Shown: piece after piece, positions 1 to 64,000 of the stretch
How positions within the stretch are numbered: the first letter of the stretch is position 1
How the letters are laid out: each line of letters starts with the position of its first letter
Assembly (NCBI RefSeq): GCF_034314085.1
Contig: NZ_JAVIWI010000001.1
Span: 2,604,001 to 2,668,000 of the forward strand
Direction: 5' to 3'
DNA: 64,000 nucleotides
Source of the DNA: Undibacterium sp. 5I1
GTDB lineage: Bacteria; Pseudomonadota; Gammaproteobacteria; Burkholderiales; Burkholderiaceae_D
Notes under the pieces: generated by a model
Database searches by the model: none
What the model was told of the DNA's origin: nothing
The model's input: the letters and a program-made list of their open reading frames with translations, nothing else
Translations under genes and position numbers: made by a program

Positions 1-32
1 CGGCCAGTACCGTAGTTGTAATTACCGATCAT
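1..32 (-). CDS. rpsI: 30S ribosomal protein S9, N-terminal fragment (runs off left edge)
   Basis: Only the first ten codons are inside the window. Read on the minus strand from the ATG at 32 they give MIGNYNYGTG followed by R, which fits the start of betaproteobacterial S9. The gene lies 9 bases after the rplM stop, the standard rplM-rpsI pairing in which both small ribosomal proteins are made from one mRNA. The identification rests mostly on this position; the rest of the gene is outside the window. Confidence 0.85.
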   Translation of the reverse strand, partial: MIGNYNYGTG

Positions 33-41
33 GGCTAATCC

Positions 42-470
42 TTAGATGTCGAGTACTTGAGGTTGCTGCGCAGTGTGCGGATGAGTTGCCTCAGCGTACA
101 CTTTCAGCTTCTTGATCATCGCGTAACCGAGTGGGCCTTTAGGCAACATGCCTTTAACTGCCTTCTCGAGTGCACGGCCTGGAAAACGCGCTTGCATTTT
201 CTGGAAATTAGTTTCGTAGATACCGCCTGGGTAGCCAGTGTGACGGTAGTAAGTCTTATTCAGAGCTTTAGTACCTGTAACACGCAGCTTACCTGCATTA
301 ATTACGACGATGAAATCGCCCGTGTCAACGTGGGGAGTAAATTCAGGTTTGTGTTTGCCGCGCAAACGGAGTGCCACTTCGCTGGCAACACGTCCGAGTA
401 TTTTGTCCGTCGCGTCAATCACGAACCAGTCGCGCTGCACTTCGTGTGCTTTTGCGGAAAAGGTTTTCAT
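42..470 (-). CDS. rplM: 50S ribosomal protein L13
   Basis: A 142-residue protein of the normal L13 length. It starts [20 protein letters not shown] and has the conserved [16 protein letters not shown] segment around residues 25-40 and the [18 protein letters not shown] segment near residues 98-115. L13 is an early-assembling 23S rRNA binding protein of the large subunit. An AGGA ribosome-binding site lies 6 bases upstream of the ATG at 470. It is the first gene of rplM-rpsI. The leader (about 471-600) contains a GACTCTC/GAGAGTC inverted repeat (545-551 and 579-585), which could take part in the L13 autoregulation known in E. coli, but that is only a possibility. Identification is certain. Confidence 0.98.
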
Positions 471-683
471 GATGAATCCTAGTAAGAGTTAAAAACGCCC
501 TGTGTTCTTGGTACTTTGGTGGTTCTGCCTACAATTAATTGACAGACTCTCCCTTGTAACTTCTCTCTTGGGCTAACAGAGAGTCGGAAATTATAGTATT
601 TTCAAGGACTTAGTGCAAGCACTGTTTAAAAAATGAGCAAATAGATCGGCCATATCTTGATTAACCAAGCACAAAAAATGAAC

Positions 684-780
684 AAAAAAAACCCGAAGAC
701 TTGGCTTCGGGTTGAATCCACCTAAGGAGGCAGAGGAGACAATTGCGTGGTTACTTAAAAGCAATACTTAAATAACCGAT
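684..780 (-). ncRNA. Candidate trans-acting small RNA with anti-Shine-Dalgarno segments
   Basis: No gene explains the strong minus-strand intrinsic terminator at 684-713: a 9-bp stem (690-698 with 705-713), a 6-nt loop, then a run of U. About 97 bases upstream of its end is a matching promoter with 17-bp spacing, predicting an RNA start near 780. The RNA would have a 5' hairpin with a 10-bp stem (749-758 with 768-777, one G-U pair), an open CU-rich stretch (about 714-748) and the terminator, the classic layout of an Hfq-type regulatory RNA. The open stretch holds CCUCCUUA (723-730), identical to the 16S rRNA anti-SD, and AUUGUCUCCU (734-743), complementary to the ompW and GDSL-lipoprotein ribosome-binding sites. 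I do not recognise a named family. The boundaries are predictions. Confidence 0.7.
690..713 (-). terminator. Intrinsic terminator of the candidate small RNA
   Basis: On the minus strand AACCCGAAG and CTTCGGGTT form a 9-bp stem around a 6-base loop and are followed by 6 to 8 U residues (684-691). No protein gene reads into it from that side, because the next gene (OsmC) is on the plus strand. Confidence 0.85.
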
Positions 781-786
781 GAGTCA

Positions 787-815
787 ATAATAGAACAATA
801 AATTGTGCAGTGCAA
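787..815 (-). promoter_or_regulatory. Sigma70-type promoter for the candidate small RNA
   Basis: On the minus strand there is TTGCAC (810-815) as -35, a 17-bp spacer and TATTAT (787-792) as -10. The -10 box matches the consensus at 5 of 6 positions and the spacing is ideal. The expected start point is about 780. Confidence 0.6.
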
Positions 816-1004
816 GATAATCTATGTAAATTTTTTAAAAATAGTGCCTTTTAAACTCATTTTTTTACAAGTTTTTTATAGCAGAAGCACTTATTTCTGA
901 TTATCGGACTTGGGTGATGATTATGTGCAGCATTTTTTACTATTTTTGCGGAGAAATCCCAAACTTAGCGCTGCGTTACAATGATGCCCTGGTTATATTA
1001 TTTT

Positions 1005-1105
1005 AGGGCTTACGCAAAATTGTTCCTGCAAAGCTTAGTGACTGAGGCAGTACGCAAGTATGACTAGTCGCTACAACGCAGCCGGAGTAGTTTTGCGTAA
1101 AACCT
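1005..1105 (+). repeat. Palindromic repeat family B, copy 1 (TTACGCAAAA ends)
   Basis: An element of about 100 bp begins AGGGCTTACGCAAAATTG and ends AGTTTTGCGTAAAACCT, so its ends are inverted copies of each other. The inner CTACAACGCAGC segment is shared with the copy at 32171-32269. It stops only about 6 bases before the OsmC ribosome-binding site, so any nearby OsmC promoter must lie in or before it. It looks like a small non-autonomous (MITE-like) repeat. No transposase is present. Confidence 0.7.
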
Positions 1106-1123
1106 ATATTTTGGAGGTAGCAC

Positions 1124-1582
1124 ATGGAAGCAACGGTACGTTGGACTGGTTTATCGGGTATGTCGTTTTTAGCAGAAACGGGCTCTGGCCATGCCGTCAT
1201 GATGGATGGCGCGCCCGATGGCGGCGGTCGCAATCTGGCACCGCGCCCGATGGAAATGGTGTTACTAGGGACTGGCGGCTGCTCTGCTTACGATGTGGTG
1301 TTGATATTGCGTAAAAGCAAACAAGATATACGTGGCTGCGAAGTCAAATTACAAGCAGAGCGGGCAGAAACCGAGCCCAAGGTTTTCACCAAGATCAATT
1401 TCCACTTTATCGTTCGCGGTCGTAACTTGAAACCTAACTTGGTGGAGCGCGCGATTAAACTCTCGCATGAAAAATATTGCTCTGCCTCGATCATGCTAGA
1501 GAAAACTGCTGCGATGACACACACCTATGAAATCATTGAGGACTTGGACTTAGCCTCAGAGCATGCGCAGCTTGTGGCTTAA
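1124..1582 (+). CDS. OsmC/Ohr family protein
   Basis: A 152-residue protein of the OsmC fold. The two conserved redox cysteines are visible: C53 in LGTGGCSAYDVV and C119 in LSHEKYCSASIM. Members are cytoplasmic thiol-dependent peroxidases that reduce organic or fatty-acid hydroperoxides, although YhfA-like members such as this one have no firmly established substrate. The start at 1124 is set by GGAGG 7 bases upstream (1112-1116); a longer frame back to 1060 would run through repeat B and is unlikely. It is alone on the plus strand and converges with the BPSS1780 gene. The family assignment is strong; the substrate is unknown. Confidence 0.9.
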   Translation: MEATVRWTGLSGMSFLAETGSGHAVMMDGAPDGGGRNLAPRPMEMVLLGTGGCSAYDVVLILRKSKQDIRGCEVKLQAERAETEPKVFTKINFHFIVRGRNLKPNLVERAIKLSHEKYCSASIMLEKTAAMTHTYEIIEDLDLASEHAQLVA

Positions 1583-1606
1583 ACTGGATGTTTTAATTGC
1601 CAGGCT

Positions 1607-2518
1607 TTAATTTCCGCCGGGCTTAGTATGATCAGGGTCGGCAGAATCGCGCTCTGCCGGCTCCTTTGGTGCAGTGTTTGCGGTAGCGTCTGTGACCTGA
1701 TCGACGGCGTTACTTGGTTTGTCTTGCAGCCTGCCAAAAATCGAAATATACGTCGGATAAAATGAGCAGTACATCACCACTGTCAACATCAGTGATACCG
1801 GCAACATAATAATCACGCCTAAAATTGGTTTGCCTACGATAAGGACGATGATTAAGCTCAATACGGTTGGTAACATCACCCCGATTAATAACCAGGACAA
1901 TCCATAAATCACGAACGCTTTACCAGCGCCACGCACCGCAAAAAAACTGTAAAAAACGGACTTGCCCAAGCCCATTTCTTGCCAAACGATCAGCGGCGCA
2001 GCGAACCAAAATGCCATTAATGCGGGGATATACACCACTGCGGAACACAGCATGCCCCAAAACATACCGGGATCCGGCAAACTTTGAGTGTCTTTTGGGT
2101 CTATCGGTTTTTGGGTCGTCAGATAATTCCAGAATGCCCCATCGTCAACCAAAGTCGATGCGCCGATTGCCAGCATCGCGGCAAGCAGATAAAGAGAACC
2201 CAGCGTCAGCAACCGAGAAAATGCAGGCGAACGAAAACCCAGCAGTAAAAGATTAGGATGAACTCTTTGTCCGTTTTCGATATTGCGACAAGCTTGTAAG
2301 AAACTCATGGAAAAAACCGGCACCAGTATCATCGGCAAAAACTGCCCGACGAAGGGAATCAGGCCAATTGCCATCGTCAAAAACATATACGCAAAAAACA
2401 GCGTCAACATTTCTACAGGCTGTTTACGGAAAAGCTGAAATCCAGCTTTAACCCAAGCCCACCCCATCATTGGCGCGGGATTGGAATTGGGGGATAACTC
2501 TACATTAGGCTGATTCAT
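1607..2518 (-). CDS. BPSS1780-type multi-pass membrane protein
   Basis: A 303-residue integral membrane protein. A short polar N-terminus containing GWAWVKAGFQLFRKQP, typical of the betaproteobacterial BPSS1780 family, is followed by roughly six hydrophobic segments (about residues 36-58, 62-80, 105-125, 155-180, 200-228 and 232-258). The C-terminus (about 270-303) is polar and charged and probably disordered. The family has no known biochemical role. It begins 8 bases after thrB ends and is probably cotranscribed with it, a pairing that recurs in Burkholderiales. Function cannot be derived from the sequence. Confidence 0.8.
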   Translation of the reverse strand: MNQPNVELSPNSNPAPMMGWAWVKAGFQLFRKQPVEMLTLFFAYMFLTMAIGLIPFVGQFLPMILVPVFSMSFLQACRNIENGQRVHPNLLLLGFRSPAFSRLLTLGSLYLLAAMLAIGASTLVDDGAFWNYLTTQKPIDPKDTQSLPDPGMFWGMLCSAVVYIPALMAFWFAAPLIVWQEMGLGKSVFYSFFAVRGAGKAFVIYGLSWLLIGVMLPTVLSLIIVLIVGKPILGVIIMLPVSLMLTVVMYCSFYPTYISIFGRLQDKPSNAVDQVTDATANTAPKEPAERDSADPDHTKPGGN

Positions 2519-2526
2519 TGTTTGTG

Positions 2527-3507
2527 TTACGTGGCGGCTAGGGGTACAGGGATCGGTAAAGGAGGAGCGTTATTGGCTTCACGCAGGCGAAGAATACGCT
2601 CAAAATGGCCGGGGTCATGCGGCGTCAGCATTTCAGCGTCACGCGGCAAATAAAAATCATAAGATCGAGATAGCCAAAATCGCAGCGCCGCAGCGCGTAG
2701 CATCGGCTGCCAAGCAATTTGCTCATCTGCAGTAAATGCTCGCACCGCATGGTAGGCAGTCAGCAGAGCATGGACTCTAGGAAAATCCAGCTCACCAGTT
2801 GCTACGTCAATACACCAGTCGTTGACCGTCACAGCCACATCAAATAACCAGGTGTCGCAACCGGCGAAATAAAAATCAAAAAAACCTGTCAGCCGCTCAC
2901 CGTCAAACATCACATTATTACGAAACAAATCTGCATGCACAGGTCCGCCCGGCAATGCTTTATAAATCGCGGTAGTGGCAAATGTCTCCTGATAATGCAT
3001 CTCTGCGCACAGCAGATGCTGGTTAGTCTCAGATAAAAACGGCAATACCGCGGGGGTAGTCTGATTCCACCATTCAAGACCGCGCAAATTAGGCTGGCGT
3101 ATTTCAAAATCTTTGGCCGCCACATGCATACGCGCCAGCATTGCACCTACTTCTGCGCAATGGGATGCGGCGGGTGCCATTTGCGAACTGCCTTCTAATT
3201 TGCTGACAATTGCTGCTGGTTTGCCATGCAAGGAAGAGACCAATTCTCCTTGATCATTTGCAATTGGCGCTGGCACCAAAACACCGCGATCTGCCAGATG
3301 GCGCATTAACTTGAGGTAAAACGGCAGTTGTTCAAAACTCAGATTTTCAAAAATCGTCAGAACAAATTCACCTGCATCGGTATTGATAAAAAAATTGCTG
3401 TTTTCAATACCCGAGGCGATACCTTTAATTGATAACGCGTTCCCCAATGGGAACTGCGTCATCCACGGACGGAGATCGTCCAGACTTACCGATGTAAATA
3501 CTGCCAT
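2527..3507 (-). CDS. thrB: Homoserine kinase (aminoglycoside phosphotransferase fold)
   Basis: A 326-residue protein starting [19 protein letters not shown], as in the ThrB II family. It phosphorylates L-homoserine with ATP to O-phosphohomoserine, the penultimate step of threonine synthesis, in the cytoplasm. The kinase motifs are clear: the catalytic-loop HADLFRNN at residues 191-198 and the metal-binding DFYFAG at 211-216. This type is related to choline and aminoglycoside kinases, not to the GHMP-family ThrB of E. coli. It lies between a DUF2782 gene (30 bases upstream) and the BPSS1780 gene, all on the minus strand, probably one transcript. Confidence 0.95.
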
Positions 3508-3537
3508 ATCAAGAAAAGAGTGTGAGGCTGTTATGAA

Positions 3538-4041
3538 TTATTTTTTTGTGGCTGAATTTATCGATGAGCTTGTCGCCGCAGAAGACGCTGGTGAAGAGAC
3601 TTTCGGTGCTGGAGGCAAAGTCGGAATCTCTTCCACTTCTTTTGCTTCTTTTTTGCCCCCAAACTCCATTACCTTCCACTGCGCGCCACGGTTTGCATCG
3701 CCTTGTACTGTGCCTCGGGGTGCATTGCCAATTTCTGGATTGGCCTTGATGGTGTACTTACTACCAGCAGCAGTCACTTCAGCCTCTGTCACTTTACCGC
3801 CCACCGCACGCTTTTCTACGATCTTGCTTGGCGTGCTGGCCTTTGGTCCCGGTTTAATCAGTTTGACTCCGCTATCTGGCGCTTCTTCAATACGCTCTAA
3901 AGGTACTGCCGTAGATGCTACTGATGCAGCGGAAGGCGGGGCTGACGAGACTGGCTTAGTCTGTGCCATTGCGCTAAAAGGCAAAAATACTGCACTTAAG
4001 CAAAACAAAACGAGCGTAGATGGCTTGGAAAATTTTTTCAT
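3538..4041 (-). CDS. DUF2782-type secreted protein
   Basis: A 167-residue protein if it starts at the ATG at 4041, whose product MKKFSKPSTLVLFCLSAVF begins a good signal peptide ending near SAMAQ. A longer frame to 4095 would add 18 residues before this signal and is less likely. The mature part is rich in Ala, Pro and Ser. Its central segment (KVTEAEVTAAGSKYTIKANP, then GNAPRGT) resembles the DUF2782 domain, a short periplasmic domain usually encoded between polA and thrB in Burkholderiales. That position is matched here. The tail is Ser/Ala-rich. The function is unknown; the domain call rests on pattern and synteny. Confidence 0.75.
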   Translation of the reverse strand: MKKFSKPSTLVLFCLSAVFLPFSAMAQTKPVSSAPPSAASVASTAVPLERIEEAPDSGVKLIKPGPKASTPSKIVEKRAVGGKVTEAEVTAAGSKYTIKANPEIGNAPRGTVQGDANRGAQWKVMEFGGKKEAKEVEEIPTLPPAPKVSSPASSAATSSSINSATKK

Positions 4042-4257
4042 GATAGTCACTTCAGGCTTGTGGAATCGTGCTGCCATTGTAGCAAAGGGCTGCAACTACT
4101 CACAGTTATATCCAGATTATCTGGCAAGGATTTAAACGACAAAAATACCAAGAGACCATAATCAAGGTACCTAACTCAAGCCGACAACGCTGACATATTT
4201 CAGAACTAGGATAGCAATATGAGCAATCGCCATCAATGCCAATAACAAGCCAAAATC

Positions 4258-4349
4258 AATATACTCCCCCATTATTTTCATAAATATGTCTTATAGACCA
4301 ATAAATCTCTGGACAATTAAATATACTAATATGGAGTATATATTTTATC
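4258..4349 (+). repeat. Palindromic repeat family A, copy 1
   Basis: A 92-bp element starting AATATACTCCCCCATTATTTT and ending GGAGTATATATTTTATC; ATATACTCC and GGAGTATAT form the outer stem. The inner hairpin (GACCA...TGGAC) is weaker than in copy 2. It lies between the LOG gene end and the DUF2782 gene, about 217 bases upstream of the latter. The rest of the gap 4042-4434 shows nothing recognisable. Confidence 0.85.
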
Positions 4350-4434
4350 GAATCAACACATTAGCCAGCAATGCAACCCGCAACGCACGCAGTATCTACC
4401 ATATTTAATGCTGTTGTCGATCTAACACCAAGAC

Positions 4435-5172
4435 CTACAAATACAGCATCTTCTGCCGCTCTTCGTCCGAAGGTTCAATATCTCTTGCCTCATAAAACGC
4501 AAAAATCGCGTCCACGATATTGGCAGGCTCGTCAATCAATTGCACCAGATTTAAATCGCTTGCGTCTATGGTGCCATTGCCGACTAGCTGGGTTTTAATC
4601 CAATCCAGTAAGCCACGCCAAAAACTGCTACCGACCAAAATCACCGGAATATGCCGAGTCTTGCCGGTCTGGATCAATGTCAGCACCTCGGTCAATTCAT
4701 CCAAGGTACCAAAACCGCCGGGGAAAACCACATAAGCATCGGCGTATTTTACAAAGGCGACTTTGCGTGCAAAAAAATGCCGGAAGGTCAGCGAGATATT
4801 TTGCCAGGGGTTATTTTTCTGCTCATGCGGTAGCTCAATGTTTAAGCCCACCGATGACGATGCCCCCTCAAAGGCACCTTTATTAGCCGCCTCCATAATC
4901 CCCGGACCACCGCCAGAAATCACCGCAAAACCGGCATCCGATAAACGCCGCGCCAGATCGACGCACATCAAATAATCAGTATGCTCAACCGGCGTTCTGG
5001 CAGAACCAAAAATCGTCACGGCGGGACCGACGCCCGAGAGACGTTCGGTAGACTCAATAAACTCTGCCATAATCGTGAACATATGCCAAGATTCGCGCGC
5101 TTTGAGCGCCGTGGCTTTTTCGCCGTTGACCATTTGGCGCAACTTCAATATCCTTTTTCCGCTGTCACTCAT
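4435..5172 (-). CDS. LOG family protein (TIGR00730 Rossmann fold)
   Basis: A 245-residue protein with the LOG signature: SGGGPGIMEAANKGA near residues 86-100 and PGGFGTLDE at about 151-159. Family members that have been tested are nucleoside 5'-monophosphate phosphoribohydrolases, which release a free base such as a cytokinin from its ribotide; the natural bacterial substrate is often unknown. The ATG at 5172 is preferred because AAGGA stands 8 bases before it; the ATG at 5178 is only 2 bases from that site. The 80 N-terminal residues before the fold make it longer than the classic LOG of about 190 residues, as is usual for the proteobacterial long form. It is divergent from polA. Confidence 0.9.
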   Translation of the reverse strand: MSDSGKRILKLRQMVNGEKATALKARESWHMFTIMAEFIESTERLSGVGPAVTIFGSARTPVEHTDYLMCVDLARRLSDAGFAVISGGGPGIMEAANKGAFEGASSSVGLNIELPHEQKNNPWQNISLTFRHFFARKVAFVKYADAYVVFPGGFGTLDELTEVLTLIQTGKTRHIPVILVGSSFWRGLLDWIKTQLVGNGTIDASDLNLVQLIDEPANIVDAIFAFYEARDIEPSDEERQKMLYL

Positions 5173-5185
5173 TACCATTATCCTT

Positions 5186-8002
5186 ATGCAAAAAACCTTG
5201 TTATTAGTCGATGGGTCCAGCTACCTATACCGCGCTTTCCATGCCATGCCCGATCTGCGCAATGCGCAAGGCGAGCCAACAGGCGCGATCTACGGCATGA
5301 TCAATATGTTACGCCGATTACGCTACGATTATCCGGCCGCCTACATCGCCTGCGTGTTTGATGCTAAAGGTAAAACCTTTCGCGACGACCTCTATCCAGA
5401 ATACAAAGCACAACGCGCACCGATGCCCGACGACCTGCGCCTGCAAATTGTCCCCATTCATGAAGCCGTCACCGCCATGGGCTGGCCGATACTAATGGTC
5501 GAAGGCGTTGAAGCAGACGACGTGATTGGCACCCTCGCGGTAGAAGCGACATCACGCGGCATGAACACCATCGTCTCGACCGGCGATAAAGATCTGGCGC
5601 AACTGGTCAACGCTAATGTCACACTGATCAACACCATGAGTAATGAGAAGCTCGATGAAGCTGGTGTCATCGCCAAATTTGGCGTACCGCCAAACCGCAT
5701 CATCGATTACCTCACCTTGATTGGCGATACCGTCGATAACGTACCAGGTGTCGCCAAATGCGGACCAAAGACTGCCGTTAAATGGCTGGCAGAATATGAC
5801 AGTCTCGATGGCGTCATTGCCAATGCCGATAAGATTAAAGGCGTCGTTGGCGACAACCTACGTCAGGCATTAGACTGGTTGCCGCAAGGCCGGGTTTTGA
5901 TCACCGTCAAAACAGATTGCGACTTGTCGGCACAGCATATTTCCATCGACGAATCGCTAGTCGCCAAAGAAGAGAGCAAAGAAGCCATGCTCGCCTTCTT
6001 CACACGCTATGGTTTTAAAAGCTGGCTGCGTGAATTATCGGGCGATCCAACTGCCGGTGCAACGCCACTCAAAACAGCATCCAATACAAACAACGCACAA
6101 GCGGGCTTGTTTGGCGATGAGGCTAGCAACGCGACTTCTGCAGCCTCATCTACAGCCTCAATCACCAGCCCTGCTGAAATTCCGGCAGCGCCCGCAGTAA
6201 CTCAGTACGACATGATTCTGACCGAAGCCGCGCTGGATCAATGGCTGGCAAAAATCAATCAAGCCGCCCTCACCTCTGTCGATACCGAAACTACGTCGCT
6301 AGAGCCGATGACGGCGCAAATGGTCGGTATCTCTTTATGTTGCGAACCGGGATTAGCCGCTTATATCCCGCTAGCACACAGCTACCCCGGCGCACCGGCG
6401 CAACTCAGTCGCGAGGTGGTGCTGGCAAAACTCAAGCCATGGTTAGAAGATGCCAGCAAACTCAAGGTCGGCCAAAACCTCAAATACGACAGCCATATCT
6501 TCGCTAATCACGGTATTCATTTACTGGGGATACAACACGACACGCTGCTGGAATCTTACGTATTTGAATCACATAAGTCACATGACATGGACAGCCTGGC
6601 CTTGCGCCATCTGGGCAGAAAAACTATCAGCTTTGAAGAAGTCTGCGGCAAAGGTGCGTCGCAAATTTGTTTCGATCAAGTTGATCTGGAACGCGCTACA
6701 CAATACGCGGCAGAAGATGCCGATATCACGCTGCAACTCCATCTGGCGATGTGGCCACAGATAGAACCCGATGCCAAACTCACCCGTATTTATCACGAGA
6801 TCGAATTGCCGACCTCTATCGTATTGCAAAAAATCGAGCGCAACGGTGTACTCATCAACAAAGATTTATTAGCCACACAATCACATGAAATTGGTATCCG
6901 CTTACTAGAGCTGGAACAAAAAGCCTACGAGCTGGCAGAGCAACCCTTCAACCTAAATTCACCCAAACAATTAGGTGAAATTTTCTTCGTCAAACTGGGT
7001 CTGCCCGTCGTCAAAAAAACGCCTTCCGGTGCGCCGTCGACCGACGAAGAAGTCTTACAAAAACTGGCAGAAAATTATCCCCTGCCCAAAGTATTGCTCG
7101 AATATCGCGGTCTCGCCAAACTCAAATCAACCTATACCGACAAGCTGCCAAAGATGGTCAACGCAAGCACCGGTCGCGTCCACACCAACTACGCACAAGC
7201 AGTCGCCGTCACGGGCCGCCTAGCGTCGAACGATCCCAATCTGCAAAACATTCCCGTACGCACCGCAGAAGGACGCCGCATCCGCGAAGCGTTCGTGGCA
7301 CCGACCGGCAGCCACATCGTCTCTGCCGATTATTCGCAAATTGAGCTACGCATCATGGCGCATATCTCTGGCGACGCCAGCTTACTTAAAGCCTTTGCCG
7401 ATGGCGAAGACATACACCGCGCCACCGCGTCCGAAATTTTTGGTGTCACACTGCCAGAAGTCACTAGCGAGCAACGACGCTACGCCAAGGTTATCAACTT
7501 TGGACTGATCTACGGCATGAGCGCGTTTGGTTTAGCAGGTAATTTAGGCATAGAGCGCAACGCCGCCCAAAGCTATATCGACAAATACTTCCAACGCTAC
7601 CCAGGCGTCGCCCAATACATGGCCGACACCCGCACCCAAGCCAAAGCCCAAGGCTATGTAGAAACCGTCTTCGGCCGCCGCCTCTGGCTAGCAGAAATCA
7701 ACAGCCCCAATGGCCCACGCCGCCAGGGTGCAGAACGCGCAGCGATCAATGCTCCGATGCAAGGCACCGCTGCAGACCTGATCAAGTTAGCGATGATCGC
7801 CGTACAGGATTGGCTAGAGACTGACCAGCTCCAATCCAAAATGATCATGCAAGTTCATGATGAATTAGTGCTCGAAGTACCAGATGCAGAACTAGAATTG
7901 GTGAAACGCAAATTGCCAGAATTGATGGCGAATGTCGCAGAACTACGAGTGCCGTTATTGGCGGAAGTTGGCGTGGGAAATAATTGGGAAGAGGCGCATT
8001 AA
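5186..8002 (+). CDS. polA: DNA polymerase I
   Basis: A 938-residue three-domain enzyme used in repair and Okazaki-fragment processing. Residues 1-290 form the 5'-3' exonuclease (LLLVDGSSYLYRAFHAMP start, ISTGDKDLAQLV). A linker rich in Ala, Ser and Thr (about 315-350) leads to the 3'-5' exonuclease with an intact DTETTS near residue 365, so proofreading is expected. The polymerase domain has motif A SADYSQIELR (about 713), motif B RRYAKVINFGLIYG (about 764) and motif C MQVHDEL (about 887). The start is the ATG at 5186, where family similarity begins; a frame extension to 5075 overlaps the LOG gene. No clear ribosome-binding site precedes it. A hairpin follows at 8133. Confidence 0.97.
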   Translation: MQKTLLLVDGSSYLYRAFHAMPDLRNAQGEPTGAIYGMINMLRRLRYDYPAAYIACVFDAKGKTFRDDLYPEYKAQRAPMPDDLRLQIVPIHEAVTAMGWPILMVEGVEADDVIGTLAVEATSRGMNTIVSTGDKDLAQLVNANVTLINTMSNEKLDEAGVIAKFGVPPNRIIDYLTLIGDTVDNVPGVAKCGPKTAVKWLAEYDSLDGVIANADKIKGVVGDNLRQALDWLPQGRVLITVKTDCDLSAQHISIDESLVAKEESKEAMLAFFTRYGFKSWLRELSGDPTAGATPLKTASNTNNAQAGLFGDEASNATSAASSTASITSPAEIPAAPAVTQYDMILTEAALDQWLAKINQAALTSVDTETTSLEPMTAQMVGISLCCEPGLAAYIPLAHSYPGAPAQLSREVVLAKLKPWLEDASKLKVGQNLKYDSHIFANHGIHLLGIQHDTLLESYVFESHKSHDMDSLALRHLGRKTISFEEVCGKGASQICFDQVDLERATQYAAEDADITLQLHLAMWPQIEPDAKLTRIYHEIELPTSIVLQKIERNGVLINKDLLATQSHEIGIRLLELEQKAYELAEQPFNLNSPKQLGEIFFVKLGLPVVKKTPSGAPSTDEEVLQKLAENYPLPKVLLEYRGLAKLKSTYTDKLPKMVNASTGRVHTNYAQAVAVTGRLASNDPNLQNIPVRTAEGRRIREAFVAPTGSHIVSADYSQIELRIMAHISGDASLLKAFADGEDIHRATASEIFGVTLPEVTSEQRRYAKVINFGLIYGMSAFGLAGNLGIERNAAQSYIDKYFQRYPGVAQYMADTRTQAKAQGYVETVFGRRLWLAEINSPNGPRRQGAERAAINAPMQGTAADLIKLAMIAVQDWLETDQLQSKMIMQVHDELVLEVPDAELELVKRKLPELMANVAELRVPLLAEVGVGNNWEEAH

Positions 8003-8132
8003 AGCTGGAATAAGCTGAAGCGGAACTTCCAGAAACCCTTTGATTTAGATGGAGCGCCGGGCCGAATTTGCAATAAAGCGATGCGATCAGCTCAAGCAAA
8101 GATTTTTTAGACCGTCCCGAAATCAGTACCCT

Positions 8133-8184
8133 AATAATAATGCGGCTGTTGGAAGTATTTCGTGCCAACAGCCGCATTATTATT
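8133..8184. repeat. Perfect 20-bp hairpin with TGCGGC core after polA
   Basis: Bases 8133-8152 and 8165-8184 are exact inverted copies (AATAATAATGCGGCTGTTGG) around a 12-base loop. There is no long T run after either arm, so it is not a standard intrinsic terminator, although it may protect or end the polA mRNA. Its ATTATGCGGC core resembles the hairpins at 28921 and 62351. The rest of the gap 8003-8328 holds nothing recognisable. Confidence 0.75.
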
Positions 8185-8328
8185 TGGGATACTTAAAATT
8201 ACTTGGTGAGTTAACCAAGGTAAATAAACCTACCAACAGACACGCAATATATGTTACTTACAGCTCCATAAGTTATTCGTCATCCCGCTATAATCAACGG
8301 TAATTACATAAGCTAATACGCTAATCCC

Positions 8329-9648
8329 ATGACAAAAATCACCTGCCTTTATCCGCACTATCTGATACCGGTTGAGCCACGCGCCACCGTGTTGACTCAA
8401 CACGCCTTGGTGATGCAAGACGATAAAATTCTTGCGGTGTTACCTGCAGATCAGGCGCGCCAGCAATACGCCAGCGCGAAGCATCTGGAGATGCCAGAGC
8501 ACGCCATACTGCCTGGCTTGATCAATCTGCACGCCCACTCTGCGATGAGTTTGCTGCGCGGTCTGGCGGACGATTTATCTTTGATGGATTGGCTTAACCA
8601 TCACATCTGGCCAGCAGAGAAGAAGCATGTCTCGGATGAGTTTGTGTTTGATGGTAGCGTGCATGCGATGGCGGAAATGATCCGTGGTGGCACAACGACG
8701 GTCAACGATATGTACTTCTGCCACGAGGCGGTGGCGCGCGCTGGTGCACACACCGGTATGCGCACTATTGTTGGTTGCAGTATTTTAGAATTCCCTACGG
8801 TATATGCCAATGATGCCGATGAATACATCAGCAAAGCGCTGGCTGCACGTCAGTCATTTGTCGGGCAAGCCGGCATCAGCTTCCGCCTTGCGCCGCATGC
8901 ACCGTACACCGTAGCCGATGAGACTTTTAGCAAAATCATTGCGCTGTCTGAAAAACTAGGTATCGATATCCATTGCCATATTCATGAAACTCAGGACGAG
9001 GTCGATACCAGCCTCAAACAATACGGCATGCGTCCGCTAGAGCGCTTGCATCAGCTAGGACTCCTAAGCCCTGCCCTGATCGCTGCGCATGTGGTGCATG
9101 CCAACGATGCCGAAATCGCGCTACTGGCAAGACAAGGTGTACATGTCGCTCACAATCCTGCCAGCAATCTTAAACTCGCCTCTGGCTTTGCCCGTGTGCA
9201 TGATATGCAAACAGCGGGTATTCAGGTTGGTATCGGTACCGATGGCGCAGCCAGTAACAACAAGCTCGATTTGCTAGGTGATCTGCGTATGGCAGCGCTG
9301 CTGTCCAAAGCACAATCCGGCAACCCAACCGCACTCAATGCCAGCATCGCACTGGAAATGGCAACATTGTCTGGTGCCAAAGCATTGGGCATGGATCAGC
9401 AAATCGGTAGCCTGGTCGCAGGCAAACAAGCTGACCTGATCGCCATTGATTTGTCCGCAATAGAAACGCAACCTCTGTTCGATCCGATATCGCAAATAGT
9501 CTACGCCGCTGGGCGAGAACAAGTCAGCCACGTCTGGGTCAATGGCAAGTGTCTGATGAGCGACAGAGTATTCTGCGATTTGCAGATGGATCAGTTATTA
9601 GATAAGGCACGTTGGTGGCAGAAAAAGATCGCTGTTGCTACGGTATAA
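8329..9648 (+). CDS. mtaD: TRZ/ATZ family amidohydrolase (MTA/SAH deaminase type)
   Basis: A 439-residue metal-dependent hydrolase of the amidohydrolase superfamily, closest in type to 5-methylthioadenosine / S-adenosylhomocysteine deaminases. The metal ligands are in place: HAHSAM near residue 68, the HCHIHETQDEV region near 215, HVVHAND near 248 and GTDGAASNN near 303. In Betaproteobacteria these proteins belong to methylthioadenosine salvage, removing the amino group from adenine-containing sulfur nucleosides. It stands alone, without the mtnA or ubiG genes it often accompanies. The superfamily is certain; the exact substrate is inferred, and other 8-oxoguanine or triazine-type deaminase activities are possible. 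Confidence 0.85.
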   Translation: MTKITCLYPHYLIPVEPRATVLTQHALVMQDDKILAVLPADQARQQYASAKHLEMPEHAILPGLINLHAHSAMSLLRGLADDLSLMDWLNHHIWPAEKKHVSDEFVFDGSVHAMAEMIRGGTTTVNDMYFCHEAVARAGAHTGMRTIVGCSILEFPTVYANDADEYISKALAARQSFVGQAGISFRLAPHAPYTVADETFSKIIALSEKLGIDIHCHIHETQDEVDTSLKQYGMRPLERLHQLGLLSPALIAAHVVHANDAEIALLARQGVHVAHNPASNLKLASGFARVHDMQTAGIQVGIGTDGAASNNKLDLLGDLRMAALLSKAQSGNPTALNASIALEMATLSGAKALGMDQQIGSLVAGKQADLIAIDLSAIETQPLFDPISQIVYAAGREQVSHVWVNGKCLMSDRVFCDLQMDQLLDKARWWQKKIAVATV

Positions 9649-9663
9649 AAACAACGGTTATCT

Positions 9664-9739
9664 GTAGGGTGTGCCATCCGCACCAACAGCTTTGTATAGC
9701 AAGATCAAATTGCACAGCGGTGCGCATGGCGCGCTCTAC
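9664..9739. repeat. Palindromic repeat family C, copy 1 (GTAGGGTG ends)
   Basis: A 76-bp element starting GTAGGGTGTGCCATCCGCACC and ending GGTGCGCATGGCGCGCTCTAC; the ends are inverted copies with a few mismatches. The same ends occur at 62219-62312. It lies between mtaD and a small secreted protein gene. Confidence 0.65.
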
Positions 9740-9847
9740 TACTAAAAACTTATTCACATCGCCCAATTTACGCTACCTACCGAACAAGCTTAGCAACTGA
9801 TCCGCAATAAGTAACAACGGCAAATATTCTAAATCAGAGGAAAGTCT

Positions 9848-10216
9848 GTGAAAAAAATCTCCCTCCGCTTCGCTCTAATTTCTCTCATCTCCTTCAGCGC
9901 TTCCATAGCAGCATCGGCTGTGCATGCAGGTGACTCGGATCTCTGTAAATCCATTTGTGCATCTGAGAAAAAAGAATGCCGCGCCAACGCAGATACACAA
10001 ACAAAATTTGATACTGACTCAATGATCACCGCATCATCAGGTAGCAGAAATCCAAATGACTCAAACCATGATCGCTTAGCCGATAGGATCCGCAATAAAG
10101 AAGTCGCAAATAAGGATTTTATGAATCGCAAATTAGAGCGTTATCGGGCATGCGACGATAAAAATCTTCAATGCATCAACACATGTACTAACACATCCTC
10201 TGCACCTAAAAAATAA
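9848..10216 (+). CDS. Small secreted cysteine-containing protein, unknown function
   Basis: A 122-residue protein beginning at a GTG codon with GAGGAAAG about 6 bases before it. The N-terminus (MKKISLRFALISLISFSASI) is a signal peptide, cleaved probably after VHA near residue 27. The mature protein has two Cys clusters, DLCKSICASEKKEC near its start and RACDDKNLQCINTC near its end, joined by a charged linker. Paired disulfides in the periplasm are plausible. I recognise no family. The gene is followed after 18 bases by a peptidase gene on the same strand, so the two may be cotranscribed. Confidence 0.65.
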   Translation: MKKISLRFALISLISFSASIAASAVHAGDSDLCKSICASEKKECRANADTQTKFDTDSMITASSGSRNPNDSNHDRLADRIRNKEVANKDFMNRKLERYRACDDKNLQCINTCTNTSSAPKK

Positions 10217-10234
10217 CTCCCAGAAAGTGATCTG

Positions 10235-12031
10235 ATGTTGATGTCTTCACGCCTCTTGTTTTGCCTGCTGTCCGTCGCTACGTTATCTGTTACAAGCAAT
10301 ACAGCCAATAGCGCGGCACCGCTTAAGAATAATCTGACTACACTCTCTGAACGTTCTGGCTTCGTCAAAACAGGACGTTATGATGAAGTCATCGCGCTCT
10401 GTGCAGAATTCCAGAAAGCCTATCCGTCTGCTGTGCGCTGCACTGAGTTTGGCCGTACACCGGAAGGTCGTCCGATGCTGGCACTGATCGCCTCACGCAC
10501 AGGGGCATTGACGGCAACAGAAGCACAGCAGCGCAATATTCCTGTCGTGCTGATACAGGGTGGAATACATGCGGGTGAAATTGATGGAAAAGATGCCGGT
10601 TTTTTAGCGCTGCGCGAGGCTTTAGAAAACACTGCTGCCAAAGGCGCACTGGATAAGCAGGTACTGATTTTTGTTCCTGTATTTAATATCGATGGTCATG
10701 AACGCTTTGGTCGATGGAACCGGCCAAATCAGCGAGGGCCAGAAGAAATGGGCTGGCGCACGACCGCACAAAACTTCAATTTAAACCGGGATTACGTTAA
10801 AGCCGATTCCCCCGAAATGCAGGCAATGCTTAAGCTGATCAATGAGTGGGATCCACTTGCCACGGTTGATTTGCATGTGACCGACGGCGCTCAATTTGAA
10901 CATGATATTTCGATACAAGTAGAGCCGGTCAATTCTGGCGACACCAACTTACGGGCATCTGGCAAACAGCTACGCGATGCGGTGATTACCGATCTGGCAA
11001 AGCAAGGTTCTCTGCCATTACCGTTTTATATGTCGTTTGAAAAAGAGGATGATCCGCTCTCTGGCTTTGCAGATAATGTACCGACAGCCAGGTTTTCACA
11101 TGGCTATTTTGTATTACGCAATCGCTATGGAATGCTGGTAGAAACGCATTCCTGGAAAGACTATCCAACCCGTGTCCGCATCACGCACAACACCATCATT
11201 TCTGTATTCAATCAGATTGCATTGCACGGTGCTGAATGGCGCAATTTAGCCATCGCCGCCGATGCAAGAGCCGCCACCTTGGCGGGCAAACAAGTGGTCG
11301 TCAGCTATGCCACTACTGATAAAACCATCCCTATCGCCTTTCGCGGCTATGCTTACGAGCGAACACCATCGACTATCTCTGGCGCACTGATGACACGCTA
11401 TGATGAGACCAAACCACAAATCTGGAATGTGACCTTACGTAATGAGATCGTGCCCAAAAACATCGTCACCGCACCGCAGGCAGGCTACCTGGTCAGCGCC
11501 GCGTATGCAGATGCCATCGCACAAAAACTGACTCAACACGGCATCCAATTCCGGGTACTCAAATCTGGACTAGACAGCGCAAGGATAGAAAGCCTGCGTG
11601 CAGATAAAGTCAGTTTCACTGCCGAATCATTTGAAGGCCACCAGATACTTACGCTAAAAGGTGCATGGAAAACCGAACAACGTACGCTGGCGCCAGGCAG
11701 TCTGTTTGTACCCATCGCCCAAGCCAAAGCCAGATTAGTTATCGAATTGTTCGAGCCCAGCGCACCCGATGCGCTAGTCAACTGGGGCTGGTTTAATAAT
11801 GCCTTCGAACGTAAAGAATATATGGAAGCCTACGTCGCCGAAGAAGTCGCCCGTGAGCAATTAGCCGCAGACCCGGCATTACGAAAAGAATTTGAACAAC
11901 GCCTCGCCAGCGATGCCAGCTTCGCAAAAAACTCTGTCGCCAGATTAAATTTTTTTGCGCGCAGACATTCTTCCTGGGACGAACGGTTTAATTTGTATCC
12001 GGTGTTTAGAACGGCGTTGGTACCGCAGTGA
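10235..12031 (+). CDS. M14 family zinc carboxypeptidase, secreted
   Basis: A 598-residue protein with an N-terminal signal peptide (MLMSSRLLFCLLSVATLSV, cleavage near residue 27). The M14 peptidase domain occupies about residues 40-330. Zinc ligands are visible as HAGEIDG (H near 111, E two residues after the AG) and DLHVTDG near 213, and the catalytic Glu is in LVETHSW near 302. The C-terminal 250 residues form an extra domain common in large bacterial members of this group. It probably trims peptides in the periplasm or outside the cell. It may be cotranscribed with the preceding small secreted protein. The substrate is unknown. Confidence 0.88.
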   Translation: MLMSSRLLFCLLSVATLSVTSNTANSAAPLKNNLTTLSERSGFVKTGRYDEVIALCAEFQKAYPSAVRCTEFGRTPEGRPMLALIASRTGALTATEAQQRNIPVVLIQGGIHAGEIDGKDAGFLALREALENTAAKGALDKQVLIFVPVFNIDGHERFGRWNRPNQRGPEEMGWRTTAQNFNLNRDYVKADSPEMQAMLKLINEWDPLATVDLHVTDGAQFEHDISIQVEPVNSGDTNLRASGKQLRDAVITDLAKQGSLPLPFYMSFEKEDDPLSGFADNVPTARFSHGYFVLRNRYGMLVETHSWKDYPTRVRITHNTIISVFNQIALHGAEWRNLAIAADARAATLAGKQVVVSYATTDKTIPIAFRGYAYERTPSTISGALMTRYDETKPQIWNVTLRNEIVPKNIVTAPQAGYLVSAAYADAIAQKLTQHGIQFRVLKSGLDSARIESLRADKVSFTAESFEGHQILTLKGAWKTEQRTLAPGSLFVPIAQAKARLVIELFEPSAPDALVNWGWFNNAFERKEYMEAYVAEEVAREQLAADPALRKEFEQRLASDASFAKNSVARLNFFARRHSSWDERFNLYPVFRTALVPQ

Positions 12032-12098
12032 CGGGCTCTCAGTAATGGATTAGATTCAAACAAATTAATGAGTTGGGATTGCAGCTAAAGCAATGACA

Positions 12099-12533
12099 TC
12101 AATATGGCGACTGCCCCCAATTCAAAGCAAAGCTAAATACCACCAGCAACACATACGGAAACGCAACCGTCGGGCGTAGTGCCTGACTTGCGTATTCCAT
12201 TAATAAGCCAACTACGCCTTTACGTTCTTTCAACCATTCGGTATGTAATTGGAAGGCGGAAAAATCCTCTTGAGGCGGCTGCTTCATCATCGCTTCTATC
12301 CGCAGAATACGATTACTCAGACGCGCTTGCGAAGTCCTGACGATGGCTTCCTGCAGGCACATCAACAATAATAATCCGACGATCATCGCTACACTAAAGT
12401 TAAAAACGGCAGTGGCAATAAACAAGGCGACGGCACAAAGTTTGATTAGTAGACAGCTACGTTCTAAGGCTTCGATATTATTTTGCAGGACAACCCATTC
12501 TTGCTCTAATGAGGTATTGTTTTCTTCTGACAT
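12099..12533 (-). CDS. Small membrane protein, unknown
   Basis: A 144-residue protein starting at the ATG at 12533, with AGGAAG 6 bases upstream; a longer frame to 12584 would enter repeat A copy 2. A Glu-rich N-terminus (MSEENNTSLEQEWVVLQNNI) that could form a short coiled coil is followed by two adjacent hydrophobic segments (about residues 30-66), an amphipathic region and a last hydrophobic segment near the C-terminus (about 120-140). I recognise no family. The repeat begins about 38 bases upstream of its start codon. It faces away from the peptidase gene. Confidence 0.6.
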   Translation of the reverse strand: MSEENNTSLEQEWVVLQNNIEALERSCLLIKLCAVALFIATAVFNFSVAMIVGLLLLMCLQEAIVRTSQARLSNRILRIEAMMKQPPQEDFSAFQLHTEWLKERKGVVGLLMEYASQALRPTVAFPYVLLVVFSFALNWGQSPY

Positions 12534-12570
12534 GCTGGCTTCCTTTTTTTGCTTACGGGGATAATAAAAC

Positions 12571-12660
12571 CATATACTCCCCATTATTTTTCATAAATAT
12601 GCTCTATTGTCCAAATAATCTATGGACAAATTAAAATACATACCAGGAGTATATACATTT
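12571..12660 (+). repeat. Palindromic repeat family A, copy 2
   Basis: A 90-bp element from CATATACTCCCCATTATTTT to GGAGTATATACATTT. The outer stem ATATACTCC/GGAGTATAT is perfect over 9 bp and the inner stem TTGTCCA/TGGACAA is perfect over 7 bp with a 9-base loop. It lies between the spmB end and the start of the 12099-12533 gene. Confidence 0.9.
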
Positions 12661-12723
12661 ACGCTCTATGACTCCTGATTGATTTATGCATACAACATTC
12701 TATTCACTGTATTAAAAATTGAT

Positions 12724-13281
12724 CTAGTGAAAAAATAGATATGCCACAAAAATCGCTGCAACAATGCCAGCAAAGTCGGCGAGCAAACCGAATGAAATCG
12801 CATAGCGGGTTTTACGTATGCCGACCGATCCGAAATAGAGAGCGACAATATAAAACGTAGTATCGGCAGAACCTTGGAACACGCAGGCAAGGCGACCGAC
12901 GAAGGAATCGACACCATAGGTTTTCATCACATCAACCATCAGAGCGCGCGATCCACTACTGCTGAGCGGCTTCATCAATGCAGTTGGTAAGGCGGGCGTA
13001 AAGTCGGTGTTGATACCAAGGTGCGAGAAGACCCAATTAAATCCGGCGACAACAAATCCGAGTACGCCAGCGTTGCGCAAGGTGCCAATCGCAACCAGCA
13101 TGCCGACTAAATACGGGATGATGGTGATCGAGGTTTGTATGCCGCCTTTGGCACCTTCGATAAAGGCTTCATACACGTTCACTTGCTTGCGCATCGCTGC
13201 CAGCATAAAACCGACGATGATACCGAACAGCAGAAGATTGCTGCTGAGTTTAGAAAAGACTTCAATCTCGGACCGGCTCAT
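12724..13281 (-). CDS. spmB: Spore maturation protein B-like membrane protein
   Basis: A 185-residue membrane protein of the nucleoside-recognition (Gate) domain family. It has several hydrophobic helices and the typical TSITIIPYLVGMLVAIGTLR and KPLSSSGSRALMVDVM segments. The start is the ATG at 13281, 7 bases after the spmA stop; the longer frame overlaps spmA. In Bacillus SpmA and SpmB affect spore core dehydration, but the family is widespread in non-spore-formers such as this one, where its role is not known; transport of a small molecule has been suggested for related proteins. It is surely cotranscribed with spmA. Confidence 0.88.
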   Translation of the reverse strand: MSRSEIEVFSKLSSNLLLFGIIVGFMLAAMRKQVNVYEAFIEGAKGGIQTSITIIPYLVGMLVAIGTLRNAGVLGFVVAGFNWVFSHLGINTDFTPALPTALMKPLSSSGSRALMVDVMKTYGVDSFVGRLACVFQGSADTTFYIVALYFGSVGIRKTRYAISFGLLADFAGIVAAIFVAYLFFH

Positions 13282-13288
13282 GCATTGA

Positions 13289-13963
13289 CTAAGGGTACCA
13301 GACCAACAAAATAATAAAGGCACTGATCCCGCCGAGCCAGCCCAAGACAACACGATTCAATAAATTAATACCTTGTCTGATGGCGACCGCGATTAGACCA
13401 ACGATGGTAGCGACATAAGTAGCGATCATGCAGGGGATAAAAATATCCGAAGGGTCGTGCGCACCCAAGACCGCGCGTTGCGCCATGATCGCCAGTGGTA
13501 TCAGCGTCAGGCCGGAAGTGTGCAGGACCAAAAACATGATTTGCGCATCGCTGGCCTCGTCCTTATTTGGATTTAGGCTTTGCAGACTTTCCATGGCTTT
13601 TAAGCCGAAGGGGGTGGCTGCATTATCTAGCCCTAATAAATTGGCAGAAAAGTTCATCACCATATGCCCGTTGGCCGGGTGATCTTTGGGCACACCTGGG
13701 AGAATACGCTGAAAAAATGGTGCGATGATCCTGGCAATAAAGTTGATCGCACCGGCTTTCTCGCCGATGTTCATAATACCCAACCAGAGCGTCATGATGC
13801 CTGCCAATGGCAGAGCAATTTCCATCACGCCGATGCGGGCGGATTCAAACGTGCCGTCGATGATGCGCTTAAATATTTCGGCATCACCCAACAACAACCA
13901 TTGTCCTAGCGCGGCGATAAAGCTGATGAAAAAAAATCCGGTCCAGATGTAGTTGAGTGCCAT
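13289..13963 (-). CDS. spmA: Spore maturation protein A-like membrane protein
   Basis: A 224-residue membrane protein with the nucleoside-recognition domain, starting MALNYIWTGFFFISFIAALG. It has the family segments WLGIMNIGEKAG, NFSANLLGLDNAATPFGLKA (about residues 104-123) and LHTSGLTLIP. It is the first gene of a two-gene operon with spmB. In many Burkholderiales the two are fused into one protein; here they are separate. The cellular role outside sporulation is unknown. The gap upstream (13964-14378) separates it from a divergent gene. Confidence 0.9.
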   Translation of the reverse strand: MALNYIWTGFFFISFIAALGQWLLLGDAEIFKRIIDGTFESARIGVMEIALPLAGIMTLWLGIMNIGEKAGAINFIARIIAPFFQRILPGVPKDHPANGHMVMNFSANLLGLDNAATPFGLKAMESLQSLNPNKDEASDAQIMFLVLHTSGLTLIPLAIMAQRAVLGAHDPSDIFIPCMIATYVATIVGLIAVAIRQGINLLNRVVLGWLGGISAFIILLVWYP

Positions 13964-14378
13964 TTTTTGAGTCGTAATGTTGGGACGTTATGTTGCCAAA
14001 TTATGTTGATAAGTGATGTTGGAAGCTAATCAAAAAACTAAAAATAATTTCATTTGAAAAACTCTATTGCCACATTCAAGTGCCAAATTCAGCTCAGATT
14101 TAGCGCTACCCATACAAGCACTTTGTATCATGAAACACAAGGGCATCGCCTGAATTTTTCGATCTGCATTGATATCTAAATTGATCGCTGATTTGATGAC
14201 TACAAATCGGTTTCCACATTTTATAAAGACGGTGAAGCGTATCGGTTATCACCGCCAACAGCTTATAGTCAGATACATTTTGTTGCATCTTTTTTGAGAA
14301 AAATACACATCTTTGTCAGCTTTCTTGTTGCTCAGTTCGTTGTAGAGGTGTAGTTAAATTAAAGAAAAGGTGTTCATC
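13964..14378. other. Gene-poor intergenic region
   Basis: About 415 bp, AT-rich, between the divergent spmA and a secreted protein gene. It must hold promoters for both. I see no clear hairpin, repeat or coding region. The only open frame on the minus strand (14106-14288, 60 codons) lacks a family match or ribosome-binding site. Confidence 0.5.
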
Positions 14379-14927
14379 ATGCGTACTATTACTTCTTTCA
14401 ACATGCTGGCAAAATCGCTTGCATTCGGTGTTCTTGTTGTTGGCGCAGGTATCAGCGGCACGGCTTCTGCACAAGATCGTGATTGGAATCGCGGTGGATG
14501 GCATCAACCACAATACAGACACGAAGTAGTTCGTAACTATAACTATGTGTATTACCCAGCCCAACGCGTGTATTACTCACCCAATAATGGCAACTGGTTT
14601 TGGGCGAATGGCGGGAATTGGCAAGCAGGTGCGCGCTTACCTGGCTATTTAAATGTTGATCTGCGCCTTGGTGGCGTACCTGTGGTGTTGGGCTCTGATC
14701 GCCCTTATATGCAACACGCTTATGTGGAGCAAACTTACGGTCAGCCATGGCGCACGGCGCATTACCAACACACTTACTATGACAACCGCTACGATCACCG
14801 GGATGGTCGTTGGGACGGCTACCGTGACGATCACCGCTATGAGCGCCATGAGCATGATGACCGCGACAATTATCGTGATCGGCATGATACTAACCAACAT
14901 GGTGACGAGCGTTACCATAGTCGGTAA
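14379..14927 (+). CDS. Secreted protein with His/Asp/Arg/Tyr-rich tail
   Basis: A 182-residue protein from the ATG at 14379; AAAAGG about 9 bases upstream supports it over the GTG at 14370. The signal peptide ends near TASAQ (about residue 32). The middle part (NYVYYPAQRVYYSPNNGNWF, then LPGYLNVDLRLGGVPVVL) is a compact repeat-like domain that I have seen in many small secreted proteobacterial proteins without a named function. The last 50 residues consist almost only of D, H, R, Y, G and N (for example YDHRDGRWDGYRDDHRYERH), which suggests metal or polyanion binding. It is a single-gene unit. The function is unknown. Confidence 0.7.
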   Translation: MRTITSFNMLAKSLAFGVLVVGAGISGTASAQDRDWNRGGWHQPQYRHEVVRNYNYVYYPAQRVYYSPNNGNWFWANGGNWQAGARLPGYLNVDLRLGGVPVVLGSDRPYMQHAYVEQTYGQPWRTAHYQHTYYDNRYDHRDGRWDGYRDDHRYERHEHDDRDNYRDRHDTNQHGDERYHSR

Positions 14928-15004
14928 TTTATAACTAACTAACTAACGCACAACTGGCAGACAATGTTCAAGGACCAGTGTCAGCATCGCCGTCAGGAAT
15001 AGAG

Positions 15005-15661
15005 TCAATTACCGACCAGACTGGCTGCGATGTTGATTGAGAAACCGACAATCGCGACATTAAATAAAAAACTTAATACGGACTGTCCTAATACCGTCTT
15101 ACGCATTTGGCGTGTCATTACACTGACATCCGATGTTTGTACTGCCATAGCGATGGTGAATGAAAAATATAGAAAGTCCCAGTAGTCAGGATTTTTTTCG
15201 TCATCGGGAAAACGTAAAGCGGGATGTCCTTTGGGTGAGCGATAAAACACTAGCGCATAATGAAACGTAAAAATCATCGCAACTAAACACCAGGAGCCAA
15301 ATACCGTCATTGCGGTGAGTATATATTTGAGAAAACGGATGTCAGCAGATAGTCCCTTCATATTCGACAATTCAAAAATAATGGCAACCAGACTGGCAGT
15401 TGCAGCGACCGACAAAATCACCAAAATAGCGACCGCACCTTCATGCTCTTGCTGGGCAATTTTGTTGACACTGTCGTGATTCGCGCAGCTCATCAACCAG
15501 CCCATCAAAATCAGATATCCCCATACGGCGACGTTCCAGCCAAATAGTGCGCGGGTCATCCAATCAAAATTAGCGGGAAGTAGAAACGTGACTAGCAAAC
15601 CTAAAAAGAATGTCAGGCTTAACCGGGGGCGTGTATGTATAAAATTTTTAATTGAGAACAT
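15005..15661 (-). CDS. DUF1345 family inner-membrane protein
   Basis: A 218-residue membrane protein if it starts at the ATG at 15661, which fits the usual DUF1345 length. The open frame continues to a GTG at 15778, but the 39 extra residues do not look like the family, so I prefer the shorter form; neither start has a good ribosome-binding site. There are five hydrophobic helices. The family segments TRALFGWNVAVWGYLILMGW and YWDFLYFSFTIAMAVQTSDV are clear, and the latter resembles the pore-helix region of ion-channel-like proteins. The function is unknown. It stands alone on the minus strand, divergent from the signalling genes. Confidence 0.8.
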   Translation of the reverse strand: MFSIKNFIHTRPRLSLTFFLGLLVTFLLPANFDWMTRALFGWNVAVWGYLILMGWLMSCANHDSVNKIAQQEHEGAVAILVILSVAATASLVAIIFELSNMKGLSADIRFLKYILTAMTVFGSWCLVAMIFTFHYALVFYRSPKGHPALRFPDDEKNPDYWDFLYFSFTIAMAVQTSDVSVMTRQMRKTVLGQSVLSFLFNVAIVGFSINIAASLVGN

Positions 15662-15885
15662 AAGAGAAATAAGGCATTCTTGAAAAACGTCGTTGCGATA
15701 GCGCGCATTAGTGCGAGGCAAATAATATAACAGTGGGCAGATAAGTAATGTCGATAAAGTAAATGCGGATGTTTCCACTCAAACATACCTGCCGTAGTAT
15801 ATTAGAGCTTGTGCTATCAGGAAAAACAAAATCATGTGCGTCGGGTGAAAATTTATTGCACTAAAGACATCATCAAATCTCTATT

Positions 15886-16203
15886 ATGACTAAGCGACAC
15901 CAATATTTACCTCTATCAAAAATCACTGCCGGCAGAGTGCTAGCGGCTGATTTGCTTGACAAGCAGGGACATGTTTTGCTGCCCGCAGGCGTGACCTTGT
16001 CGGAGTCGATGTTAGTTTCTATCGCACAGCATCATGTTCAACAATTGTCGGTGATAGCAGACGACTTGCCCGAGGTCGATGATGCGAGTGTCCAAAAAGC
16101 AAAGCTGGAACGTCTTGATCAATTATTCAGACACACACATGGTCATGCGCCAACGACGATCTTGTTTGACTATATGCGCGCCTATCGCGATGTAACGCCA
16201 TGA
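15886..16203 (+). CDS. Stand-alone N-terminal module of HD-type signalling proteins (DUF3391-like)
   Basis: A 105-residue soluble protein. Residues 6-55 (YLPLSKITAGRVLAADLLDK, then GHVLLPAGVTLSESMLVSIA) match the module that normally stands at the N-terminus of HD-GYP or HDOD proteins, with the usual pattern of a PhiPLPAG turn and a following helix. Here it is a separate gene. Its stop overlaps the start of the HDOD gene by four bases (ATGA at 16200), so the two are translationally coupled and probably act together. The C-terminal 40 residues are charged and helical. No catalytic residues are visible. Confidence 0.7.
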   Translation: MTKRHQYLPLSKITAGRVLAADLLDKQGHVLLPAGVTLSESMLVSIAQHHVQQLSVIADDLPEVDDASVQKAKLERLDQLFRHTHGHAPTTILFDYMRAYRDVTP

Positions 16204-17066
16204 CCCCTGATCAACCCTCACCCAGCAGCCAGCATTTGCTCTTAATTGATGTAATTAAACACATAAAATCTTTGCCGACTTTGCCCGCAGTGGCGCAAGA
16301 AATGTTGTCCAATTTAAATGACGATGATATTAGTCTGGACACGATTGCAGAAAAAGTGTCGCACGACCAGTCACTGACCGCCAGCACGCTTCGGTTAGCA
16401 AACTCGTCAATGTTTGGCAGCAATTCTAAAGTAGTGACATTGCAACAGGCTGTCAGCATGCTGGGTATCAGGCAAATAAAAAATTTAATCCAACTCACGG
16501 CAATCGCAAATAGTTTTCCAACGTCACGTTGCAGGAACTTTGATTTTCAGGCATTTTGGCGACATAGCGTGGCGACGGCAGAATGCGCTGAACTGATCTC
16601 ACGCACGCTCTCGATGAAGCACGATTTTGCTTACACCGCGGGCTTATTGCACGATATTGGCAGACTGGTTTTAGTGACGCGTTTTCCAGCACAATATGAG
16701 CAAGCGATTCTGTATAGAGAACAAGAAGATTGTTATTTGCTGGAGGCAGAGCATGCAGTCATGAATATTGATCATGTCACCGCAGGTTTGGCACTAGCAG
16801 AACATTGGCAATTTTCTGAAGCGATCCGAGATGCGATTCGCGGACATCATGATCCAGAAATAGAAGGACTCAATTCGATTGCGGCGATTGTGCATGTGGC
16901 AAATGCAATCGTCCATGCGTTAGATATCAGCCAGGTAGAGGATGATCTGGTACCGTTAATATCACAGATGGCATGGAACACCTTAGGCTTAGATAAATCA
17001 GATTATCTAGCGATATTCCGCGAGACTGAAATGCGTTTTGAGGCCTTAGACGGTATTTTATTGTAG
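16200..17066 (+). CDS. HDOD domain protein
   Basis: A 288-residue cytoplasmic protein whose HDOD domain covers about residues 22-220: IKSLPTLPAVAQEMLSNLND at the start, the SLTASTLRLANSSMFG segment, and HDIGRLVLV with an HD-type helix later. HDOD domains are degenerate HD phosphohydrolase folds that act as signalling scaffolds linked to cyclic-di-GMP, motility and stress responses. The start overlaps the preceding gene. A diguanylate cyclase gene follows after 76 bases on the same strand, so these three genes form a likely signalling unit. The partner and signal are unknown. Confidence 0.9.
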   Translation: MTPDQPSPSSQHLLLIDVIKHIKSLPTLPAVAQEMLSNLNDDDISLDTIAEKVSHDQSLTASTLRLANSSMFGSNSKVVTLQQAVSMLGIRQIKNLIQLTAIANSFPTSRCRNFDFQAFWRHSVATAECAELISRTLSMKHDFAYTAGLLHDIGRLVLVTRFPAQYEQAILYREQEDCYLLEAEHAVMNIDHVTAGLALAEHWQFSEAIRDAIRGHHDPEIEGLNSIAAIVHVANAIVHALDISQVEDDLVPLISQMAWNTLGLDKSDYLAIFRETEMRFEALDGILL

Positions 17067-17142
17067 CTTGTAATGAGTTACTTTTAGTACGTTGTTTTAG
17101 CTATGGTCGTAACATAATTTTAGCGTTTTTTGATAGAAATTC

Positions 17143-18147
17143 ATGTACTTGGAAAAAACCATTTTGGAACAGTTAATGCAATTCGGTGATGCCGATTATC
17201 CAATAGAGAGCATCCATTTATTCCGCGATATTTCTCCGGAAAACCATCAGTTAATTGAAGATATTATTCAATACTGCGCCGTAGTTAAAGCCAGAACAGG
17301 ACAGGTCGTTTTGGATGCTCACAGCTCTGGTGCACGATTATATGTTGTACTTAAAGGCGTACTGGGAATCACGCGACAAGACGCCAACAGCAATCAATTA
17401 GAAACCGCAATTACCCAATATCTGCCGGGTGAATGTGTCGGCGAAATATCGGTATTAGATGAAGAAATTCATTCCGCTACTATCAGCGCCTTGGCCGATA
17501 GTGAGTTGCTGGTGATAGAAGCTGAAACTTTATGGCGACTGATTGATGAGTCGAATGGTGTCGCAAAAAATTTATTGCAGCTACTGTCTTTCCGTATCCG
17601 CGCAGCCAATGCACAAATTCGTAACCGGCAAAAAGTAGGTGAATTTTATCGTCAGCTTTCTATGGTTGATGGTTTGACTGGATTACATAATCGCGCCTGG
17701 TTAAATAGTCAGTTGCCAAATATGGTGGAAAGCGCACACGCAAGCGGCAATCCGCTGAGTATCATTATGGTAGACCTTGATCATTTCAAACGATTTAACG
17801 ATGATTACGGTCACTTAGTAGGTGACGATGCGCTACAAAGCGCTGCCAAAGTAATGAATGCTGGATTACGCCCTACTGACTTTGCAGCGCGATACGGCGG
17901 TGAAGAGATGATAGTGATTTTGCCTGAAACCAATCAAAAATCTGCGCTACTGGTTGCAGAGCGTCTTTGCAATCGACTGCGTAAAACTAAAGTATTTGCA
18001 GATACGCATAAAGCGCTGCCGCATATTACCGGATCGTTTGGTCTAGCCAGCTTAGAAAAGGGAGAAGACGCAACGGCTTTGATCTCCAAAGCTGACGCGG
18101 CGATGTATCGCGCAAAAGAACAAGGACGAGATAGAGTTGCGCTTTAA
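17143..18147 (+). CDS. Diguanylate cyclase with N-terminal cyclic-nucleotide-binding domain
   Basis: A 334-residue protein. Residues about 25-145 form a cNMP-binding (Crp-like) beta-roll (FRDISPENHQLIEDIIQYCA, LPGECVGEISVLDE). Residues about 170-334 form a GGDEF domain that makes cyclic-di-GMP from two GTP: DGLTGLHNR, DLDHFKRFNDDYGHLVGDDA and the active-site GGEEM near residue 252, in place of GGEEF. An RxxD inhibitory site (RPTD) stands five residues before it, so product feedback is expected. The combination suggests that cyclic nucleotide, or another small ligand, tunes cyclic-di-GMP output. It lies downstream of the HDOD gene and is followed by a bidirectional terminator. Confidence 0.92.
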   Translation: MYLEKTILEQLMQFGDADYPIESIHLFRDISPENHQLIEDIIQYCAVVKARTGQVVLDAHSSGARLYVVLKGVLGITRQDANSNQLETAITQYLPGECVGEISVLDEEIHSATISALADSELLVIEAETLWRLIDESNGVAKNLLQLLSFRIRAANAQIRNRQKVGEFYRQLSMVDGLTGLHNRAWLNSQLPNMVESAHASGNPLSIIMVDLDHFKRFNDDYGHLVGDDALQSAAKVMNAGLRPTDFAARYGGEEMIVILPETNQKSALLVAERLCNRLRKTKVFADTHKALPHITGSFGLASLEKGEDATALISKADAAMYRAKEQGRDRVAL

Positions 18148-18212
18148 CACTACGCGTTTCCTTGAAGTAATTAGGTTTGATTGTTACTAAACTTAACAGG
18201 CTTAACATTAAT

Positions 18213-18252
18213 AAAAAAGCTGCTGATAAAGTTTGTATCAGCGGCTTTTTTT
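18213..18252. terminator. Bidirectional intrinsic terminator
   Basis: AAAAAAGCTGCTGATA, a 7-base loop, then TATCAGCGGCTTTTTTT: a 10-bp stem with one G-T pair and T runs on both strands. It lies between the convergent diguanylate cyclase and ompW genes and can serve both. Confidence 0.88.
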
Positions 18253-18307
18253 ACACATACAAGCGAAACTAAGTCAGATAAATAATAGTGACTTAAGCTC
18301 TAAAAGC

Positions 18308-18991
18308 TTAGAAGTGGTAACCCACACCAAAACTAATTCCAAGTGGATCAAGTTTGATATTTTGCGTTTGACCAGTTGAAAAATGTGCCGTCGTTTTCAA
18401 GAAAGTCTTAGTCAAGGCGAAGTCAGCAAACCATTTTTCGTTAATGGCATAGGTCGCACCTAACTGCGTCGTAATACAGAACTTGTTATCCATTTTAAAT
18501 GTCGTTGGATTTGGGCTACCAGTATTAGTCAACGCTGTCATTTGACCAGAACCTGTTTCCTTTTGGAAATAAGAGTAGGTCAAACCAAGTCCGGCATAAG
18601 GGCGAATTGTAGATTTAGGTTCGAAAAAACGGTATTGCACAAAAATAGTTGGCGGCAACGCCTCTGTTGTGCCAATTTTTCCAGTACCAGCAATCGCACC
18701 CGCACCTTTTAGATCAAACTTATAAGGAACACCAAGGGCCAATTCAGCGGAAATGTTGTCGGTAATCATGTAACTACCGACAAAAACGGGTTCGGTGTCC
18801 GTTCCAACATCTGCTTTTGTACCTGGCAAAGCTGGAGCACTTAGATCACCACTATCGACTTTTGGCTTTAGCTGATTAATACCAACTTTAGCGGACCATG
18901 TGCCTGCGCTTTGGGCAGAGGCTGCGGCACTAGCTGTAAGTGCTAAGATCACCGCCGCAAAATTAATCGCACCTTTGAAACATTTACTCAT
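18308..18991 (-). CDS. ompW: OmpW family outer-membrane beta-barrel protein
   Basis: A 227-residue protein from the ATG at 18991, which has TAGGAGAC just upstream. The signal peptide ends near SAQSAG (about residue 27). The mature protein shows alternating beta strands and the OmpW pattern AKVGINQLKPKVDSGDLSAP at the start, LPPTIFVQYRFFEP in the middle and a terminal GVGYHF with the C-terminal Phe needed for BAM assembly. OmpW proteins are 8-stranded barrels with a hydrophobic channel, linked to small hydrophobic solutes and stress. Its ribosome-binding site (18992-19001) is perfectly complementary over 10 bases to the candidate small RNA at 684-780. The transcript unit appears monocistronic. 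Confidence 0.92.
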   Translation of the reverse strand: MSKCFKGAINFAAVILALTASAAASAQSAGTWSAKVGINQLKPKVDSGDLSAPALPGTKADVGTDTEPVFVGSYMITDNISAELALGVPYKFDLKGAGAIAGTGKIGTTEALPPTIFVQYRFFEPKSTIRPYAGLGLTYSYFQKETGSGQMTALTNTGSPNPTTFKMDNKFCITTQLGATYAINEKWFADFALTKTFLKTTAHFSTGQTQNIKLDPLGISFGVGYHF

Positions 18992-19002
18992 ATTGTCTCC
19001 TA
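18989..19002 (-). promoter_or_regulatory. ompW ribosome-binding site, predicted small-RNA target
   Basis: The mRNA reads UUAGGAGACAAUAUG. Bases 18992-19001 (AGGAGACAAU) pair perfectly with AUUGUCUCCU of the candidate RNA (734-743). A second block, AAGGA, lies two bases 5' of UUAGG and can pair with UCCUU of the same RNA, leaving a small internal loop. Confidence 0.5.
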
Positions 19003-19185
19003 ATCCTTTTGATTGATGGCACATGATGTCACCATCTAAATAGTTCGGTTATTTTTTTAGCGCCGCTGACCACTACAACCAGATTCTGATAGTCTGAATT
19101 ACAAAGCTGGTTTTACTATCGGCATTGCTTGAGTTGGTCAGCATTTAAGAGCGGAATCCACTCTTCTACGCTCAATCACGAGCGC

Positions 19186-20433
19186 TTACAACCACCCTCT
19201 AACAACCATTTCTTTAGAAACATAGCGCGCCAATAACAGATAACCATAGGGTGTCGGATGAACAGTATCCGCATATTCGTAGTTGTCAACGTTTGCTGAA
19301 ATTGTGTTTGACTTGTTGCATACGAGCGATGAGCCTAATGCATTTTTCGCAGCGCTCAAATCACAAGCGGGGGTAGTAACATTTGTTAAACCATAGATGG
19401 CAGGATTTGCAGCCTGGTCACGGTTGACTGTGTATGCATCAACATACAAAACGCTAGCGTTACCATCTAAACCCGCTCTTAACTGAGCATTAAAAGTCGT
19501 GACCATTGTGCTGATCAGACCTTGAGTCGCAGTATCAGAACCTAAGCCAAGTGGTGTTTGGCTAATATCGGGTAAATTGACAACAGTTACATATTTTGCA
19601 CCCTTGCCAACGATTAAAGTTTTGACGTAGCCGGCCAATTCTGCTCCTGCAGTACCCATCGCCGTAACAACAACAGGTGCATTGGTTTGCACATACGCTG
19701 CTGCTGCTGCTGCGCCTACTGTTGGCGTCAATGTAGCAATAGCGGCTGCTTGGCAATTACTAGCTTGCGCATCTGCAGGAACGCACTTGCCGCTCTTTAT
19801 ATCGAGTGCAATTTGTCCAGGAACTGCCGCTGTGACCGCTGCAGTTGCAGCAGCAGTTGCACCACTAGATAGCGTAGCAAGTTGAATGAAAACATCATTA
19901 CCACCAGCCATTACGAATACGATTTCGTCGCCTTTGAAACTACCGCCATTCAAAGCTAGATGGTTTTGGATTTGAGTAACAACAGGCACGGTCAACTGAC
20001 CCAAAACTGCGTTGGAGCCACCTAATAGTTTATTGCCTGGGCCAACTGGGTTTGTTACGCGTGCGCCACCTTGAGCATAAGAAGTGCAACCAGCATGGTT
20101 GACAACTGGAACGCTAAAACCTTGTGACGCCAAACCGTTTAAGCCTGTTTGTGCAGGACATGGTGCTGGCAAACCTAATTGCGCAGCCATTAACTCTGTC
20201 CAGTTTTTTGCGTTATTTTTACCGGTAGAATCAACGTCATTAACGTTGTATTTACCACCTTTTAATGCGGCTACTGTACCAACCGCATAAGTACCAACGT
20301 CACTTAAGCTGTCGCCAAATGATACTTGTGAGCTGAATTTGATTTTAGTGGTTTGATCACCAGCGCCACCGCCACCGCAGCCGGCCAGAACGGCAGCCGC
20401 GAGCAATGCCAGTGCAAAATTAGATTGACGCAT
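19186..20433 (-). CDS. SGNH/GDSL hydrolase, lipoprotein
   Basis: A 415-residue protein from the ATG at 20433 with TTAGGAGACAAA before it. The N-terminus carries a lipobox (LAGC, Cys19), so it is probably a lipoprotein. Block I is SFGDSLSDVGTY with Ser42 as nucleophile; block III is AGGNDVF; the catalytic Asp/His are in YADTVHPTPYGY near the C-terminus. Such enzymes are esterases or lipases acting on acyl esters at the cell surface. An Ala-rich insert near residues 205-275 contains short GCT/GCA-coded alanine runs and two Cys. The leader shares AGGAGACAA with ompW. It stands between ompW and the RND pump genes, all on the minus strand but with gaps of 160-280 bases. Confidence 0.88.
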   Translation of the reverse strand: MRQSNFALALLAAAVLAGCGGGGAGDQTTKIKFSSQVSFGDSLSDVGTYAVGTVAALKGGKYNVNDVDSTGKNNAKNWTELMAAQLGLPAPCPAQTGLNGLASQGFSVPVVNHAGCTSYAQGGARVTNPVGPGNKLLGGSNAVLGQLTVPVVTQIQNHLALNGGSFKGDEIVFVMAGGNDVFIQLATLSSGATAAATAAVTAAVPGQIALDIKSGKCVPADAQASNCQAAAIATLTPTVGAAAAAAYVQTNAPVVVTAMGTAGAELAGYVKTLIVGKGAKYVTVVNLPDISQTPLGLGSDTATQGLISTMVTTFNAQLRAGLDGNASVLYVDAYTVNRDQAANPAIYGLTNVTTPACDLSAAKNALGSSLVCNKSNTISANVDNYEYADTVHPTPYGYLLLARYVSKEMVVRGWL

Positions 20434-20444
20434 TTTGTCTCCTA
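20431..20444 (-). promoter_or_regulatory. GDSL lipoprotein ribosome-binding site, predicted small-RNA target
   Basis: The mRNA reads UUAGGAGACAAAAUG. Bases 20435-20443 (AGGAGACAA) pair perfectly over 9 bases with UUGUCUCCU of the candidate small RNA at 684-780. The sequence from UUAGG to the start codon differs from that of ompW at only one position. Confidence 0.45.
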
Positions 20445-20717
20445 ATGGAAATATTTTTAATAACAAAGTGAACGGTCGTGCTAGTCACCGCGTGGCTAGT
20501 ATGTCATCACGTATATTAGATGAATAGAGAAAGTTACAATATTAGAGTAAACACTCTTGAAAAAACAACGTACTCTAACGTCCTCTAAACAACCTTTGCG
20601 GTGCAGCAAATTAATTCTGTTTCCAAATCAAATGCACGTGCCAAATAATAGCCGTCGGGTTCACTTGGGTATAGAAATTGAACAAGGACATGATTATTGC
20701 AAAGCGATAATTCCTGG

Positions 20718-23700
20718 TCAAGCCGGATCAGTCGATAAAGTTGTAACAGTTTCTTTACTACCTCTACCCAAGTAAGCAGATGCTCGCCGCCCCCATTTAT
20801 CCAGATAAGTATAAGTAATAGGTACAACTAATAGGGTAAGCAACGTGGAGGTGATAATCCCCCCTATAACTGCTCTGCCCATAGGTGCCTGCGACTCAGC
20901 ACCATCACTCAAACCTATTGCCATCGGCAACATACCAAAAATCATTGCCAGTGTGGTCATCAGAATTGGTCGTAAGCGAACCTGACCTGCGGCCAAAATT
21001 GCGTCGTACTGTGACATCCCTTGTCGTTGCGACTGATTAATAAAATCGACCAACAAAATCGCATTTTTGGTCACTAAACCCATCAGCATAATGAAACCAA
21101 TAATCGAGAAAATATTCAAGGTACTGCCGGTAATCAGCAACGCAAACAATACACCAATTAAGGAAAATGGTAAGGATGTCATAATCGCCAACGGCTGTAA
21201 GAAACTCCCAAACTGAGATGCCAAAATCAGGTAAATAAAAATAACTGCAATTCCCAATGCGGCCAAAGCAGAATTAAAAGAATCTTGCATCTCTTTAGTC
21301 TGTCCACCTACGTCAAACCGATAACCAGGTGGCAGTTCGATTTTTTTAACCAATTCTTGCACCTCAGTTCCAACGTCGCCAGCCGCACGGCCTTCTACAT
21401 TGGCATATATAGCGGCGCGACGTTGCAAATCTTGACGCTTAATAACACGCGGGCTGGTACCAGGGATAAATTGGACTACTTGACGTAAAGGCACCATGAT
21501 CGGTTTGCCGTTTGCGTCAATCCGGCTGCTGGCAAGCGATAGATCACCGAGATCAGAAATTTTTTGCCGTCCCGATTTTGGTAACTGCACATTGATTTCA
21601 TAATTTTGCCCATCGGGAGCAAGCCATTGACCTATCGTGTCCCCGGCAACAAAAGGTCGTAAAGCTGATCCAATTTGTTGTACCGACAAACCCAGATCAT
21701 TTGCCAGTTCATTATTCACTTTTACTAATACGGTAGGATTGGCACCAGTCAAACTGCTCTCTAAATCAGCAATTCCTTTGATCGCGCCAATCTTCAGCAT
21801 TATCTGATCAATCACACCCTGCAATTTATCCGCATCCGGCCCCAAAATCGCTACATAAATTGGCTTGTTAAACCCTACGCCAAGCTCGATTCCCGGCACA
21901 GATTTCAAACGTTGACGTATCATTGATTCAATTTCTTTCTGCAGCTTACGATGACTAATCCGAGGTTCCGTCAACTTAAGATTAATCTGTGCCGTATTGC
22001 GCTCACCATCGACACCAACGCTTGTGGTCATTGTGACGATTTCTGGCATCAGTTTTAGTATTGCCTCGACCTGTATAGTTTTTTCATTGGTATAGATCAG
22101 GCTAGAGCCAACAGGTGTTTTGAGATTCAGTGAAATCTGGCTATTGTCAGTTTCGGGAGCGAATTCAGAACCGATAAACGGTAGCAAGAAAAAACTACCG
22201 ATAAATAAACTGAAAGCTAACGCCAAAGTGGTTTTACGTTTGCGCAATACCAGTTGTAATACTCGGCCATATAAATGATGTAGCTTATCAATGCCGTGTT
22301 CGATGTTTTCCATTATCCGTTCTAGCCAGGGCAAACGTTTAAACCGTCCCTCTGCCGGATCATGCCAAACGGACGACAGCATTGGATCGAGTGTAAAACT
22401 CACGAATAAAGAAACCAATACCGCAACAGTCACGGTAATACCAAATTGAAAGAAATAGCGGCCAATCATGCCTTTCATAAATGCGACTGGTACAAAGACA
22501 GCGACAATAGCAAAAGTCGTCGCCATCACGGCAAGACCGATTTCATTCGTGCCGTCTTCTGCTGCTTTTTTATGTCCTTTACCCATTCCCAGATGACGGA
22601 CAATATTCTCTCGGACCACAATCGCGTCATCAATCAACAAGCCAATACAAAGTGACAAGGCCATCAAGGTCAAAAAATTCAGCGTAAAACCAAAAGCCTT
22701 TAACGCGATAAAAGTAGCGATAACCGAGATAGGCAAAGTCAAGCCGGTGATGACCGTACTGCGCCATGAATGTAAAAATAAAAATACGATTAGTATCGTT
22801 AAAGCAGCACCTTCAAGTATGGTTTCCTTAACACCACTTAAAGATTGTTTGACGCTATCCGCATTGTTGTAGTTGACATTAATGATGACGTCTTTTGGTA
22901 GACGACTACGCAGATCTGCAATCGCATCAATAATCCCGTCGCCAACTTCTACAATATTGGCATCCTGAATTTTTGTGACCGAGATGCTGATTGCGCGTAC
23001 TCCATTGACCCGTGAGATAGAAAATTCCTCGCGCTCACCGTCTTGAATATCCGCGACTTGCTCCAGATACACTGGGGCATTAGCTCGACGTGCGACAATA
23101 ATTTTATTGAAGCCGCGTGGATCAGTGATCTTAGCTTCTAACCGGACTAATTGATCGTTAGCCCCTTGCGTGATCAAGCCAGCCGGAATGTTTTGATTGG
23201 TTACCTGGATCGCAGTCAACACTTCATTCACGCCGACATTGTTCGCCGCCATCCGATCCGGGCTCAACTTAACCTGCACCTGACGCACCACCGCACCGCG
23301 CACATCTACCCGCCCTACTCCAGGTACGCTTTGTATTTTTTTAGAAATGACTTGATCTGTTAATGTCGATAATTCTCGTAAGCTTCTGGTGGGCGAACTA
23401 ACTGACATTTCAACAACGGGACTTTCGTTACCGTCACTGCCGCCACGCACGATAAATGGGTCTTTAACATCTTTAGGAAAGCTTGGTCGAATCTGGGCAA
23501 TCTTATCCCGCACTTCTTGTAGCACTTTGTCTGGATTGACCGATAGTTGAAATTCTACCCAAAGAGTGGCGCGGCCTTCAAACGAACTGGCTAAAATTCG
23601 CTTAACACCGCTGACGGTATTGACTACGCTTTCAACTGGTTTGGTGATGTCGTTTTCGACAATTTCTGGCGAAGCGCCAGGATATTGAACTTGAATCGAG

Positions 23701-23834
23701 ACACCAACAGACTGCACATCCGGCATCTGCTCCAGACCCAGACCTTGATACGAAAAAAGTCCCAGAACGACGAGCGCCACCATCATCATGGTCGCAAAAA
23801 CAGGATTTTGAATACTGACTTTGGTGATCCACAT
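20718..23834 (-). CDS. RND multidrug efflux permease (HAE1 type)
   Basis: A 1038-residue inner-membrane pump of AcrB/MexB type, with twelve predicted membrane helices and two large periplasmic loops. It starts [20 protein letters not shown]. The proton relay is intact: adjacent Asp residues in [16 protein letters not shown] (TM4) and Lys in [16 protein letters not shown] (TM10). It exports hydrophobic compounds by proton antiport, in complex with a periplasmic adaptor and an outer-membrane channel. The adaptor gene lies immediately upstream (3 bases), but no outer-membrane factor gene is present, so a TolC-like protein encoded elsewhere is needed. The substrate is unknown. No regulator gene is adjacent. 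Confidence 0.95.
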
Positions 23835-23837
23835 GGC

Positions 23838-25127
23838 TTAGCCTTTGGATTTAGGGGAAGTCGCTAAAGTGGCGGCTACCGCGGAAGCAGGTGCTAAATC
23901 TGGTGCCAAATTTGTGATCTCAGCAGAGTTTGCAGTTTTTGGCAACAGGATTTTACTACCTGGCTTAATACTATCTAACTTGGCAGAAATAACCTGAACA
24001 CCTGGCTCTAGCCCCTGCAACACTTGCACCAAGCCTTCATCCTCACTACGCAAACCCAGCTTAACGGCTTGTTGCTGAACTTGATTCCCTACTATTTTAT
24101 AGACTACGTCGCTACCATTCTGCTGACGGATCGCGGCCAATGGCATGACAGGGTAAGAAGTAGTTTTTTCTAAAGTGAGATTACCTTTGGCAAACATGCC
24201 CCCTCGCAAAGCGCCATCGGCATTATCGACCTCTACATACACCAGCATCGAACGTGAACCAGCCTCGGCAGATGGATTAATACGCGCTACTTTTCCAATA
24301 AAAGAGCGAGTACCGAATCCATCGACGGCAAAGCTCACATTTTGACCAATCTTGACACGTGGAATCTCACTCGCAGGTACTTGGGCCTCTAAAATTAACT
24401 GCGCCAGATTGACGATATTAAATAAGGCGGTATCAGGCGATACTTTGTCGCCAGCTTGCACGCTACGCTTACTGATGATGCCATCGACTGGCGATTTAAT
24501 TTGTGTATCCGCCACGGCAATCTGCGCTACTTCTCGCTGCGACAAGGCAGACTTCAAACTGGCATGTGCTAAATCCAAACTACTTTGAGTAGTATCAAAC
24601 GCGTTTTGTGAGATATAACTTTGTTTTAGTAAAGCTTCATTAGAGTGTCGGTTTTTTTGCGCTAACGCCAAACGTGCTTGTGCCTCATCTACTGCCGCAT
24701 CTTGTATGCTCAAACGCGCATGCAAATCAGCGCCATCAAAACGCGCAATGATTTGACCTTTTCGTACCGGCATACCCTCTTGCACCAATGTCTCATGTAC
24801 CTCGGCTGCCACCTTTGACCGCACAGTGACTTGGCTTACAGGCATGAGAGATCCTGAAATCGGCAAATTCACCATCAGGGAACGGGTAGTGATTTTGGTC
24901 ACATCAACAGGCGCCAACTCATAAATAACTTCTTTTTTTGTATCGGCATTACCCAAGGATTTGGCATTTTTCGAAATATCTTTTGCATACATCATCCAAC
25001 CACCACCGATAGCAACCACTAAGAACAAGCCTGCTAATGGCATACGCCAGCGTGTCAATTGAGAGGGTTGCTGGGGTGACAAAATGTTGACGCTGTTCCC
25101 ACTATTAGCACTATTATCTATTTTCAT
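23838..25127 (-). CDS. RND efflux periplasmic adaptor (membrane fusion protein)
   Basis: A 429-residue protein with an N-terminal membrane anchor (about residues 28-48, MPLAGLFLVVAIGGGWMMYA). The HlyD-type fold follows: lipoyl half-motifs around VRSKVAAEVHETLVQEGMPV and IKSPVDGIISKRSVQAGDKV, a helical hairpin between them (about 135-200, Ala/Gln/Asp-rich), a beta-barrel domain, and a membrane-proximal domain. It bridges the RND pump to an outer-membrane channel. It is the first gene of a two-gene operon with the permease. The C-terminal 40 residues are Ala-rich and probably flexible. Confidence 0.93.
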   Translation of the reverse strand: MKIDNSANSGNSVNILSPQQPSQLTRWRMPLAGLFLVVAIGGGWMMYAKDISKNAKSLGNADTKKEVIYELAPVDVTKITTRSLMVNLPISGSLMPVSQVTVRSKVAAEVHETLVQEGMPVRKGQIIARFDGADLHARLSIQDAAVDEAQARLALAQKNRHSNEALLKQSYISQNAFDTTQSSLDLAHASLKSALSQREVAQIAVADTQIKSPVDGIISKRSVQAGDKVSPDTALFNIVNLAQLILEAQVPASEIPRVKIGQNVSFAVDGFGTRSFIGKVARINPSAEAGSRSMLVYVEVDNADGALRGGMFAKGNLTLEKTTSYPVMPLAAIRQQNGSDVVYKIVGNQVQQQAVKLGLRSEDEGLVQVLQGLEPGVQVISAKLDSIKPGSKILLPKTANSAEITNLAPDLAPASAVAATLATSPKSKG

Positions 25128-25378
25128 GATCTGATCTTTTATTACCCGGACATCAATTACTGAAGCAGGTATTTTTATTGGAAGGACAAAGACACTTTTG
25201 ACACTGCGAAGAACTGCTCTTGTTTTTTATAATGGCTGTCTACCTTGCTCAGACTCTTGGTATTAAAATAAGTTCGCAATGCTCCAAGTAATATATAAAA
25301 ACTCTTTAGTCGAACTGCCGCATTAGCTACTAAATACAAGAATGCCAAGCCAAATCATGATTTTTAACCATTACTATT

Positions 25379-25571
25379 AGGACTTATGCAAAAGGCAGAC
25401 CTTTCACAATTGGAACACAGAGGCAAATAGAAAATTGAGAGGACAGCGAATCAGAGCTTTCTCTGTCTTTGTTTTCCCACATGTCTTTGTGGTGAGATGT
25501 TTTAAGTTTTTTCATCCGATGCACTAGTTCAAGCACAATCACAGCAAATAGTTTCCGTTTTGCGTAAATCC
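25379..25571. repeat. Degenerate element with family B ends
   Basis: A 193-bp stretch bounded by AGGACTTATGCAAAAGG and CCGTTTTGCGTAAATCC, which are inverted copies of each other at 13 of 16 positions and share the TTACGCAAAA core of the repeats at 1005 and 32171. The interior is unrelated to those two. It lies in the 748-bp gap 25128-25875, in which I find no gene and otherwise see nothing; a 103-codon minus-strand frame across it has no recognisable product. Confidence 0.5.
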
Positions 25572-25875
25572 ACATTAATTTGAAAACACACCCGTTATAA
25601 AAATAGTTAGACGACTTAGTGTTTGTTGCATTAATGCAATTGCTTGTACGACAACCGACGTGTCTCAACTTGCTATACTTAAAAATAAAGGTCAAAATGA
25701 CAAACGGTGCGACCTTTGTTACAACACCTAATGTAATCTAAGTATTTAATTAAGCTCATACAGGGTTTGGTTGGGTATTTCGGTTCATCAGCTTTAATCA
25801 AATACACACTGTAGATTGGAGATCGCCTGATGTTTTCTTTTCCGTTCAAAAAAAACAAAAGCACTTCTACTGCTT

Positions 25876-26412
25876 ATGAAAAAAAGTTTTTTTGATAAAG
25901 AACAGCAAATAATTTTTAGGCGTTTGCGGCGCGCATTACCTAACTGCTACATCTTCCCCAAAGTAGATTTAATCGCTCTGCTGAAACCAATTAATGTCGA
26001 TTCAAAAGCAAAACGAGCCGAGCAAGTCGATCTGGAAGGTCGCAAAATCGACTTTGCTATTTTCGACTCGTACATGCATCTGCTTTGCGTGATTGAATTG
26101 AATTCAGAAGTAGGGGAAGACGGCAAATATTTGACCAACACCTCATATTTTAAAACCGCTGGCATCAAAACTATACGCTGGGAACGTCGCGCATTACCTT
26201 TGTATGAACAAATTCTGCGCACTGTAGCGCCATTCTCTGCACTTACCGCGCCAAAACCCGATATTGCTCCAAGCACGGTAGCACGAGCGCAATTAGTGAC
26301 TGCATCGCAAAGTCGAGACACAGTGCAACAAATTTATGCATCACATCTCATCCCTAGCAACATCGTAGCCTTGTCTATTCATGACATTGAAAAATTAACG
26401 CCACAACAATAA
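25876..26412 (+). CDS. DUF2726 domain protein
   Basis: A 178-residue protein. Residues 5-115 match the DUF2726 pattern: FFDKEQQIIFRRLRRALPNC, YIFPKVDLIALL, RKIDFAIFDSYMHLLCVIEL, then KTAGIKTIRWE. This domain is a PD-(D/E)XK-nuclease-like fold; here the D in KIDFAIFD and the E in VIEL fit its acidic core positions, but I cannot see the whole motif. It usually occurs alone or with DNA-binding or topoisomerase zinc-finger domains. The C-terminal 60 residues are a low-complexity tail. No ribosome-binding site is obvious. The gene lies alone in a gene-poor stretch, which suggests an accessory gene. Confidence 0.75.
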   Translation: MKKSFFDKEQQIIFRRLRRALPNCYIFPKVDLIALLKPINVDSKAKRAEQVDLEGRKIDFAIFDSYMHLLCVIELNSEVGEDGKYLTNTSYFKTAGIKTIRWERRALPLYEQILRTVAPFSALTAPKPDIAPSTVARAQLVTASQSRDTVQQIYASHLIPSNIVALSIHDIEKLTPQQ

Positions 26413-26860
26413 ATACGAAATGCGTACCCTCACATCTGGCAACGCATCAGCTTATTTTGTAATGAACCTATGCATTTAAAACGTTATCTAGGGTCGCTGG
26501 TAATCCAAGGTCCGAGTGAAAATAGAATAGGATTTCCAAATGAAATCCTGGTTGAAATTGCAGCCATCCAGACAGCGAACGAAAAGCATTTAGAAAAATC
26601 TTCGCCGAGAACAACCTGGGATACCTTCTTCGTCAATAATTGTTTTTTTTAATCGGATGTAAGAATTACATTTCAGTCTATCACCACAAACGACGCTTTA
26701 CCCTGCCGGAAACACACTCTATCGCAAATCGCTAGTACCACCCTTAGCACAAGATCATACTGCGAGTAGCTCGCCGGACATAATCTCTTAAGGTCTGTTA
26801 AAGAATAACCGCGAGATAAATTATTAGCCAATACTAGCCTTCCACTTTTAAGGAAACAGC
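26413..26860. other. Gene-poor intergenic region
   Basis: About 448 bp without a convincing gene. A small hairpin (AGGATTTC, 5-base loop, GAAATCCT) lies at 26529-26549. A 60-codon frame at 26470-26652 lacks a ribosome-binding site and family match. The promoter of the DUF2807 gene should be near the right end. Confidence 0.5.
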
Positions 26861-27646
26861 ATGAACATGACTCGTTTTGCAAAGCGCGTTTTCACCATCA
26901 GCCTGACATTAAGCGCACTCGCTATAGTGGCTCAACCAAAAACCGCCTTAGCATCTGGCTGGAACTTGCAGTGGAGTTCAGACAAAAGTATTGCAGGCTC
27001 AGGAAAATTACAACAAGAAAACCGCGCTGCGAGCCATTTCAACGCGATCAGCATTAGCCTGCCTGCAGAGATAGAACTGCAGCAAGGCAATGCGGAGGGA
27101 ATCTCAATTGAAACCGACGATAACTTGCTGACCTTAATTGAAACGACAGTTGAAAACGGTACGCTAAAAGTCCGCACCTTAGAAAAGGAAGTCCATCTGG
27201 ACACACGTAGCCTGAAAATAATTATCAAACTAAAGCAAATTGATGATTTAGAAGTAGCTGGCTCTGGCTCGCTAAGATCAAGCCGCCTGCAAGCCGACAA
27301 ATTGCGTGTCACAATCGGTGGCTCTGGCACTGTTAAATTACAAGGTCTGAGTGCCGAATCACTATTGTTAACCATCGGCGGTAGTGGTAGTTTCAAAATT
27401 GCAGGTAACGCTAATACGACTTCAATGGCTATTGGTGGTTCTGGCTCCATGGATGGCTCTGCGTTAAAAACCAATGATGCCAAAGTCAGTATTGGCGGCT
27501 CTGGCAAAGTCTCTGTTGCTACCAGAGATAATCTCAAAGTCAGTATCGGAGGCTCTGGTACGGTTAATTATTATGGTAATCCGCAAGTCAGCAAATCGAT
27601 AGGCGGATCAGGCAGCGTCGTCAGACTCGGCGATTTTCCTTCATAA
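26861..27646 (+). CDS. DUF2807 (GIN domain) secreted auto-adhesin-like protein
   Basis: A 261-residue protein starting with AAGGAAACAGC upstream of the ATG. The signal peptide ends near ALASG (about residue 32). The rest is a DUF2807 domain, a right-handed beta-helix-like fold. It begins RAASHFNAISISLPAEIELQ and continues with at least six turns marked by GGSG (for example TIGGSGTVKLQG, TIGGSGSFKIAG, AIGGSGSMDGSA, SIGGSGKVSVAT). Such proteins are exported and structural, with no known enzymatic role. The regular GGSG spacing of about 20 residues points to repeated coils. It is a single-gene unit. Confidence 0.88.
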   Translation: MNMTRFAKRVFTISLTLSALAIVAQPKTALASGWNLQWSSDKSIAGSGKLQQENRAASHFNAISISLPAEIELQQGNAEGISIETDDNLLTLIETTVENGTLKVRTLEKEVHLDTRSLKIIIKLKQIDDLEVAGSGSLRSSRLQADKLRVTIGGSGTVKLQGLSAESLLLTIGGSGSFKIAGNANTTSMAIGGSGSMDGSALKTNDAKVSIGGSGKVSVATRDNLKVSIGGSGTVNYYGNPQVSKSIGGSGSVVRLGDFPS

Positions 27647-27733
27647 GCAATAGTAATCTGAGTAATACGCATCAGGCAGGAACTCACTATAATCTGGGTA
27701 GATGTACCACTCACCTGTCAACGAGGAGATTCT

Positions 27734-28243
27734 ATGACTATTTCTATGTATGCCGCCTCCGTCCCTGTCTTTCGCCAAATGCTCAATAGCCTGAGCGATG
27801 TATTGAGTAAAGCAGAAGCCCATGCCACGGCAAAAAATATCGATCCTGCTGCGCTGTTGCAATCACGTCTGTTCCCTGACATGTTGCCATTCACGCGTCA
27901 AATACAAATCGCTGCGGATTTTGCTAAAAGTGTTCCTGCACGCCTTGCAGGCATTGAAGTGCCTGCCTATGAGGACAATGAACAAACTTTTGCCGACCTG
28001 CAAGCGCGTATCGCTAAAACCTTGGCACTGCTAGATTCATTAACGCCAGCTCAGTTTGACGGTAGCGAAGAATTAGAGATCGTATTGCGCCCCGGTACAC
28101 CAAAAGAGAAAAAACTGAGTGGCCAAAACTATCTGCTGTCATATGGTTTGCCACAGTTTTTTTTCCACGTAACGACCGCCTACTCGCTACTACGTCACAA
28201 CGGAATTGAAATTGGTAAAAAAGACTACATGGGTAATTTCTAA
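27734..28243 (+). CDS. DUF1993 domain protein
   Basis: A 169-residue soluble protein matching DUF1993 (PF09351), of the DinB-like four-helix type: MYAASVPVFRQMLNSLSDVL at the start, LLQSRLFPDMLPFTRQIQIA in the second helix, and LPQFFFHVTTAYSLLRHNGI near the C-terminus. A GAGGAG ribosome-binding site lies about 7 bases before the ATG. Members have no established function. It is followed after 41 bases by an AlkB-type gene on the same strand, so a shared transcript is possible. Confidence 0.9.
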   Translation: MTISMYAASVPVFRQMLNSLSDVLSKAEAHATAKNIDPAALLQSRLFPDMLPFTRQIQIAADFAKSVPARLAGIEVPAYEDNEQTFADLQARIAKTLALLDSLTPAQFDGSEELEIVLRPGTPKEKKLSGQNYLLSYGLPQFFFHVTTAYSLLRHNGIEIGKKDYMGNF

Positions 28244-28284
28244 GTTGTCTTTTTAGCGCTAATTTAAGAATCAAGTTTTATTAC

Positions 28285-28911
28285 ATGCCAGCCGCTATGT
28301 CTGATCTTTTTTCTGCCTCCACTACCTTGGAACAGATATCGATTATTGATGGTGAGCTGGCATTTGCACATCAATTTTACTCATCAGAAATTGCCAGGGA
28401 ACTTTATACAAGTTTGCTGGCAGAAACGCCATGGCGTCAGGATTTAATCGCTGTTTGGGGTAAGACCTATTTGCAACCACGACTCACTGCATGGTACGGC
28501 GACGTTGCCAGCAGCTATAACTACTCAGGGATTGCACTTGCGCCCCAGCCATGGACCGCCACATTATTAAAGATAAAAAGTCAGGTCGAAGCGCTAACCC
28601 TGAACCGATATAACAGCGTGTTACTTAACTTATACCGGGATCAGCAAGATAGCGTAGGCTGGCATTCAGATAACGAGCCGGAGCTAGGGCATAAGCCAGC
28701 AATTGCCTCTGTCAGCGTTGGTGAAAGTCGTATTTTTAAGCTCAGGCATAAGAGCAAACCAGAACAAAAAATCCGTAACATTGAATTAAATAGCGGCAGC
28801 ATTTTGCTCATGGCAGGGAGCTTGCAACAGCATTGGGAGCATGCAGTTTTGAAAGAAACCAGACCACATCAACCGAGAATTAATCTTACCTTCAGAAATA
28901 TCCAAAATTAA
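28285..28911 (+). CDS. alkB: AlkB-type alpha-ketoglutarate-dependent dioxygenase
   Basis: A 208-residue 2-oxoglutarate/Fe(II) dioxygenase, of the length and type of ALKBH2-like proteins. The iron ligands are H127 and D129 (GWHSDNE) and H186 in QQHWEHAVL; the 2-oxoglutarate-binding arginines are in PRINLTFRN (R198, R204). NxYxxVLLNLYRDQQDSV before the HxD is typical. These enzymes repair alkylated bases such as 1-methyladenine and 3-methylcytosine by oxidative demethylation. It could share a transcript with the DUF1993 gene. No Ada operator is visible. Confidence 0.93.
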   Translation: MPAAMSDLFSASTTLEQISIIDGELAFAHQFYSSEIARELYTSLLAETPWRQDLIAVWGKTYLQPRLTAWYGDVASSYNYSGIALAPQPWTATLLKIKSQVEALTLNRYNSVLLNLYRDQQDSVGWHSDNEPELGHKPAIASVSVGESRIFKLRHKSKPEQKIRNIELNSGSILLMAGSLQQHWEHAVLKETRPHQPRINLTFRNIQN

Positions 28912-28920
28912 TCCTCCAAT

Positions 28921-28966
28921 GATTATGCGGTCTTCAAGCCAATATCACGCTGCAAGCCGCATAATC
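28921..28966. repeat. Hairpin with GATTATGCGG arms after alkB
   Basis: Bases 28921-28930 (GATTATGCGG) and 28957-28966 are exact inverted copies around a 26-base loop. The arm and part of the loop (TCAAGCC, GCAAGCC) resemble the hairpin at 62351-62414. No T run follows, so terminator function is uncertain. The rest of 28912-29254 shows nothing. Confidence 0.6.
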
Positions 28967-29254
28967 CCTCGAAATTATAAAAAATTATACAGACTCAGCA
29001 ATTAAATATATCGATTAAATTCGGTTCTCACTTGGTCGCTCCTGCGAAAGATAAAGCAGGGAACTCGATCTGTATTCAGCTCACCTGCGCTACGATAGTT
29101 AAAACGGCCGTAGTAGTCCAGCGTCTTTAGGTGATTAACAACGCCACTAGATTCTTGCTAAAGATGCACAGGAATGAGTTATATCTTGTTGGACATTCTT
29201 TCATTATTTGATTGAAAGATTTTTAGAAACTCCACAAATATTTCAATACAAAAT

Positions 29255-29830
29255 TTATTCGCCAATTGGTACGTTCTGGCCCATACCACCCTGACCACCG
29301 CCAGATCCGCCTTTGCCGCGACGACCGCCACTGGCTTTAGGCAAATCGCTACGCGAGCCATGATCCTTCGTTTGGTCTTCTACCCGGTTCAACTGATCCA
29401 TTAATAAATCGACGACCATATCTCGCTGCTTGTCATCCAAAGCGTCGTACATGGTTAGCCAAAGTTCTCTTAATTGCTGATTCTCTTGCAGAGATATAAC
29501 CTCATCCTGATCCATTGATTTCGTGAGATCACGAAGTTCTGTGTTCTTTTTTTCTAAACTGGCTTTAACAGCATCTTGTATTGCCCGGCGGCGTAGTTCT
29601 CGTATTCTAAAAATATTACGTACCTTGCTTTCGGTTTGTTGCCAAAGCAATTGCTGATTGGGATTCAGATTCACATTCTTTTTAAATTCCGTCAAAATAG
29701 GTAAAGCATCTTCCGCACGAAAATCAGCTACCGGAATCGCCTTCGCAGGCATCGTGGCAGTAAAACTAAGCATCAACGAGAGCGTAAGCAAAATAGATTT
29801 AATTCTATGTCGCGGAAATTGTATGGGCAT
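29255..29830 (-). CDS. Spy/CpxP-like periplasmic protein with Gly-rich tail
   Basis: A 191-residue protein with a signal peptide (KSILLTLSLMLSFTATMPAKA, cleavage near residue 32). The mature part is almost all helix and has two LTxxQ-like motifs, LNPNQQLLWQQ near residue 56 and LDDKQRDMVVD near 131, as in Spy, CpxP and related periplasmic stress sensors or chaperones. The C-terminus (about residues 163-191) is Gly/Lys/Arg-rich (GGRRGKGGSGGGQGG). Its leader contains an intrinsic-terminator-like hairpin 55-90 bases before the start, which may be an attenuator or mark a separate small RNA. Metal sensing is a guess from the family. Confidence 0.65.
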   Translation of the reverse strand: MPIQFPRHRIKSILLTLSLMLSFTATMPAKAIPVADFRAEDALPILTEFKKNVNLNPNQQLLWQQTESKVRNIFRIRELRRRAIQDAVKASLEKKNTELRDLTKSMDQDEVISLQENQQLRELWLTMYDALDDKQRDMVVDLLMDQLNRVEDQTKDHGSRSDLPKASGGRRGKGGSGGGQGGMGQNVPIGE

Positions 29831-29884
29831 AATTTCTCCAATTAGAGCAAGGTAGCTGAAATGTCAGGACAAAATATCTGGGCC

Positions 29885-29956
29885 AAAAAAAAGCTACACC
29901 ATGTAGGCGTAGCTCTAAACCACTTCGGGAGTGGGATCAAGAAAAGTACATAAAAC
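29885..29956 (-). ncRNA. Candidate small RNA or attenuated leader upstream of the Spy-like gene
   Basis: The minus strand shows a promoter-like pair, ATGACA (29985-29990) and TATATT (29963-29968), 16 bp apart. About 20 bases into the expected transcript there is a hairpin CCACT-CCCGA-AGTGG (29920-29934), then a 9-bp stem with one G-U pair (29892-29900 with 29906-29914) followed by eight U residues. This makes a compact RNA of about 72 bases. It could be an independent small RNA, or a leader whose terminator controls the Spy-like gene that starts 55 bases further on. I do not recognise it. Confidence 0.55.
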
Positions 29957-29962
29957 ATGATT

Positions 29963-29990
29963 AATATAATCTTCCACACACCTTTGTCAT
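29963..29990 (-). promoter_or_regulatory. Predicted promoter of the 29885-29956 RNA
   Basis: ATGACA as -35 (29985-29990), 16-bp spacer, TATATT as -10 (29963-29968). The boxes match the consensus at 5 of 6 and 5 of 6 positions. Confidence 0.45.
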
Positions 29991-30087
29991 GTGACTATTA
30001 CAAATTATTACTGAATGGTGTTCAGACGATACATTGTGTTAAACAACACTAAACAATATCTAATGATCCAGATGAAAGGTTGCAAGC

Positions 30088-30636
30088 ATGAATTTCCAAC
30101 CACGCATCAGTTTTCCTGTACTACAGAGCAAGCGCTTTGTATTGAGAAAAATTGTTCAGTCGGATATTGGTAATATTTTTAAGGGCTTATCGCATCCTAA
30201 AGTCATCGCCTACTATGGCATCTCATACGATAGCCTGGTGGCGACACAAGAACAGATAGACTGGTATCGACGGATTGAGCAAGAAGAAAGTGGTATCTGG
30301 TGGGCGATCTGTCCACAAGCCACACCAGATCAGCTAATCGGCGCGTGTGGTTTTTACGAATTAGATACAGAAAATCAAAACGCAGATCTTGGTTATTGGT
30401 TGCATCCGGATTATTGGCGTCAGGCAGTCATGCATGAGTGTTTGTCGATAATTTTGCACTATGGTTTTCAGCAACTGCGCTTACACCGGATTGAAGCTGA
30501 GGTAGAACCAGAGAACAAAGCTAGCAGCCAGCTTTTACAAAAATTAGGTTTCGCATTAGAAGGCAGGCGCCGGGAAGTTGCCTGGAAAAATAATCGATTT
30601 TTCGATATGGAATATTACGCAATATTGGCAGCTTAA
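30088..30636 (+). CDS. GNAT family N-acetyltransferase (RimJ/RimL-like)
   Basis: A 182-residue acetyltransferase of the RimJ/RimL branch: RFVLRKIVQSDIGNIFKGLS at the start, LIGACGFYELDTENQNADLG YWL-type beta strands in the middle, and RIEAEVEPENKASSQLLQKL with the acetyl-CoA-binding helix near residues 140-165, followed by GFALEGRRRE. It transfers acetyl from acetyl-CoA to an amino group; the substrate cannot be told. Its stop codon overlaps the ppx stop by three bases in convergent orientation. Confidence 0.9.
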   Translation: MNFQPRISFPVLQSKRFVLRKIVQSDIGNIFKGLSHPKVIAYYGISYDSLVATQEQIDWYRRIEQEESGIWWAICPQATPDQLIGACGFYELDTENQNADLGYWLHPDYWRQAVMHECLSIILHYGFQQLRLHRIEAEVEPENKASSQLLQKLGFALEGRRREVAWKNNRFFDMEYYAILAA

Positions 30637-32090
30637 ATATTCGCCTTAACGATAAACTCCACGCCCACTTCGCGCCAAAATTCGATTTCTTTTTGCAGCC
30701 AAAAAGCAACTGTCGGATGTAAAGTCACCCAGTCTTGTCGAATTTCCAGCTCGATTTTACTCTTCATTTTTAAACTAAAATCAGCGTAATCGAGCTCTAT
30801 CCGTGAATGCATAAAAGTGACAGAGAGACGCAATGCAAGCACGGCTTTAGCAAAATCCAAGTCGGCAAAGCTGTCACTGATTTTTCTCAGATTACCTTTT
30901 TGACTCAAAATTAATTTACTCATTACACGCTGTTCGCGGGTAGTGAAACCGGCCATATCAGCGTTCTCTATCATGTATGCGCCGTGCTTATGATAGCCGG
31001 TATGCGATATCGCCATACCGACCTCATGCAACATAGCACTCCAGTGTAAATGCCGGATATAGGTATCCGTTGCCGGTTTTAATTGTGCATACAAAGAACG
31101 TACCATATCGGCTACCCGACTAGCGCGTGTGGCATCAACATAGAACATGGTGGCGACGTTATGCACGGCTTGCTCACGCCGGTCACGCTTGGTCGCACGC
31201 AGGTATAAATCCCACATCACCCCCATGCGCAAACCTGCTTCTATTGGTTGCAATACAGTGATACTAAATTCTTGCAACAAGGCGATCAAGATCGCAAGTC
31301 CGCCAACCACCATGGCGACACGCTCGGGTTTAATACCCGTTAATTCTAGCTGACTCACCTGCCCACATTGGACGCAGTATTGTTTTAACGTTATCAGGCT
31401 TTTGAGCGTAATACTACCGTCACCTAAGTTGTTTTTTGCGATTGCATCAGAGATCGCCCGTATCGTGCCCGAGGAGCCATAAGCATTGCGCCAATGCTCA
31501 GGCTGATATGGCGGTGCGGCATCCTCAAACATCGATCGTGCTGACAGAACAGCGGCTTCAAATCCTGCTTCAGTGATTCTACCTTGCGGGAAAAAAGTAC
31601 TGCTGTGCTTCACCGTACCAATACTAAAAGACTCCACCTTAACCACCTCATGGCCGCGACCAAGTATCACTTCGGTAGAGCCACCACCGATATCCAGCGC
31701 TAACCGGCGCTCGCCTGGAATAGCAATCGAGTTGGAAACGCCCATATAAATCAGACGTCCCTCTTCTTCACCAGAAATAATATCGATCGGATAACCAATA
31801 GCCGCTTCCGCTGCGGGCATAAAATCGGCACTATTTTTTGCGATGCGTATGGTGTTGGTTGCTACTACGCGGACGGCATCTAGCGGGTAGCTATCTAAGA
31901 TTTGTTTAAAGCGCGCGAGACACGCAATCGCGCTTTGTATTGCTGCAGGTGACAGATTTCCTTGCTGATCCAGGCCAGCCGCTAGACGAATAGGATCGCG
32001 GGCACTTTTGACAACGCGAATCACATCACCCTCATGACGACCTATGTGCAAGCGAAAACTGTTAGAACCAAGATCGACTGCAGCGAACAT
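30633..32090 (-). CDS. ppx: Exopolyphosphatase / guanosine pentaphosphate phosphohydrolase (Ppx/GppA)
   Basis: A 485-residue protein from the ATG at 32090, with GGAG 9 bases before it; a TTG five codons earlier is less likely because that GGAG would then fall in the coding region. The ASKHA-type phosphate-binding motifs are FAAVDLGSNSFRLHIG at the start and LALDIGGGSTEVILGRG near residue 140. The C-terminal half has an HD-like helical domain (LHWSAMLHEVGMAISHTGYH). The enzyme removes phosphate from polyphosphate or pppGpp. It is not next to ppk. Convergent with the GNAT gene. Confidence 0.94.
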   Translation of the reverse strand: MFAAVDLGSNSFRLHIGRHEGDVIRVVKSARDPIRLAAGLDQQGNLSPAAIQSAIACLARFKQILDSYPLDAVRVVATNTIRIAKNSADFMPAAEAAIGYPIDIISGEEEGRLIYMGVSNSIAIPGERRLALDIGGGSTEVILGRGHEVVKVESFSIGTVKHSSTFFPQGRITEAGFEAAVLSARSMFEDAAPPYQPEHWRNAYGSSGTIRAISDAIAKNNLGDGSITLKSLITLKQYCVQCGQVSQLELTGIKPERVAMVVGGLAILIALLQEFSITVLQPIEAGLRMGVMWDLYLRATKRDRREQAVHNVATMFYVDATRASRVADMVRSLYAQLKPATDTYIRHLHWSAMLHEVGMAISHTGYHKHGAYMIENADMAGFTTREQRVMSKLILSQKGNLRKISDSFADLDFAKAVLALRLSVTFMHSRIELDYADFSLKMKSKIELEIRQDWVTLHPTVAFWLQKEIEFWREVGVEFIVKANI

Positions 32091-32170
32091 ACGGTAATTC
32101 TCCAAACGATTTTTTGATAACGATGAAAATCTAAATTCTCAATTGGGCAACTAGGTTCAAAAACTTTATC

Positions 32171-32269
32171 AGGACTTACGCAAAATTGCCCTAGCAAGGT
32201 CTAGCGGCGAAGATAGTCTCCAGTACAGCTAGGAGCTACAACGCAGCTAGGGCGGTTTTGCTTAAGCCT
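32171..32269 (+). repeat. Palindromic repeat family B, copy 2
   Basis: A 99-bp element from AGGACTTACGCAAAATTGCC to GGTTTTGCTTAAGCCT, with inverted ends and the CTACAACGCAGC segment shared with 1005-1105. It lies in the 320-bp gap between the methyltransferase end and the ppx start, so it may be transcribed or carry part of the ppx promoter. Nothing else is visible in that gap. Confidence 0.75.
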
Positions 32270-32410
32270 TATTTATAAGATAAATGATATTAATAATTTT
32301 TTGTGACGTGCTAGTGACTTCGGTGTAAATCACCAAATTACATGTCAATTAGTGTGTCATTTTCCTATCTTTAAATTGCATTTAAAACTAACGCACGACG
32401 AATGTTGAAA

Positions 32411-33304
32411 TTAGCGTGGCGTAAAAAACCGCTCCTGCATAGATTCTAAGCCGGTAGTCTTCAGCACCTCAGCCAAGCGTTCCGCAGGACGTTTAGCCGG
32501 TAAGCCTTTGTACTCAGCAATGATCAGTTCGTTCTTCATTGAATGCTCCCAACCAACTAGCTCGGTTACTCTAACCTGATAGCCATGCGCTTCTAATTGC
32601 AGACACCGTAGCACGTTAGTGATCTGGCTACCAAATTCACGCGTATGAATCGGGTGGCGCCACATCTCTGATAAAGGATTATCACGCACAGCATCACCCT
32701 TATGTTTGCGCAGCTCTGCCGCCACTTCTGCCTGACAGCAAGGCACTAACACCATAAATTTTGCCTTCTTTTTTAATGCAAATTGAATCGCATCATCCGT
32801 CGCCGTATTACAAGCATGCAGCGCAGTAACAATATCAATTTGATCGGGCAACTGGGCAGAAGTAATGGAGTCAGCGACAGATAAATTTAAGAATGACATA
32901 CCAGGAAAATCTAGTCTGGTGGCCAGCTCGACAGACTTTTGTACTAATTCATCACGAGTCTCTATGCCGTAAATACGGGACTGATTTTGACTTGCCGTCG
33001 CTTTAAAAAACAGGTCATACAAAATAAAACCAAGATACGATTTACCAGCACCATGATCGACCAGAGTGAGGTCGCTATGATCTTCGCGTAATTGCTGCAA
33101 CAAGGGCTCGATAAATTGGTACAGATGATAGACCTGCTTTAACTTGCGCCGACTATCTTGATTCATCTTGCCGTCACGCGTGAGGATGTGCAATTCTTTG
33201 AGTAATTCTATCGATTGTCCTGGGCGAATTTCATGATGCTGCTCTGGTTTTGGCTCTGATTTTTGTTCCGTTTTGAGCTTGCCGCTATTCTGTTTTTGCT
33301 TCAT
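32411..33304 (-). CDS. Class I SAM-dependent methyltransferase (Methyltransf_32 type)
   Basis: A 297-residue protein. A Lys/Glu/Gln-rich N-terminal tail (about 30 residues) precedes a helical part and then a Rossmann methyltransferase core with LTLVDHGAGKSYLGFILYDL as motif I (near residue 80), YGIETRDEL as motif II and DIVTALHACNTATDDAI as the acidic region. The MVLVPCCQAEVAAEL segment is typical of the PF13679 group that includes METTL25-like RNA or protein methyltransferases. The substrate is unknown. It lies downstream of the tRNA-Lys genes, with a terminator between, on the minus strand. Confidence 0.85.
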   Translation of the reverse strand: MKQKQNSGKLKTEQKSEPKPEQHHEIRPGQSIELLKELHILTRDGKMNQDSRRKLKQVYHLYQFIEPLLQQLREDHSDLTLVDHGAGKSYLGFILYDLFFKATASQNQSRIYGIETRDELVQKSVELATRLDFPGMSFLNLSVADSITSAQLPDQIDIVTALHACNTATDDAIQFALKKKAKFMVLVPCCQAEVAAELRKHKGDAVRDNPLSEMWRHPIHTREFGSQITNVLRCLQLEAHGYQVRVTELVGWEHSMKNELIIAEYKGLPAKRPAERLAEVLKTTGLESMQERFFTPR

Positions 33305-33456
33305 CAGACGTCCTTTACTGAATTACGGAATAATTCTATTTGATGCGATTTTCAAATCATGATTGTCGCTTACGATTCGGTGAACACATGATTTAAAAAT
33401 AGGATAAGTGTGCGTGGCGATGCATCAAGTATAGACACTTCTCGTCGCCGAAAAAC

Positions 33457-33490
33457 AAAAAGGACTCAAGCTTTCACCTGAGTCCTTTTA
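33457..33490 (-). terminator. Intrinsic terminator after the first tRNA-Lys (33503-33578)
   Basis: AAAGGACTCA and TGAGTCCTTT arms with a loop of about 10 bases; on the minus strand the stem is followed by a T run. It ends the tRNA transcript read on the minus strand and would also stop plus-strand transcripts. Confidence 0.85.
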
Positions 33491-33502
33491 TTCTTAAAAC
33501 TT

Positions 33503-33578
33503 TGGTAGGCCGTGCGGGATTCGAACCTGCGACCAACGGATTAAAAGTCCGCTGCTCTACCAGCTGAGCTAACGACCC
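33503..33578 (-). tRNA. tRNA-Lys (anticodon TTT), copy 1
   Basis: Minus-strand 76-base tRNA from GGGTCGTTAGCTCAG to CCTACCA, with encoded CCA. The D-arm GTTAGCTCAGCTGGTAGAGC, the anticodon arm GCGGACTTTTAATCCGT (anticodon TTT) and the T-arm GGTTCGAATCC are normal. The sequence is identical to the second copy at 33692. It lies downstream of the tol-pal locus, as tRNA-Lys genes also do after tol-pal in E. coli. Confidence 0.97.
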
Positions 33579-33651
33579 AAAGACTTGCGCTTTATAACCA
33601 AAACATGAATGCGGGAAAAACTACCGGACACCAAAATGAATGTTTATAAAT

Positions 33652-33682
33652 AAAAAAGACTTAGATTTTCATCTAAGTCTTC
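33652..33682 (-). terminator. Intrinsic terminator between the two tRNA-Lys genes
   Basis: AAGACTTAGAT, a 4-base loop, ATCTAAGTCTT: a perfect 11-bp stem, followed on the minus strand by six or more T. It ends the transcript of the tRNA at 33692-33767, so the two tRNAs are probably separate units or partly read through. Confidence 0.85.
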
Positions 33683-33691
33683 CGAATTTCG

Positions 33692-33767
33692 TGGTAGGCC
33701 GTGCGGGATTCGAACCTGCGACCAACGGATTAAAAGTCCGCTGCTCTACCAGCTGAGCTAACGACCC
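33692..33767 (-). tRNA. tRNA-Lys (anticodon TTT), copy 2
   Basis: Identical 76-base sequence to the tRNA at 33503-33578, with encoded CCA and TTT anticodon. It begins 91 bases after the end of cpoB. Each copy has its own terminator. Confidence 0.97.
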
Positions 33768-33858
33768 GAAAGAACGAAATTATAGTATGTTCCAATACCG
33801 CTGTCAACGAGCTTGCTGGATTTTTTCCAGCGAAGCAGTATTCTCTCGGGAGTTAGTC

Positions 33859-34629
33859 TTATTTTGTGGCGGCCAAGCGACTCTTTGCTGCCTGTGCGGC
33901 TTCAGTTTCCGGGTACTGTGCAATCACTGCCTCCAGCGTTTTTTTGCTTCCTGATTTGTCTTTTAATTCCAGCTGACAAGCAGAGATATTCAACATTGCA
34001 TCCGGTGCTTTTGGATGATCAGGATAATTTCTAACTAAAACCTGCAGAGATGAAATCGTATTCTTGCAATCGCGCTGTGCATACCAGGAATTACCCAACC
34101 AATATTGCGCAGATCCGGCAAAAGCGGATTGCGGATAGTTGACATTGAAGGCTGTAAATGCAGCACTTGCATTTTTGTAATCGCCTGCTTTAAATAAAGA
34201 TAAAGCTGCGTCATAGGCACGTTGCTCATTGATTTCTACCGTCGCCTCTTTGCCATCGACCGTCATTTTCTTTGGCTCTAGTTTGCGAACACGGTTGTCC
34301 AGATCGACATAAAAGTCTTGCTGGCGGCGCTGAGTATTTGCTAAATCATTGGTCAGCACTTCTATCTGTCCGCGCAATTTTGCGATCTCTGACCGCAATT
34401 GCTCATTTTGATTCGCCAGATCAAGCGCACTACTTTTATCGGCTTTGGTATCTAACTTCGTATCGAGCTTGTTACTTACTTCATCCACTTTGGAACGCAA
34501 ATCTAAAATTGCTTTACGTGCTTCATCATCATCAAAGATGCCCGCCGCTGCAACTGATGGCAGCATTGGTGTCAACATCATGGCGAAGGCAACCGAGCGC
34601 GCTGTTTTAGAGAAAGTAAAAAATTTCAT
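33859..34629 (-). CDS. cpoB: Tol-Pal system protein CpoB (YbgF)
   Basis: A 256-residue periplasmic protein with a signal peptide (MLTPMLPSVAAAG, cleavage near residue 29). Residues about 30-115 form the trimerising coiled coil (DEARKAILDLRSKVDEVSNK, LRSEIAKLRGQIEVLTNDL). Residues about 130-250 are TPR repeats (AYDAALSLFKAGDYKNASAA, QYWLGNSWYAQRDCKNTISS). CpoB joins TolA to PBP1B and coordinates outer-membrane constriction with peptidoglycan synthesis at division. It is the last gene of the tol-pal group, 186 bases after pal. The tRNA-Lys genes follow. Confidence 0.96.
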   Translation of the reverse strand: MKFFTFSKTARSVAFAMMLTPMLPSVAAAGIFDDDEARKAILDLRSKVDEVSNKLDTKLDTKADKSSALDLANQNEQLRSEIAKLRGQIEVLTNDLANTQRRQQDFYVDLDNRVRKLEPKKMTVDGKEATVEINEQRAYDAALSLFKAGDYKNASAAFTAFNVNYPQSAFAGSAQYWLGNSWYAQRDCKNTISSLQVLVRNYPDHPKAPDAMLNISACQLELKDKSGSKKTLEAVIAQYPETEAAQAAKSRLAATK

Positions 34630-34795
34630 GGGAAGAGTTCAATAAGAATTGATCTTGAAGTGATCCAGCATGCTGGAGGACAAAGAAGGGAACATCATTC
34701 GAAGCTTGTCGCTATCGAAGCGTCTCTCAAAATACAGATTGCAGCAATCATTATGTTTAGCGGCAATCTGTATTAATGAGGATAACTTAATACGT

Positions 34796-34813
34796 ATTCA
34801 ATACGTATTGAAT
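34796..34813. promoter_or_regulatory. Perfect 18-bp palindrome after pal
   Basis: ATTCAATACGTATTGAAT reads the same on both strands and ends 2 bases before the pal stop codon on the minus strand. A further AATACGTATT half-copy overlaps its left side (34789-34798). It could be an operator for cpoB or a short hairpin. No regulator is known for it. Confidence 0.4.
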
Positions 34814-34815
34814 AC

Positions 34816-35355
34816 TTACTGGTAGACGATATCAGAACGGCGGTTTTCTGCCCATGAAGCCTCGTCGCTACCCGTTGCTTTTGGCTTCTCTTTACCTAAA
34901 GAAACCGCCTCTACTTGGGCTTCTGGCACACCTAACAAAGCCAGAGCTTTACGCACTGCTTCTGCACGTTTTTGTCCCAAAGCCAGATTGTATTCACGAC
35001 CACCGCGTTCATCCGTATTACCTTGGATTAAAATTTTACGAGCTTTATTGCCGACCAGGTATTTAGCATGGGCTTCGACTAAAGATTTGAACTCATCTTT
35101 AACCACATAGCTATCATAGTCAAAATACACACTACGTTTCGCCAACACGCCTTGCGGGTCGTTTAAAGGGTCAACAGAAACGACTTCAACTGGTTTAACA
35201 GTGCGGGTGTTGTCTTCTACTGGTTTATTCATTGCAGACTTATCTTCGACGACAGGTGGCTTCTCGTCCAATTTAACTGGCGTACTACAAGCTGAGATAA
35301 GAGCGACGCTGGTCAACAGCAAAGCCAGAGTTTTAGAATTAATTGCTGAGCGCAT
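34816..35355 (-). CDS. pal: Peptidoglycan-associated lipoprotein Pal
   Basis: A 179-residue outer-membrane lipoprotein. The signal peptide ends in a lipobox (LISAC). After a Pro/Val-rich linker comes the OmpA-like peptidoglycan-binding domain (about residues 70-179) with VYFDYDSYVVKDEF, ILIQGNTDERGGREYNLALG and QKRAEAVRKAL; the Asp and Arg that hold diaminopimelate are present. Pal anchors the outer membrane to peptidoglycan and cycles with TolB during division. It lies between tolB (65 bases) and cpoB. AAGGAG stands before its start. Confidence 0.97.
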   Translation of the reverse strand: MRSAINSKTLALLLTSVALISACSTPVKLDEKPPVVEDKSAMNKPVEDNTRTVKPVEVVSVDPLNDPQGVLAKRSVYFDYDSYVVKDEFKSLVEAHAKYLVGNKARKILIQGNTDERGGREYNLALGQKRAEAVRKALALLGVPEAQVEAVSLGKEKPKATGSDEASWAENRRSDIVYQ

Positions 35356-35420
35356 GTATTTCTCCTTTTTTTAAAAACTAAATAAAGCAAATGAATTAAA
35401 CAGACTTCAAAATTTGACCG

Positions 35421-36692
35421 TTACTTCATAAAAGGTCCCCATGTGGGTTCCCGAACATCTCCAGCTTGCAAGGTCAATTTTTGCTTCACTCTGCCGTCGA
35501 CCGATACTACCGCCAATGTGCCGCGACGACCAGACTCAGTAGCGTACATAATATATTTGCCGTTAGGCGAAAAGCTTGGTGATTCATCTTTAACGGTATC
35601 CGATAAGCGCTGTTCTTGGCCGCTGGCAATATCTAGTGAATACAACTGGAATTTGCCATCACGGCGAGAAATATACGCCAGTGTTTTCCCATCAGGTGAA
35701 ATCCTCGGTGTGATGTTATAGCTGCCATTAAATGTGACACGCTTTGCCTCACCGCCAGTCACGCCCATGCGATAAATTTGAGGTCCGCCGCTACGGTCGC
35801 TTAGGAAATAAATGCTTTGTCCATCCGCAGAAAATTGTGGCTCAGTGTCTATGCCGCTGGTTTGAGTCAGGCGCTGCAAACCAGTGCCATTGGCGTTGAC
35901 GGTATATACCTGAGTCAAGCCATCGCGCGACAAGGCTATCGCTAATTTATTACCGTCCGGTGACCATGCAGGTGCTGAGTTGCTGCCTTTGTAGTTGGCA
36001 ATCACTGTGCGTTCGCGCGTGATCAGATTTTGCACGTAAATGACGGGCTTCTTAGCCTCAAACGACACGTAAGCGACCTTGGTGCCATCAGGTGACCAGG
36101 CGGGTGAAATGATGGGTTCATTCGAGCGCAGCGCGACTTGTGTGCCGTCTCCATCTGCATCGGCAACTTCCAGACGATATTCCTTACCGGACTTGGTCAC
36201 ATAAGCAATACGGGTTGAGAATACGCCACGCACGCCGATTAATTTTTCATAAATATCATCGGCGATTTTGTGCGCAGTCACCCTGGTATTCGCTGAGGAC
36301 GTTGCAATGGCAAGGCCAGATAATGTGGATGACTTAATCGTATCTAATAATTTGTAACGCACATCAAAACGACCATCGCTGAGTTTTTGCACGCTGCCAA
36401 CGACTAAGGCTTCGGCTCCGCGTGATTTCCAGTCATCGAAATTGACGGCGGTCGTCTCGGTAATAACGCTACCAGTATCAATAATTTTGAAATAACCGCT
36501 GCGGGTTAAATCGTCTTTGACGATAGAAGTGATTTGCTGCGGTGTCAGAGCCTCATCCGCAAAGCTCGCAATCGCAACCGGGATTTGGGTGGAACCAACG
36601 CCAGATACCTCGACCCTAAGCTGAGCCTGCACCACACTGGTTATCAATAATGTGCTCACTGAGAACACTTTAATCAAGGAAACTATCTTCAA
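35421..36692 (-). CDS. tolB: Tol-Pal system beta-propeller protein TolB
   Basis: A 423-residue periplasmic protein. The signal peptide (about residues 1-23) is followed by the TolB N-terminal domain and a six-bladed propeller with WD40-like PD40 motifs: SPAWSPDGTKVAYVSFE, APAWSPDGNKLAIALS, EPQFSADGQSIYFLSD, TPRISPDGKTLAYISR and SPSFSPNGKYIMYATE. TolB binds Pal and is released by energised TolA. Its start codon at 36692 is a TTG and lies 1 base from the tolA stop, so translation is coupled. Confidence 0.97.
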   Translation of the reverse strand: MKIVSLIKVFSVSTLLITSVVQAQLRVEVSGVGSTQIPVAIASFADEALTPQQITSIVKDDLTRSGYFKIIDTGSVITETTAVNFDDWKSRGAEALVVGSVQKLSDGRFDVRYKLLDTIKSSTLSGLAIATSSANTRVTAHKIADDIYEKLIGVRGVFSTRIAYVTKSGKEYRLEVADADGDGTQVALRSNEPIISPAWSPDGTKVAYVSFEAKKPVIYVQNLITRERTVIANYKGSNSAPAWSPDGNKLAIALSRDGLTQVYTVNANGTGLQRLTQTSGIDTEPQFSADGQSIYFLSDRSGGPQIYRMGVTGGEAKRVTFNGSYNITPRISPDGKTLAYISRRDGKFQLYSLDIASGQEQRLSDTVKDESPSFSPNGKYIMYATESGRRGTLAVVSVDGRVKQKLTLQAGDVREPTWGPFMK

Positions 36693-36693
36693 T

Positions 36694-37632
36694 TTACTCT
36701 TTCATTTTATAACTGAGGACAATACTGGTAGGGACATCGCCAGATTTATCACGTGGGAAAGGTGCTGACTTTTCTATCCCTTTTTCTACCGCTTCATCAA
36801 AACCAGGTGCGCCGGAAGATTTTAATTTACGTACCGGACCACGCAAAGAACCATCTGGTAACAAATCAATTCTATATTCTACTGTGGGGTTGGTATTGGA
36901 ATTATCAACTGCGTTGAATACCGTATTTTGTCTTACCTTGGAAGCAATACGGGCTGCATAACTTGGATCGCCACGATTATTGCCGGTAGATTTAGGCGCA
37001 TCGCCCGTACCACCGGTACCCATGACTGCCGCTTGCCCATTCAGACGGCGCATATTTTCTTCAAAAACCTTATCGCGGGCGGCTTGTTCTTTATTTTGCT
37101 GCGTTTTTGATTGCGCTTTGGAATCGGCTAGTTTTTTCTTCTCGGCTTCATCGGCAAGCAATTTATCGGCTTTCTTTTTTTCTTCCGCCAGCTTTTCTTT
37201 GGCTTTTTTGAGTGCCAGTTCTTGCTCTTGCTTGAGCTTTGCTTCTTGCAACTCAGCTTTTTTCTGATCTTCTATTTTCTTTTTCTCAACTAGCAGACGC
37301 TTTTTTTCTTGGGCTAACGCGATCTCGGGATCGACCACCGGCTCGTCTTTAACGACTGGCGTTGGTGCCACTGGCGGCGCAATTTTCTCAGGCTCTGGCT
37401 GTACTTCTTCTTCCGGAATCGGCTTCGGAGCTGCTTGCCTGGTGGTCATATCCCAAACCTCTGCTTCCACCGCAGTAGTTTCTTTATTTTGCCATTGAAC
37501 GCCTACCCACAAAAAGGCGATCAATACGACGTGCACCAAAGCAGCCAGGGTAAAAGAGCGCCACTGACCAGCCTCACGGGGGAAATCACGAGTTGAAGAA
37601 TGCGTAGGGACGTTCGGAGAAAATTCTTTCAT
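36694..37632 (-). CDS. tolA: Cell-envelope integrity protein TolA
   Basis: A 312-residue inner-membrane protein. A single helix (about residues 27-47, SFTALALVHVVLIAFLWVGV region) anchors it. A Pro-rich part is followed by a long Lys/Glu/Ala/Gln coiled coil (about residues 100-190, for example KKRLLVEKKKIEDQKKAELQ). The C-terminal domain (about 205-312) is of TolA/TonB type. TolA transmits proton-motive force from TolQR to TolB and Pal. In this genome it is separated from tolQR by tamA and tamB. A family A repeat lies about 230 bases upstream, so it may start its own transcript. Confidence 0.95.
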   Translation of the reverse strand: MKEFSPNVPTHSSTRDFPREAGQWRSFTLAALVHVVLIAFLWVGVQWQNKETTAVEAEVWDMTTRQAAPKPIPEEEVQPEPEKIAPPVAPTPVVKDEPVVDPEIALAQEKKRLLVEKKKIEDQKKAELQEAKLKQEQELALKKAKEKLAEEKKKADKLLADEAEKKKLADSKAQSKTQQNKEQAARDKVFEENMRRLNGQAAVMGTGGTGDAPKSTGNNRGDPSYAARIASKVRQNTVFNAVDNSNTNPTVEYRIDLLPDGSLRGPVRKLKSSGAPGFDEAVEKGIEKSAPFPRDKSGDVPTSIVLSYKMKE

Positions 37633-37861
37633 GACTTTATATGATGCTTCTATCGCTGCTTAGTTCCGTTTATTTTCCGTCTAAAAGCTGGCTGAGGCCG
37701 TTTCTCTTTAGAAAAATATACGATGAATAAAATTATAATCGGCATTCCGATCCAAACCGATTCAAATCATCTTTGCTGGTTTAACAAAGAAGTCCTATCA
37801 AATCGGCACTAAAAACATACGGTTCAATTCTCATTTCTGGCAAGTTTAAAGAAGAGAAAGT

Positions 37862-37950
37862 AAATATACTCCCCATTTTATTTTTAATAACTGCCTTATT
37901 GCCCAATGATTCTATGGACAATTTAAATATACCTACCTGGAGTATTTAAC
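37862..37950 (+). repeat. Palindromic repeat family A, copy 3
   Basis: An 89-bp element from AAATATACTCCCCATTTTAT to GGAGTATTTAAC, with outer stem ATACTCC/GGAGTAT and inner TTGCCCA/TGGACAA (one mismatch). It lies in the 339-bp gap between the tamB end and the tolA start. Nothing else is visible in that gap. Confidence 0.85.
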
Positions 37951-37971
37951 TTACTACCCTGACTCTGCATC

Positions 37972-40900
37972 CTAATTAAATGAAAACGTATAGTAAGCAT
38001 CAATCGACGAATCAGTACCAGTGCGGCCAATAATGCTGACTCTTCGGGTCAGTTGCCAACTTAATTTAATCGCGCCGCTGGCGTCCGACAAGCCGCGCTC
38101 AACCGACAATACCATGCCAGGCGCTAAGCGCTTACCGACCGAAACGACCTGATCGCCAGAGGTCGCTCCGCTAGTCGATGTGGTGCCAGCTACGGTTTGG
38201 CTAGGTAATTTAGAGCCATTGCTAGTATCCGCAGTGCCTAGGGAAAATTCATCAAAACCTAAGCCTTGTACGATATCCCTTGGAACATTGCGGCTACCAT
38301 CGCCGCCAAAAATTGCACTGGCTGCCGACATCAGCAAAGACGCGTCATTGCCTGCAATTTGGTCGGAGCCTCGTCCCAATACCAGCCAAGATAATTTTTC
38401 TGCATCGGGTACGGTGGGCTCAGAAACCAGCCGGACTTGCGGCGCAGCAACTGTACCAACCACTTCTACGCCGGCTTCTACCGCCAAACCCAGGCGCAAG
38501 GCACGGATATTCAAGCCCGGATTAGCTGGCGGACCTTGAAAGTTTAAGATGCCCCGCTCTATCGCCAGTTGTTGCCCGTAACCTTCATAAGCACCACCGA
38601 CAGTGCTGATCGAACCGCTGGCTTGCACCGGATTGCCATCGGAGGAACGTAAGCGGATGCTACCCGCCAACGCCGTATCTAGTCCACGTCCGACAAACAC
38701 AAAACGTGAGCCCATGTCGAAGCTCATATCAAGCCGCGACTTGAGCGCCTTTTTATTGGCATCGTCAGCCGCTTTATTTTGTGCTGCCTTATCTTTGCTG
38801 CGAATCACCACCACGTCGCTAGACAAACTTGGCGGCGGTAATTTTGGCAATTTAAAATACGCACCGTCGGCTCTTATTTTGCCCGTCACATTCCAGACAT
38901 CTTTAATATTCGCCACACCTAAATCACCGCTCGCAACCAGCCACCGGTCATTGCGCTGGAGCAGAGGAAACTGATTCAGTTGAGCCTGAATATTGCCGGT
39001 CTGATTGCGAATATCAATATCACCGCTGGCTTTTAATTCGCCCTTTTGACCAACCCAATTCACATCCTGGAATTTAGAATGGCGCGGCATGACGGATACC
39101 ACATTAGAAAATTCCAGACTATTTAAGCGAACGCGGTTTTCGTCTATCACCGCCTCCAGACGGCCATTCGGTAACAACAAACCCTCCGCCGCAAAAGCGA
39201 CTTCTAATCCGCTTCCACTAATTTTTGCCTGATAACGCGGCTGGCTAAATTGTCCTGCTAATTGGGCATCGACTTGTAGTTGGCCTTTAAGCGCCAGACC
39301 AGGATTAATCCATGGCCCCAGCCACTGCACGTCTGGGATATTCGCTTTGATCTGCCCTTCTAAAGGCGCATCCGGGGCAATCGCCCATGTCCCGGTTTTT
39401 TTACTCAAAGCAGAATTCACCCGCGCTTGCCAAGTCCCCAAACGAGCGCCATCAGCGGTCATGGTCAAAGCCATTTTTTCTGCGTCACTGCCAACGACCA
39501 GACCACCAAACAGCATCTTCATTTGCAGGTCGCGGATACCAAGCGGTATCGCTTTTCCAGTGCCATCCGCATCATTGATACGAACATCGCCGCTCTGGCG
39601 CTGCAAGCTGATTTCGCCTTGCAAATGGTCTTTTAACTGTAAATCCCATACGGCATTCAACAGTAAATCGCCATCCACTGCGTACTGCGGTTTAAGCAAG
39701 TTAGCCACTGCAATGACGTTCATAGCATTCCATTGCCCTTGCGTTTTTAAACCGTCGGGCGACCACTCCAATTGCTTGAGTACCAGCTTACCAACCACAC
39801 CCGAAAATTCTGCGGGTCCTAAGCGCAACGACTGGCTGGAGGCAACAACACTCATAGGCGCCAGTAATTTGACATCGGGTTTTCCGCTAAGCACAAAACT
39901 CAGTAATTGTCCCTGCCATTGCGCTACTGAATTGACAGGCGCAGCAACAACGGCCTGGCTAGCTGAGCCAGCAGATTTATTGCTGACTATTTTTGTAGTT
40001 TTTCCAATGGCGTTTAAACCGCCCGCAGCAGTCATGCTGACAGATCGTCTGTTATTAAACCGGCTGTTGAGAACAATATTATGTGACTCACGAGTTCCAT
40101 TAATGGATAAGCTAATTTGCTCTGCCAGTACCGGTAAACTCTTATCATTTGGCTTGTTTGCGACGGTAGTTGGGGCAGCGTTTGCCCCCCTACTTGTTTC
40201 CTTACCTGATGCTGGATTTGCACCTAGATTGGTGCCAGGATTTGCAGCTGAACCATATATAGAGGTGGTATCAGTAGCATCTGCCTTCATCAAATTACTG
40301 CGCACTGTTTGAGCAATGATATTACCGTCAAACATACCTTGTGAACCGCGCGCCAGATCTAGTTTCGCGGTCAAACTATCAATGCTGATTTGCTGACCCG
40401 ATTGCTGACTATATTTTAGATTTTGTCCAATTAAGTCGAGCTTACCTGCAGGCTCACTCATTTTCCCCTGCAAGACCAAATTCGCTTTCAGGCTCCCACC
40501 CAGATGCGGCACATCCTGAGTGGTCGGGATTAAATGCGATAAGGCATCCAACTCCTGGATATCGATCGCTAATTGCAGCTGCCCCTTGTCGCTCCCCCAA
40601 GCACCGCTGCCGGTGACACCATTTTTACCCCAGTGCACATCCAGCTTATGCAAAGTCAAAGCCGCATCTTGCTGCCAGCGCGCATCAATTGCGCCACTCA
40701 GTGCTTGTCCCGCATATTGCCCTTGCAAAGAAGGGAGTTGCACGGACACATCCAGCTTAGGTTGCAATTGTCCCGCAACTGAAAAATCAGCACTGATCTT
40801 GCCAGCTGGTGCGGCGATCCATCGTGAAGGGTCAAAATTCTGAATTACCCCTTTAAAATTAAAAGGCTGCACAGTACCGCTCAAGATGATCTCGCCCTGC

Positions 40901-42480
40901 CCTTGCAAACGAGAATCTGCGGCAAGTAGTTCTAGCTTCGCTAACGTAATCTTTGAAATAGTCTGCGTTTTTGTTTGCGCTGCAGTCTTATCTTTAGCCT
41001 CAGTCTGAACGCTACTCCCGGGCTGGTAACTCGCATCCACATTTAGACTAGCGCGCGGATCATGCAACTGCGCCTGAAAAGTAATCTGATGATCACCGTC
41101 TTTTTGCGCTCTTGTCTGCGCTTGAATAGTGCCTTTGATTTGAGTCGGACGAATCCGCGTATCAATCTGCGAAAGATCCACCTCACTCACTTCAAGCCGG
41201 GTATCAACGATAGGGAAAGCGCTGGTCGTAAACTGTATTTGTGCAGCGCCGGAGATTTTCCCCTTACCCATTAATTGCAGCAAGGTTTGACTCAACTCAA
41301 GACGATCACCCGACCAGCGTAAGGCAGAAGTCATCGCGCTGACCGGTATTCCGTTTTTGTCTATAGTGCCCGGTTGCGCATTACTCAGTTTAATCGTACC
41401 CGCTAATCCATTGGGACCAAGTTTGTTATCTGGCTTTAGGTTAGCCGCCACTTTTAATTGTGCATGTGGTGCCTGTGCTGCAAATTCGGCGGGGTCCAGT
41501 CCGTCAATCGTGGCCTGTAATGAATGCAGTATTTCTGCAGAAAATGGTGCTAGTACTGCTTTAAGTTCACCACTTAATTTAGATACTTTAGATAATTTAG
41601 GTAGCTCAGATGCGGAGGTAACTTGGGTAGAATCAATTGGTTTTTCCCCAGCGAGTTCATCGCTAACTTTGGCTTTGGCATTGAGAACCAAGTCTTGTAA
41701 AGAACCAGTCAGACTTCCGGTGATGCCCATACGTGGTATGTGCTGATCGATCTGACCTTGATAATCAAACTGACCTTGGACTACAAATGGCCGGTGCACA
41801 GCGACGGTCGCCTGTGCTTGTACGATACCAAAATCAGTGGTGACTTTGGCCTGTAACTGATGCTGCTTTTGGTTGGAGATTAATTGCCCTGTTAATCCGG
41901 TCATTGTGGTAACAGGTGTAGTGTGACCGTCGGCATATAGCGTGGCAATCGTCAGGCGGCCAATCGCGGCTTGCTGCACGGCGACTTCAATGACAACATC
42001 GAGATCGCCTGGCAATTGCGGTGATGATTTACTCTCCAGGCTTGCAATCGTCAACGCGGCAATCTGTAAACTGCTGATGGATAATTTGCCGTTAGCCAAA
42101 CTCAATGGATGCCAGTCAAGCTGTATTCCACTTGCTTTAACATGCAGCGTCTTGGTTTGATACGACAACTCGCCAATCGATACATGGTCCGACAAACGTC
42201 CGCGGACATCGCTTAATTTCAATTCGCCGCCGCTGGCATTTTGTAGCCAATTGAGAATAGTACGCGTGCCATGCTGGGTCCAGCTTGCCCATCCTAAAGT
42301 CAGACATAGAATAACCAGTAAAGCGCTAAAAATCAGGGAAAAAATCCCAAGCAGACTTCTGCGCTTCAGTACATTAGCAGTAGCTAATTCTGCAGCAGTA
42401 GCAGGCGCAGCAGACGCACCAGCAGCGCTCACCACCGTTGTTGAGTTTTTTTCATCAGGATTTGAAGGCGTTTGTGTCAT
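37972..42480 (-). CDS. tamB: Translocation and assembly module protein TamB
   Basis: A 1502-residue protein from the ATG at 42480; the frame extends to a TTG two codons earlier, which is less likely. A cytoplasmic Ala/Ser/Thr tail precedes one membrane helix (about residues 42-66, SLLGIFSLIFSALLVILCLT). The remaining protein is a long periplasmic beta-rich rod, ending in the DUF490 domain (about residues 1130-1502) with a C-terminal DAYYTFSFN. TamB-like proteins bridge the inner and outer membranes and are now linked to phospholipid transport and outer-membrane protein assembly with TamA. It begins 58 bases after tamA, in the same direction. Confidence 0.93.
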   Translation of the reverse strand: MTQTPSNPDEKNSTTVVSAAGASAAPATAAELATANVLKRRSLLGIFSLIFSALLVILCLTLGWASWTQHGTRTILNWLQNASGGELKLSDVRGRLSDHVSIGELSYQTKTLHVKASGIQLDWHPLSLANGKLSISSLQIAALTIASLESKSSPQLPGDLDVVIEVAVQQAAIGRLTIATLYADGHTTPVTTMTGLTGQLISNQKQHQLQAKVTTDFGIVQAQATVAVHRPFVVQGQFDYQGQIDQHIPRMGITGSLTGSLQDLVLNAKAKVSDELAGEKPIDSTQVTSASELPKLSKVSKLSGELKAVLAPFSAEILHSLQATIDGLDPAEFAAQAPHAQLKVAANLKPDNKLGPNGLAGTIKLSNAQPGTIDKNGIPVSAMTSALRWSGDRLELSQTLLQLMGKGKISGAAQIQFTTSAFPIVDTRLEVSEVDLSQIDTRIRPTQIKGTIQAQTRAQKDGDHQITFQAQLHDPRASLNVDASYQPGSSVQTEAKDKTAAQTKTQTISKITLAKLELLAADSRLQGQGEIILSGTVQPFNFKGVIQNFDPSRWIAAPAGKISADFSVAGQLQPKLDVSVQLPSLQGQYAGQALSGAIDARWQQDAALTLHKLDVHWGKNGVTGSGAWGSDKGQLQLAIDIQELDALSHLIPTTQDVPHLGGSLKANLVLQGKMSEPAGKLDLIGQNLKYSQQSGQQISIDSLTAKLDLARGSQGMFDGNIIAQTVRSNLMKADATDTTSIYGSAANPGTNLGANPASGKETSRGANAAPTTVANKPNDKSLPVLAEQISLSINGTRESHNIVLNSRFNNRRSVSMTAAGGLNAIGKTTKIVSNKSAGSASQAVVAAPVNSVAQWQGQLLSFVLSGKPDVKLLAPMSVVASSQSLRLGPAEFSGVVGKLVLKQLEWSPDGLKTQGQWNAMNVIAVANLLKPQYAVDGDLLLNAVWDLQLKDHLQGEISLQRQSGDVRINDADGTGKAIPLGIRDLQMKMLFGGLVVGSDAEKMALTMTADGARLGTWQARVNSALSKKTGTWAIAPDAPLEGQIKANIPDVQWLGPWINPGLALKGQLQVDAQLAGQFSQPRYQAKISGSGLEVAFAAEGLLLPNGRLEAVIDENRVRLNSLEFSNVVSVMPRHSKFQDVNWVGQKGELKASGDIDIRNQTGNIQAQLNQFPLLQRNDRWLVASGDLGVANIKDVWNVTGKIRADGAYFKLPKLPPPSLSSDVVVIRSKDKAAQNKAADDANKKALKSRLDMSFDMGSRFVFVGRGLDTALAGSIRLRSSDGNPVQASGSISTVGGAYEGYGQQLAIERGILNFQGPPANPGLNIRALRLGLAVEAGVEVVGTVAAPQVRLVSEPTVPDAEKLSWLVLGRGSDQIAGNDASLLMSAASAIFGGDGSRNVPRDIVQGLGFDEFSLGTADTSNGSKLPSQTVAGTTSTSGATSGDQVVSVGKRLAPGMVLSVERGLSDASGAIKLSWQLTRRVSIIGRTGTDSSIDAYYTFSFN

Positions 42481-42538
42481 AAGCAAATGCTCATCGTGAG
42501 CTTAGAAAAACCGGCTTCAGCAGAATGTTTCGCCATCA

Positions 42539-44551
42539 TTAAAATGCGACCGCAATCGAAAAATCCAAACGGAATTTTTTTATGTTTTTGCCGTAGGCAA
42601 GATCCAGTGCAATCGGACCAGCAGGTGTTTTATACCTTCCACCAACACCAAAACCTTGTTTAACTTTATAGGTATTCCAATCATCCGCCGCGTCACCGGC
42701 ATCGATAAAAGCAGCAGCGCCCCAATTCGCCTGAGTCCAATGCACATACTCGGCGCTGGCAACACCCATCACCATGCCGCCAGTCACGCCAGTAGGATGC
42801 TGAATACCCAGACTTTGATAGCTATAACCGCGCACCGTGCTGCTGCCACCGGTACGGAATAAATAATCCTCAGGAATACCGTCAATACTTGGCGCCAAGA
42901 CCTGCCCTATTTCTGCTCTGAGTAACAGGACGTCGCGCTTGGCGACCGGTATCCATTGCTGATATTTGGCATAAGTACGGATAAAGCGCTGATCCGAAAT
43001 TAAGGCTTTTTCTGAGACAGCAAAATCGAGCTGCAAAATTTGTCCTTTGCGCGGTGCAAAGCTGTCATCTACATCACGCCATGTCCAGCCCACCGAACTG
43101 ACTAAGGCCTTACTGACCGATTGCGGCTCGCCATCCAGCGCTACCTTTTCACGCGATAAATTCAAACCTAAACGCTGCTCCAGGTGTCCACGTGTGCTGG
43201 TACGCTTGACACCAATCGCGGTGCGGGTCTGATCTAATCCAGCGAGATTAGATTTGTCCAGTAAGACGCCAAAAGAATCTAAAAATTGATTGTCCCGTGG
43301 TGGCAAATAAATGTCTGCATAAGCCAGCTGACGCCTTTGCTCTAAGCGGACCGCACTGCGTAAATCCCAGGCTCTGTCGAGCAGATCGCGGTCACGATAA
43401 GACACTTCTGTGCGGAAACCAGTATTGCTGCTGTAACCCACGCCGAACGCTAGATCACGGGGGCGGCGCTCAACGACCGACACATCCACCGGCACGCCGT
43501 CAGCTTTGCTCGGATCGGGATCGACACTGACTGCCACAGCAGAAAAATAGGCCGAATTTTGCAAAGCTCTCTGGTATTCCAGCAAGCGTGAGCGTGAATA
43601 CGGCTCACCTTTTTTGGGTGGCAAATAGCGATCAAGCAACCAGGGAGGATAGCGCTGCAAACCCGTAATAACCGCTTCACCAAGAGTAAATGGCGGACCA
43701 CTGTCGATCTCTACCTTTAAGCTACCGGACTGGCTATCTGCATCCATCGTCGCGTTGCTGTTAATGATGCTGGCCGAGGCATAGACATTGGAGCGCAGAC
43801 TCTCGGTAATATCGGTTTTGGCCTTATCCCACTCCTCGTCCCTAAAAACAGATCCCACAGGTAAGCGCCAATCGGCTATCAGCTCCTCACGACGTTTGAC
43901 TGCATCGACCTTGCCTTGCTTGGCAGCGTCTTCTAAGGCACCCGAAAATTGCAAATCCACTTGCTGTATTGTAGTTCTGGGGCCGGCATCAATATTGACA
44001 CGAATGACATTATTGCTGAGGTTGCTACTGAGGTTGCTACTGAGGTTGCCAATGCCACCACGGAAAAACGAGCCGCCATTTTGACCCTCTTTTCCGGCAT
44101 CAAATGTGATCGCGGGCGAAAAGTATCCCTCTGTCGCTAATATGTTGCCAATGTCCTGACGCAATTTTCGGATCAGCGTTGGCGTGACGTTTTGCGGATC
44201 GGTATCTGACGATAATTCTGGAATATGTTGTGTCAACAGGGCTAGCCAATCACCTTTAGCAACACCTATCTGGAAACGACGTAAATTCGATTTCGCTACA
44301 AGAATCTCTTCTTCCGCATCGGGCGCAATTTTGGTGTCGATGTCGGTGGAGGGCGTGGGCGCTGGTGTTAATGCTGGAGTTGGTGTTTCCGCTTGCTTTT
44401 GTACTTCCGTCGACGCTGCTGTCGAGCTTGGCGCAGACATCACGCTCGGGACAGGCAGGGAAAGAAGCGCGGCAGGCGGTGCATCGGCGTGACAAAAATT
44501 TGTCATGCCGATGCATGTTAGCAATAAGAATAATGGGCGCAGGCGCATCAC
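42539..44551 (-). CDS. tamA: Translocation and assembly module protein TamA (BamA superfamily)
   Basis: A 670-residue outer-membrane protein. A signal peptide (LFLLLTCIGMTNFCHADAPP, cleavage near residue 23) is followed by a Pro/Thr/Ala-rich linker, POTRA domains (about residues 85-335) and a 16-stranded barrel. The barrel carries the conserved VRGY loop (GGSSTVRGYSYQSLG near residue 570) and ends SIAVAF. An Asn/Ser-rich stretch (SSNLSSNLSSNLSNN, about residues 170-185) comes from a short tandem DNA repeat. Its start overlaps the tolR stop by four bases, so it is translationally coupled to the tol operon. Confidence 0.93.
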   Translation of the reverse strand: MMRLRPLFLLLTCIGMTNFCHADAPPAALLSLPVPSVMSAPSSTAASTEVQKQAETPTPALTPAPTPSTDIDTKIAPDAEEEILVAKSNLRRFQIGVAKGDWLALLTQHIPELSSDTDPQNVTPTLIRKLRQDIGNILATEGYFSPAITFDAGKEGQNGGSFFRGGIGNLSSNLSSNLSNNVIRVNIDAGPRTTIQQVDLQFSGALEDAAKQGKVDAVKRREELIADWRLPVGSVFRDEEWDKAKTDITESLRSNVYASASIINSNATMDADSQSGSLKVEIDSGPPFTLGEAVITGLQRYPPWLLDRYLPPKKGEPYSRSRLLEYQRALQNSAYFSAVAVSVDPDPSKADGVPVDVSVVERRPRDLAFGVGYSSNTGFRTEVSYRDRDLLDRAWDLRSAVRLEQRRQLAYADIYLPPRDNQFLDSFGVLLDKSNLAGLDQTRTAIGVKRTSTRGHLEQRLGLNLSREKVALDGEPQSVSKALVSSVGWTWRDVDDSFAPRKGQILQLDFAVSEKALISDQRFIRTYAKYQQWIPVAKRDVLLLRAEIGQVLAPSIDGIPEDYLFRTGGSSTVRGYSYQSLGIQHPTGVTGGMVMGVASAEYVHWTQANWGAAAFIDAGDAADDWNTYKVKQGFGVGGRYKTPAGPIALDLAYGKNIKKFRLDFSIAVAF

Positions 44552-45000
44552 TTGGTCGCCAAACCAACCCGATTAATACCAAGCTTTTTGGCTTCGGAAA
44601 TGACTTGAATAATCTCGTCGTATTTCATTTCTTTATCTGCCGATACCAGCACGGCTAAATCGGGTTTTGCCGTGTGATATTCGCTCAACTTTTGCATTAA
44701 CTGGGCGCGATTGGCTGCGGTCTCTTTAGCCTCTTGCTGGTTGTTACCATTGCCAGTTTTGCCGTTAGCGCCTTTGGTATTGATGCTGATCACATATTTG
44801 TTAGTGTCTAGCGTTACCTCAATATATTCAGACGGCGGCTGGGTTGATTGCCCGGCAGTCGGCAAATTGATGACGCTGGGATTGGTCATCGGAGCAGCCA
44901 CCATAAAAATAATCAGCAGTACCAACATCACGTCGATATAGGGCACGACATTGATTTCTGCTTTGAATTTGCGTTTACGTTCGCCACGCAGAGAACTCAT
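44548..45000 (-). CDS. tolR: Tol-Pal system protein TolR
   Basis: A 150-residue inner-membrane protein. The single helix (about residues 18-40) contains Asp23 (NVVPYIDVMLVLLIIFMVAA), the proton-carrying residue of the TolQR motor. The periplasmic domain follows, with an unusual Asn/Gly/Lys-rich insert (about 80-95, NTKGANGKTGNGNNQQEA). It works with TolQ to energise TolA. It lies 5 bases after tolQ and overlaps tamA by four bases. Confidence 0.95.
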   Translation of the reverse strand: MSSLRGERKRKFKAEINVVPYIDVMLVLLIIFMVAAPMTNPSVINLPTAGQSTQPPSEYIEVTLDTNKYVISINTKGANGKTGNGNNQQEAKETAANRAQLMQKLSEYHTAKPDLAVLVSADKEMKYDEIIQVISEAKKLGINRVGLATK

Positions 45001-45005
45001 ACAAT

Positions 45006-45701
45006 TTAACGAGATTGTCTTTGCAAAATATTGGAGAACTCTTCAATAAAAGTTTCAAACCGGATCGCCAAGCGATCAATATCATGTGAGTAGCGGTTGT
45101 ATGCCAGCACTGCAGGGATCGCCGCAAACAGACCAATGGCAGTGGCAATCAGAGCCTCGGCAATACCGGGAGCCACCGCAGCCAGCGTGGCTTGCTGCAC
45201 ATTAGCCAAACCTCGGAAGGCATTCATAATCCCCCAAACCGTACCGAACAAACCCACATATGGTGAGACCGAGCCGACTGAGGCTAAAAACGATAAGTGG
45301 GATTCCAGATGATCCATCTCGCGCTGATAAGCGGCACGCATCGCACGGCGCGCACCGTCCAGCATTGCGGTCGCATCTAAGTTCGCTTTATTTGCCGCTT
45401 TGACCTTTTGATATTCGCTCATACCGGCTTCAAAAATACGCTCTAGCGCGCCTGAGTTGTTACCACTGTTGCGACGATTGCTCATTGCCACCTGATACAA
45501 CTCACCGAGATTGCCACCGGACCAAAAATTGCGTTCAAATTCTTCCGTCTGCTTGCGCGCTTTGCTGATTGCAAACATTTTTCTGAAAATATAATTCCAG
45601 CTCGTCACTGACACGCCCACCAGCAAGAGCAACACCAGTTGTACCAAGATAGAGGCTTCGGAAATCAGGGTAAAAAATGAGAGATCTTGTGTAACGTTCA
45701 T
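45006..45701 (-). CDS. tolQ: Tol-Pal system protein TolQ
   Basis: A 231-residue three-helix inner-membrane protein of the MotA/TolQ/ExbB family. The first helix is at about residues 15-36 (EASILVQLVLLLLVGVSVTS); the later pair is at about 130-165 (LSFLASVGSVSPYVGLFGTV) and 175-200 (GIAEALIATAIGLFAAIPAV). The conserved Thr/Glu positions for the proton path are there. It forms the pentameric stator around TolR. It is 161 bases after ybgC and 5 bases before tolR. Confidence 0.96.
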   Translation of the reverse strand: MNVTQDLSFFTLISEASILVQLVLLLLVGVSVTSWNYIFRKMFAISKARKQTEEFERNFWSGGNLGELYQVAMSNRRNSGNNSGALERIFEAGMSEYQKVKAANKANLDATAMLDGARRAMRAAYQREMDHLESHLSFLASVGSVSPYVGLFGTVWGIMNAFRGLANVQQATLAAVAPGIAEALIATAIGLFAAIPAVLAYNRYSHDIDRLAIRFETFIEEFSNILQRQSR

Positions 45702-45826
45702 AAATAGTCTATCTGGGTAAGTTGATTATTCGTATGCGCACGGGTGTGTAAGTTCGCGCAACTGATGCCTGACTTTGTAACTTGCTCGGCTGATTGACCT
45801 TACAGTATTTGTTTGGTCTTATTTCT

Positions 45827-45866
45827 CTGATTTTTGCTGATTTTTGCTGATTTTTCCTGATTTTAC
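45827..45866. repeat. Tandem 10-bp repeat (CTGATTTTTG) at the ybgC end
   Basis: Four head-to-tail units, CTGATTTTTG, CTGATTTTTG, CTGATTTTTC and CTGATTTTAC, at exact 10-base spacing. The last unit reaches into the final codons of ybgC. The spacing of one helical turn could place several A/T tracts on one DNA face. Confidence 0.8.
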
Positions 45867-46264
45867 TGGCTCAGCTTTGCCAGTACTTCCGCTGGAATCG
45901 CACTTGGGCGCACAGTCGTTGTGCCAACGCATCCGACTTTGATCGTGCCGGTTGCGAGTAAGCGATCACCGCACCAGGCTTCTTGCACAAACTGGACAGA
46001 AGCGCGTCCCATCCTTTCGACCACAACGGTGAGTTTGAGTTCATCATCCAGTCTGGCGGGTGCATGATACTCGACTGCCGTGCCTTTGACGACAAACATG
46101 ACTTGATGCTGCGTGGTCATGATTTGCTGGCTGATACCGGCCGCGCGCAACCACTCGGTTCTGGCGCGCTCAAAAAACTTCAGATAATTGGCATAGAAGA
46201 CGATGCCGCCCGCATCGGTATCTTCGTAATATACACGGACAAACCAGTTGAATTCTTTAGCCAT
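45863..46264 (-). CDS. ybgC: Tol-Pal system-associated acyl-CoA thioesterase YbgC
   Basis: A 133-residue hot-dog-fold thioesterase with the family signature YYEDTDAGGIVFYANYLKFF (Asp catalytic) near residues 13-32. It hydrolyses acyl-CoA or acyl-ACP in the cytoplasm and is linked with phospholipid metabolism. It leads the ybgC-tolQ-tolR group as in many Proteobacteria. The repeat of family A (copy 4) lies only about 26 bases before its start codon, so the promoter lies in or beyond the repeat, or the gene is read from upstream. Confidence 0.95.
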   Translation of the reverse strand: MAKEFNWFVRVYYEDTDAGGIVFYANYLKFFERARTEWLRAAGISQQIMTTQHQVMFVVKGTAVEYHAPARLDDELKLTVVVERMGRASVQFVQEAWCGDRLLATGTIKVGCVGTTTVRPSAIPAEVLAKLSQ

Positions 46265-46290
46265 AATTTAGCAATAAATAAGGTAGAAAT

Positions 46291-46372
46291 TGGGGGAGTA
46301 TCCCCGATTTATATACTTAGTGTCCAGAGATTACCTAGACACTTTAAAATACCCCATCCAGTATAAAATTTC
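46291..46372 (+). repeat. Palindromic repeat family A, copy 4 (diverged)
   Basis: A shorter, diverged member: GGAGTATCCCCGATTTAT, then GTGTCCA, 9 bases, TAGACAC, then TTTAAAATACCCCATCCAG. The inner stem GTGTC/GACAC differs from TTGTC/GACAA of copy 2 by a paired change that keeps the hairpin. It fills most of the gap between the SDR gene end and ybgC. Confidence 0.65.
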
Positions 46373-46397
46373 AACCTAGTCGATCATATGCGGGGTT

Positions 46398-47150
46398 TTA
46401 CGCCGGATTACGCTTGATATTGAAAGCGCCGAAACCCTGGCAAGTCGGCATCATTTCTATGTAATTGATGTTGATATGCTTGGGCAATGTCGCAATCCAA
46501 TAGGCGGATTCGGCGATATCTGCCGCTGTCAGCGGAACCGTACCCTCGTACACTTTGGCCGCTGCCTCATCATTCCCTTTGAAGCGGACATTAGAGAATT
46601 CGGTACCGCCGCATAAGCCTGGCGCAAGATTTGTTGCCCGCACCCCAGTTCCAACCAGATCGGCACGCAGGTTGAGGGTAAATTGATCGACAAACGCTTT
46701 GGTCGCACCATATACATTGCCGCCTGGATAGGGCGTGGAACCAGCGATCGAACCGATATTGATCACCAGACCGCTGCCACGCTCCACCATCGCAGGCAAA
46801 ATAGCTCTCGTCATTCGGACTAATCCCTTGGTGTTGGTGTCGATCATGGTTTCCCAGTCATCCAGATTGGCGAGATGTGCAGGCTCCGTGCCGAGCGCCA
46901 GTCCGGCATTATTGATGAGCACATCAATCTCTTTCCATTCGGCAGGCAACTGTGCCAGCGCTGCACTGATGGATGCTTTGTCGGTGACATCCATTTTGAT
47001 AGGCAACAAGGTTGTGCCCAGTTCCGCCTGCAATGCGTCCAGACGATCCGTGCGGCGGGCAGTAGCAATGACTTTATGACCATTCGACGCAAACTTACGC
47101 GCCATTTCTTCGCCAAAACCTGAACTTGCACCGGTGATTAAAACGATCAT
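46398..47150 (-). CDS. SDR family oxidoreductase (YdfG-like)
   Basis: A 250-residue short-chain dehydrogenase. The NADP-binding TGASSGFG is at residues 6-13 (with ARRTDRL, typical of NADP preference), the NNAG motif at about 86-89 and the catalytic Ser-Tyr-Lys set at INIGSIAGSTPYPGGNVYGATKAF (YxxxK near residues 151-155). YdfG-type enzymes reduce 3-hydroxy acids and malonic semialdehyde. No promoter is obvious; the gene stands alone. The substrate is inferred from the close type, not from the sequence. Confidence 0.9.
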   Translation of the reverse strand: MIVLITGASSGFGEEMARKFASNGHKVIATARRTDRLDALQAELGTTLLPIKMDVTDKASISAALAQLPAEWKEIDVLINNAGLALGTEPAHLANLDDWETMIDTNTKGLVRMTRAILPAMVERGSGLVINIGSIAGSTPYPGGNVYGATKAFVDQFTLNLRADLVGTGVRATNLAPGLCGGTEFSNVRFKGNDEAAAKVYEGTVPLTAADIAESAYWIATLPKHININYIEMMPTCQGFGAFNIKRNPA

Positions 47151-47547
47151 GATTTCCTCTTAGTTTGATGTGATGTTGGATGTGATACTGGATTTGATGC
47201 TGATGATGTGAGTAATTTTTTGCATGGCGAACATCGTCGCGAAAACGCCTGCCCTCATTCTATGCGGTTTTTATACAATCGCTATGCCTGCGCTTGTGAC
47301 GCCTTGTAACCTCCAATTAGCAAACACCTTCAATTTATTTAACGCGAAGTATTCATCAGACTAAAACAGCGTTATTCGGCAAATCACATCCAAATCTTGC
47401 TCAAAAATGGGGCTTGGCGTAAAATTTGGGCACCATTTCGTCTCACGTGACTGGCGAAAATGTCTTAAACGCAGCAGTTTGCACAATTAGCAACAAACGC
47501 AGCGCTTAACGACAAAGATGGAGATCCATCGGGAAGCGTGAGATTTC

Positions 47548-47723
47548 AACCGAGATTTTCCATCAGGATTTGAGTTGATGACGGATGCATTTTTCGAGGC
47601 AGCTTTAGCGTGAATGAGGCGCTCATGGCGAGCCATGGGCAACGAAGAACGTCAAAAATGACCGAAAATGCGCTGTCAGCAATCAAATAGCACCTTTGGT
47701 GCGCCTGATGGAAAATCTCGGTT
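47548..47723. repeat. Long inverted repeat in front of glyA
   Basis: AACCGAGATTTTCCATCAGG (47548-47567) recurs as an exact inverted copy at 47704-47723, enclosing 136 bases. Inside, GCATTTTTCG and CGAAAATGC form a second, slightly imperfect pair, and CATGGC-GA-GCCATG a small central palindrome. The element of 176 bp could fold into one long hairpin. The 687-bp gap 47151-47837 contains no gene; the rest of it shows only the hairpin at 47740. Confidence 0.75.
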
Positions 47724-47739
47724 CAATAGCCGTGCGCCT

Positions 47740-47776
47740 GGGTAGCCTGATATGGACATAGCGATTTAGGCTGCCC
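47740..47776 (+). promoter_or_regulatory. Hairpin in the glyA leader
   Basis: GGGTAGCCT and AGGCTGCCC pair over 9 bp (one G-U) with a 19-base loop. A second possible pairing, GCCC with GGGC (47773-47776 with 47788-47791), competes for the same bases. This could be part of a leader control of glyA. I see no known riboswitch consensus. Confidence 0.4.
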
Positions 47777-47837
47777 GTTCCCTTTTCAGGGCACCAGATC
47801 ATCTGCAATTACCCTCTAATTAAACAGGAAGCTTGTC

Positions 47838-49088
47838 ATGTTCGCAAAAACTCATACCCTCGCCAACACCGATCCAGAATTGTTTGCCGTGATTCAACAA
47901 GAGAATCACCGCCAGCAAGAACATATTGAGTTGATCGCCTCAGAAAACTATACCTCACCAGCGGTGATGGAAGCCCAAGGCTCACAACTCACTAACAAAT
48001 ACGCTGAAGGCTACCCGGGCAAGCGCTACTACGGCGGTTGCGAATATGTGGACGTGGTTGAGCAAATGGCGATTGATCGCCTGAAAGAATTATTCGGCGC
48101 GAACTTCGCTAACGTCCAACCTAATTCCGGCTCCCAAGCAAACCAAGGCGTGTTCTTCGCGCTGTTAAATCCGGGCGATACCATCATGGGTATGAGCCTG
48201 GCAGAAGGCGGACATCTGACTCACGGCATGCCTCTCAACATGTCAGGCAAATGGTTTAACGTGGTGTCTTACGGACTGAATGCCGCCGAAGACATCGATT
48301 ACGATGCAATGGAAAAACTCGCGCGCGAAGCCAAACCAAAAATCATCATCGCTGGCGCATCCGCATTCTCTCTGCGCATCGACTTTGAACGCTTCAGCAA
48401 AATCGCCAAAGAAATCGGCGCCTATTTTATGGTCGACATGGCGCACTATGCCGGTCTGATCGCGGCAGGTGTTTACCCTAACCCTATGCCATTCGCCGAC
48501 GTAGTAACTTCCACCACGCACAAGAGTCTGCGCGGCCCGCGAGGCGGGATTATTTTGTCGAATGATGAAGCGATTGCCAAGAAAGTTAACTCAGCGATTT
48601 TCCCTGGAATCCAAGGCGGTCCATTGATGCACGTCATCGCAGGCAAAGCGGTGGCATTCAAAGAAGCTCTGACGCCTGAGTTCAAAGCCTACCAGCAACA
48701 AGTTGTCAAAAATGCCGCTGCACTGGCGCAAACCCTGACTGAACGTGGTCTGCGCATCGTCTCCGGCCGCACCGAGTCGCATGTGATGCTGGTCGATTTG
48801 CGTCCTAAAGGTTTGACAGGCAAAGAAGCAGAAGCCATCCTCGGCTCTGCCCACATGACCTGCAACAAAAACGGCATTCCTAACGATCCGCAAAAACCGA
48901 TGATTACCTCCGGTATCCGCTTGGGCAGCCCGGCATTCACGACGCGCGGCTTCAAAGAAGCAGAAGCGATCAAAGTCGGCCATCTGATCGCCGATGTGTT
49001 GGACAATCCAAATGATGCTGCGACCATAGAACGGGTTAAAGTCGAAGTCAAAAAACTGACCGATGCCTTCCCTGTGTATTCTGCATAA
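47838..49088 (+). CDS. glyA: Serine hydroxymethyltransferase
   Basis: A 416-residue PLP enzyme that converts serine and tetrahydrofolate to glycine and methylenetetrahydrofolate, the main source of one-carbon units. The family signatures are clear: [31 protein letters not shown], and the PLP-lysine motif [15 protein letters not shown] near residues 220-234. GAAGCTTG-type spacing before the ATG gives only a weak AGGAAG ribosome-binding site, 8 bases upstream. It has a long structured leader. nrdR follows on the same strand after a gap with a hairpin and a family A repeat. Confidence 0.98.
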
Positions 49089-49164
49089 AACGCTGCATAA
49101 AACGCAGCACAGATAATCCACCGTAAAATATTAGCGGTAGTGTAAATACGGATCGCAGTAAAAC

Positions 49165-49191
49165 CAACGCCACTCAGACCGAGTGGCGTTG
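49165..49191 (+). terminator. Hairpin after glyA, probable terminator
   Basis: CAACGCCACTC, a 5-base loop, GAGTGGCGTTG: a perfect 11-bp stem. The following sequence (TTGTAATAAC) is not a clean T run, so termination is likely but not certain. Confidence 0.6.
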
Positions 49192-49253
49192 TTGTAATAA
49201 CTGATAGTTTTTGTACCCGTTTTGCCAAATTCAGCTCATAAGTAATACAATAA

Positions 49254-49345
49254 GAATAAATATACTATCTACCTGTATATTTTAATCGTCCAGAGAAAGA
49301 CTGGACAATCAGGCATTTTCTATAAAAATAATGGGGAGTATGTAC
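49254..49345 (-). repeat. Palindromic repeat family A, copy 5
   Basis: A family A copy in the opposite orientation. On the minus strand it reads ACATACTCCCCATTATTTTT, then TTGTCCAG, 7 bases, CTGGACGA, then TTAAAATATACAGGTAG. The inner stem is extended by one G-C pair relative to copy 2. It ends about 36 bases before the nrdR start. Confidence 0.85.
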
Positions 49346-49380
49346 TCTACGCTGCATTTTCTTCCCGACTTGGAGTCAGC

Positions 49381-49848
49381 ATGAAATGTCCGTTCTGTCA
49401 CCACGATGACACGCAAGTAATCGACACCCGCGTGCCGGATGACGGCAATACCATCCGCCGCCGCCGCCGTTGCGCCAATTGCGATAAACGCTTTACGACA
49501 TACGAGCGAATCGAGCTGGCGATGCCTGTCATCGTCAAAAAGAATGGCAGTAGAACCGAATTTGAAACCGCCAAATTACGCGGCAGCCTGATGCTAGCCT
49601 TGCGCAAGCGTCCCGTATCGGCAGAAGCGGTGGACAATGCCATCCAGCGCATAGAAGAAAAACTCCTGGCCAGCGGTGAGCGCGAAGTCGTTTCTGGCCA
49701 CGTCGGTGAACTGGTTATGCGCGAACTAAAACGTCTGGACAAAGTCGCCTACATCCGATTTGCCTCGGTGTATAAAAGTTTTGAAGACGTATCAGAATTT
49801 GCCGAAGCGATTCAAGAAATTGCACAAGAAAAAAAGCCAAAGAAATAG
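49381..49848 (+). CDS. nrdR: Transcriptional repressor NrdR
   Basis: A 155-residue regulator. The N-terminal zinc ribbon has C3, C6, C31 and C34 ([22 protein letters not shown]) and is followed by an ATP-cone (about residues 49-139) that binds ATP or dATP. It represses ribonucleotide reductase genes through NrdR boxes when dATP is high. It often follows glyA in Burkholderiales, as here. The upstream repeat leaves little room for its own promoter, unless the repeat supplies it. Confidence 0.97.
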
Positions 49849-49858
49849 ATCGCTAAAC

Positions 49859-49902
49859 TGCTGGAAAAGTGGGTGCCGGGCGCTGCACTGCCGGGCTTTT
49901 TC
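49859..49902 (+). terminator. Probable terminator after nrdR
   Basis: GCTGGAAAAG and CTTTTTCAGC pair as the outer stem, with a GC-rich inner part (GCCGGGC twice). A T run lies inside the 3' arm. Shape and position fit a terminator, but the inner pairing is not clean. Confidence 0.45.
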
Positions 49903-49977
49903 AGCGTTCCGTCCTATGCCACATTGATATGAGACATCTGATAAACTCAGGGACTTTTCAGAACCTCGGGCAGACCA

Positions 49978-50691
49978 ATGTCAATCGCATTTTTTATGAC
50001 ACACAGCGGCATCGATCAAGCACAATTACCGCTTGATTTTGCGACGCAAGTTTCCAGCTACCAAGAACAACTGCAGCAATTCATCAGATCAACTGAAAAA
50101 GACACGCAAGTCCAATGGCAATATCAAGTGCCAGAACTGGGCGAAGGCGGATCATGCTCTTTGTTTGATCAGCTATCCGCCACGCCCTACGATCTCGCCG
50201 CCAGCCTGGGCGGACAAACGTCTGACAATCTGCGGCTGTTGCAACGAGTGACTGCGCTGGTCAAGTTTTATCAGCAACACAGCGGCAGCCAGTGGTTTGG
50301 CGTATATCAAAAAAATGATCAGAAAATCGACCGAACAGATTCCGAATCAGATAGTAATGCAGTGTTAGTGAAACTCGCCTACTTTGGCGCCGCATCGCGT
50401 GCCGAATTTCCGCTCACGCCCGAATTTGCTGCCATCAGTAATAACAGCACCGTCGGCATCAGCGGCAAAGGCCGGATTATCAATAACGTCAGCGCCTATC
50501 TCGCAACCGGCGGCGAATATTACACCTGCGATCCTAAAGTGCAGGCAGAGGCATGCTTGCCGATCCTCGCAGCGGATGGTCGCGTACTGGGGATTATCGA
50601 TTCCGAAGCATTCACACAGAATATTTTTAGCGGAGCAGAGCTTGCTTTACTTGTCGCAGTAGCTACCAGTTTATCTAGCATTCTTGGCTAA
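49978..50691 (+). CDS. GAF domain protein (fRMsr-like C-terminus)
   Basis: A 237-residue soluble protein. A less conserved N-terminal half (about 100 residues) precedes a GAF-like domain. The C-terminal part, GISGKGRIINNVSAYLATGG, YYTCDPKVQAEACLPIL and GRVLGIIDSEAF, resembles the free methionine-R-sulfoxide reductase type of GAF domain, in which a Cys-Asp and a Ser/Cys-Glu segment sit at similar places. C186-like and C194-like cysteines might be redox-active. Activity is uncertain, because the motif differs from classical fRMsr. It stands between nrdR and frmA on the same strand. Confidence 0.65.
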   Translation: MSIAFFMTHSGIDQAQLPLDFATQVSSYQEQLQQFIRSTEKDTQVQWQYQVPELGEGGSCSLFDQLSATPYDLAASLGGQTSDNLRLLQRVTALVKFYQQHSGSQWFGVYQKNDQKIDRTDSESDSNAVLVKLAYFGAASRAEFPLTPEFAAISNNSTVGISGKGRIINNVSAYLATGGEYYTCDPKVQAEACLPILAADGRVLGIIDSEAFTQNIFSGAELALLVAVATSLSSILG

Positions 50692-50802
50692 AATTGCTCT
50701 CAGCTTTAAGTCGTTCGTTACGCATCTACCCATTACGGCTTTACTCATTACAGTTCTACATATTACAGTTCACCCTACCTCCTATCACGACAAAGGACAG
50801 AC

Positions 50803-51909
50803 ATGAAAACCAAAGCAGCAGTCGCATGGCAAGCCGGCAAACCACTGACGATTGAAGAAGTTGAACTGGGAGGCCCCAGAGCTGGTGAAGTCTTAGTCGA
50901 AATCAAAGCCACTGGCATTTGCCACACCGATTACTACACCTTGTCTGGCGCTGATCCTGAGGGTATTTTCCCGGCGATTCTTGGGCATGAAGGCGCAGGC
51001 GTCGTGGTCGATGTCGGCCCCGGCGTTAAGAGTTTGAAAAAAGATGATCATGTGATCCCGCTCTATACGCCTGAGTGCCGTGAATGCAAATTTTGCCTTT
51101 CACAAAAAACCAATCTTTGTCAGGCAATCCGCAGCACCCAAGGTCGCGGTCTGATGCCAGATGCGACTAGCCGTTTCTCATTAGATGGCAAGCCGCTGTA
51201 TCACTACATGGGTACATCGACTTTCTCCAATTACATCGTAGTGCCAGAAATCGCTCTCGCAAAAATTCGTAAAGATGCTCCTTTCGACAAAGTCTGCTAC
51301 ATCGGTTGCGGCGTTACCACTGGCGTCGGCGCTGTGTTGTTTACAGCCAAAGTTGAGGCTGGAGCCAACGTAGTCGTCTTCGGTCTCGGCGGCATTGGCC
51401 TGAATGTGATTCAGGCAGCGCGTATGGTCGGCGCAAATAAGATTATCGGCGTTGATATCAATCCAAGTCGTGAAGCCATGGCGCGTAAATTTGGCATGAC
51501 GCATTTCGTCAATCCAAAGGAATCCGGCAATGTCGTGGATGCGATTATCGGCCTGACTGACGGCGGCGCTGATTATAGTTTTGAATGCATCGGCAACACC
51601 ACTACGATGCGCCAGTCCTTAGAATCCTGTCATAAAGGCTGGGGTCAATCGATTATCATCGGCGTTGCCGCAGCGGGACAAGAAATTAGTACACGTCCAT
51701 TCCAGTTGGTCACTGGCCGGGTTTGGAAAGGATCTGCTTTCGGTGGTGCCCGTGGCCGCACCGACGTACCAAAAATCGTCGACTGGTACATGGAAGGCAA
51801 GCTCAACATCGACGACCTGATTACGCACAAGCTCCCATTAGAACGCATCAACGAAGGCTTTGACTTAATGAAGAGCGGAGAGTCGATTCGTTCTGTTGTC
51901 GAATTTTAA
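50803..51909 (+). CDS. frmA: S-(hydroxymethyl)glutathione dehydrogenase / class III alcohol dehydrogenase
   Basis: A 368-residue zinc alcohol dehydrogenase of class III. The catalytic zinc ligands are C40 and H62 ([16 protein letters not shown]), and the structural zinc cysteines are C92, C95, C98 and C106. The NAD fold has [13 protein letters not shown] near residue 193. It oxidises S-hydroxymethylglutathione, formed from formaldehyde and glutathione, to S-formylglutathione. A ribosome-binding site (AAAGGACAG) precedes the ATG. The next gene, fghA, completes the pathway. No FrmR-type regulator is nearby. Confidence 0.97.
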
Positions 51910-51960
51910 GCTAAATTATTCTGAGCAAACTAATTTAAGTGAACTGAAACAGGAGTCAAG

Positions 51961-52821
51961 ATGACCGCGACCGCATTAGAAACAATCAGCGAGCACGCCT
52001 GTTACGGTGGCGTGCAAGGTTTTTATCGGCATGAGTCGAGTGAGATCGGATTGCCTATGCGGTTTTCGGTATTCCAGCCACCACAAGCCAAAGAGAGAGC
52101 AGTCCCGGTCTTATTCTATTTGGCGGGACTCACCTGCAATGAAGAAACCTTCATGATCAAAGCCGGTGCGCAAAGACTGGCGGCGGAACTAGGCATCATG
52201 TTAGTCGCGCCAGATACCAGCCCCCGCGGTGCCGAAGTACCAGGCGAAAGCGAAAGCTGGGATTTCGGTTTGGCGGCAGGATTTTATCTGGATGCCATAG
52301 AACTACCGTGGGAAAAACATTACCGCATGTATTCTTACGTAGTACATGAGTTACGCCAAAAAGTACTGAACAATTTTACTGCACGTGAAGATCGTATCGG
52401 CATCTTTGGTCACTCCATGGGCGGTCACGGTGCGCTGACGCTAGCCTTACGCAACCGTGACATCTACCGCTCGGTCTCTGCCTTCGCGCCGATCGTCGCG
52501 CCAACAAAATGTCCTTGGGGTCAAAAAGCATTTCGTGGCTATTTAGGATCAGATCAAAGTCACTGGCTGGATTACGATGCATCGATCTTGATGGCGAATA
52601 CTGATACGCCGTTTCCAAACGGCATATTGATTGATCAGGGCTTAAGCGATAAATTTTTAGCGGAGCAATTACTGCCAGAAGAGTTTGAAATGGCGTGCAA
52701 AATGGCAAACCAGCCATTAACCCTGCGACGTCATGCAGGCTATGACCATGGCTACTACTTCATCACTAGTTTTATTGAAGATCACTTGCGGTTTCATGCC
52801 GGGACTTTGAACGCTGCATAA
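51961..52821 (+). CDS. fghA: S-formylglutathione hydrolase
   Basis: A 286-residue alpha/beta hydrolase of the esterase D family. The nucleophile is S152 in GHSMGGHGA; the acid is D230 in DQGLSDKFL and the histidine H263 in GYDHGYYF. LTCNEETFMIKAGAQ, typical of the family, is at residues 57-71. It hydrolyses S-formylglutathione to formate and glutathione. It follows frmA by 51 bases in one transcription unit, with CAGGAG at its start, and is closed by a strong terminator. Confidence 0.97.
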   Translation: MTATALETISEHACYGGVQGFYRHESSEIGLPMRFSVFQPPQAKERAVPVLFYLAGLTCNEETFMIKAGAQRLAAELGIMLVAPDTSPRGAEVPGESESWDFGLAAGFYLDAIELPWEKHYRMYSYVVHELRQKVLNNFTAREDRIGIFGHSMGGHGALTLALRNRDIYRSVSAFAPIVAPTKCPWGQKAFRGYLGSDQSHWLDYDASILMANTDTPFPNGILIDQGLSDKFLAEQLLPEEFEMACKMANQPLTLRRHAGYDHGYYFITSFIEDHLRFHAGTLNAA

Positions 52822-52823
52822 AG

Positions 52824-52862
52824 AAAAACCGTATTGAAGTACTAACTTCAATACGGTTTTTT
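52824..52862. terminator. Bidirectional terminator between fghA and the HerA-like gene
   Basis: AAAAACCGTATTGAAGT, a 4-base loop, ACTTCAATACGGTTTTTT: a stem of at least 16 bp with A/T runs at both ends. It lies between convergent genes and can end both transcripts. Confidence 0.95.
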
Positions 52863-52925
52863 CGATGACTGATTGCTAGATATCGGACATTCAAAATTCA
52901 GCAGTACGATATCATCAAAGTTTAT

Positions 52926-54554
52926 TTATTTTTTCTTCAAAATAGAACCCAACACACCGCGAATAATTTCACGCCCAACCTGTGATCCTATCGTCCGCAC
53001 GGCTGATTTGACCATCGTCTCTGCGACGTTATCACGACGGCGTATTCCACTGCTACCTCCCAGCAAATTACCAAACACGCTTTTCAGCGTGTCACCAATG
53101 CCGCCCTCTTCTTGGGGCTGCTGCGTTGGCGCTTGTCTTTGTGAAGGTATGCCTGGTGCAGAATCTTGCGCCGGGCGAGTTGACGCACTGGTACCAACAT
53201 TGCCGCCAGAGTTGCCCCAGCCATCAATCATCCCGCCAGAATTACTAGGAGATGGCGCACTCTGCGCTTGCGCATTGGCGACTCTGCCTTTGAGTTTTTC
53301 ATAAGCAGAATCACGGTCTATCGTCTTTTCGTATACGCCTGCGACAATCGAATTAGCGATAATCTGTTGACGCTCGTCTACCGAAATGGGACCGATCTGC
53401 GACGCTGGCGGCAATATAAATCCACGCTGTACGATATTCGGTCTACCTTTTTCATCAAGGAAAGAAATCAGCGCTTCACCAACACCGAGTTCACCGATGA
53501 CTTGCGCGGTATTCAAATCCGGATTAGGACGGAAGGTTTCTGCCGCTGCTTGTACCGCTTTCTGATCGCGTGGAGTATATGCGCGTAAAGCGTGCTGGAC
53601 GCGATTGCCGAGTTGTCCTAACACCGTATCGGGAATATCGAGCGGATTTTGCGTGACAAAATACACGCCTACACCTTTAGAACGGATCAGGCGTACAACC
53701 TGCTCAATTTTTTGCAGTAAAACTTTGGGAGCTTCGTCAAACAGTAAATGTGCTTCATCGAAAAAGAACACCATCTTTGGCTGATCCAGATCCCCGACTT
53801 CTGGCAAATGTTCATACAACTCAGATAGCATCCATAGCAAGAAAGTCGAATACAAACGCGGTGATTGAAGTAATTGGTCCGCCGCCAGAATATTAATAAT
53901 GCCTTTACCGCTGGCATCGGTTTGCAGCATATCGTCCAGATTCAACATCGGTTCGCCAAAGAATTGCTCACCGCCCTGCTCAGAAATCGCCAGTAAGCCG
54001 CGTTGTATCGCACCTATGCTGGCAGCAGAAATATTGCCGTATTCGGTCTGAAACTCGCTGGCGTTATCGCCCAGATGCTGCAACATTGCGCGTAGGTCTT
54101 TGGTATCGAGCAGCAGCAAGCCATTGTCGTCAGCAATTTTAAAGGCGAGTTGTAATACGCCTTCTTGGGTTTCGTTCAGATTCAGCATGCGTCCTAACAT
54201 CAGTGGACCGAGATCGGAGATCGTAGCGCGCACCGGATGCCCCTGCTTACCAAATACATCCCAAAAAGTGACAGGACAAGCTTGCCAGACAGGTGACTCA
54301 ATGCCAATCTGTTCGCACCGTTGCTGCATCTTCGGACTGATTTGACCCGGATTTGCCATGCCAGACAGATCTCCTTTAACGTCGGCCATAAACACAGGTA
54401 CGCCAATACTGGAAAAGGCCTGTGCCATTACTTGCAAGGTCACCGTCTTGCCAGTACCCGTGGCACCGGTAATACATCCGTGGCGATTCGCCCAATCAGA
54501 CAATAAATATAGCTCTTGCGACGATGTTTTTGCGATCAGCAGTGGTTTGGACAT
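52926..54554 (-). CDS. HerA/FtsK-like ATPase (DUF853, YjgR type)
   Basis: A 542-residue ATPase. Walker A is GATGTGKTV (residues 30-38) and Walker B is [12 protein letters not shown] near residue 258; the Arg/Gln sensor regions ([20 protein letters not shown]) typical of HerA-like helicases follow. A Pro/Ser/Gly/Gln-rich linker (about residues 430-490) leads to a C-terminal basic motif [20 protein letters not shown]. Members of the YjgR group have no settled role; DNA-translocating activity is likely. It is a single gene, convergent with fghA. Confidence 0.9.
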
Positions 54555-54685
54555 GATTTAGGTCGTTCTATAGGGGGATTTGAATAAAATCACTATGTTA
54601 AAATGCCGGACTTCATTATAGAACCACAGCTGAGCGAATTTTCTCAGCATTTGGTAAACAATTGCCAATTCAAGAGAGAGCAATC

Positions 54686-55411
54686 ATGGCAGGACATAGT
54701 AAATGGGCCAATATTAAGCACAAAAAAGCGGCCACTGACGCAAAACGCGGCAAAGTCTGGACGCGCTTAATCAAAGAAATTACGGTTGCATCGCGTATGG
54801 GCGGCGAAGACATCGCGTCCAATCCGCGCTTGCGTCTCGCGGTAGATAAAGCCGCTGATGCCAATATGCCGAAAGAGAATGTCACGCGCGCGATTCAACG
54901 CGGCAGCGGCACATTGGAAGGCGCAAATTACGAAGAAATCCGGTACGAGGGCTACGGCATTGGCGGTGCAGCGATCATTGTTGACTGTATGACCGATAAC
55001 AAAGTACGTACCGTGGCTGAAGTACGCCATGCTTTCAGTAAATTTGGCGGCAATATGGGAACCGAAGGTTCGGTCGCATTTTTATTCACGCATTGTGGAC
55101 AAATGTTATTTGCACCGGGCACCAATGAAGATGCTTTGATGGAAGCCGCTTTAGAGGCTGGTGCGGATGATGTGATTACCGATGACGAAGGCGGTATTGA
55201 AGTGTTGTGCCAGCCTTACGATATGTCCGGCATTAAAGATAGTTTAGAAAAATCAGGCTTTGTACCCGAGGTCGCAGAGGTGATTATGAAGCCAGGCACA
55301 GAGACTATTTTTGCTGGCGATGACGCGATCAAAATGCAAAAATTATTGGATGCGCTGGAAAATCTGGATGATGTGCAAGAAGTGTTCACCAATGCCATTA
55401 TTGAAGAGTAA
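54686..55411 (+). CDS. yebC: YebC/PmpR family protein
   Basis: A 241-residue protein from the ATG at 54686 ([20 protein letters not shown]), preceded by AGAGAG. The three-domain YebC fold has the [20 protein letters not shown] segment near residues 75-95 and [14 protein letters not shown] near 120. The family was long described as transcriptional regulators; recent work on related proteins points to a role in translation of proline-rich stretches. The longer frame to 54662 is unsupported. It is 77 bases before purD on the same strand. Confidence 0.95.
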
Positions 55412-55488
55412 TTTCGAAAAATAGCTTTGAAGACTAAGTTCGAAAACTAATTCTGGATTCAACTCAGAATATTAAATAGAAAACTGAT

Positions 55489-56763
55489 ATGAAAATTCTC
55501 GTCGTAGGCTCAGGTGGTCGTGAACATGCATTGGCGTGGAAACTCGCCCAATCCGAGCGTGTGCAAACAATCTTTGTCGCTCCGGGTAATGGCGGTACAG
55601 TGCAGGATTCCCGCCTGAAAAATATTGCCTTAACCGATTCCGTTGCCTTGGCTGATTTTGTCGAAAAAGAGCAAATCGGTTTGACCGTAGTTGGTCCGGA
55701 AGTACCGTTGGCAGCAGGTATCGTCAATGTATTCCGTGAACGCGGCCTAAAGATTTTTGGCCCGAGTAAAGAAGCAGCACAATTGGAAAGCTCTAAGGAT
55801 TTTGCAAAATCCTTTATGCAACGTCATGCCATCCCGACCGCAGAATATAAAACCTTTTCTGACCTGGCTGCGGCGCATGAATATATCGCACAAAAAGGTG
55901 CGCCAATCGTCATCAAAGCCGACGGACTAGCTGCCGGTAAAGGCGTCGTCGTCGCGATGAGTCTGGAAGAAGCGCATGGCGCTGTCGATATGATGTTGTC
56001 CGACAACAAACTAGGCGACGCTGGCGCCCGTGTCGTGATTGAAGAATTTTTGGTAGGTGAAGAAGCGAGTTTCATCGTGATGGTTGATGGCAAAAATATC
56101 TTGCCGCTGGCAACAAGCCAGGATCACAAACGCTTGCTAGATAATGATGAAGGTCCGAATACTGGCGGTATGGGTGCGTACTCCCCTGCGCCTATCGTGA
56201 CACCACAATTGCACGCCCGTGTGATGCGCGAGATCATCATCCCGACGGTACAAGGCATGGCCAAAGACGGTATTGTTTTCACTGGCTTTCTTTACGCTGG
56301 CTTGATGATTGATGATCACGGTAATCCTAAGACACTGGAATTTAACTGCCGCATGGGTGATCCAGAAACGCAGCCGATTATGGCGCGACTGAAAACCGAT
56401 CTGGTGCATGTCATGGAGCACGCGGTCAACGGCACACTAGATACGGTAGAACTAGAGTGGGACAGACGCACGGCAATGGGCGTGGTAATGGCAGCGGCAG
56501 GCTATCCAGACGCACCGCGTAAAGGTGATGTGATTACAGGTATCCCTCCAGAAACGCCAGAGAGTATAACTTTTCATGCGGGAACGGCGCTGGCCGATGG
56601 CAAGCTGACAGCGACAGGTGGCCGCGTTCTCTGCGTCGTTGGTTTGGGTGATACGGTCAAGCTAGCGCAAAAACATGCTTATGAAGTAGTCGAAAAAATT
56701 CATTTCAATGGTGCGCAGTATCGCCGCGATATCGGCTGGCGCGCTATGAATAAAAAACATTAA
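55489..56763 (+). CDS. purD: Phosphoribosylamine-glycine ligase
   Basis: A 424-residue ATP-grasp enzyme that joins glycine to 5-phosphoribosylamine, the second step of purine synthesis. Motifs: MKILVVGSGGREHALAWKLA at the start, PIVIKADGLAAGKGVVVA near residue 140, NTGGMGAYSPAPIV near 222 and LEFNCRMGDPETQPIM near 283. It belongs to the same-strand run yebC-purD-hemF-nadD-rsfS. The conserved order purD-hemF-nadD is common in Burkholderiales. Confidence 0.98.
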   Translation: MKILVVGSGGREHALAWKLAQSERVQTIFVAPGNGGTVQDSRLKNIALTDSVALADFVEKEQIGLTVVGPEVPLAAGIVNVFRERGLKIFGPSKEAAQLESSKDFAKSFMQRHAIPTAEYKTFSDLAAAHEYIAQKGAPIVIKADGLAAGKGVVVAMSLEEAHGAVDMMLSDNKLGDAGARVVIEEFLVGEEASFIVMVDGKNILPLATSQDHKRLLDNDEGPNTGGMGAYSPAPIVTPQLHARVMREIIIPTVQGMAKDGIVFTGFLYAGLMIDDHGNPKTLEFNCRMGDPETQPIMARLKTDLVHVMEHAVNGTLDTVELEWDRRTAMGVVMAAAGYPDAPRKGDVITGIPPETPESITFHAGTALADGKLTATGGRVLCVVGLGDTVKLAQKHAYEVVEKIHFNGAQYRRDIGWRAMNKKH

Positions 56764-56783
56764 TCACGAGATAAACCAAACGC

Positions 56784-57683
56784 ATGACTGATTCCAGCGC
56801 CGTAAAAACTTATCTGCTTGATCTGCAAACACGTATCGTGGCAGCAATGCAGCAGATTGATGGCAAGCAGTTCGTGACTGATAGCTGGGACAGACCAGAA
56901 GGTGGCGGCGGTATCTCACGCGTGATTGAAGAAGGCCATGTCTTTGAGCGCGGCGGGGTGAATTTCTCACATGTAATGGGTAGCAATTTACCGCCCTCTG
57001 CGGCAGCGCACCGGCCAGAACTGGCAGGTCGTAGATGGGAAGCGATGGGCGTGTCCTTGGTCATGCACCCGCGCAATCCTTATGCACCGACGGTACATAT
57101 GAACGTGCGCTTTTTTACCACTTATGCCGAAGGTCAGCCTGACGTCTGGTGGTTTGGCGGCGGCATGGATTTAACACCGTATTATGGTTTTATCGAAGAT
57201 GCGCAGCATTTTCACCAAAGCTGCAAAAATGCTGTCAGTCCGTTTGGCGCTGACTTGCATCCGCGTTTCAAGAAATGGTGTGACGAGTACTTTTACCTCA
57301 AGCATCGCAAAGAAGCACGCGGCGTCGGTGGTATTTTCTTTGATGATTTTAACCAACTGGATTTCGCCAGCAGCTTTGCGATGACACAAGAGGTAGGTAA
57401 TGCCTTCGTACCTGCCTACAGCGCCATCCTTGAAAAGCGCAAGGATATGTCCTATGGTGAACGCGAGCGTGACTTTCAGGCTTACCGCCGTGGTCGCTAT
57501 GTCGAATTTAATCTGGTGTTTGATCGCGGCACTCTATTTGGACTGCAATCGGGCGGCCGTACTGAATCGATACTGATGTCCATGCCACCGATCGTCAAAT
57601 GGCGTTACGACTGGCAACCAGAAGACAACAGTCCTGAAGCAGCGCTGGCAAGAGACTTTTTGCCACATAAGGACTGGGTTTAA
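56784..57683 (+). CDS. hemF: Oxygen-dependent coproporphyrinogen III oxidase
   Basis: A 299-residue enzyme that oxidatively decarboxylates coproporphyrinogen III to protoporphyrinogen IX in heme synthesis, using O2. The conserved segments are [47 protein letters not shown] near residue 122 and [20 protein letters not shown] near 230. It lies 20 bases after purD and abuts nadD directly (stop TAA followed by ATG). Confidence 0.98.
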
Positions 57684-58526
57684 ATGAATGTGAATTTGGA
57701 TTCAGTCCCAGATTCATCGGATATGCTCAGTGAACAGACTCACGTGAAATGTGTTGTGGTATTGGGCGGTAGTTTTGATCCGGTGCATCTTGGGCATGTG
57801 GCACTGGCCCGACGTTTCGTGGATTTATTACAGCCACAAGAGCTGCGGATTATTCCTACCGGAAATCCCTGGCAGAAAAATGGCTTAACCGCCAACGCCG
57901 CGCAGCGATGTGCGATGCTGGAACTGGCGTTTGCAGACCAAGTTAATTGTCCGGTGGTGATTGATCGTCAGGAAATCCTAGCGGCAGAACGACAGCAAAC
58001 TAATTACACCATCGATACCTTGCGGCATTTGCGCGCAGAGTACGGTGATACTACTTCAATCGTTTTTTTAATCGGTGCCGACCAGTTGCAGAATTTGTCT
58101 AGCTGGCACCAATGGCAACACTTGTTTGATCTGGCGCATATCTGCGCGGCCTCACGACCCGGCTTCCAACTGGATCAAACAAACTTGCTACAGGCAGCAG
58201 CAAAGGAAGCACAGCAGAAAGATACAGATATAAATACCGATACAGAAACACAGCAAGTTAATCAAGTAGTCAGTCACGTCGTCAATCAAGCACTAAGCAA
58301 GTTCAGGCAAGCAGCGGCGACACCCGAACAGATTCGCACCACCCCCGCTGGGCTGACCTATCTGGCAGATGATCTGCAAGTGGATATTTCAGCCACCCAG
58401 ATTCGAGAAGAACTGGAGCGTGGCGCAGCAAGCACCTTGGTCTCGGGGTTTGTTCCGGGGTTAGTCCCAATTAAGGTGCTAGACTATATACAACAACATC
58501 ATTTATACGAAAATACGAAAAAATAA
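57684..58526 (+). CDS. nadD: Nicotinate-nucleotide adenylyltransferase with a long insert
   Basis: A 280-residue protein, longer than the usual 200-220. Nucleotidyltransferase motifs: GGSFDPVHLGH (residues 28-38) and ISATQIREEL near the C-terminus, with FLIGADQLQNLSSWHQW in the middle. It makes deamido-NAD from nicotinate mononucleotide and ATP. Residues about 170-217 hold a polar insert (QQKDTDINTDTETQQVNQVV) not found in most members. The N-terminus is about 20 residues longer than typical; AAGGA 10 bases upstream supports the ATG at 57684, though Met14 is an alternative. The stop overlaps the rsfS start by one base. Confidence 0.94.
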   Translation: MNVNLDSVPDSSDMLSEQTHVKCVVVLGGSFDPVHLGHVALARRFVDLLQPQELRIIPTGNPWQKNGLTANAAQRCAMLELAFADQVNCPVVIDRQEILAAERQQTNYTIDTLRHLRAEYGDTTSIVFLIGADQLQNLSSWHQWQHLFDLAHICAASRPGFQLDQTNLLQAAAKEAQQKDTDINTDTETQQVNQVVSHVVNQALSKFRQAAATPEQIRTTPAGLTYLADDLQVDISATQIREELERGAASTLVSGFVPGLVPIKVLDYIQQHHLYENTKK

Positions 58527-59260
58527 TGGATATCAAAAAACTACAAGCCCTCGTCATTGACGCTCTGGAAGACGTCAAGGCACAAGACATTCAACTATTC
58601 GACACGATGCATCTGACCAGCCTGTTCGATCGCGTTGTAATCGCATCAGGTACTTCAAACCGCCAGACCAAAGCCTTAGCGGCATCGGTGCGCGACAAAG
58701 TTAAAGAAAACGGCGGCACCGTCGTCAGTATGGAAGGTGAAGGAACTGGTGAGTGGGTACTGGTCGATCTGGGCGATCTGATCGTCCACATCATGCAGCC
58801 CGCGATCCGTGCTTACTATCGTCTGGAAGAGTTATGGGGCGATAAAGAAATTAAATTTGGCGCGGCAAAACGCACCACCAAACTAGCAACGGCATCGGTT
58901 GAAGAAGAAGACAAACCTAAACGCAGCCGTAGCAAAGCGGCACCCGTCGAAGTAACGCACGACATGATGGCAAGTCAGACTACCTTGGATGATGAGCCTA
59001 AAAAGCCAGCCCGCAAACCGCGTGCCACCAAAGCAGCGACGGATGATGCGGCGGCTACATCAACACTGAAACCAACACGCAAACCAGCAACACGTAAAAC
59101 TGCCACCGGTGCAGCAGCAACTGATGCCGCACCAAAAAAACGTGCTCCAAAAACACCAAGTGGTGCGCGCGTAAAAGTCGCGTCAACTAAAACATCGGTT
59201 GCTTCTGCTAAAAAAGCCGCTGATAAAAAAGCGACGACCCGCCGTAAAACTGCTGAGTAA
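58526..59260 (+). CDS. rsfS: Ribosome silencing factor RsfS with histone H1-like tail
   Basis: A 244-residue protein. Residues 1-115 are the RsfS domain (MDIKKLQALVIDALEDVKAQ, GEGTGEWVLVDLGDLIVHIM near residue 71), which binds L14 and blocks joining of ribosomal subunits in starvation. RsfS is normally 105-150 residues. Here a further 125 residues form a Lys/Ala/Thr/Pro-rich, strongly basic tail (KPARKPRATKAATDDAAATS, KKAADKKATTRRKTAE) resembling histone H1 or AlgP. It is the last gene before a strong terminator. Confidence 0.93.
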   Translation: MDIKKLQALVIDALEDVKAQDIQLFDTMHLTSLFDRVVIASGTSNRQTKALAASVRDKVKENGGTVVSMEGEGTGEWVLVDLGDLIVHIMQPAIRAYYRLEELWGDKEIKFGAAKRTTKLATASVEEEDKPKRSRSKAAPVEVTHDMMASQTTLDDEPKKPARKPRATKAATDDAAATSTLKPTRKPATRKTATGAAATDAAPKKRAPKTPSGARVKVASTKTSVASAKKAADKKATTRRKTAE

Positions 59261-59318
59261 TTCTTTGTTAGTGCGATCCTGATAAGTGCCTCAACTCAGT
59301 GACTTTTAAGTGACTCCT

Positions 59319-59354
59319 GATTGGCTCCTGTACATAACAGGAGCCAATTTTTTT
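59319..59354 (+). terminator. Intrinsic terminator after rsfS
   Basis: ATTGGCTCCTGT, a 5-base loop, ACAGGAGCCAAT followed by seven T. The stem is a perfect 12 bp. It closes the yebC-purD-hemF-nadD-rsfS run. Confidence 0.95.
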
Positions 59355-59420
59355 GTGCTGGCTAAAAATCATGGCATCCTGATGATGCTGGCTATGTCAC
59401 GATGTGACATTGAGGAATAT

Positions 59421-59512
59421 GAATATACTCCCCATTATTTTATATAAATATGCCTTATTGACCAAAGAATATATGGACGATTAAAATATACCTACCAGGA
59501 GTATATTTTATC
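59421..59512 (+). repeat. Palindromic repeat family A, copy 6
   Basis: A 92-bp copy from GAATATACTCCCCATTATTT to GGAGTATATTTTATC. The outer stem AATATACTCC/GGAGTATATT is perfect over 10 bp; the inner TTGACCA/TGGACGA is imperfect. On the plus strand TTGACC (59459-59464), an 18-base spacer and TAAAAT (59483-59488) look like a promoter pointing to rlmH, which starts about 50 bases after the element. The remaining part of 59261-59561 holds only the terminator. Confidence 0.9.
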
Positions 59513-59561
59513 TATATTTAATTTCTCCCTGTTTAATTACCACGCTTTTTTTACCAATCCT

Positions 59562-60032
59562 ATGCAACTCATCATCGCCGCCGTCGGTCACAAAATGCCA
59601 GCCTGGATAGAGACGGGTTTTAACGAATACAGCAAGCGTATGCCTGCCGATTGTCGTATCGTGCTGAAAGAAATCAAACCGGTCGAGCGCTCCGGCAGCA
59701 AAACCGCCGAGACGGTCATGGCATTAGAACGCGCTAAAATTGAAGCTGTGCTCCCGAAAAATACACGCATCATTGCACTCGATGAGCGCGGTAAAGATCT
59801 AAGCAGCGTTGGCCTGTCACAGCAGCTCACCCAATGGCAACAAGCCGGTGGTGATGTAGCTTTTGTGATTGGTGGTGCAGACGGTCTGGATGCAGAATTT
59901 AAAGCGAAAGCCGATATGCTGATCCGCATTTCTAGCCTGACATTACCGCATGGCATGGTGCGCGTACTATTAGCCGAGCAGTTGTACCGCGCCTGGTCGA
60001 TTACGCAAAATCATCCTTATCATCGGGTCTGA
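59562..60032 (+). CDS. rlmH: 23S rRNA (pseudouridine1915-N3)-methyltransferase RlmH
   Basis: A 156-residue SPOUT-fold methyltransferase. [20 protein letters not shown] starts the protein; the knotted SAM-binding part is [18 protein letters not shown] (about residues 105-125) and [20 protein letters not shown] near the C-terminus. It methylates pseudouridine 1915 in helix 69 of 23S rRNA after subunit joining. The upstream gap has no good ribosome-binding site. It leads the rlmH-maf-rng group. Confidence 0.97.
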
Positions 60033-60051
60033 CAAGATAAAAGGACACCCT

Positions 60052-60696
60052 ATGCCCATCATCGACAACAAAATCTATCTTGCCTCCAAAAGTCCGCGCC
60101 GTCGTGAGTTACTGCGCCAGGTTGGTATCGATTTTGATCTGCTCTTATTACGTGATACCGCGCCACGCGGTCCCGATGTCACTGAAATCGTCTTGCCTGG
60201 CGAAACGCCCATAGATTACGTCAAACGCGTAACCCAGGAAAAAGCTCAAGTCGCCTGGAGCATCATGCAACAACGCAAATTAGCGCCGCGTCCGGTATTG
60301 GCGGCAGATACAACCGTCGTCATCCATGACCGTATTCTTGGCAAGCCCGCAGATCAGGCTGAAGCCTGCGACATGTTACGTGCTTTATCGGGTCAAACTC
60401 ATGCGGTGTTGACTAGCCTTGCGGTAGTTGGCATGCATTGGCATGGGCATGAACACTGGCAAGAACACTGGCACATAACACAGCGCTCTGAAGTAACTTT
60501 TTCAGAGCTAAGCGAAGAACAAATTCTGGCCTATTGCATCACCGCAGAACCCTACGACAAAGCGGGCGGGTATGGTATCCAAGGTGCTGCGGCGCGCTTT
60601 ATTTCCCACATCAGCGGCAGTTATTCTGGCATCATGGGACTGCCCTTATTTGAGACCGCCACGCTGCTACGTCAAGCTGGCATTCACATCCCTTAA
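60052..60696 (+). CDS. maf: Maf family nucleotide pyrophosphatase (YhdE type)
   Basis: A 214-residue protein. LASKSPRRRELLRQVGIDF (residues 10-28) and the AADTTVV segment (residues 84-90) are Maf signatures; GAAARFISHISGSYSGIMGL near the C-terminus is typical. Maf proteins hydrolyse non-canonical or canonical NTPs such as dTTP and UTP. Residues 128-141 contain a His/Trp-rich stretch (MHWHGHEHWQEHWH) within a loop that is short in most members. AAGGAC is just before the start. Confidence 0.94.
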   Translation: MPIIDNKIYLASKSPRRRELLRQVGIDFDLLLLRDTAPRGPDVTEIVLPGETPIDYVKRVTQEKAQVAWSIMQQRKLAPRPVLAADTTVVIHDRILGKPADQAEACDMLRALSGQTHAVLTSLAVVGMHWHGHEHWQEHWHITQRSEVTFSELSEEQILAYCITAEPYDKAGGYGIQGAAARFISHISGSYSGIMGLPLFETATLLRQAGIHIP

Positions 60697-60731
60697 TTGC
60701 TTATTTATTGTATCGAATATTTTATTAAATT

Positions 60732-62195
60732 ATGAGCGAAAATCTCCTCATCAACATCACCCCGCAAGAAACCCGTGTTGCTCTGATTTTTCAGGGTGCG
60801 GTGCAAGAACTTCATATTGAACGCACCCTGTCCCGCGGCCTGGTCGGCAATGTTTACCTCGGCAAAGTGGTACGTGTATTACCCGGTATGCAATCTGCAT
60901 TTATCGATATTGGTTTAGAGCGTGCTGCGTTTTTACATGTCGCCGATATCTGGGATGCGCGCTCACAAGAGAGTGGCAATAATGCGCTGACACCGATAGA
61001 AAAGCTGCTGTATGACGGTCAATCCGTGACAGTACAAGTGATCAAAGATCCTATCGGCACCAAGGGCGCCAGACTCTCTACCCAAATCTCTATCGCTGGC
61101 CGCATGCTGGTATATCTGCCGCAAGATTCACATATCGGCATTTCACAAAGAATAGAAAACGAAGCCGAGCGCGAAGCTCTGCGCGCCAAGGTATTAAGCT
61201 TGCAGCAGCCGGGCGAAAAAGGTGGCTTCATCGTACGCACCATGGCAGAAGATGCCTCGGATCAGGATCTGAAATCCGACGTCGACTATTTGCGTCGCAC
61301 CTGGGCCAATATTACGCAAATGGCGAAGACCCAACCGCCAGCAACTTTATTGCACCAGGACTTAAATCTGGCGCAGCGCGTATTACGCGATTTCGTCAAT
61401 GAAGAAACGGCTACGATACAGATTGACTCGCGTGAAAATTACGTGATGCTGCATGAATTTGGTACCACCTACACGCCCTCTGTTTTACCTAAACTACAGC
61501 ACTATACGGGCGAGCGTCCGCTGTTTGATTTATATGGCGTAGAGGAAGAAATTCAGCGTGCATTAGGACGCCGGGTCGATCTTAAATCGGGTGGTTATCT
61601 GATCATCGATCAAACTGAGGCCATGACCACCATCGACGTCAATACCGGCAGTTTTGTCGCTGGTCGTAACTTTGACGACACCATCTTTAAAACCAATCTG
61701 GAAGCGGCGCACGCAATTGCCCGTCAACTACGCCTGCGTAACCTCGGCGGCATCATCATCCTCGATATTATTGATATGGAGAATGAGGAACATAAAACCG
61801 CCGTACTGGCAGAATTGAACAAAGCACTGTCACGTGACCGTACCAAATTATCCGTATCTAGTTTCTCTGCACTCGGCTTAGTGGAAGTCACCCGAAAACG
61901 TACACGAGAGTCTTTGGCACATATTTTGTGCGAACCCTGCCCAGCCTGTAGCGGCAAAGGTCAAGTCAAAACTGCCCGCACCATCTGCTACGAAATCCTG
62001 CGCGAACTGCTGCGTGAAGCCAAACAATTCAACCCGCGAGAATTCCGCGTGATGGCGTCGCAAGTCGTAGTTGATATGTTTTTAGAAGAAGAGTCGCAGC
62101 ATTTAGCTATGCTAGGAGACTTCATCGGTAAGCCGATATCGCTGCAAGTAGAAAGCGTATTCCCACAGGAACAGTACGATATTATTTTGATGTAA
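60732..62195 (+). CDS. rng: Ribonuclease G
   Basis: A 487-residue endoribonuclease of the RNase E/G family that trims 16S rRNA 5' ends and takes part in mRNA decay. The S1-like domain is residues about 38-120 (GKVVRVLPGMQSAFIDIGLE). The catalytic metal sites are TTIDVNTGSFVAG near residue 304 and GGIIILDIIDME near 345. The Zn-link is CEPCPACSGKG near 403. It lacks the long RNase E tail. It follows maf and probably shares its transcript. Confidence 0.97.
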   Translation: MSENLLINITPQETRVALIFQGAVQELHIERTLSRGLVGNVYLGKVVRVLPGMQSAFIDIGLERAAFLHVADIWDARSQESGNNALTPIEKLLYDGQSVTVQVIKDPIGTKGARLSTQISIAGRMLVYLPQDSHIGISQRIENEAEREALRAKVLSLQQPGEKGGFIVRTMAEDASDQDLKSDVDYLRRTWANITQMAKTQPPATLLHQDLNLAQRVLRDFVNEETATIQIDSRENYVMLHEFGTTYTPSVLPKLQHYTGERPLFDLYGVEEEIQRALGRRVDLKSGGYLIIDQTEAMTTIDVNTGSFVAGRNFDDTIFKTNLEAAHAIARQLRLRNLGGIIILDIIDMENEEHKTAVLAELNKALSRDRTKLSVSSFSALGLVEVTRKRTRESLAHILCEPCPACSGKGQVKTARTICYEILRELLREAKQFNPREFRVMASQVVVDMFLEEESQHLAMLGDFIGKPISLQVESVFPQEQYDIILM

Positions 62196-62218
62196 AGGTC
62201 TCTGCTAGTCAGTAGCCA

Positions 62219-62312
62219 GTAGGGTGCACCATGAGTACCAATCAAGCCGAGGAAATAATTTGCGCTAGAAATGACGTTGCTTAAGTAAAGCGTCGCGCAT
62301 GGCGCACCTTAC
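62219..62312. repeat. Palindromic repeat family C, copy 2
   Basis: A 94-bp element from GTAGGGTGCACCATG to GCGCATGGCGCACCTTAC, with inverted ends shared with 9664-9739. It lies after rng. Confidence 0.65.
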
Positions 62313-62350
62313 TGAACTAAGGAATATAAAAGGGAACTGCTAAACTTAGA

Positions 62351-62414
62351 ACGTCCAATCATTCTGCGGCCTCTGGCGCATTTTAGGCTTGTAAGCCGCA
62401 GAATGATTGGACGT
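62351..62414. repeat. Perfect 20-bp hairpin with TGCGGC core after rng
   Basis: ACGTCCAATCATTCTGCGGC (62351-62370) has an exact inverted copy at 62395-62414 around a 24-base loop. There is no T run. The core and part of the loop resemble the hairpin at 28921-28966. It is about 38 bases upstream of the acyltransferase start. Confidence 0.75.
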
Positions 62415-62452
62415 CTGATATTCAAATAAAAAATCTGCCGACAACATCACCT

Positions 62453-63547
62453 ATGACAAATCGAGCTATCTGGGTTGACTATGCTAAAGCCATCGGCATT
62501 TTACTGGTGGTGTATGGTCATGTGGCCCGCGGTGTCTGGAATGCCGGAATCCCTTTTGATCAAGCTACCTACTCATTGATCGATAGTGTGATTTATAGCT
62601 TTCACATGCCATTGTTTTTCTTTTTATCGGGTCTATTTTTTAATGCCTCATTCCAAAAATACGGCGCTAAAAATCTGCTCATTGGTAAGCTGGAAACCAT
62701 TGCCTATCCTTACGTAGTTTGGTCTCTACTGCAAGGCATGGTTGAAGTGTTTTTATCTAAATACACAAATGGCAAAGTCAGTATTGCAGAAGTGCTGGCT
62801 TTATTCTGGATGCCTCGTGCGCACTTTTGGTTTTTATATGTACTATTTTTGGTATTTATATTAGCGACCTTACTGCATCGTTTTCTTCAGCTGAACGTAG
62901 CGTCATCTAAATTGCGTCCCTTAGCCTTGGTATTGCTTATCACTTCTGCGCTGTACGTTGGTAATGGCAACGGCAACATGGTTGCGCCCTTCCCTATTGA
63001 TTATCTTATGGCTTACTTTGTGTTTTTTGTACTGGGCATACAATCCGAACAGCTTGCTGAGGTCATCACCACACGGCCTCTGCTATGGCTGACCACAAGT
63101 ACGTGCGCATTTGTGGCGGCACAATGGGGTTTTCATCAAGGGCTAGGGTTGACGTATCTGCAGCAGGGACTGCTGAGCTTATTACTGGCGGTGATTTCTA
63201 TCGTCTTCATTTGTAGCATTGCTGTTTTTCTAGCCCAATTATCGCAACCTACGGCACGGGCTGGCTTACCACCATCACTAGCTTTGCTGTCATTCATCGG
63301 TTCATGCTCGATGACGATTTATCTGATGCATGTGCTGGTGGCAAGCGGCCTGCGGATAGTGCTAAGCAAATTATTGGGAGTGAGTAATTTAGCGGTACAT
63401 TTGCTGCTTGGCTGCCTTGCCGGTGTTGCAATACCAATCCTGATTGATCGCTTGAGTAAGCGATCGGCGTTCTCATCACTAGCGTATTTATTTTATCCGC
63501 CACGGAGATTGTCTCTCAAACCGGGTTCGGAAAATAAACCCGGCTAG
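62453..63547 (+). CDS. Acyltransferase family 3 membrane protein
   Basis: A 364-residue protein with about ten hydrophobic helices. The N-terminal segment RAIWVDYAKAIGILLVVYGH, with its conserved Asp and His, and FHMPLFFFLSGLFFN are typical of the acyltransferase-3 family. These enzymes add acetyl or other acyl groups to sugars of exported polysaccharides, O-antigen or membrane glycans. The next gene (minus strand) is a heptosyltransferase, which would fit a role in surface glycan modification, but they are convergent and the substrate is unknown. No clear ribosome-binding site. Confidence 0.9.
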   Translation: MTNRAIWVDYAKAIGILLVVYGHVARGVWNAGIPFDQATYSLIDSVIYSFHMPLFFFLSGLFFNASFQKYGAKNLLIGKLETIAYPYVVWSLLQGMVEVFLSKYTNGKVSIAEVLALFWMPRAHFWFLYVLFLVFILATLLHRFLQLNVASSKLRPLALVLLITSALYVGNGNGNMVAPFPIDYLMAYFVFFVLGIQSEQLAEVITTRPLLWLTTSTCAFVAAQWGFHQGLGLTYLQQGLLSLLLAVISIVFICSIAVFLAQLSQPTARAGLPPSLALLSFIGSCSMTIYLMHVLVASGLRIVLSKLLGVSNLAVHLLLGCLAGVAIPILIDRLSKRSAFSSLAYLFYPPRRLSLKPGSENKPG

Positions 63548-63565
63548 ATATCCGAGACTGCAATC

Positions 63566-64000
63566 TCAAGCTTGCTCTATCCGCTCTATCTGCTCTACGA
63601 TCTTCCAGATGCTATCACTGCTTAATTGCTGCATACAATTTTGATGGCCTAACGGACACTCACGCTGTTTACATGGCGAGCAACTTAAGCGCAAGGATAG
63701 TGAATAAGCGATATCTGAAAATGGCGGCGCATGGTCAGGGTCCGTAGGTCCGTATAAGGCGATCACAGGACGATTTAATGCCGAGGCAATATGCAGCAGG
63801 CCCGAGTCATTACTGACGATCGTAGCGGCGCTGGCGATCAGCGCAATCGCTTGATCCAGGCTGGTCTTGCCTGCCAGATGATGGACTTGCGGGCAAAGCT
63901 GGCGAATTTCTTCACACACCGCCTGATCTTTGGGCGAACCTAGCAAAACGATTTGGGTATCTGGCCGCATCTGTAAAATCTGTATTGCCAACTGCGCAAA
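63566..64000 (-). CDS. Glycosyltransferase family 9 (LPS heptosyltransferase), C-terminal part
   Basis: The frame is open to the right edge, so only the last 144 residues are in the window. The segment TIVSNDSGLLHIASALNRPV followed by ALYGPTDPDHAPPFSD is the donor-binding signature of heptosyltransferases such as WaaF and WaaC. A late SPCKQRECPLGHQNC cluster is typical of the WaaF type. It would add heptose to the inner core of lipopolysaccharide. The exact member (WaaC, WaaF or WaaQ) cannot be settled from this fragment. Confidence 0.88.
   Translation of the reverse strand, partial: FAQLAIQILQMRPDTQIVLLGSPKDQAVCEEIRQLCPQVHHLAGKTSLDQAIALIASAATIVSNDSGLLHIASALNRPVIALYGPTDPDHAPPFSDIAYSLSLRLSCSPCKQRECPLGHQNCMQQLSSDSIWKIVEQIERIEQA

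Follow-up and report, generated by a model that had tools for sequence, protein, structure and literature searches.

A small RNA gene of the RF02278 family beside rplM in Undibacterium, with a promoter box that suggests control by PhaR

Near the start of the window, by which we mean the whole stretch of 64,000 nucleotides analysed, a small RNA (sRNA) unit occupies positions 684-815 of the minus strand, between an osmC-like gene on the plus strand (1124-1582; PF02566, 57.3 bits) and rplM, the gene for ribosomal protein L13 (42-470, minus strand), whose nearest relatives are those of Undibacterium (96%). The first-pass annotation of this DNA had described an orphan unit in a region with no gene on that strand. 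The latter holds within 684-815 itself, but rplM, with its start at 470, sits 213 nt downstream on the same strand; and the unit is no orphan, as the order osmC-sRNA-rplM recurs in all five loci that we inspected by eye (L037, L081, L089, L093 and L099), in each of which a homologous ORF diverges from the sRNA. On the 3' side of the sRNA terminator lies a probable separate promoter of rplM (TTGCAC-17-TATAAT, 618-590, minus strand); among 15 same-genus copies, its TATAAT and TTGC show no change, and the last two bases of TTGCAC recur in 10 and 11 of them.

The unit has a promoter with a -35 element TTGCAC (815-810), a 17-nt spacer and a -10 element TATTAT (792-787), at coordinates that bear out the promoter proposed at first pass, although by consensus score (8 of 12) it is weak, falls under the cut of the promoter scan and is unlisted there. 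From this sigma-70-type promoter, transcription would start near 780 and stop at 684, yielding an RNA of about 97 nt that is predicted to fold into three hairpins (-29.4 kcal/mol, z -4.63, better than 200 of 200 shuffles). Its putative 5' leader (742-780) carries a hairpin (z -3.48) of 11 base pairs (777-767 with 759-749), where ten had been counted before, and is followed by the anti-Shine-Dalgarno (anti-SD) seed UGUCUCCUC (741-733), which contains the second CU block noted earlier and whose first seven nucleotides are unpaired in the fold. Next come a middle hairpin, UCUGCCU-CCUU-AGGUGGA (734-717), and an intrinsic terminator (713-684), whose stem (713-690) and U run emerged from both the terminator scan and the fold, at the place where the first-pass annotation had put them. 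Terminator-like sites are common in this DNA (6 in 3 kb against 3.5 expected) and, as neither promoter nor terminator is remarkable by consensus alone, it is conservation that makes the case.

The unit is a real small-RNA gene, the rplM-linked member of a family already named in Rfam, RF02278 (Betaproteobacteria_toxic_sRNA). Positions 741-683 match the full model (1-64) at 52.2 bits, a marginal score given the gathering threshold of 50, with the divergence located in the loop, and show the two hairpins, the U-run terminator and the 5' UGUCUCC seed of the family. The toxic RNAs were reportedly named by Kimelman in 2012. What the first-pass annotation had proposed, a terminated minus-strand sRNA gene with an anti-SD sequence that probably blocks ribosome-binding sites (RBSs), is thus sustained; its statement that no named betaproteobacterial family has this layout is overturned by the RF02278 match, and the Neisseria NmsR RNAs likewise have three stem-loops. 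An identity with the anti-hemB family (RF02837) was rejected, as the window copy scores 20.8 against a gathering threshold of 49.5. Of 145 genomes of the bacterial family, 134 have RF02278 matches, often more than one and up to 21 in a single genome; none of 14 control genomes has any. The genome studied here has five at E 0.001 or better, two of them over the threshold. The four besides the window copy form two tandem pairs (L002-L005; G000:C1:3238227-3238550 and 2987105-2987353), one of which is seed-degenerate, and this pairing recalls the Neisseria NmsR siblings; by eye, the promoters of L002 and L003 adjoin the seed, without a leader.

A search for the sRNA pattern within 1,200 nt upstream of rplM, with at most two seed mismatches, recovered it at 43 of 80 rplM loci, two of which (L041 and L103) have under 400 nt of upstream sequence. 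The genera with an rplM-linked copy include Undibacterium, Herbaspirillum, Glaciimonas, Noviherbaspirillum, Paraburkholderia, Burkholderia, Caballeronia, Cupriavidus, Ralstonia, Polynucleobacter, Limnobacter and Formosimonas; the pattern was not found at the other 37 loci, including those of the Massilia, Duganella, Janthinobacterium and Rugamonas of the set and that of P. fungorum L078. Over 46 distinct cores, all nine columns of the seed UGUCUCCUC are at least 90% conserved, the middle hairpin has 97.8% of its cells paired, mostly by invariant pairs around a loop of variable sequence, and the terminator helix has 92.4% of its cells paired, with changes on both sides in six of eight counted pairs. 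When the partners are slid, pairing over the whole structure drops from 94.7% to 27-48%. Together, the compensatory changes in the terminator, the pairing and the conservation of the seed indicate that the minus-strand RNA is what selection keeps; on the question, raised at first pass, of whether the plus-strand sequence alone is conserved, the compensatory changes speak for the RNA.

The same picture holds at closer range. Within the genus, 39 genomes were searched, 37 of which have rplM, and of the 30 rplM loci read, 15 have an intact seed together with the exact 13-nt promoter box described below, 11 an altered seed and no box, and four no recognisable RNA (the pattern match in L218 was taken to be spurious and the locus assigned to this last group). 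This count is striking, but the tree puts the joint loss of box and seed on one branch, so that it amounts to one evolutionary event. The 15 copies with an intact seed agree at every position of the box, the -10 and the 9-nt seed; mean identity is 52% in the 100 nt upstream and 57% in most of the leader. A leader hairpin is predicted in all 15, the weakest in L216 (-4.2 kcal/mol), as judged from single folds because the leader alignment is too poor for counting pairs.

The -35 TTGCAC makes up the left half of the dyad TTGCACTGCACAA (815-803, minus strand). By its conservation and its likeness to a published motif, this dyad is a probable operator, overlapping the -35, of PhaR/PhbF, a repressor responsive to the bioplastic PHB that the cell stores. 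The box occurs as TTGCNNNGCA upstream of the RNA in 34 of 44 rplM-linked orthologues (the window copy and 43 others), a count that, like those that follow, is not a probability because the genome sets overlap and related genomes are not independent. In all 34 the -10 lies 16-18 nt from it (17 nt in 30), and none of the 44 stretches downstream of the terminator contains it. The strict form, TTGCRNYGCA, is present in 31 of the 44 (reversed pattern, 0 of 44; shuffle mean, 0.07) and in none of the 44 copies within the 130 nt after the terminator. We also read 35 RF02278 loci, the five of this genome and the 30 best-scoring matches of the family search: all 12 that are rplM-linked have the strict box and, unlike the window copy, none of the 23 without rplM within the locus has it in either the strict or the TTGCNNNGCA form. 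A looser core, YGCRNYGCR, is met in 36 of the 44 orthologues, in three of these 23 loci (L002, L003 and L014) and in six of the 44 downstream controls, a weaker contrast, so that the distinction between rplM-linked and other copies rests on the TTGC-anchored form. In L002 and L003, a TGC(A/G)CTGCG stands about 21-22 nt upstream of the seed, directly before the -10; it conforms to the YGCRNYGCR core known from Sinorhizobium, though not to the TTGC-anchored box, and this pair, too, may be within the reach of PhaR.

Box and seed combined into one composite pattern are found in 14 of 399 genomes of the order, including this one, and in 11 of 158 genera (control, 0), with rplM within the fetched 3 kb in 12 of the 14, all except L130 and L137; this exact pattern misses true cases such as G032 and G085, where box and seed are both present but farther apart. 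At four loci (L090, L095, L104 and L112), the box lies so close that transcription would start about UGUC; such loci suggest UGUC as the functional 5' end and a leader that is dispensable or processed, the latter as reported for ncS27 and S17.

For Herbaspirillum seropedicae PhbF, which is a PhaR, the assigned motif is TG[N]TGC[N]3GCAA; footprinting placed the protein on its own promoter, and in E. coli it represses both phaP1 and phbF (PMC3206438). For S. meliloti PhaR, the core of the motif is YGCRNYGCR, and a phaZ site bound by PhaR contains TTGCGCTGCACAA (PMC12542648). On the opposite strand of 803-815 we find the operator core TGC[N]3GCAA, with one base differing in the outer TG. The genome encodes phaC-phaB-phaR, and the PhaR assignment is supported by PF07879 (105.8 bits) and the TIGR01848 equivalog (159.4). 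It also contains eight matches to TTGCRNYGCACAA, against one for the reversed control: two upstream of one phasin gene (PF09361), one upstream of a second phasin gene that is followed by a thiolase gene, one at this sRNA, and four without an evident PHB link. Of these last four (L116-L119), one is near a sigma-54 response regulator/HlyD pair and one falls within a ppnN-like gene, while the other two stand upstream of an AcrB-like gene and of hsdM.

A count of TTGCRNYGCACMA over six further genomes gave 70 matches. Of the 30 of these loci that were read, four adjoin phasin genes, three of them in two Polynucleobacter genomes and the fourth in Formosimonas, and another three are at the sRNA beside rplM. 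The excess over the control is clear in the three small genomes (8 to 0, 5 to 0 and 9 to 3), whereas two of the three larger ones are barely above it (9 to 8 and 21 to 16; the third, 18 to 6). PhaR itself is present in 75 of 79 genomes (47 of 49 and 28 of 30; L038 left out), so near to universal that correlating it with the box is uninformative; L088 and L102 have the box but no PhaR match, and L042 and L071 have neither, the sRNA pattern not being found in L042. The match of a conserved promoter sequence to the PhaR operator suggests that carbon storage switches the sRNA on.

The reading that we consider likely is that the rplM-linked RF02278 sRNA is repressed by PhaR through an operator at its -35, is released by PHB, and blocks RBSs by means of its seed. 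As the -35 lies inside the operator, PhaR should repress the sRNA: bound there, it would keep RNA polymerase from the promoter. When PHB granules form, they would titrate PhaR and the sRNA would be made; such removal of PhaR by granules has been reported at phasin genes in R. eutropha and S. meliloti. The 5' leader hairpin is possibly cut off, which would leave a double-hairpin RNA of about 58 nt beginning at UGUCUCCUC, whose single-stranded seed is predicted to pair with (A)GGAGACA-type Shine-Dalgarno sequences and so to block translation. For the covering of RBSs, we rely on compensatory mutations in Site 1 of the Bordetella pertussis RNA S17 and on the growth effects of B. cenocepacia ncS27; and because S17, a relative, depends on Hfq (PMC11722255), Hfq dependence of the window sRNA is plausible.

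Several known RNAs can be set beside the window sRNA. The double-hairpin RNAs of B. cenocepacia, ncS03, ncS05, ncS27 and ncS62 (PMC5688073, PMC4603805), share with it two hairpins, an unpaired CU-rich 5' end complementary to RBSs, and a terminator. Among them, ncS27 is a processed RNA of 92 nt encoded between BCAL3348a and BCAL3349, on the strand opposite both (PMC4603805), a position that fits our locus L093, from which we infer that it is the B. cenocepacia orthologue of the rplM-linked copy. Its overexpression is reported to inhibit growth (PMC5688073); S17 left the exponential growth of E. coli BL21 unimpaired (PMC11722255). S17 is comparable to the window sRNA in its seed (Site 1), to which UGUCUCCUC corresponds and with which its short, processed RNA begins, and in its sigma-A promoter with TTGCAT and a 17-nt spacer. 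It represses by RBS pairing via Site 1, as demonstrated by compensatory mutations that restored repression (PMC11722255), but it lies beside coq7, has a 190-nt precursor and varies in level with the Bvg mode. In Herbaspirillum, Hsnc059, 063, 086 and 107, of 93-115 nt, are among the sRNA transcripts listed (PMC7011215). The Neisseria RNAs NmsRA and NmsRB are laid out in a similar way, with three stem-loops, an anti-SD1 between SL1 and SL2 and an anti-SD2 in the SL2 loop (PMC5362039); the window sRNA follows this layout, but with no more than 4 nt of its loop anti-SD unpaired, and the NmsR RNAs, in contrast to it, are two sibling copies in tandem (PMC5688073). Sinorhizobium MmgR, by its description, is an sRNA under direct repression by PhaR/AniA, which binds the promoter of its gene (PMC12542648), as proposed here for the window sRNA; MmgR differs in being alphaproteobacterial, in standing also under NtrC and in being reported to lower phasin levels.

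Target prediction covered 331 genes in 464 kb from 20 stretches, two of which had been added to include phaR and the phasin-thiolase locus, the start sites being assigned by a crude SD rule with its own bias towards purines. At least seven contiguous seed pairs were predicted for 15 genes, among them the OmpW-family, GDSL-lipase, phaC and phaM genes, a number reached in 33 of 1000 composition-matched permutations, and at least eight for seven genes, reached in 16 of 1000. A perfect GAGGAGACA before ATG gave seven matches at six sites, against two in the control, two of the sites preceding frames of 18 and 3 codons.

Of the other ways to read these data, the one that we take most seriously, while holding it unlikely, keeps the RF02278 sRNA and gives it an ordinary promoter, constitutive or otherwise regulated, with the dyad as the site of another factor or an extended promoter element. 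It would account for the ten of 44 orthologues that lack the box, including same-genus L036 and Burkholderia L085, L093 and L096, the last three with a degenerate one, in most of which genomes, these four among them, PhaR is present. It would also suit the induction by glucose in B. cenocepacia, where ncS27 (4.3), the presumed rplM-linked copy, rises less than ncS03 (8.0) and ncS05 (6.9) (PMC5688073), so that this induction needs no box. Yet the second half-site, GCA, corresponds to no known sigma-70 element and is nevertheless kept at a fixed spacing, the same box stands at phasin promoters, and the 23 other RF02278 loci among those read (the five of this genome and the 30 best-scoring) are without it. 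That the element acts in cis, as a leader or attenuator of rplM, is so improbable that we rejected it as the main reading: a terminator with a U run and a promoter-like sequence of rplM's own at 618-590 separate the two, in several loci of Burkholderia and Paraburkholderia the seed and rplM are 500-1000 nt apart, in Burkholderia L093 a short ORF of the opposite strand intervenes, and 23 of the 35 family loci just mentioned have no rplM within the locus; as for the position upstream of rplM, its conservation in 43 of the 80 loci speaks for a cis role and the 37 loci without the pattern against it.

The other two alternatives concern what the RNA pairs with. In the form given to it at first pass, the active element is CCUCCUUA (730-723), which would mimic the tail of 16S rRNA and make the sRNA a general anti-SD competitor. 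The octamer is indeed there, and it equals the 16S tail of E. coli, but the 16S of this organism reads CCTCCTTTCT (two of four copies read), with the tail CCUCCUUUCU, a 7-of-8 match. Nor does the octamer lie in an open stretch, as had been thought: three of its nucleotides belong to the 5' arm, four to the loop and one to the 3' arm of the middle hairpin. It occurs in the window copy alone, being absent from 25 other same-genus copies beside rplM (1 of 26) and from 56 other orthologue sequences (1 of 57), and 15 of the 57, e.g., in Polynucleobacter, have no CUCC between the seed and the closing stem. Lying mostly in the hairpin, divergent from the organism's own 16S and unconserved, CCUCCUUA was rejected as a functional motif, and we give the 16S mimic very little credence; conservation and the predicted fold identify the single-stranded UGUCUCCUC (741-733), on the 5' side, as the active part. 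The earlier description thus had the gene and, roughly, the mechanism right, and the motif and the claim of novelty wrong. A negative feedback on PHB synthesis, in which the sRNA represses phaC and thiolase mRNAs, has a precedent in MmgR and is suggested by an 8-nt seed match at the phaC RBS of this genome and by 7-nt matches at the thiolase beside the phasin gene and at phaM. We nonetheless regard it as rather unlikely, given that over the 30 phaC loci read (40 genomes) the pairing reaches 7 nt in Undibacterium L036 and in Formosimonas, is 5 nt in L037 and does not exceed 6 nt elsewhere, and that the thiolase locus is in the sample by choice, through the two added stretches. With seed pairing modestly above the composition controls and the phaC pairing unconserved, such a loop is not claimed here, and beyond close relatives it is not supported.

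Returning to the reading that we favour, a PhaR-repressed sRNA that blocks RBSs by its 5' seed, what is already known is the family, RF02278, and what is new is the PhaR-type operator of its rplM-linked subfamily. The discoverers of the B. cenocepacia RF02278 sRNAs called their regulators unknown (PMC5688073), and for Cupriavidus necator the part that riboregulation plays in PHB synthesis 'remains undeciphered', according to a review (PMC8401924). A search of the open-licence literature found no link of RF02278 or double-hairpin RNAs to PhaR, which does not imply its absence from print; PhaR, phasin and polyhydroxy compounds are unmentioned in the main text of PMC5688073, whose Supplement Fig. 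S3 shows an upstream motif common to three double-hairpin RNAs that could bear on the novelty of the PhaR link. If true, a PhaR operator on one syntenic RF02278 subfamily ties carbon storage to translation control in betaproteobacteria. The analysis also moves the focus from CCUCCUUA to the 5' seed. In its wider form, in which we place a somewhat lower, still favourable confidence, the rplM-linked sRNA would be a PHB-sensing riboregulator conserved across several families of Burkholderiales: a PhaR-repressed anti-SD sRNA, fixed between osmC and rplM, through which carbon storage would switch off the translation of a group of mRNAs with GGAGACA-type RBSs, and thus the betaproteobacterial counterpart of MmgR.

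Two further observations come from the window. The OmpW-family and GDSL-lipase genes, which are neighbours on the minus strand (18311-18991 and 19189-20433), have AGGAGACAA-type RBSs with a predicted 9-nt seed pairing and are possible targets. Farther on, two tRNA genes of equal score (33506-33578 and 33695-33767, minus strand) lie 189 bases apart.
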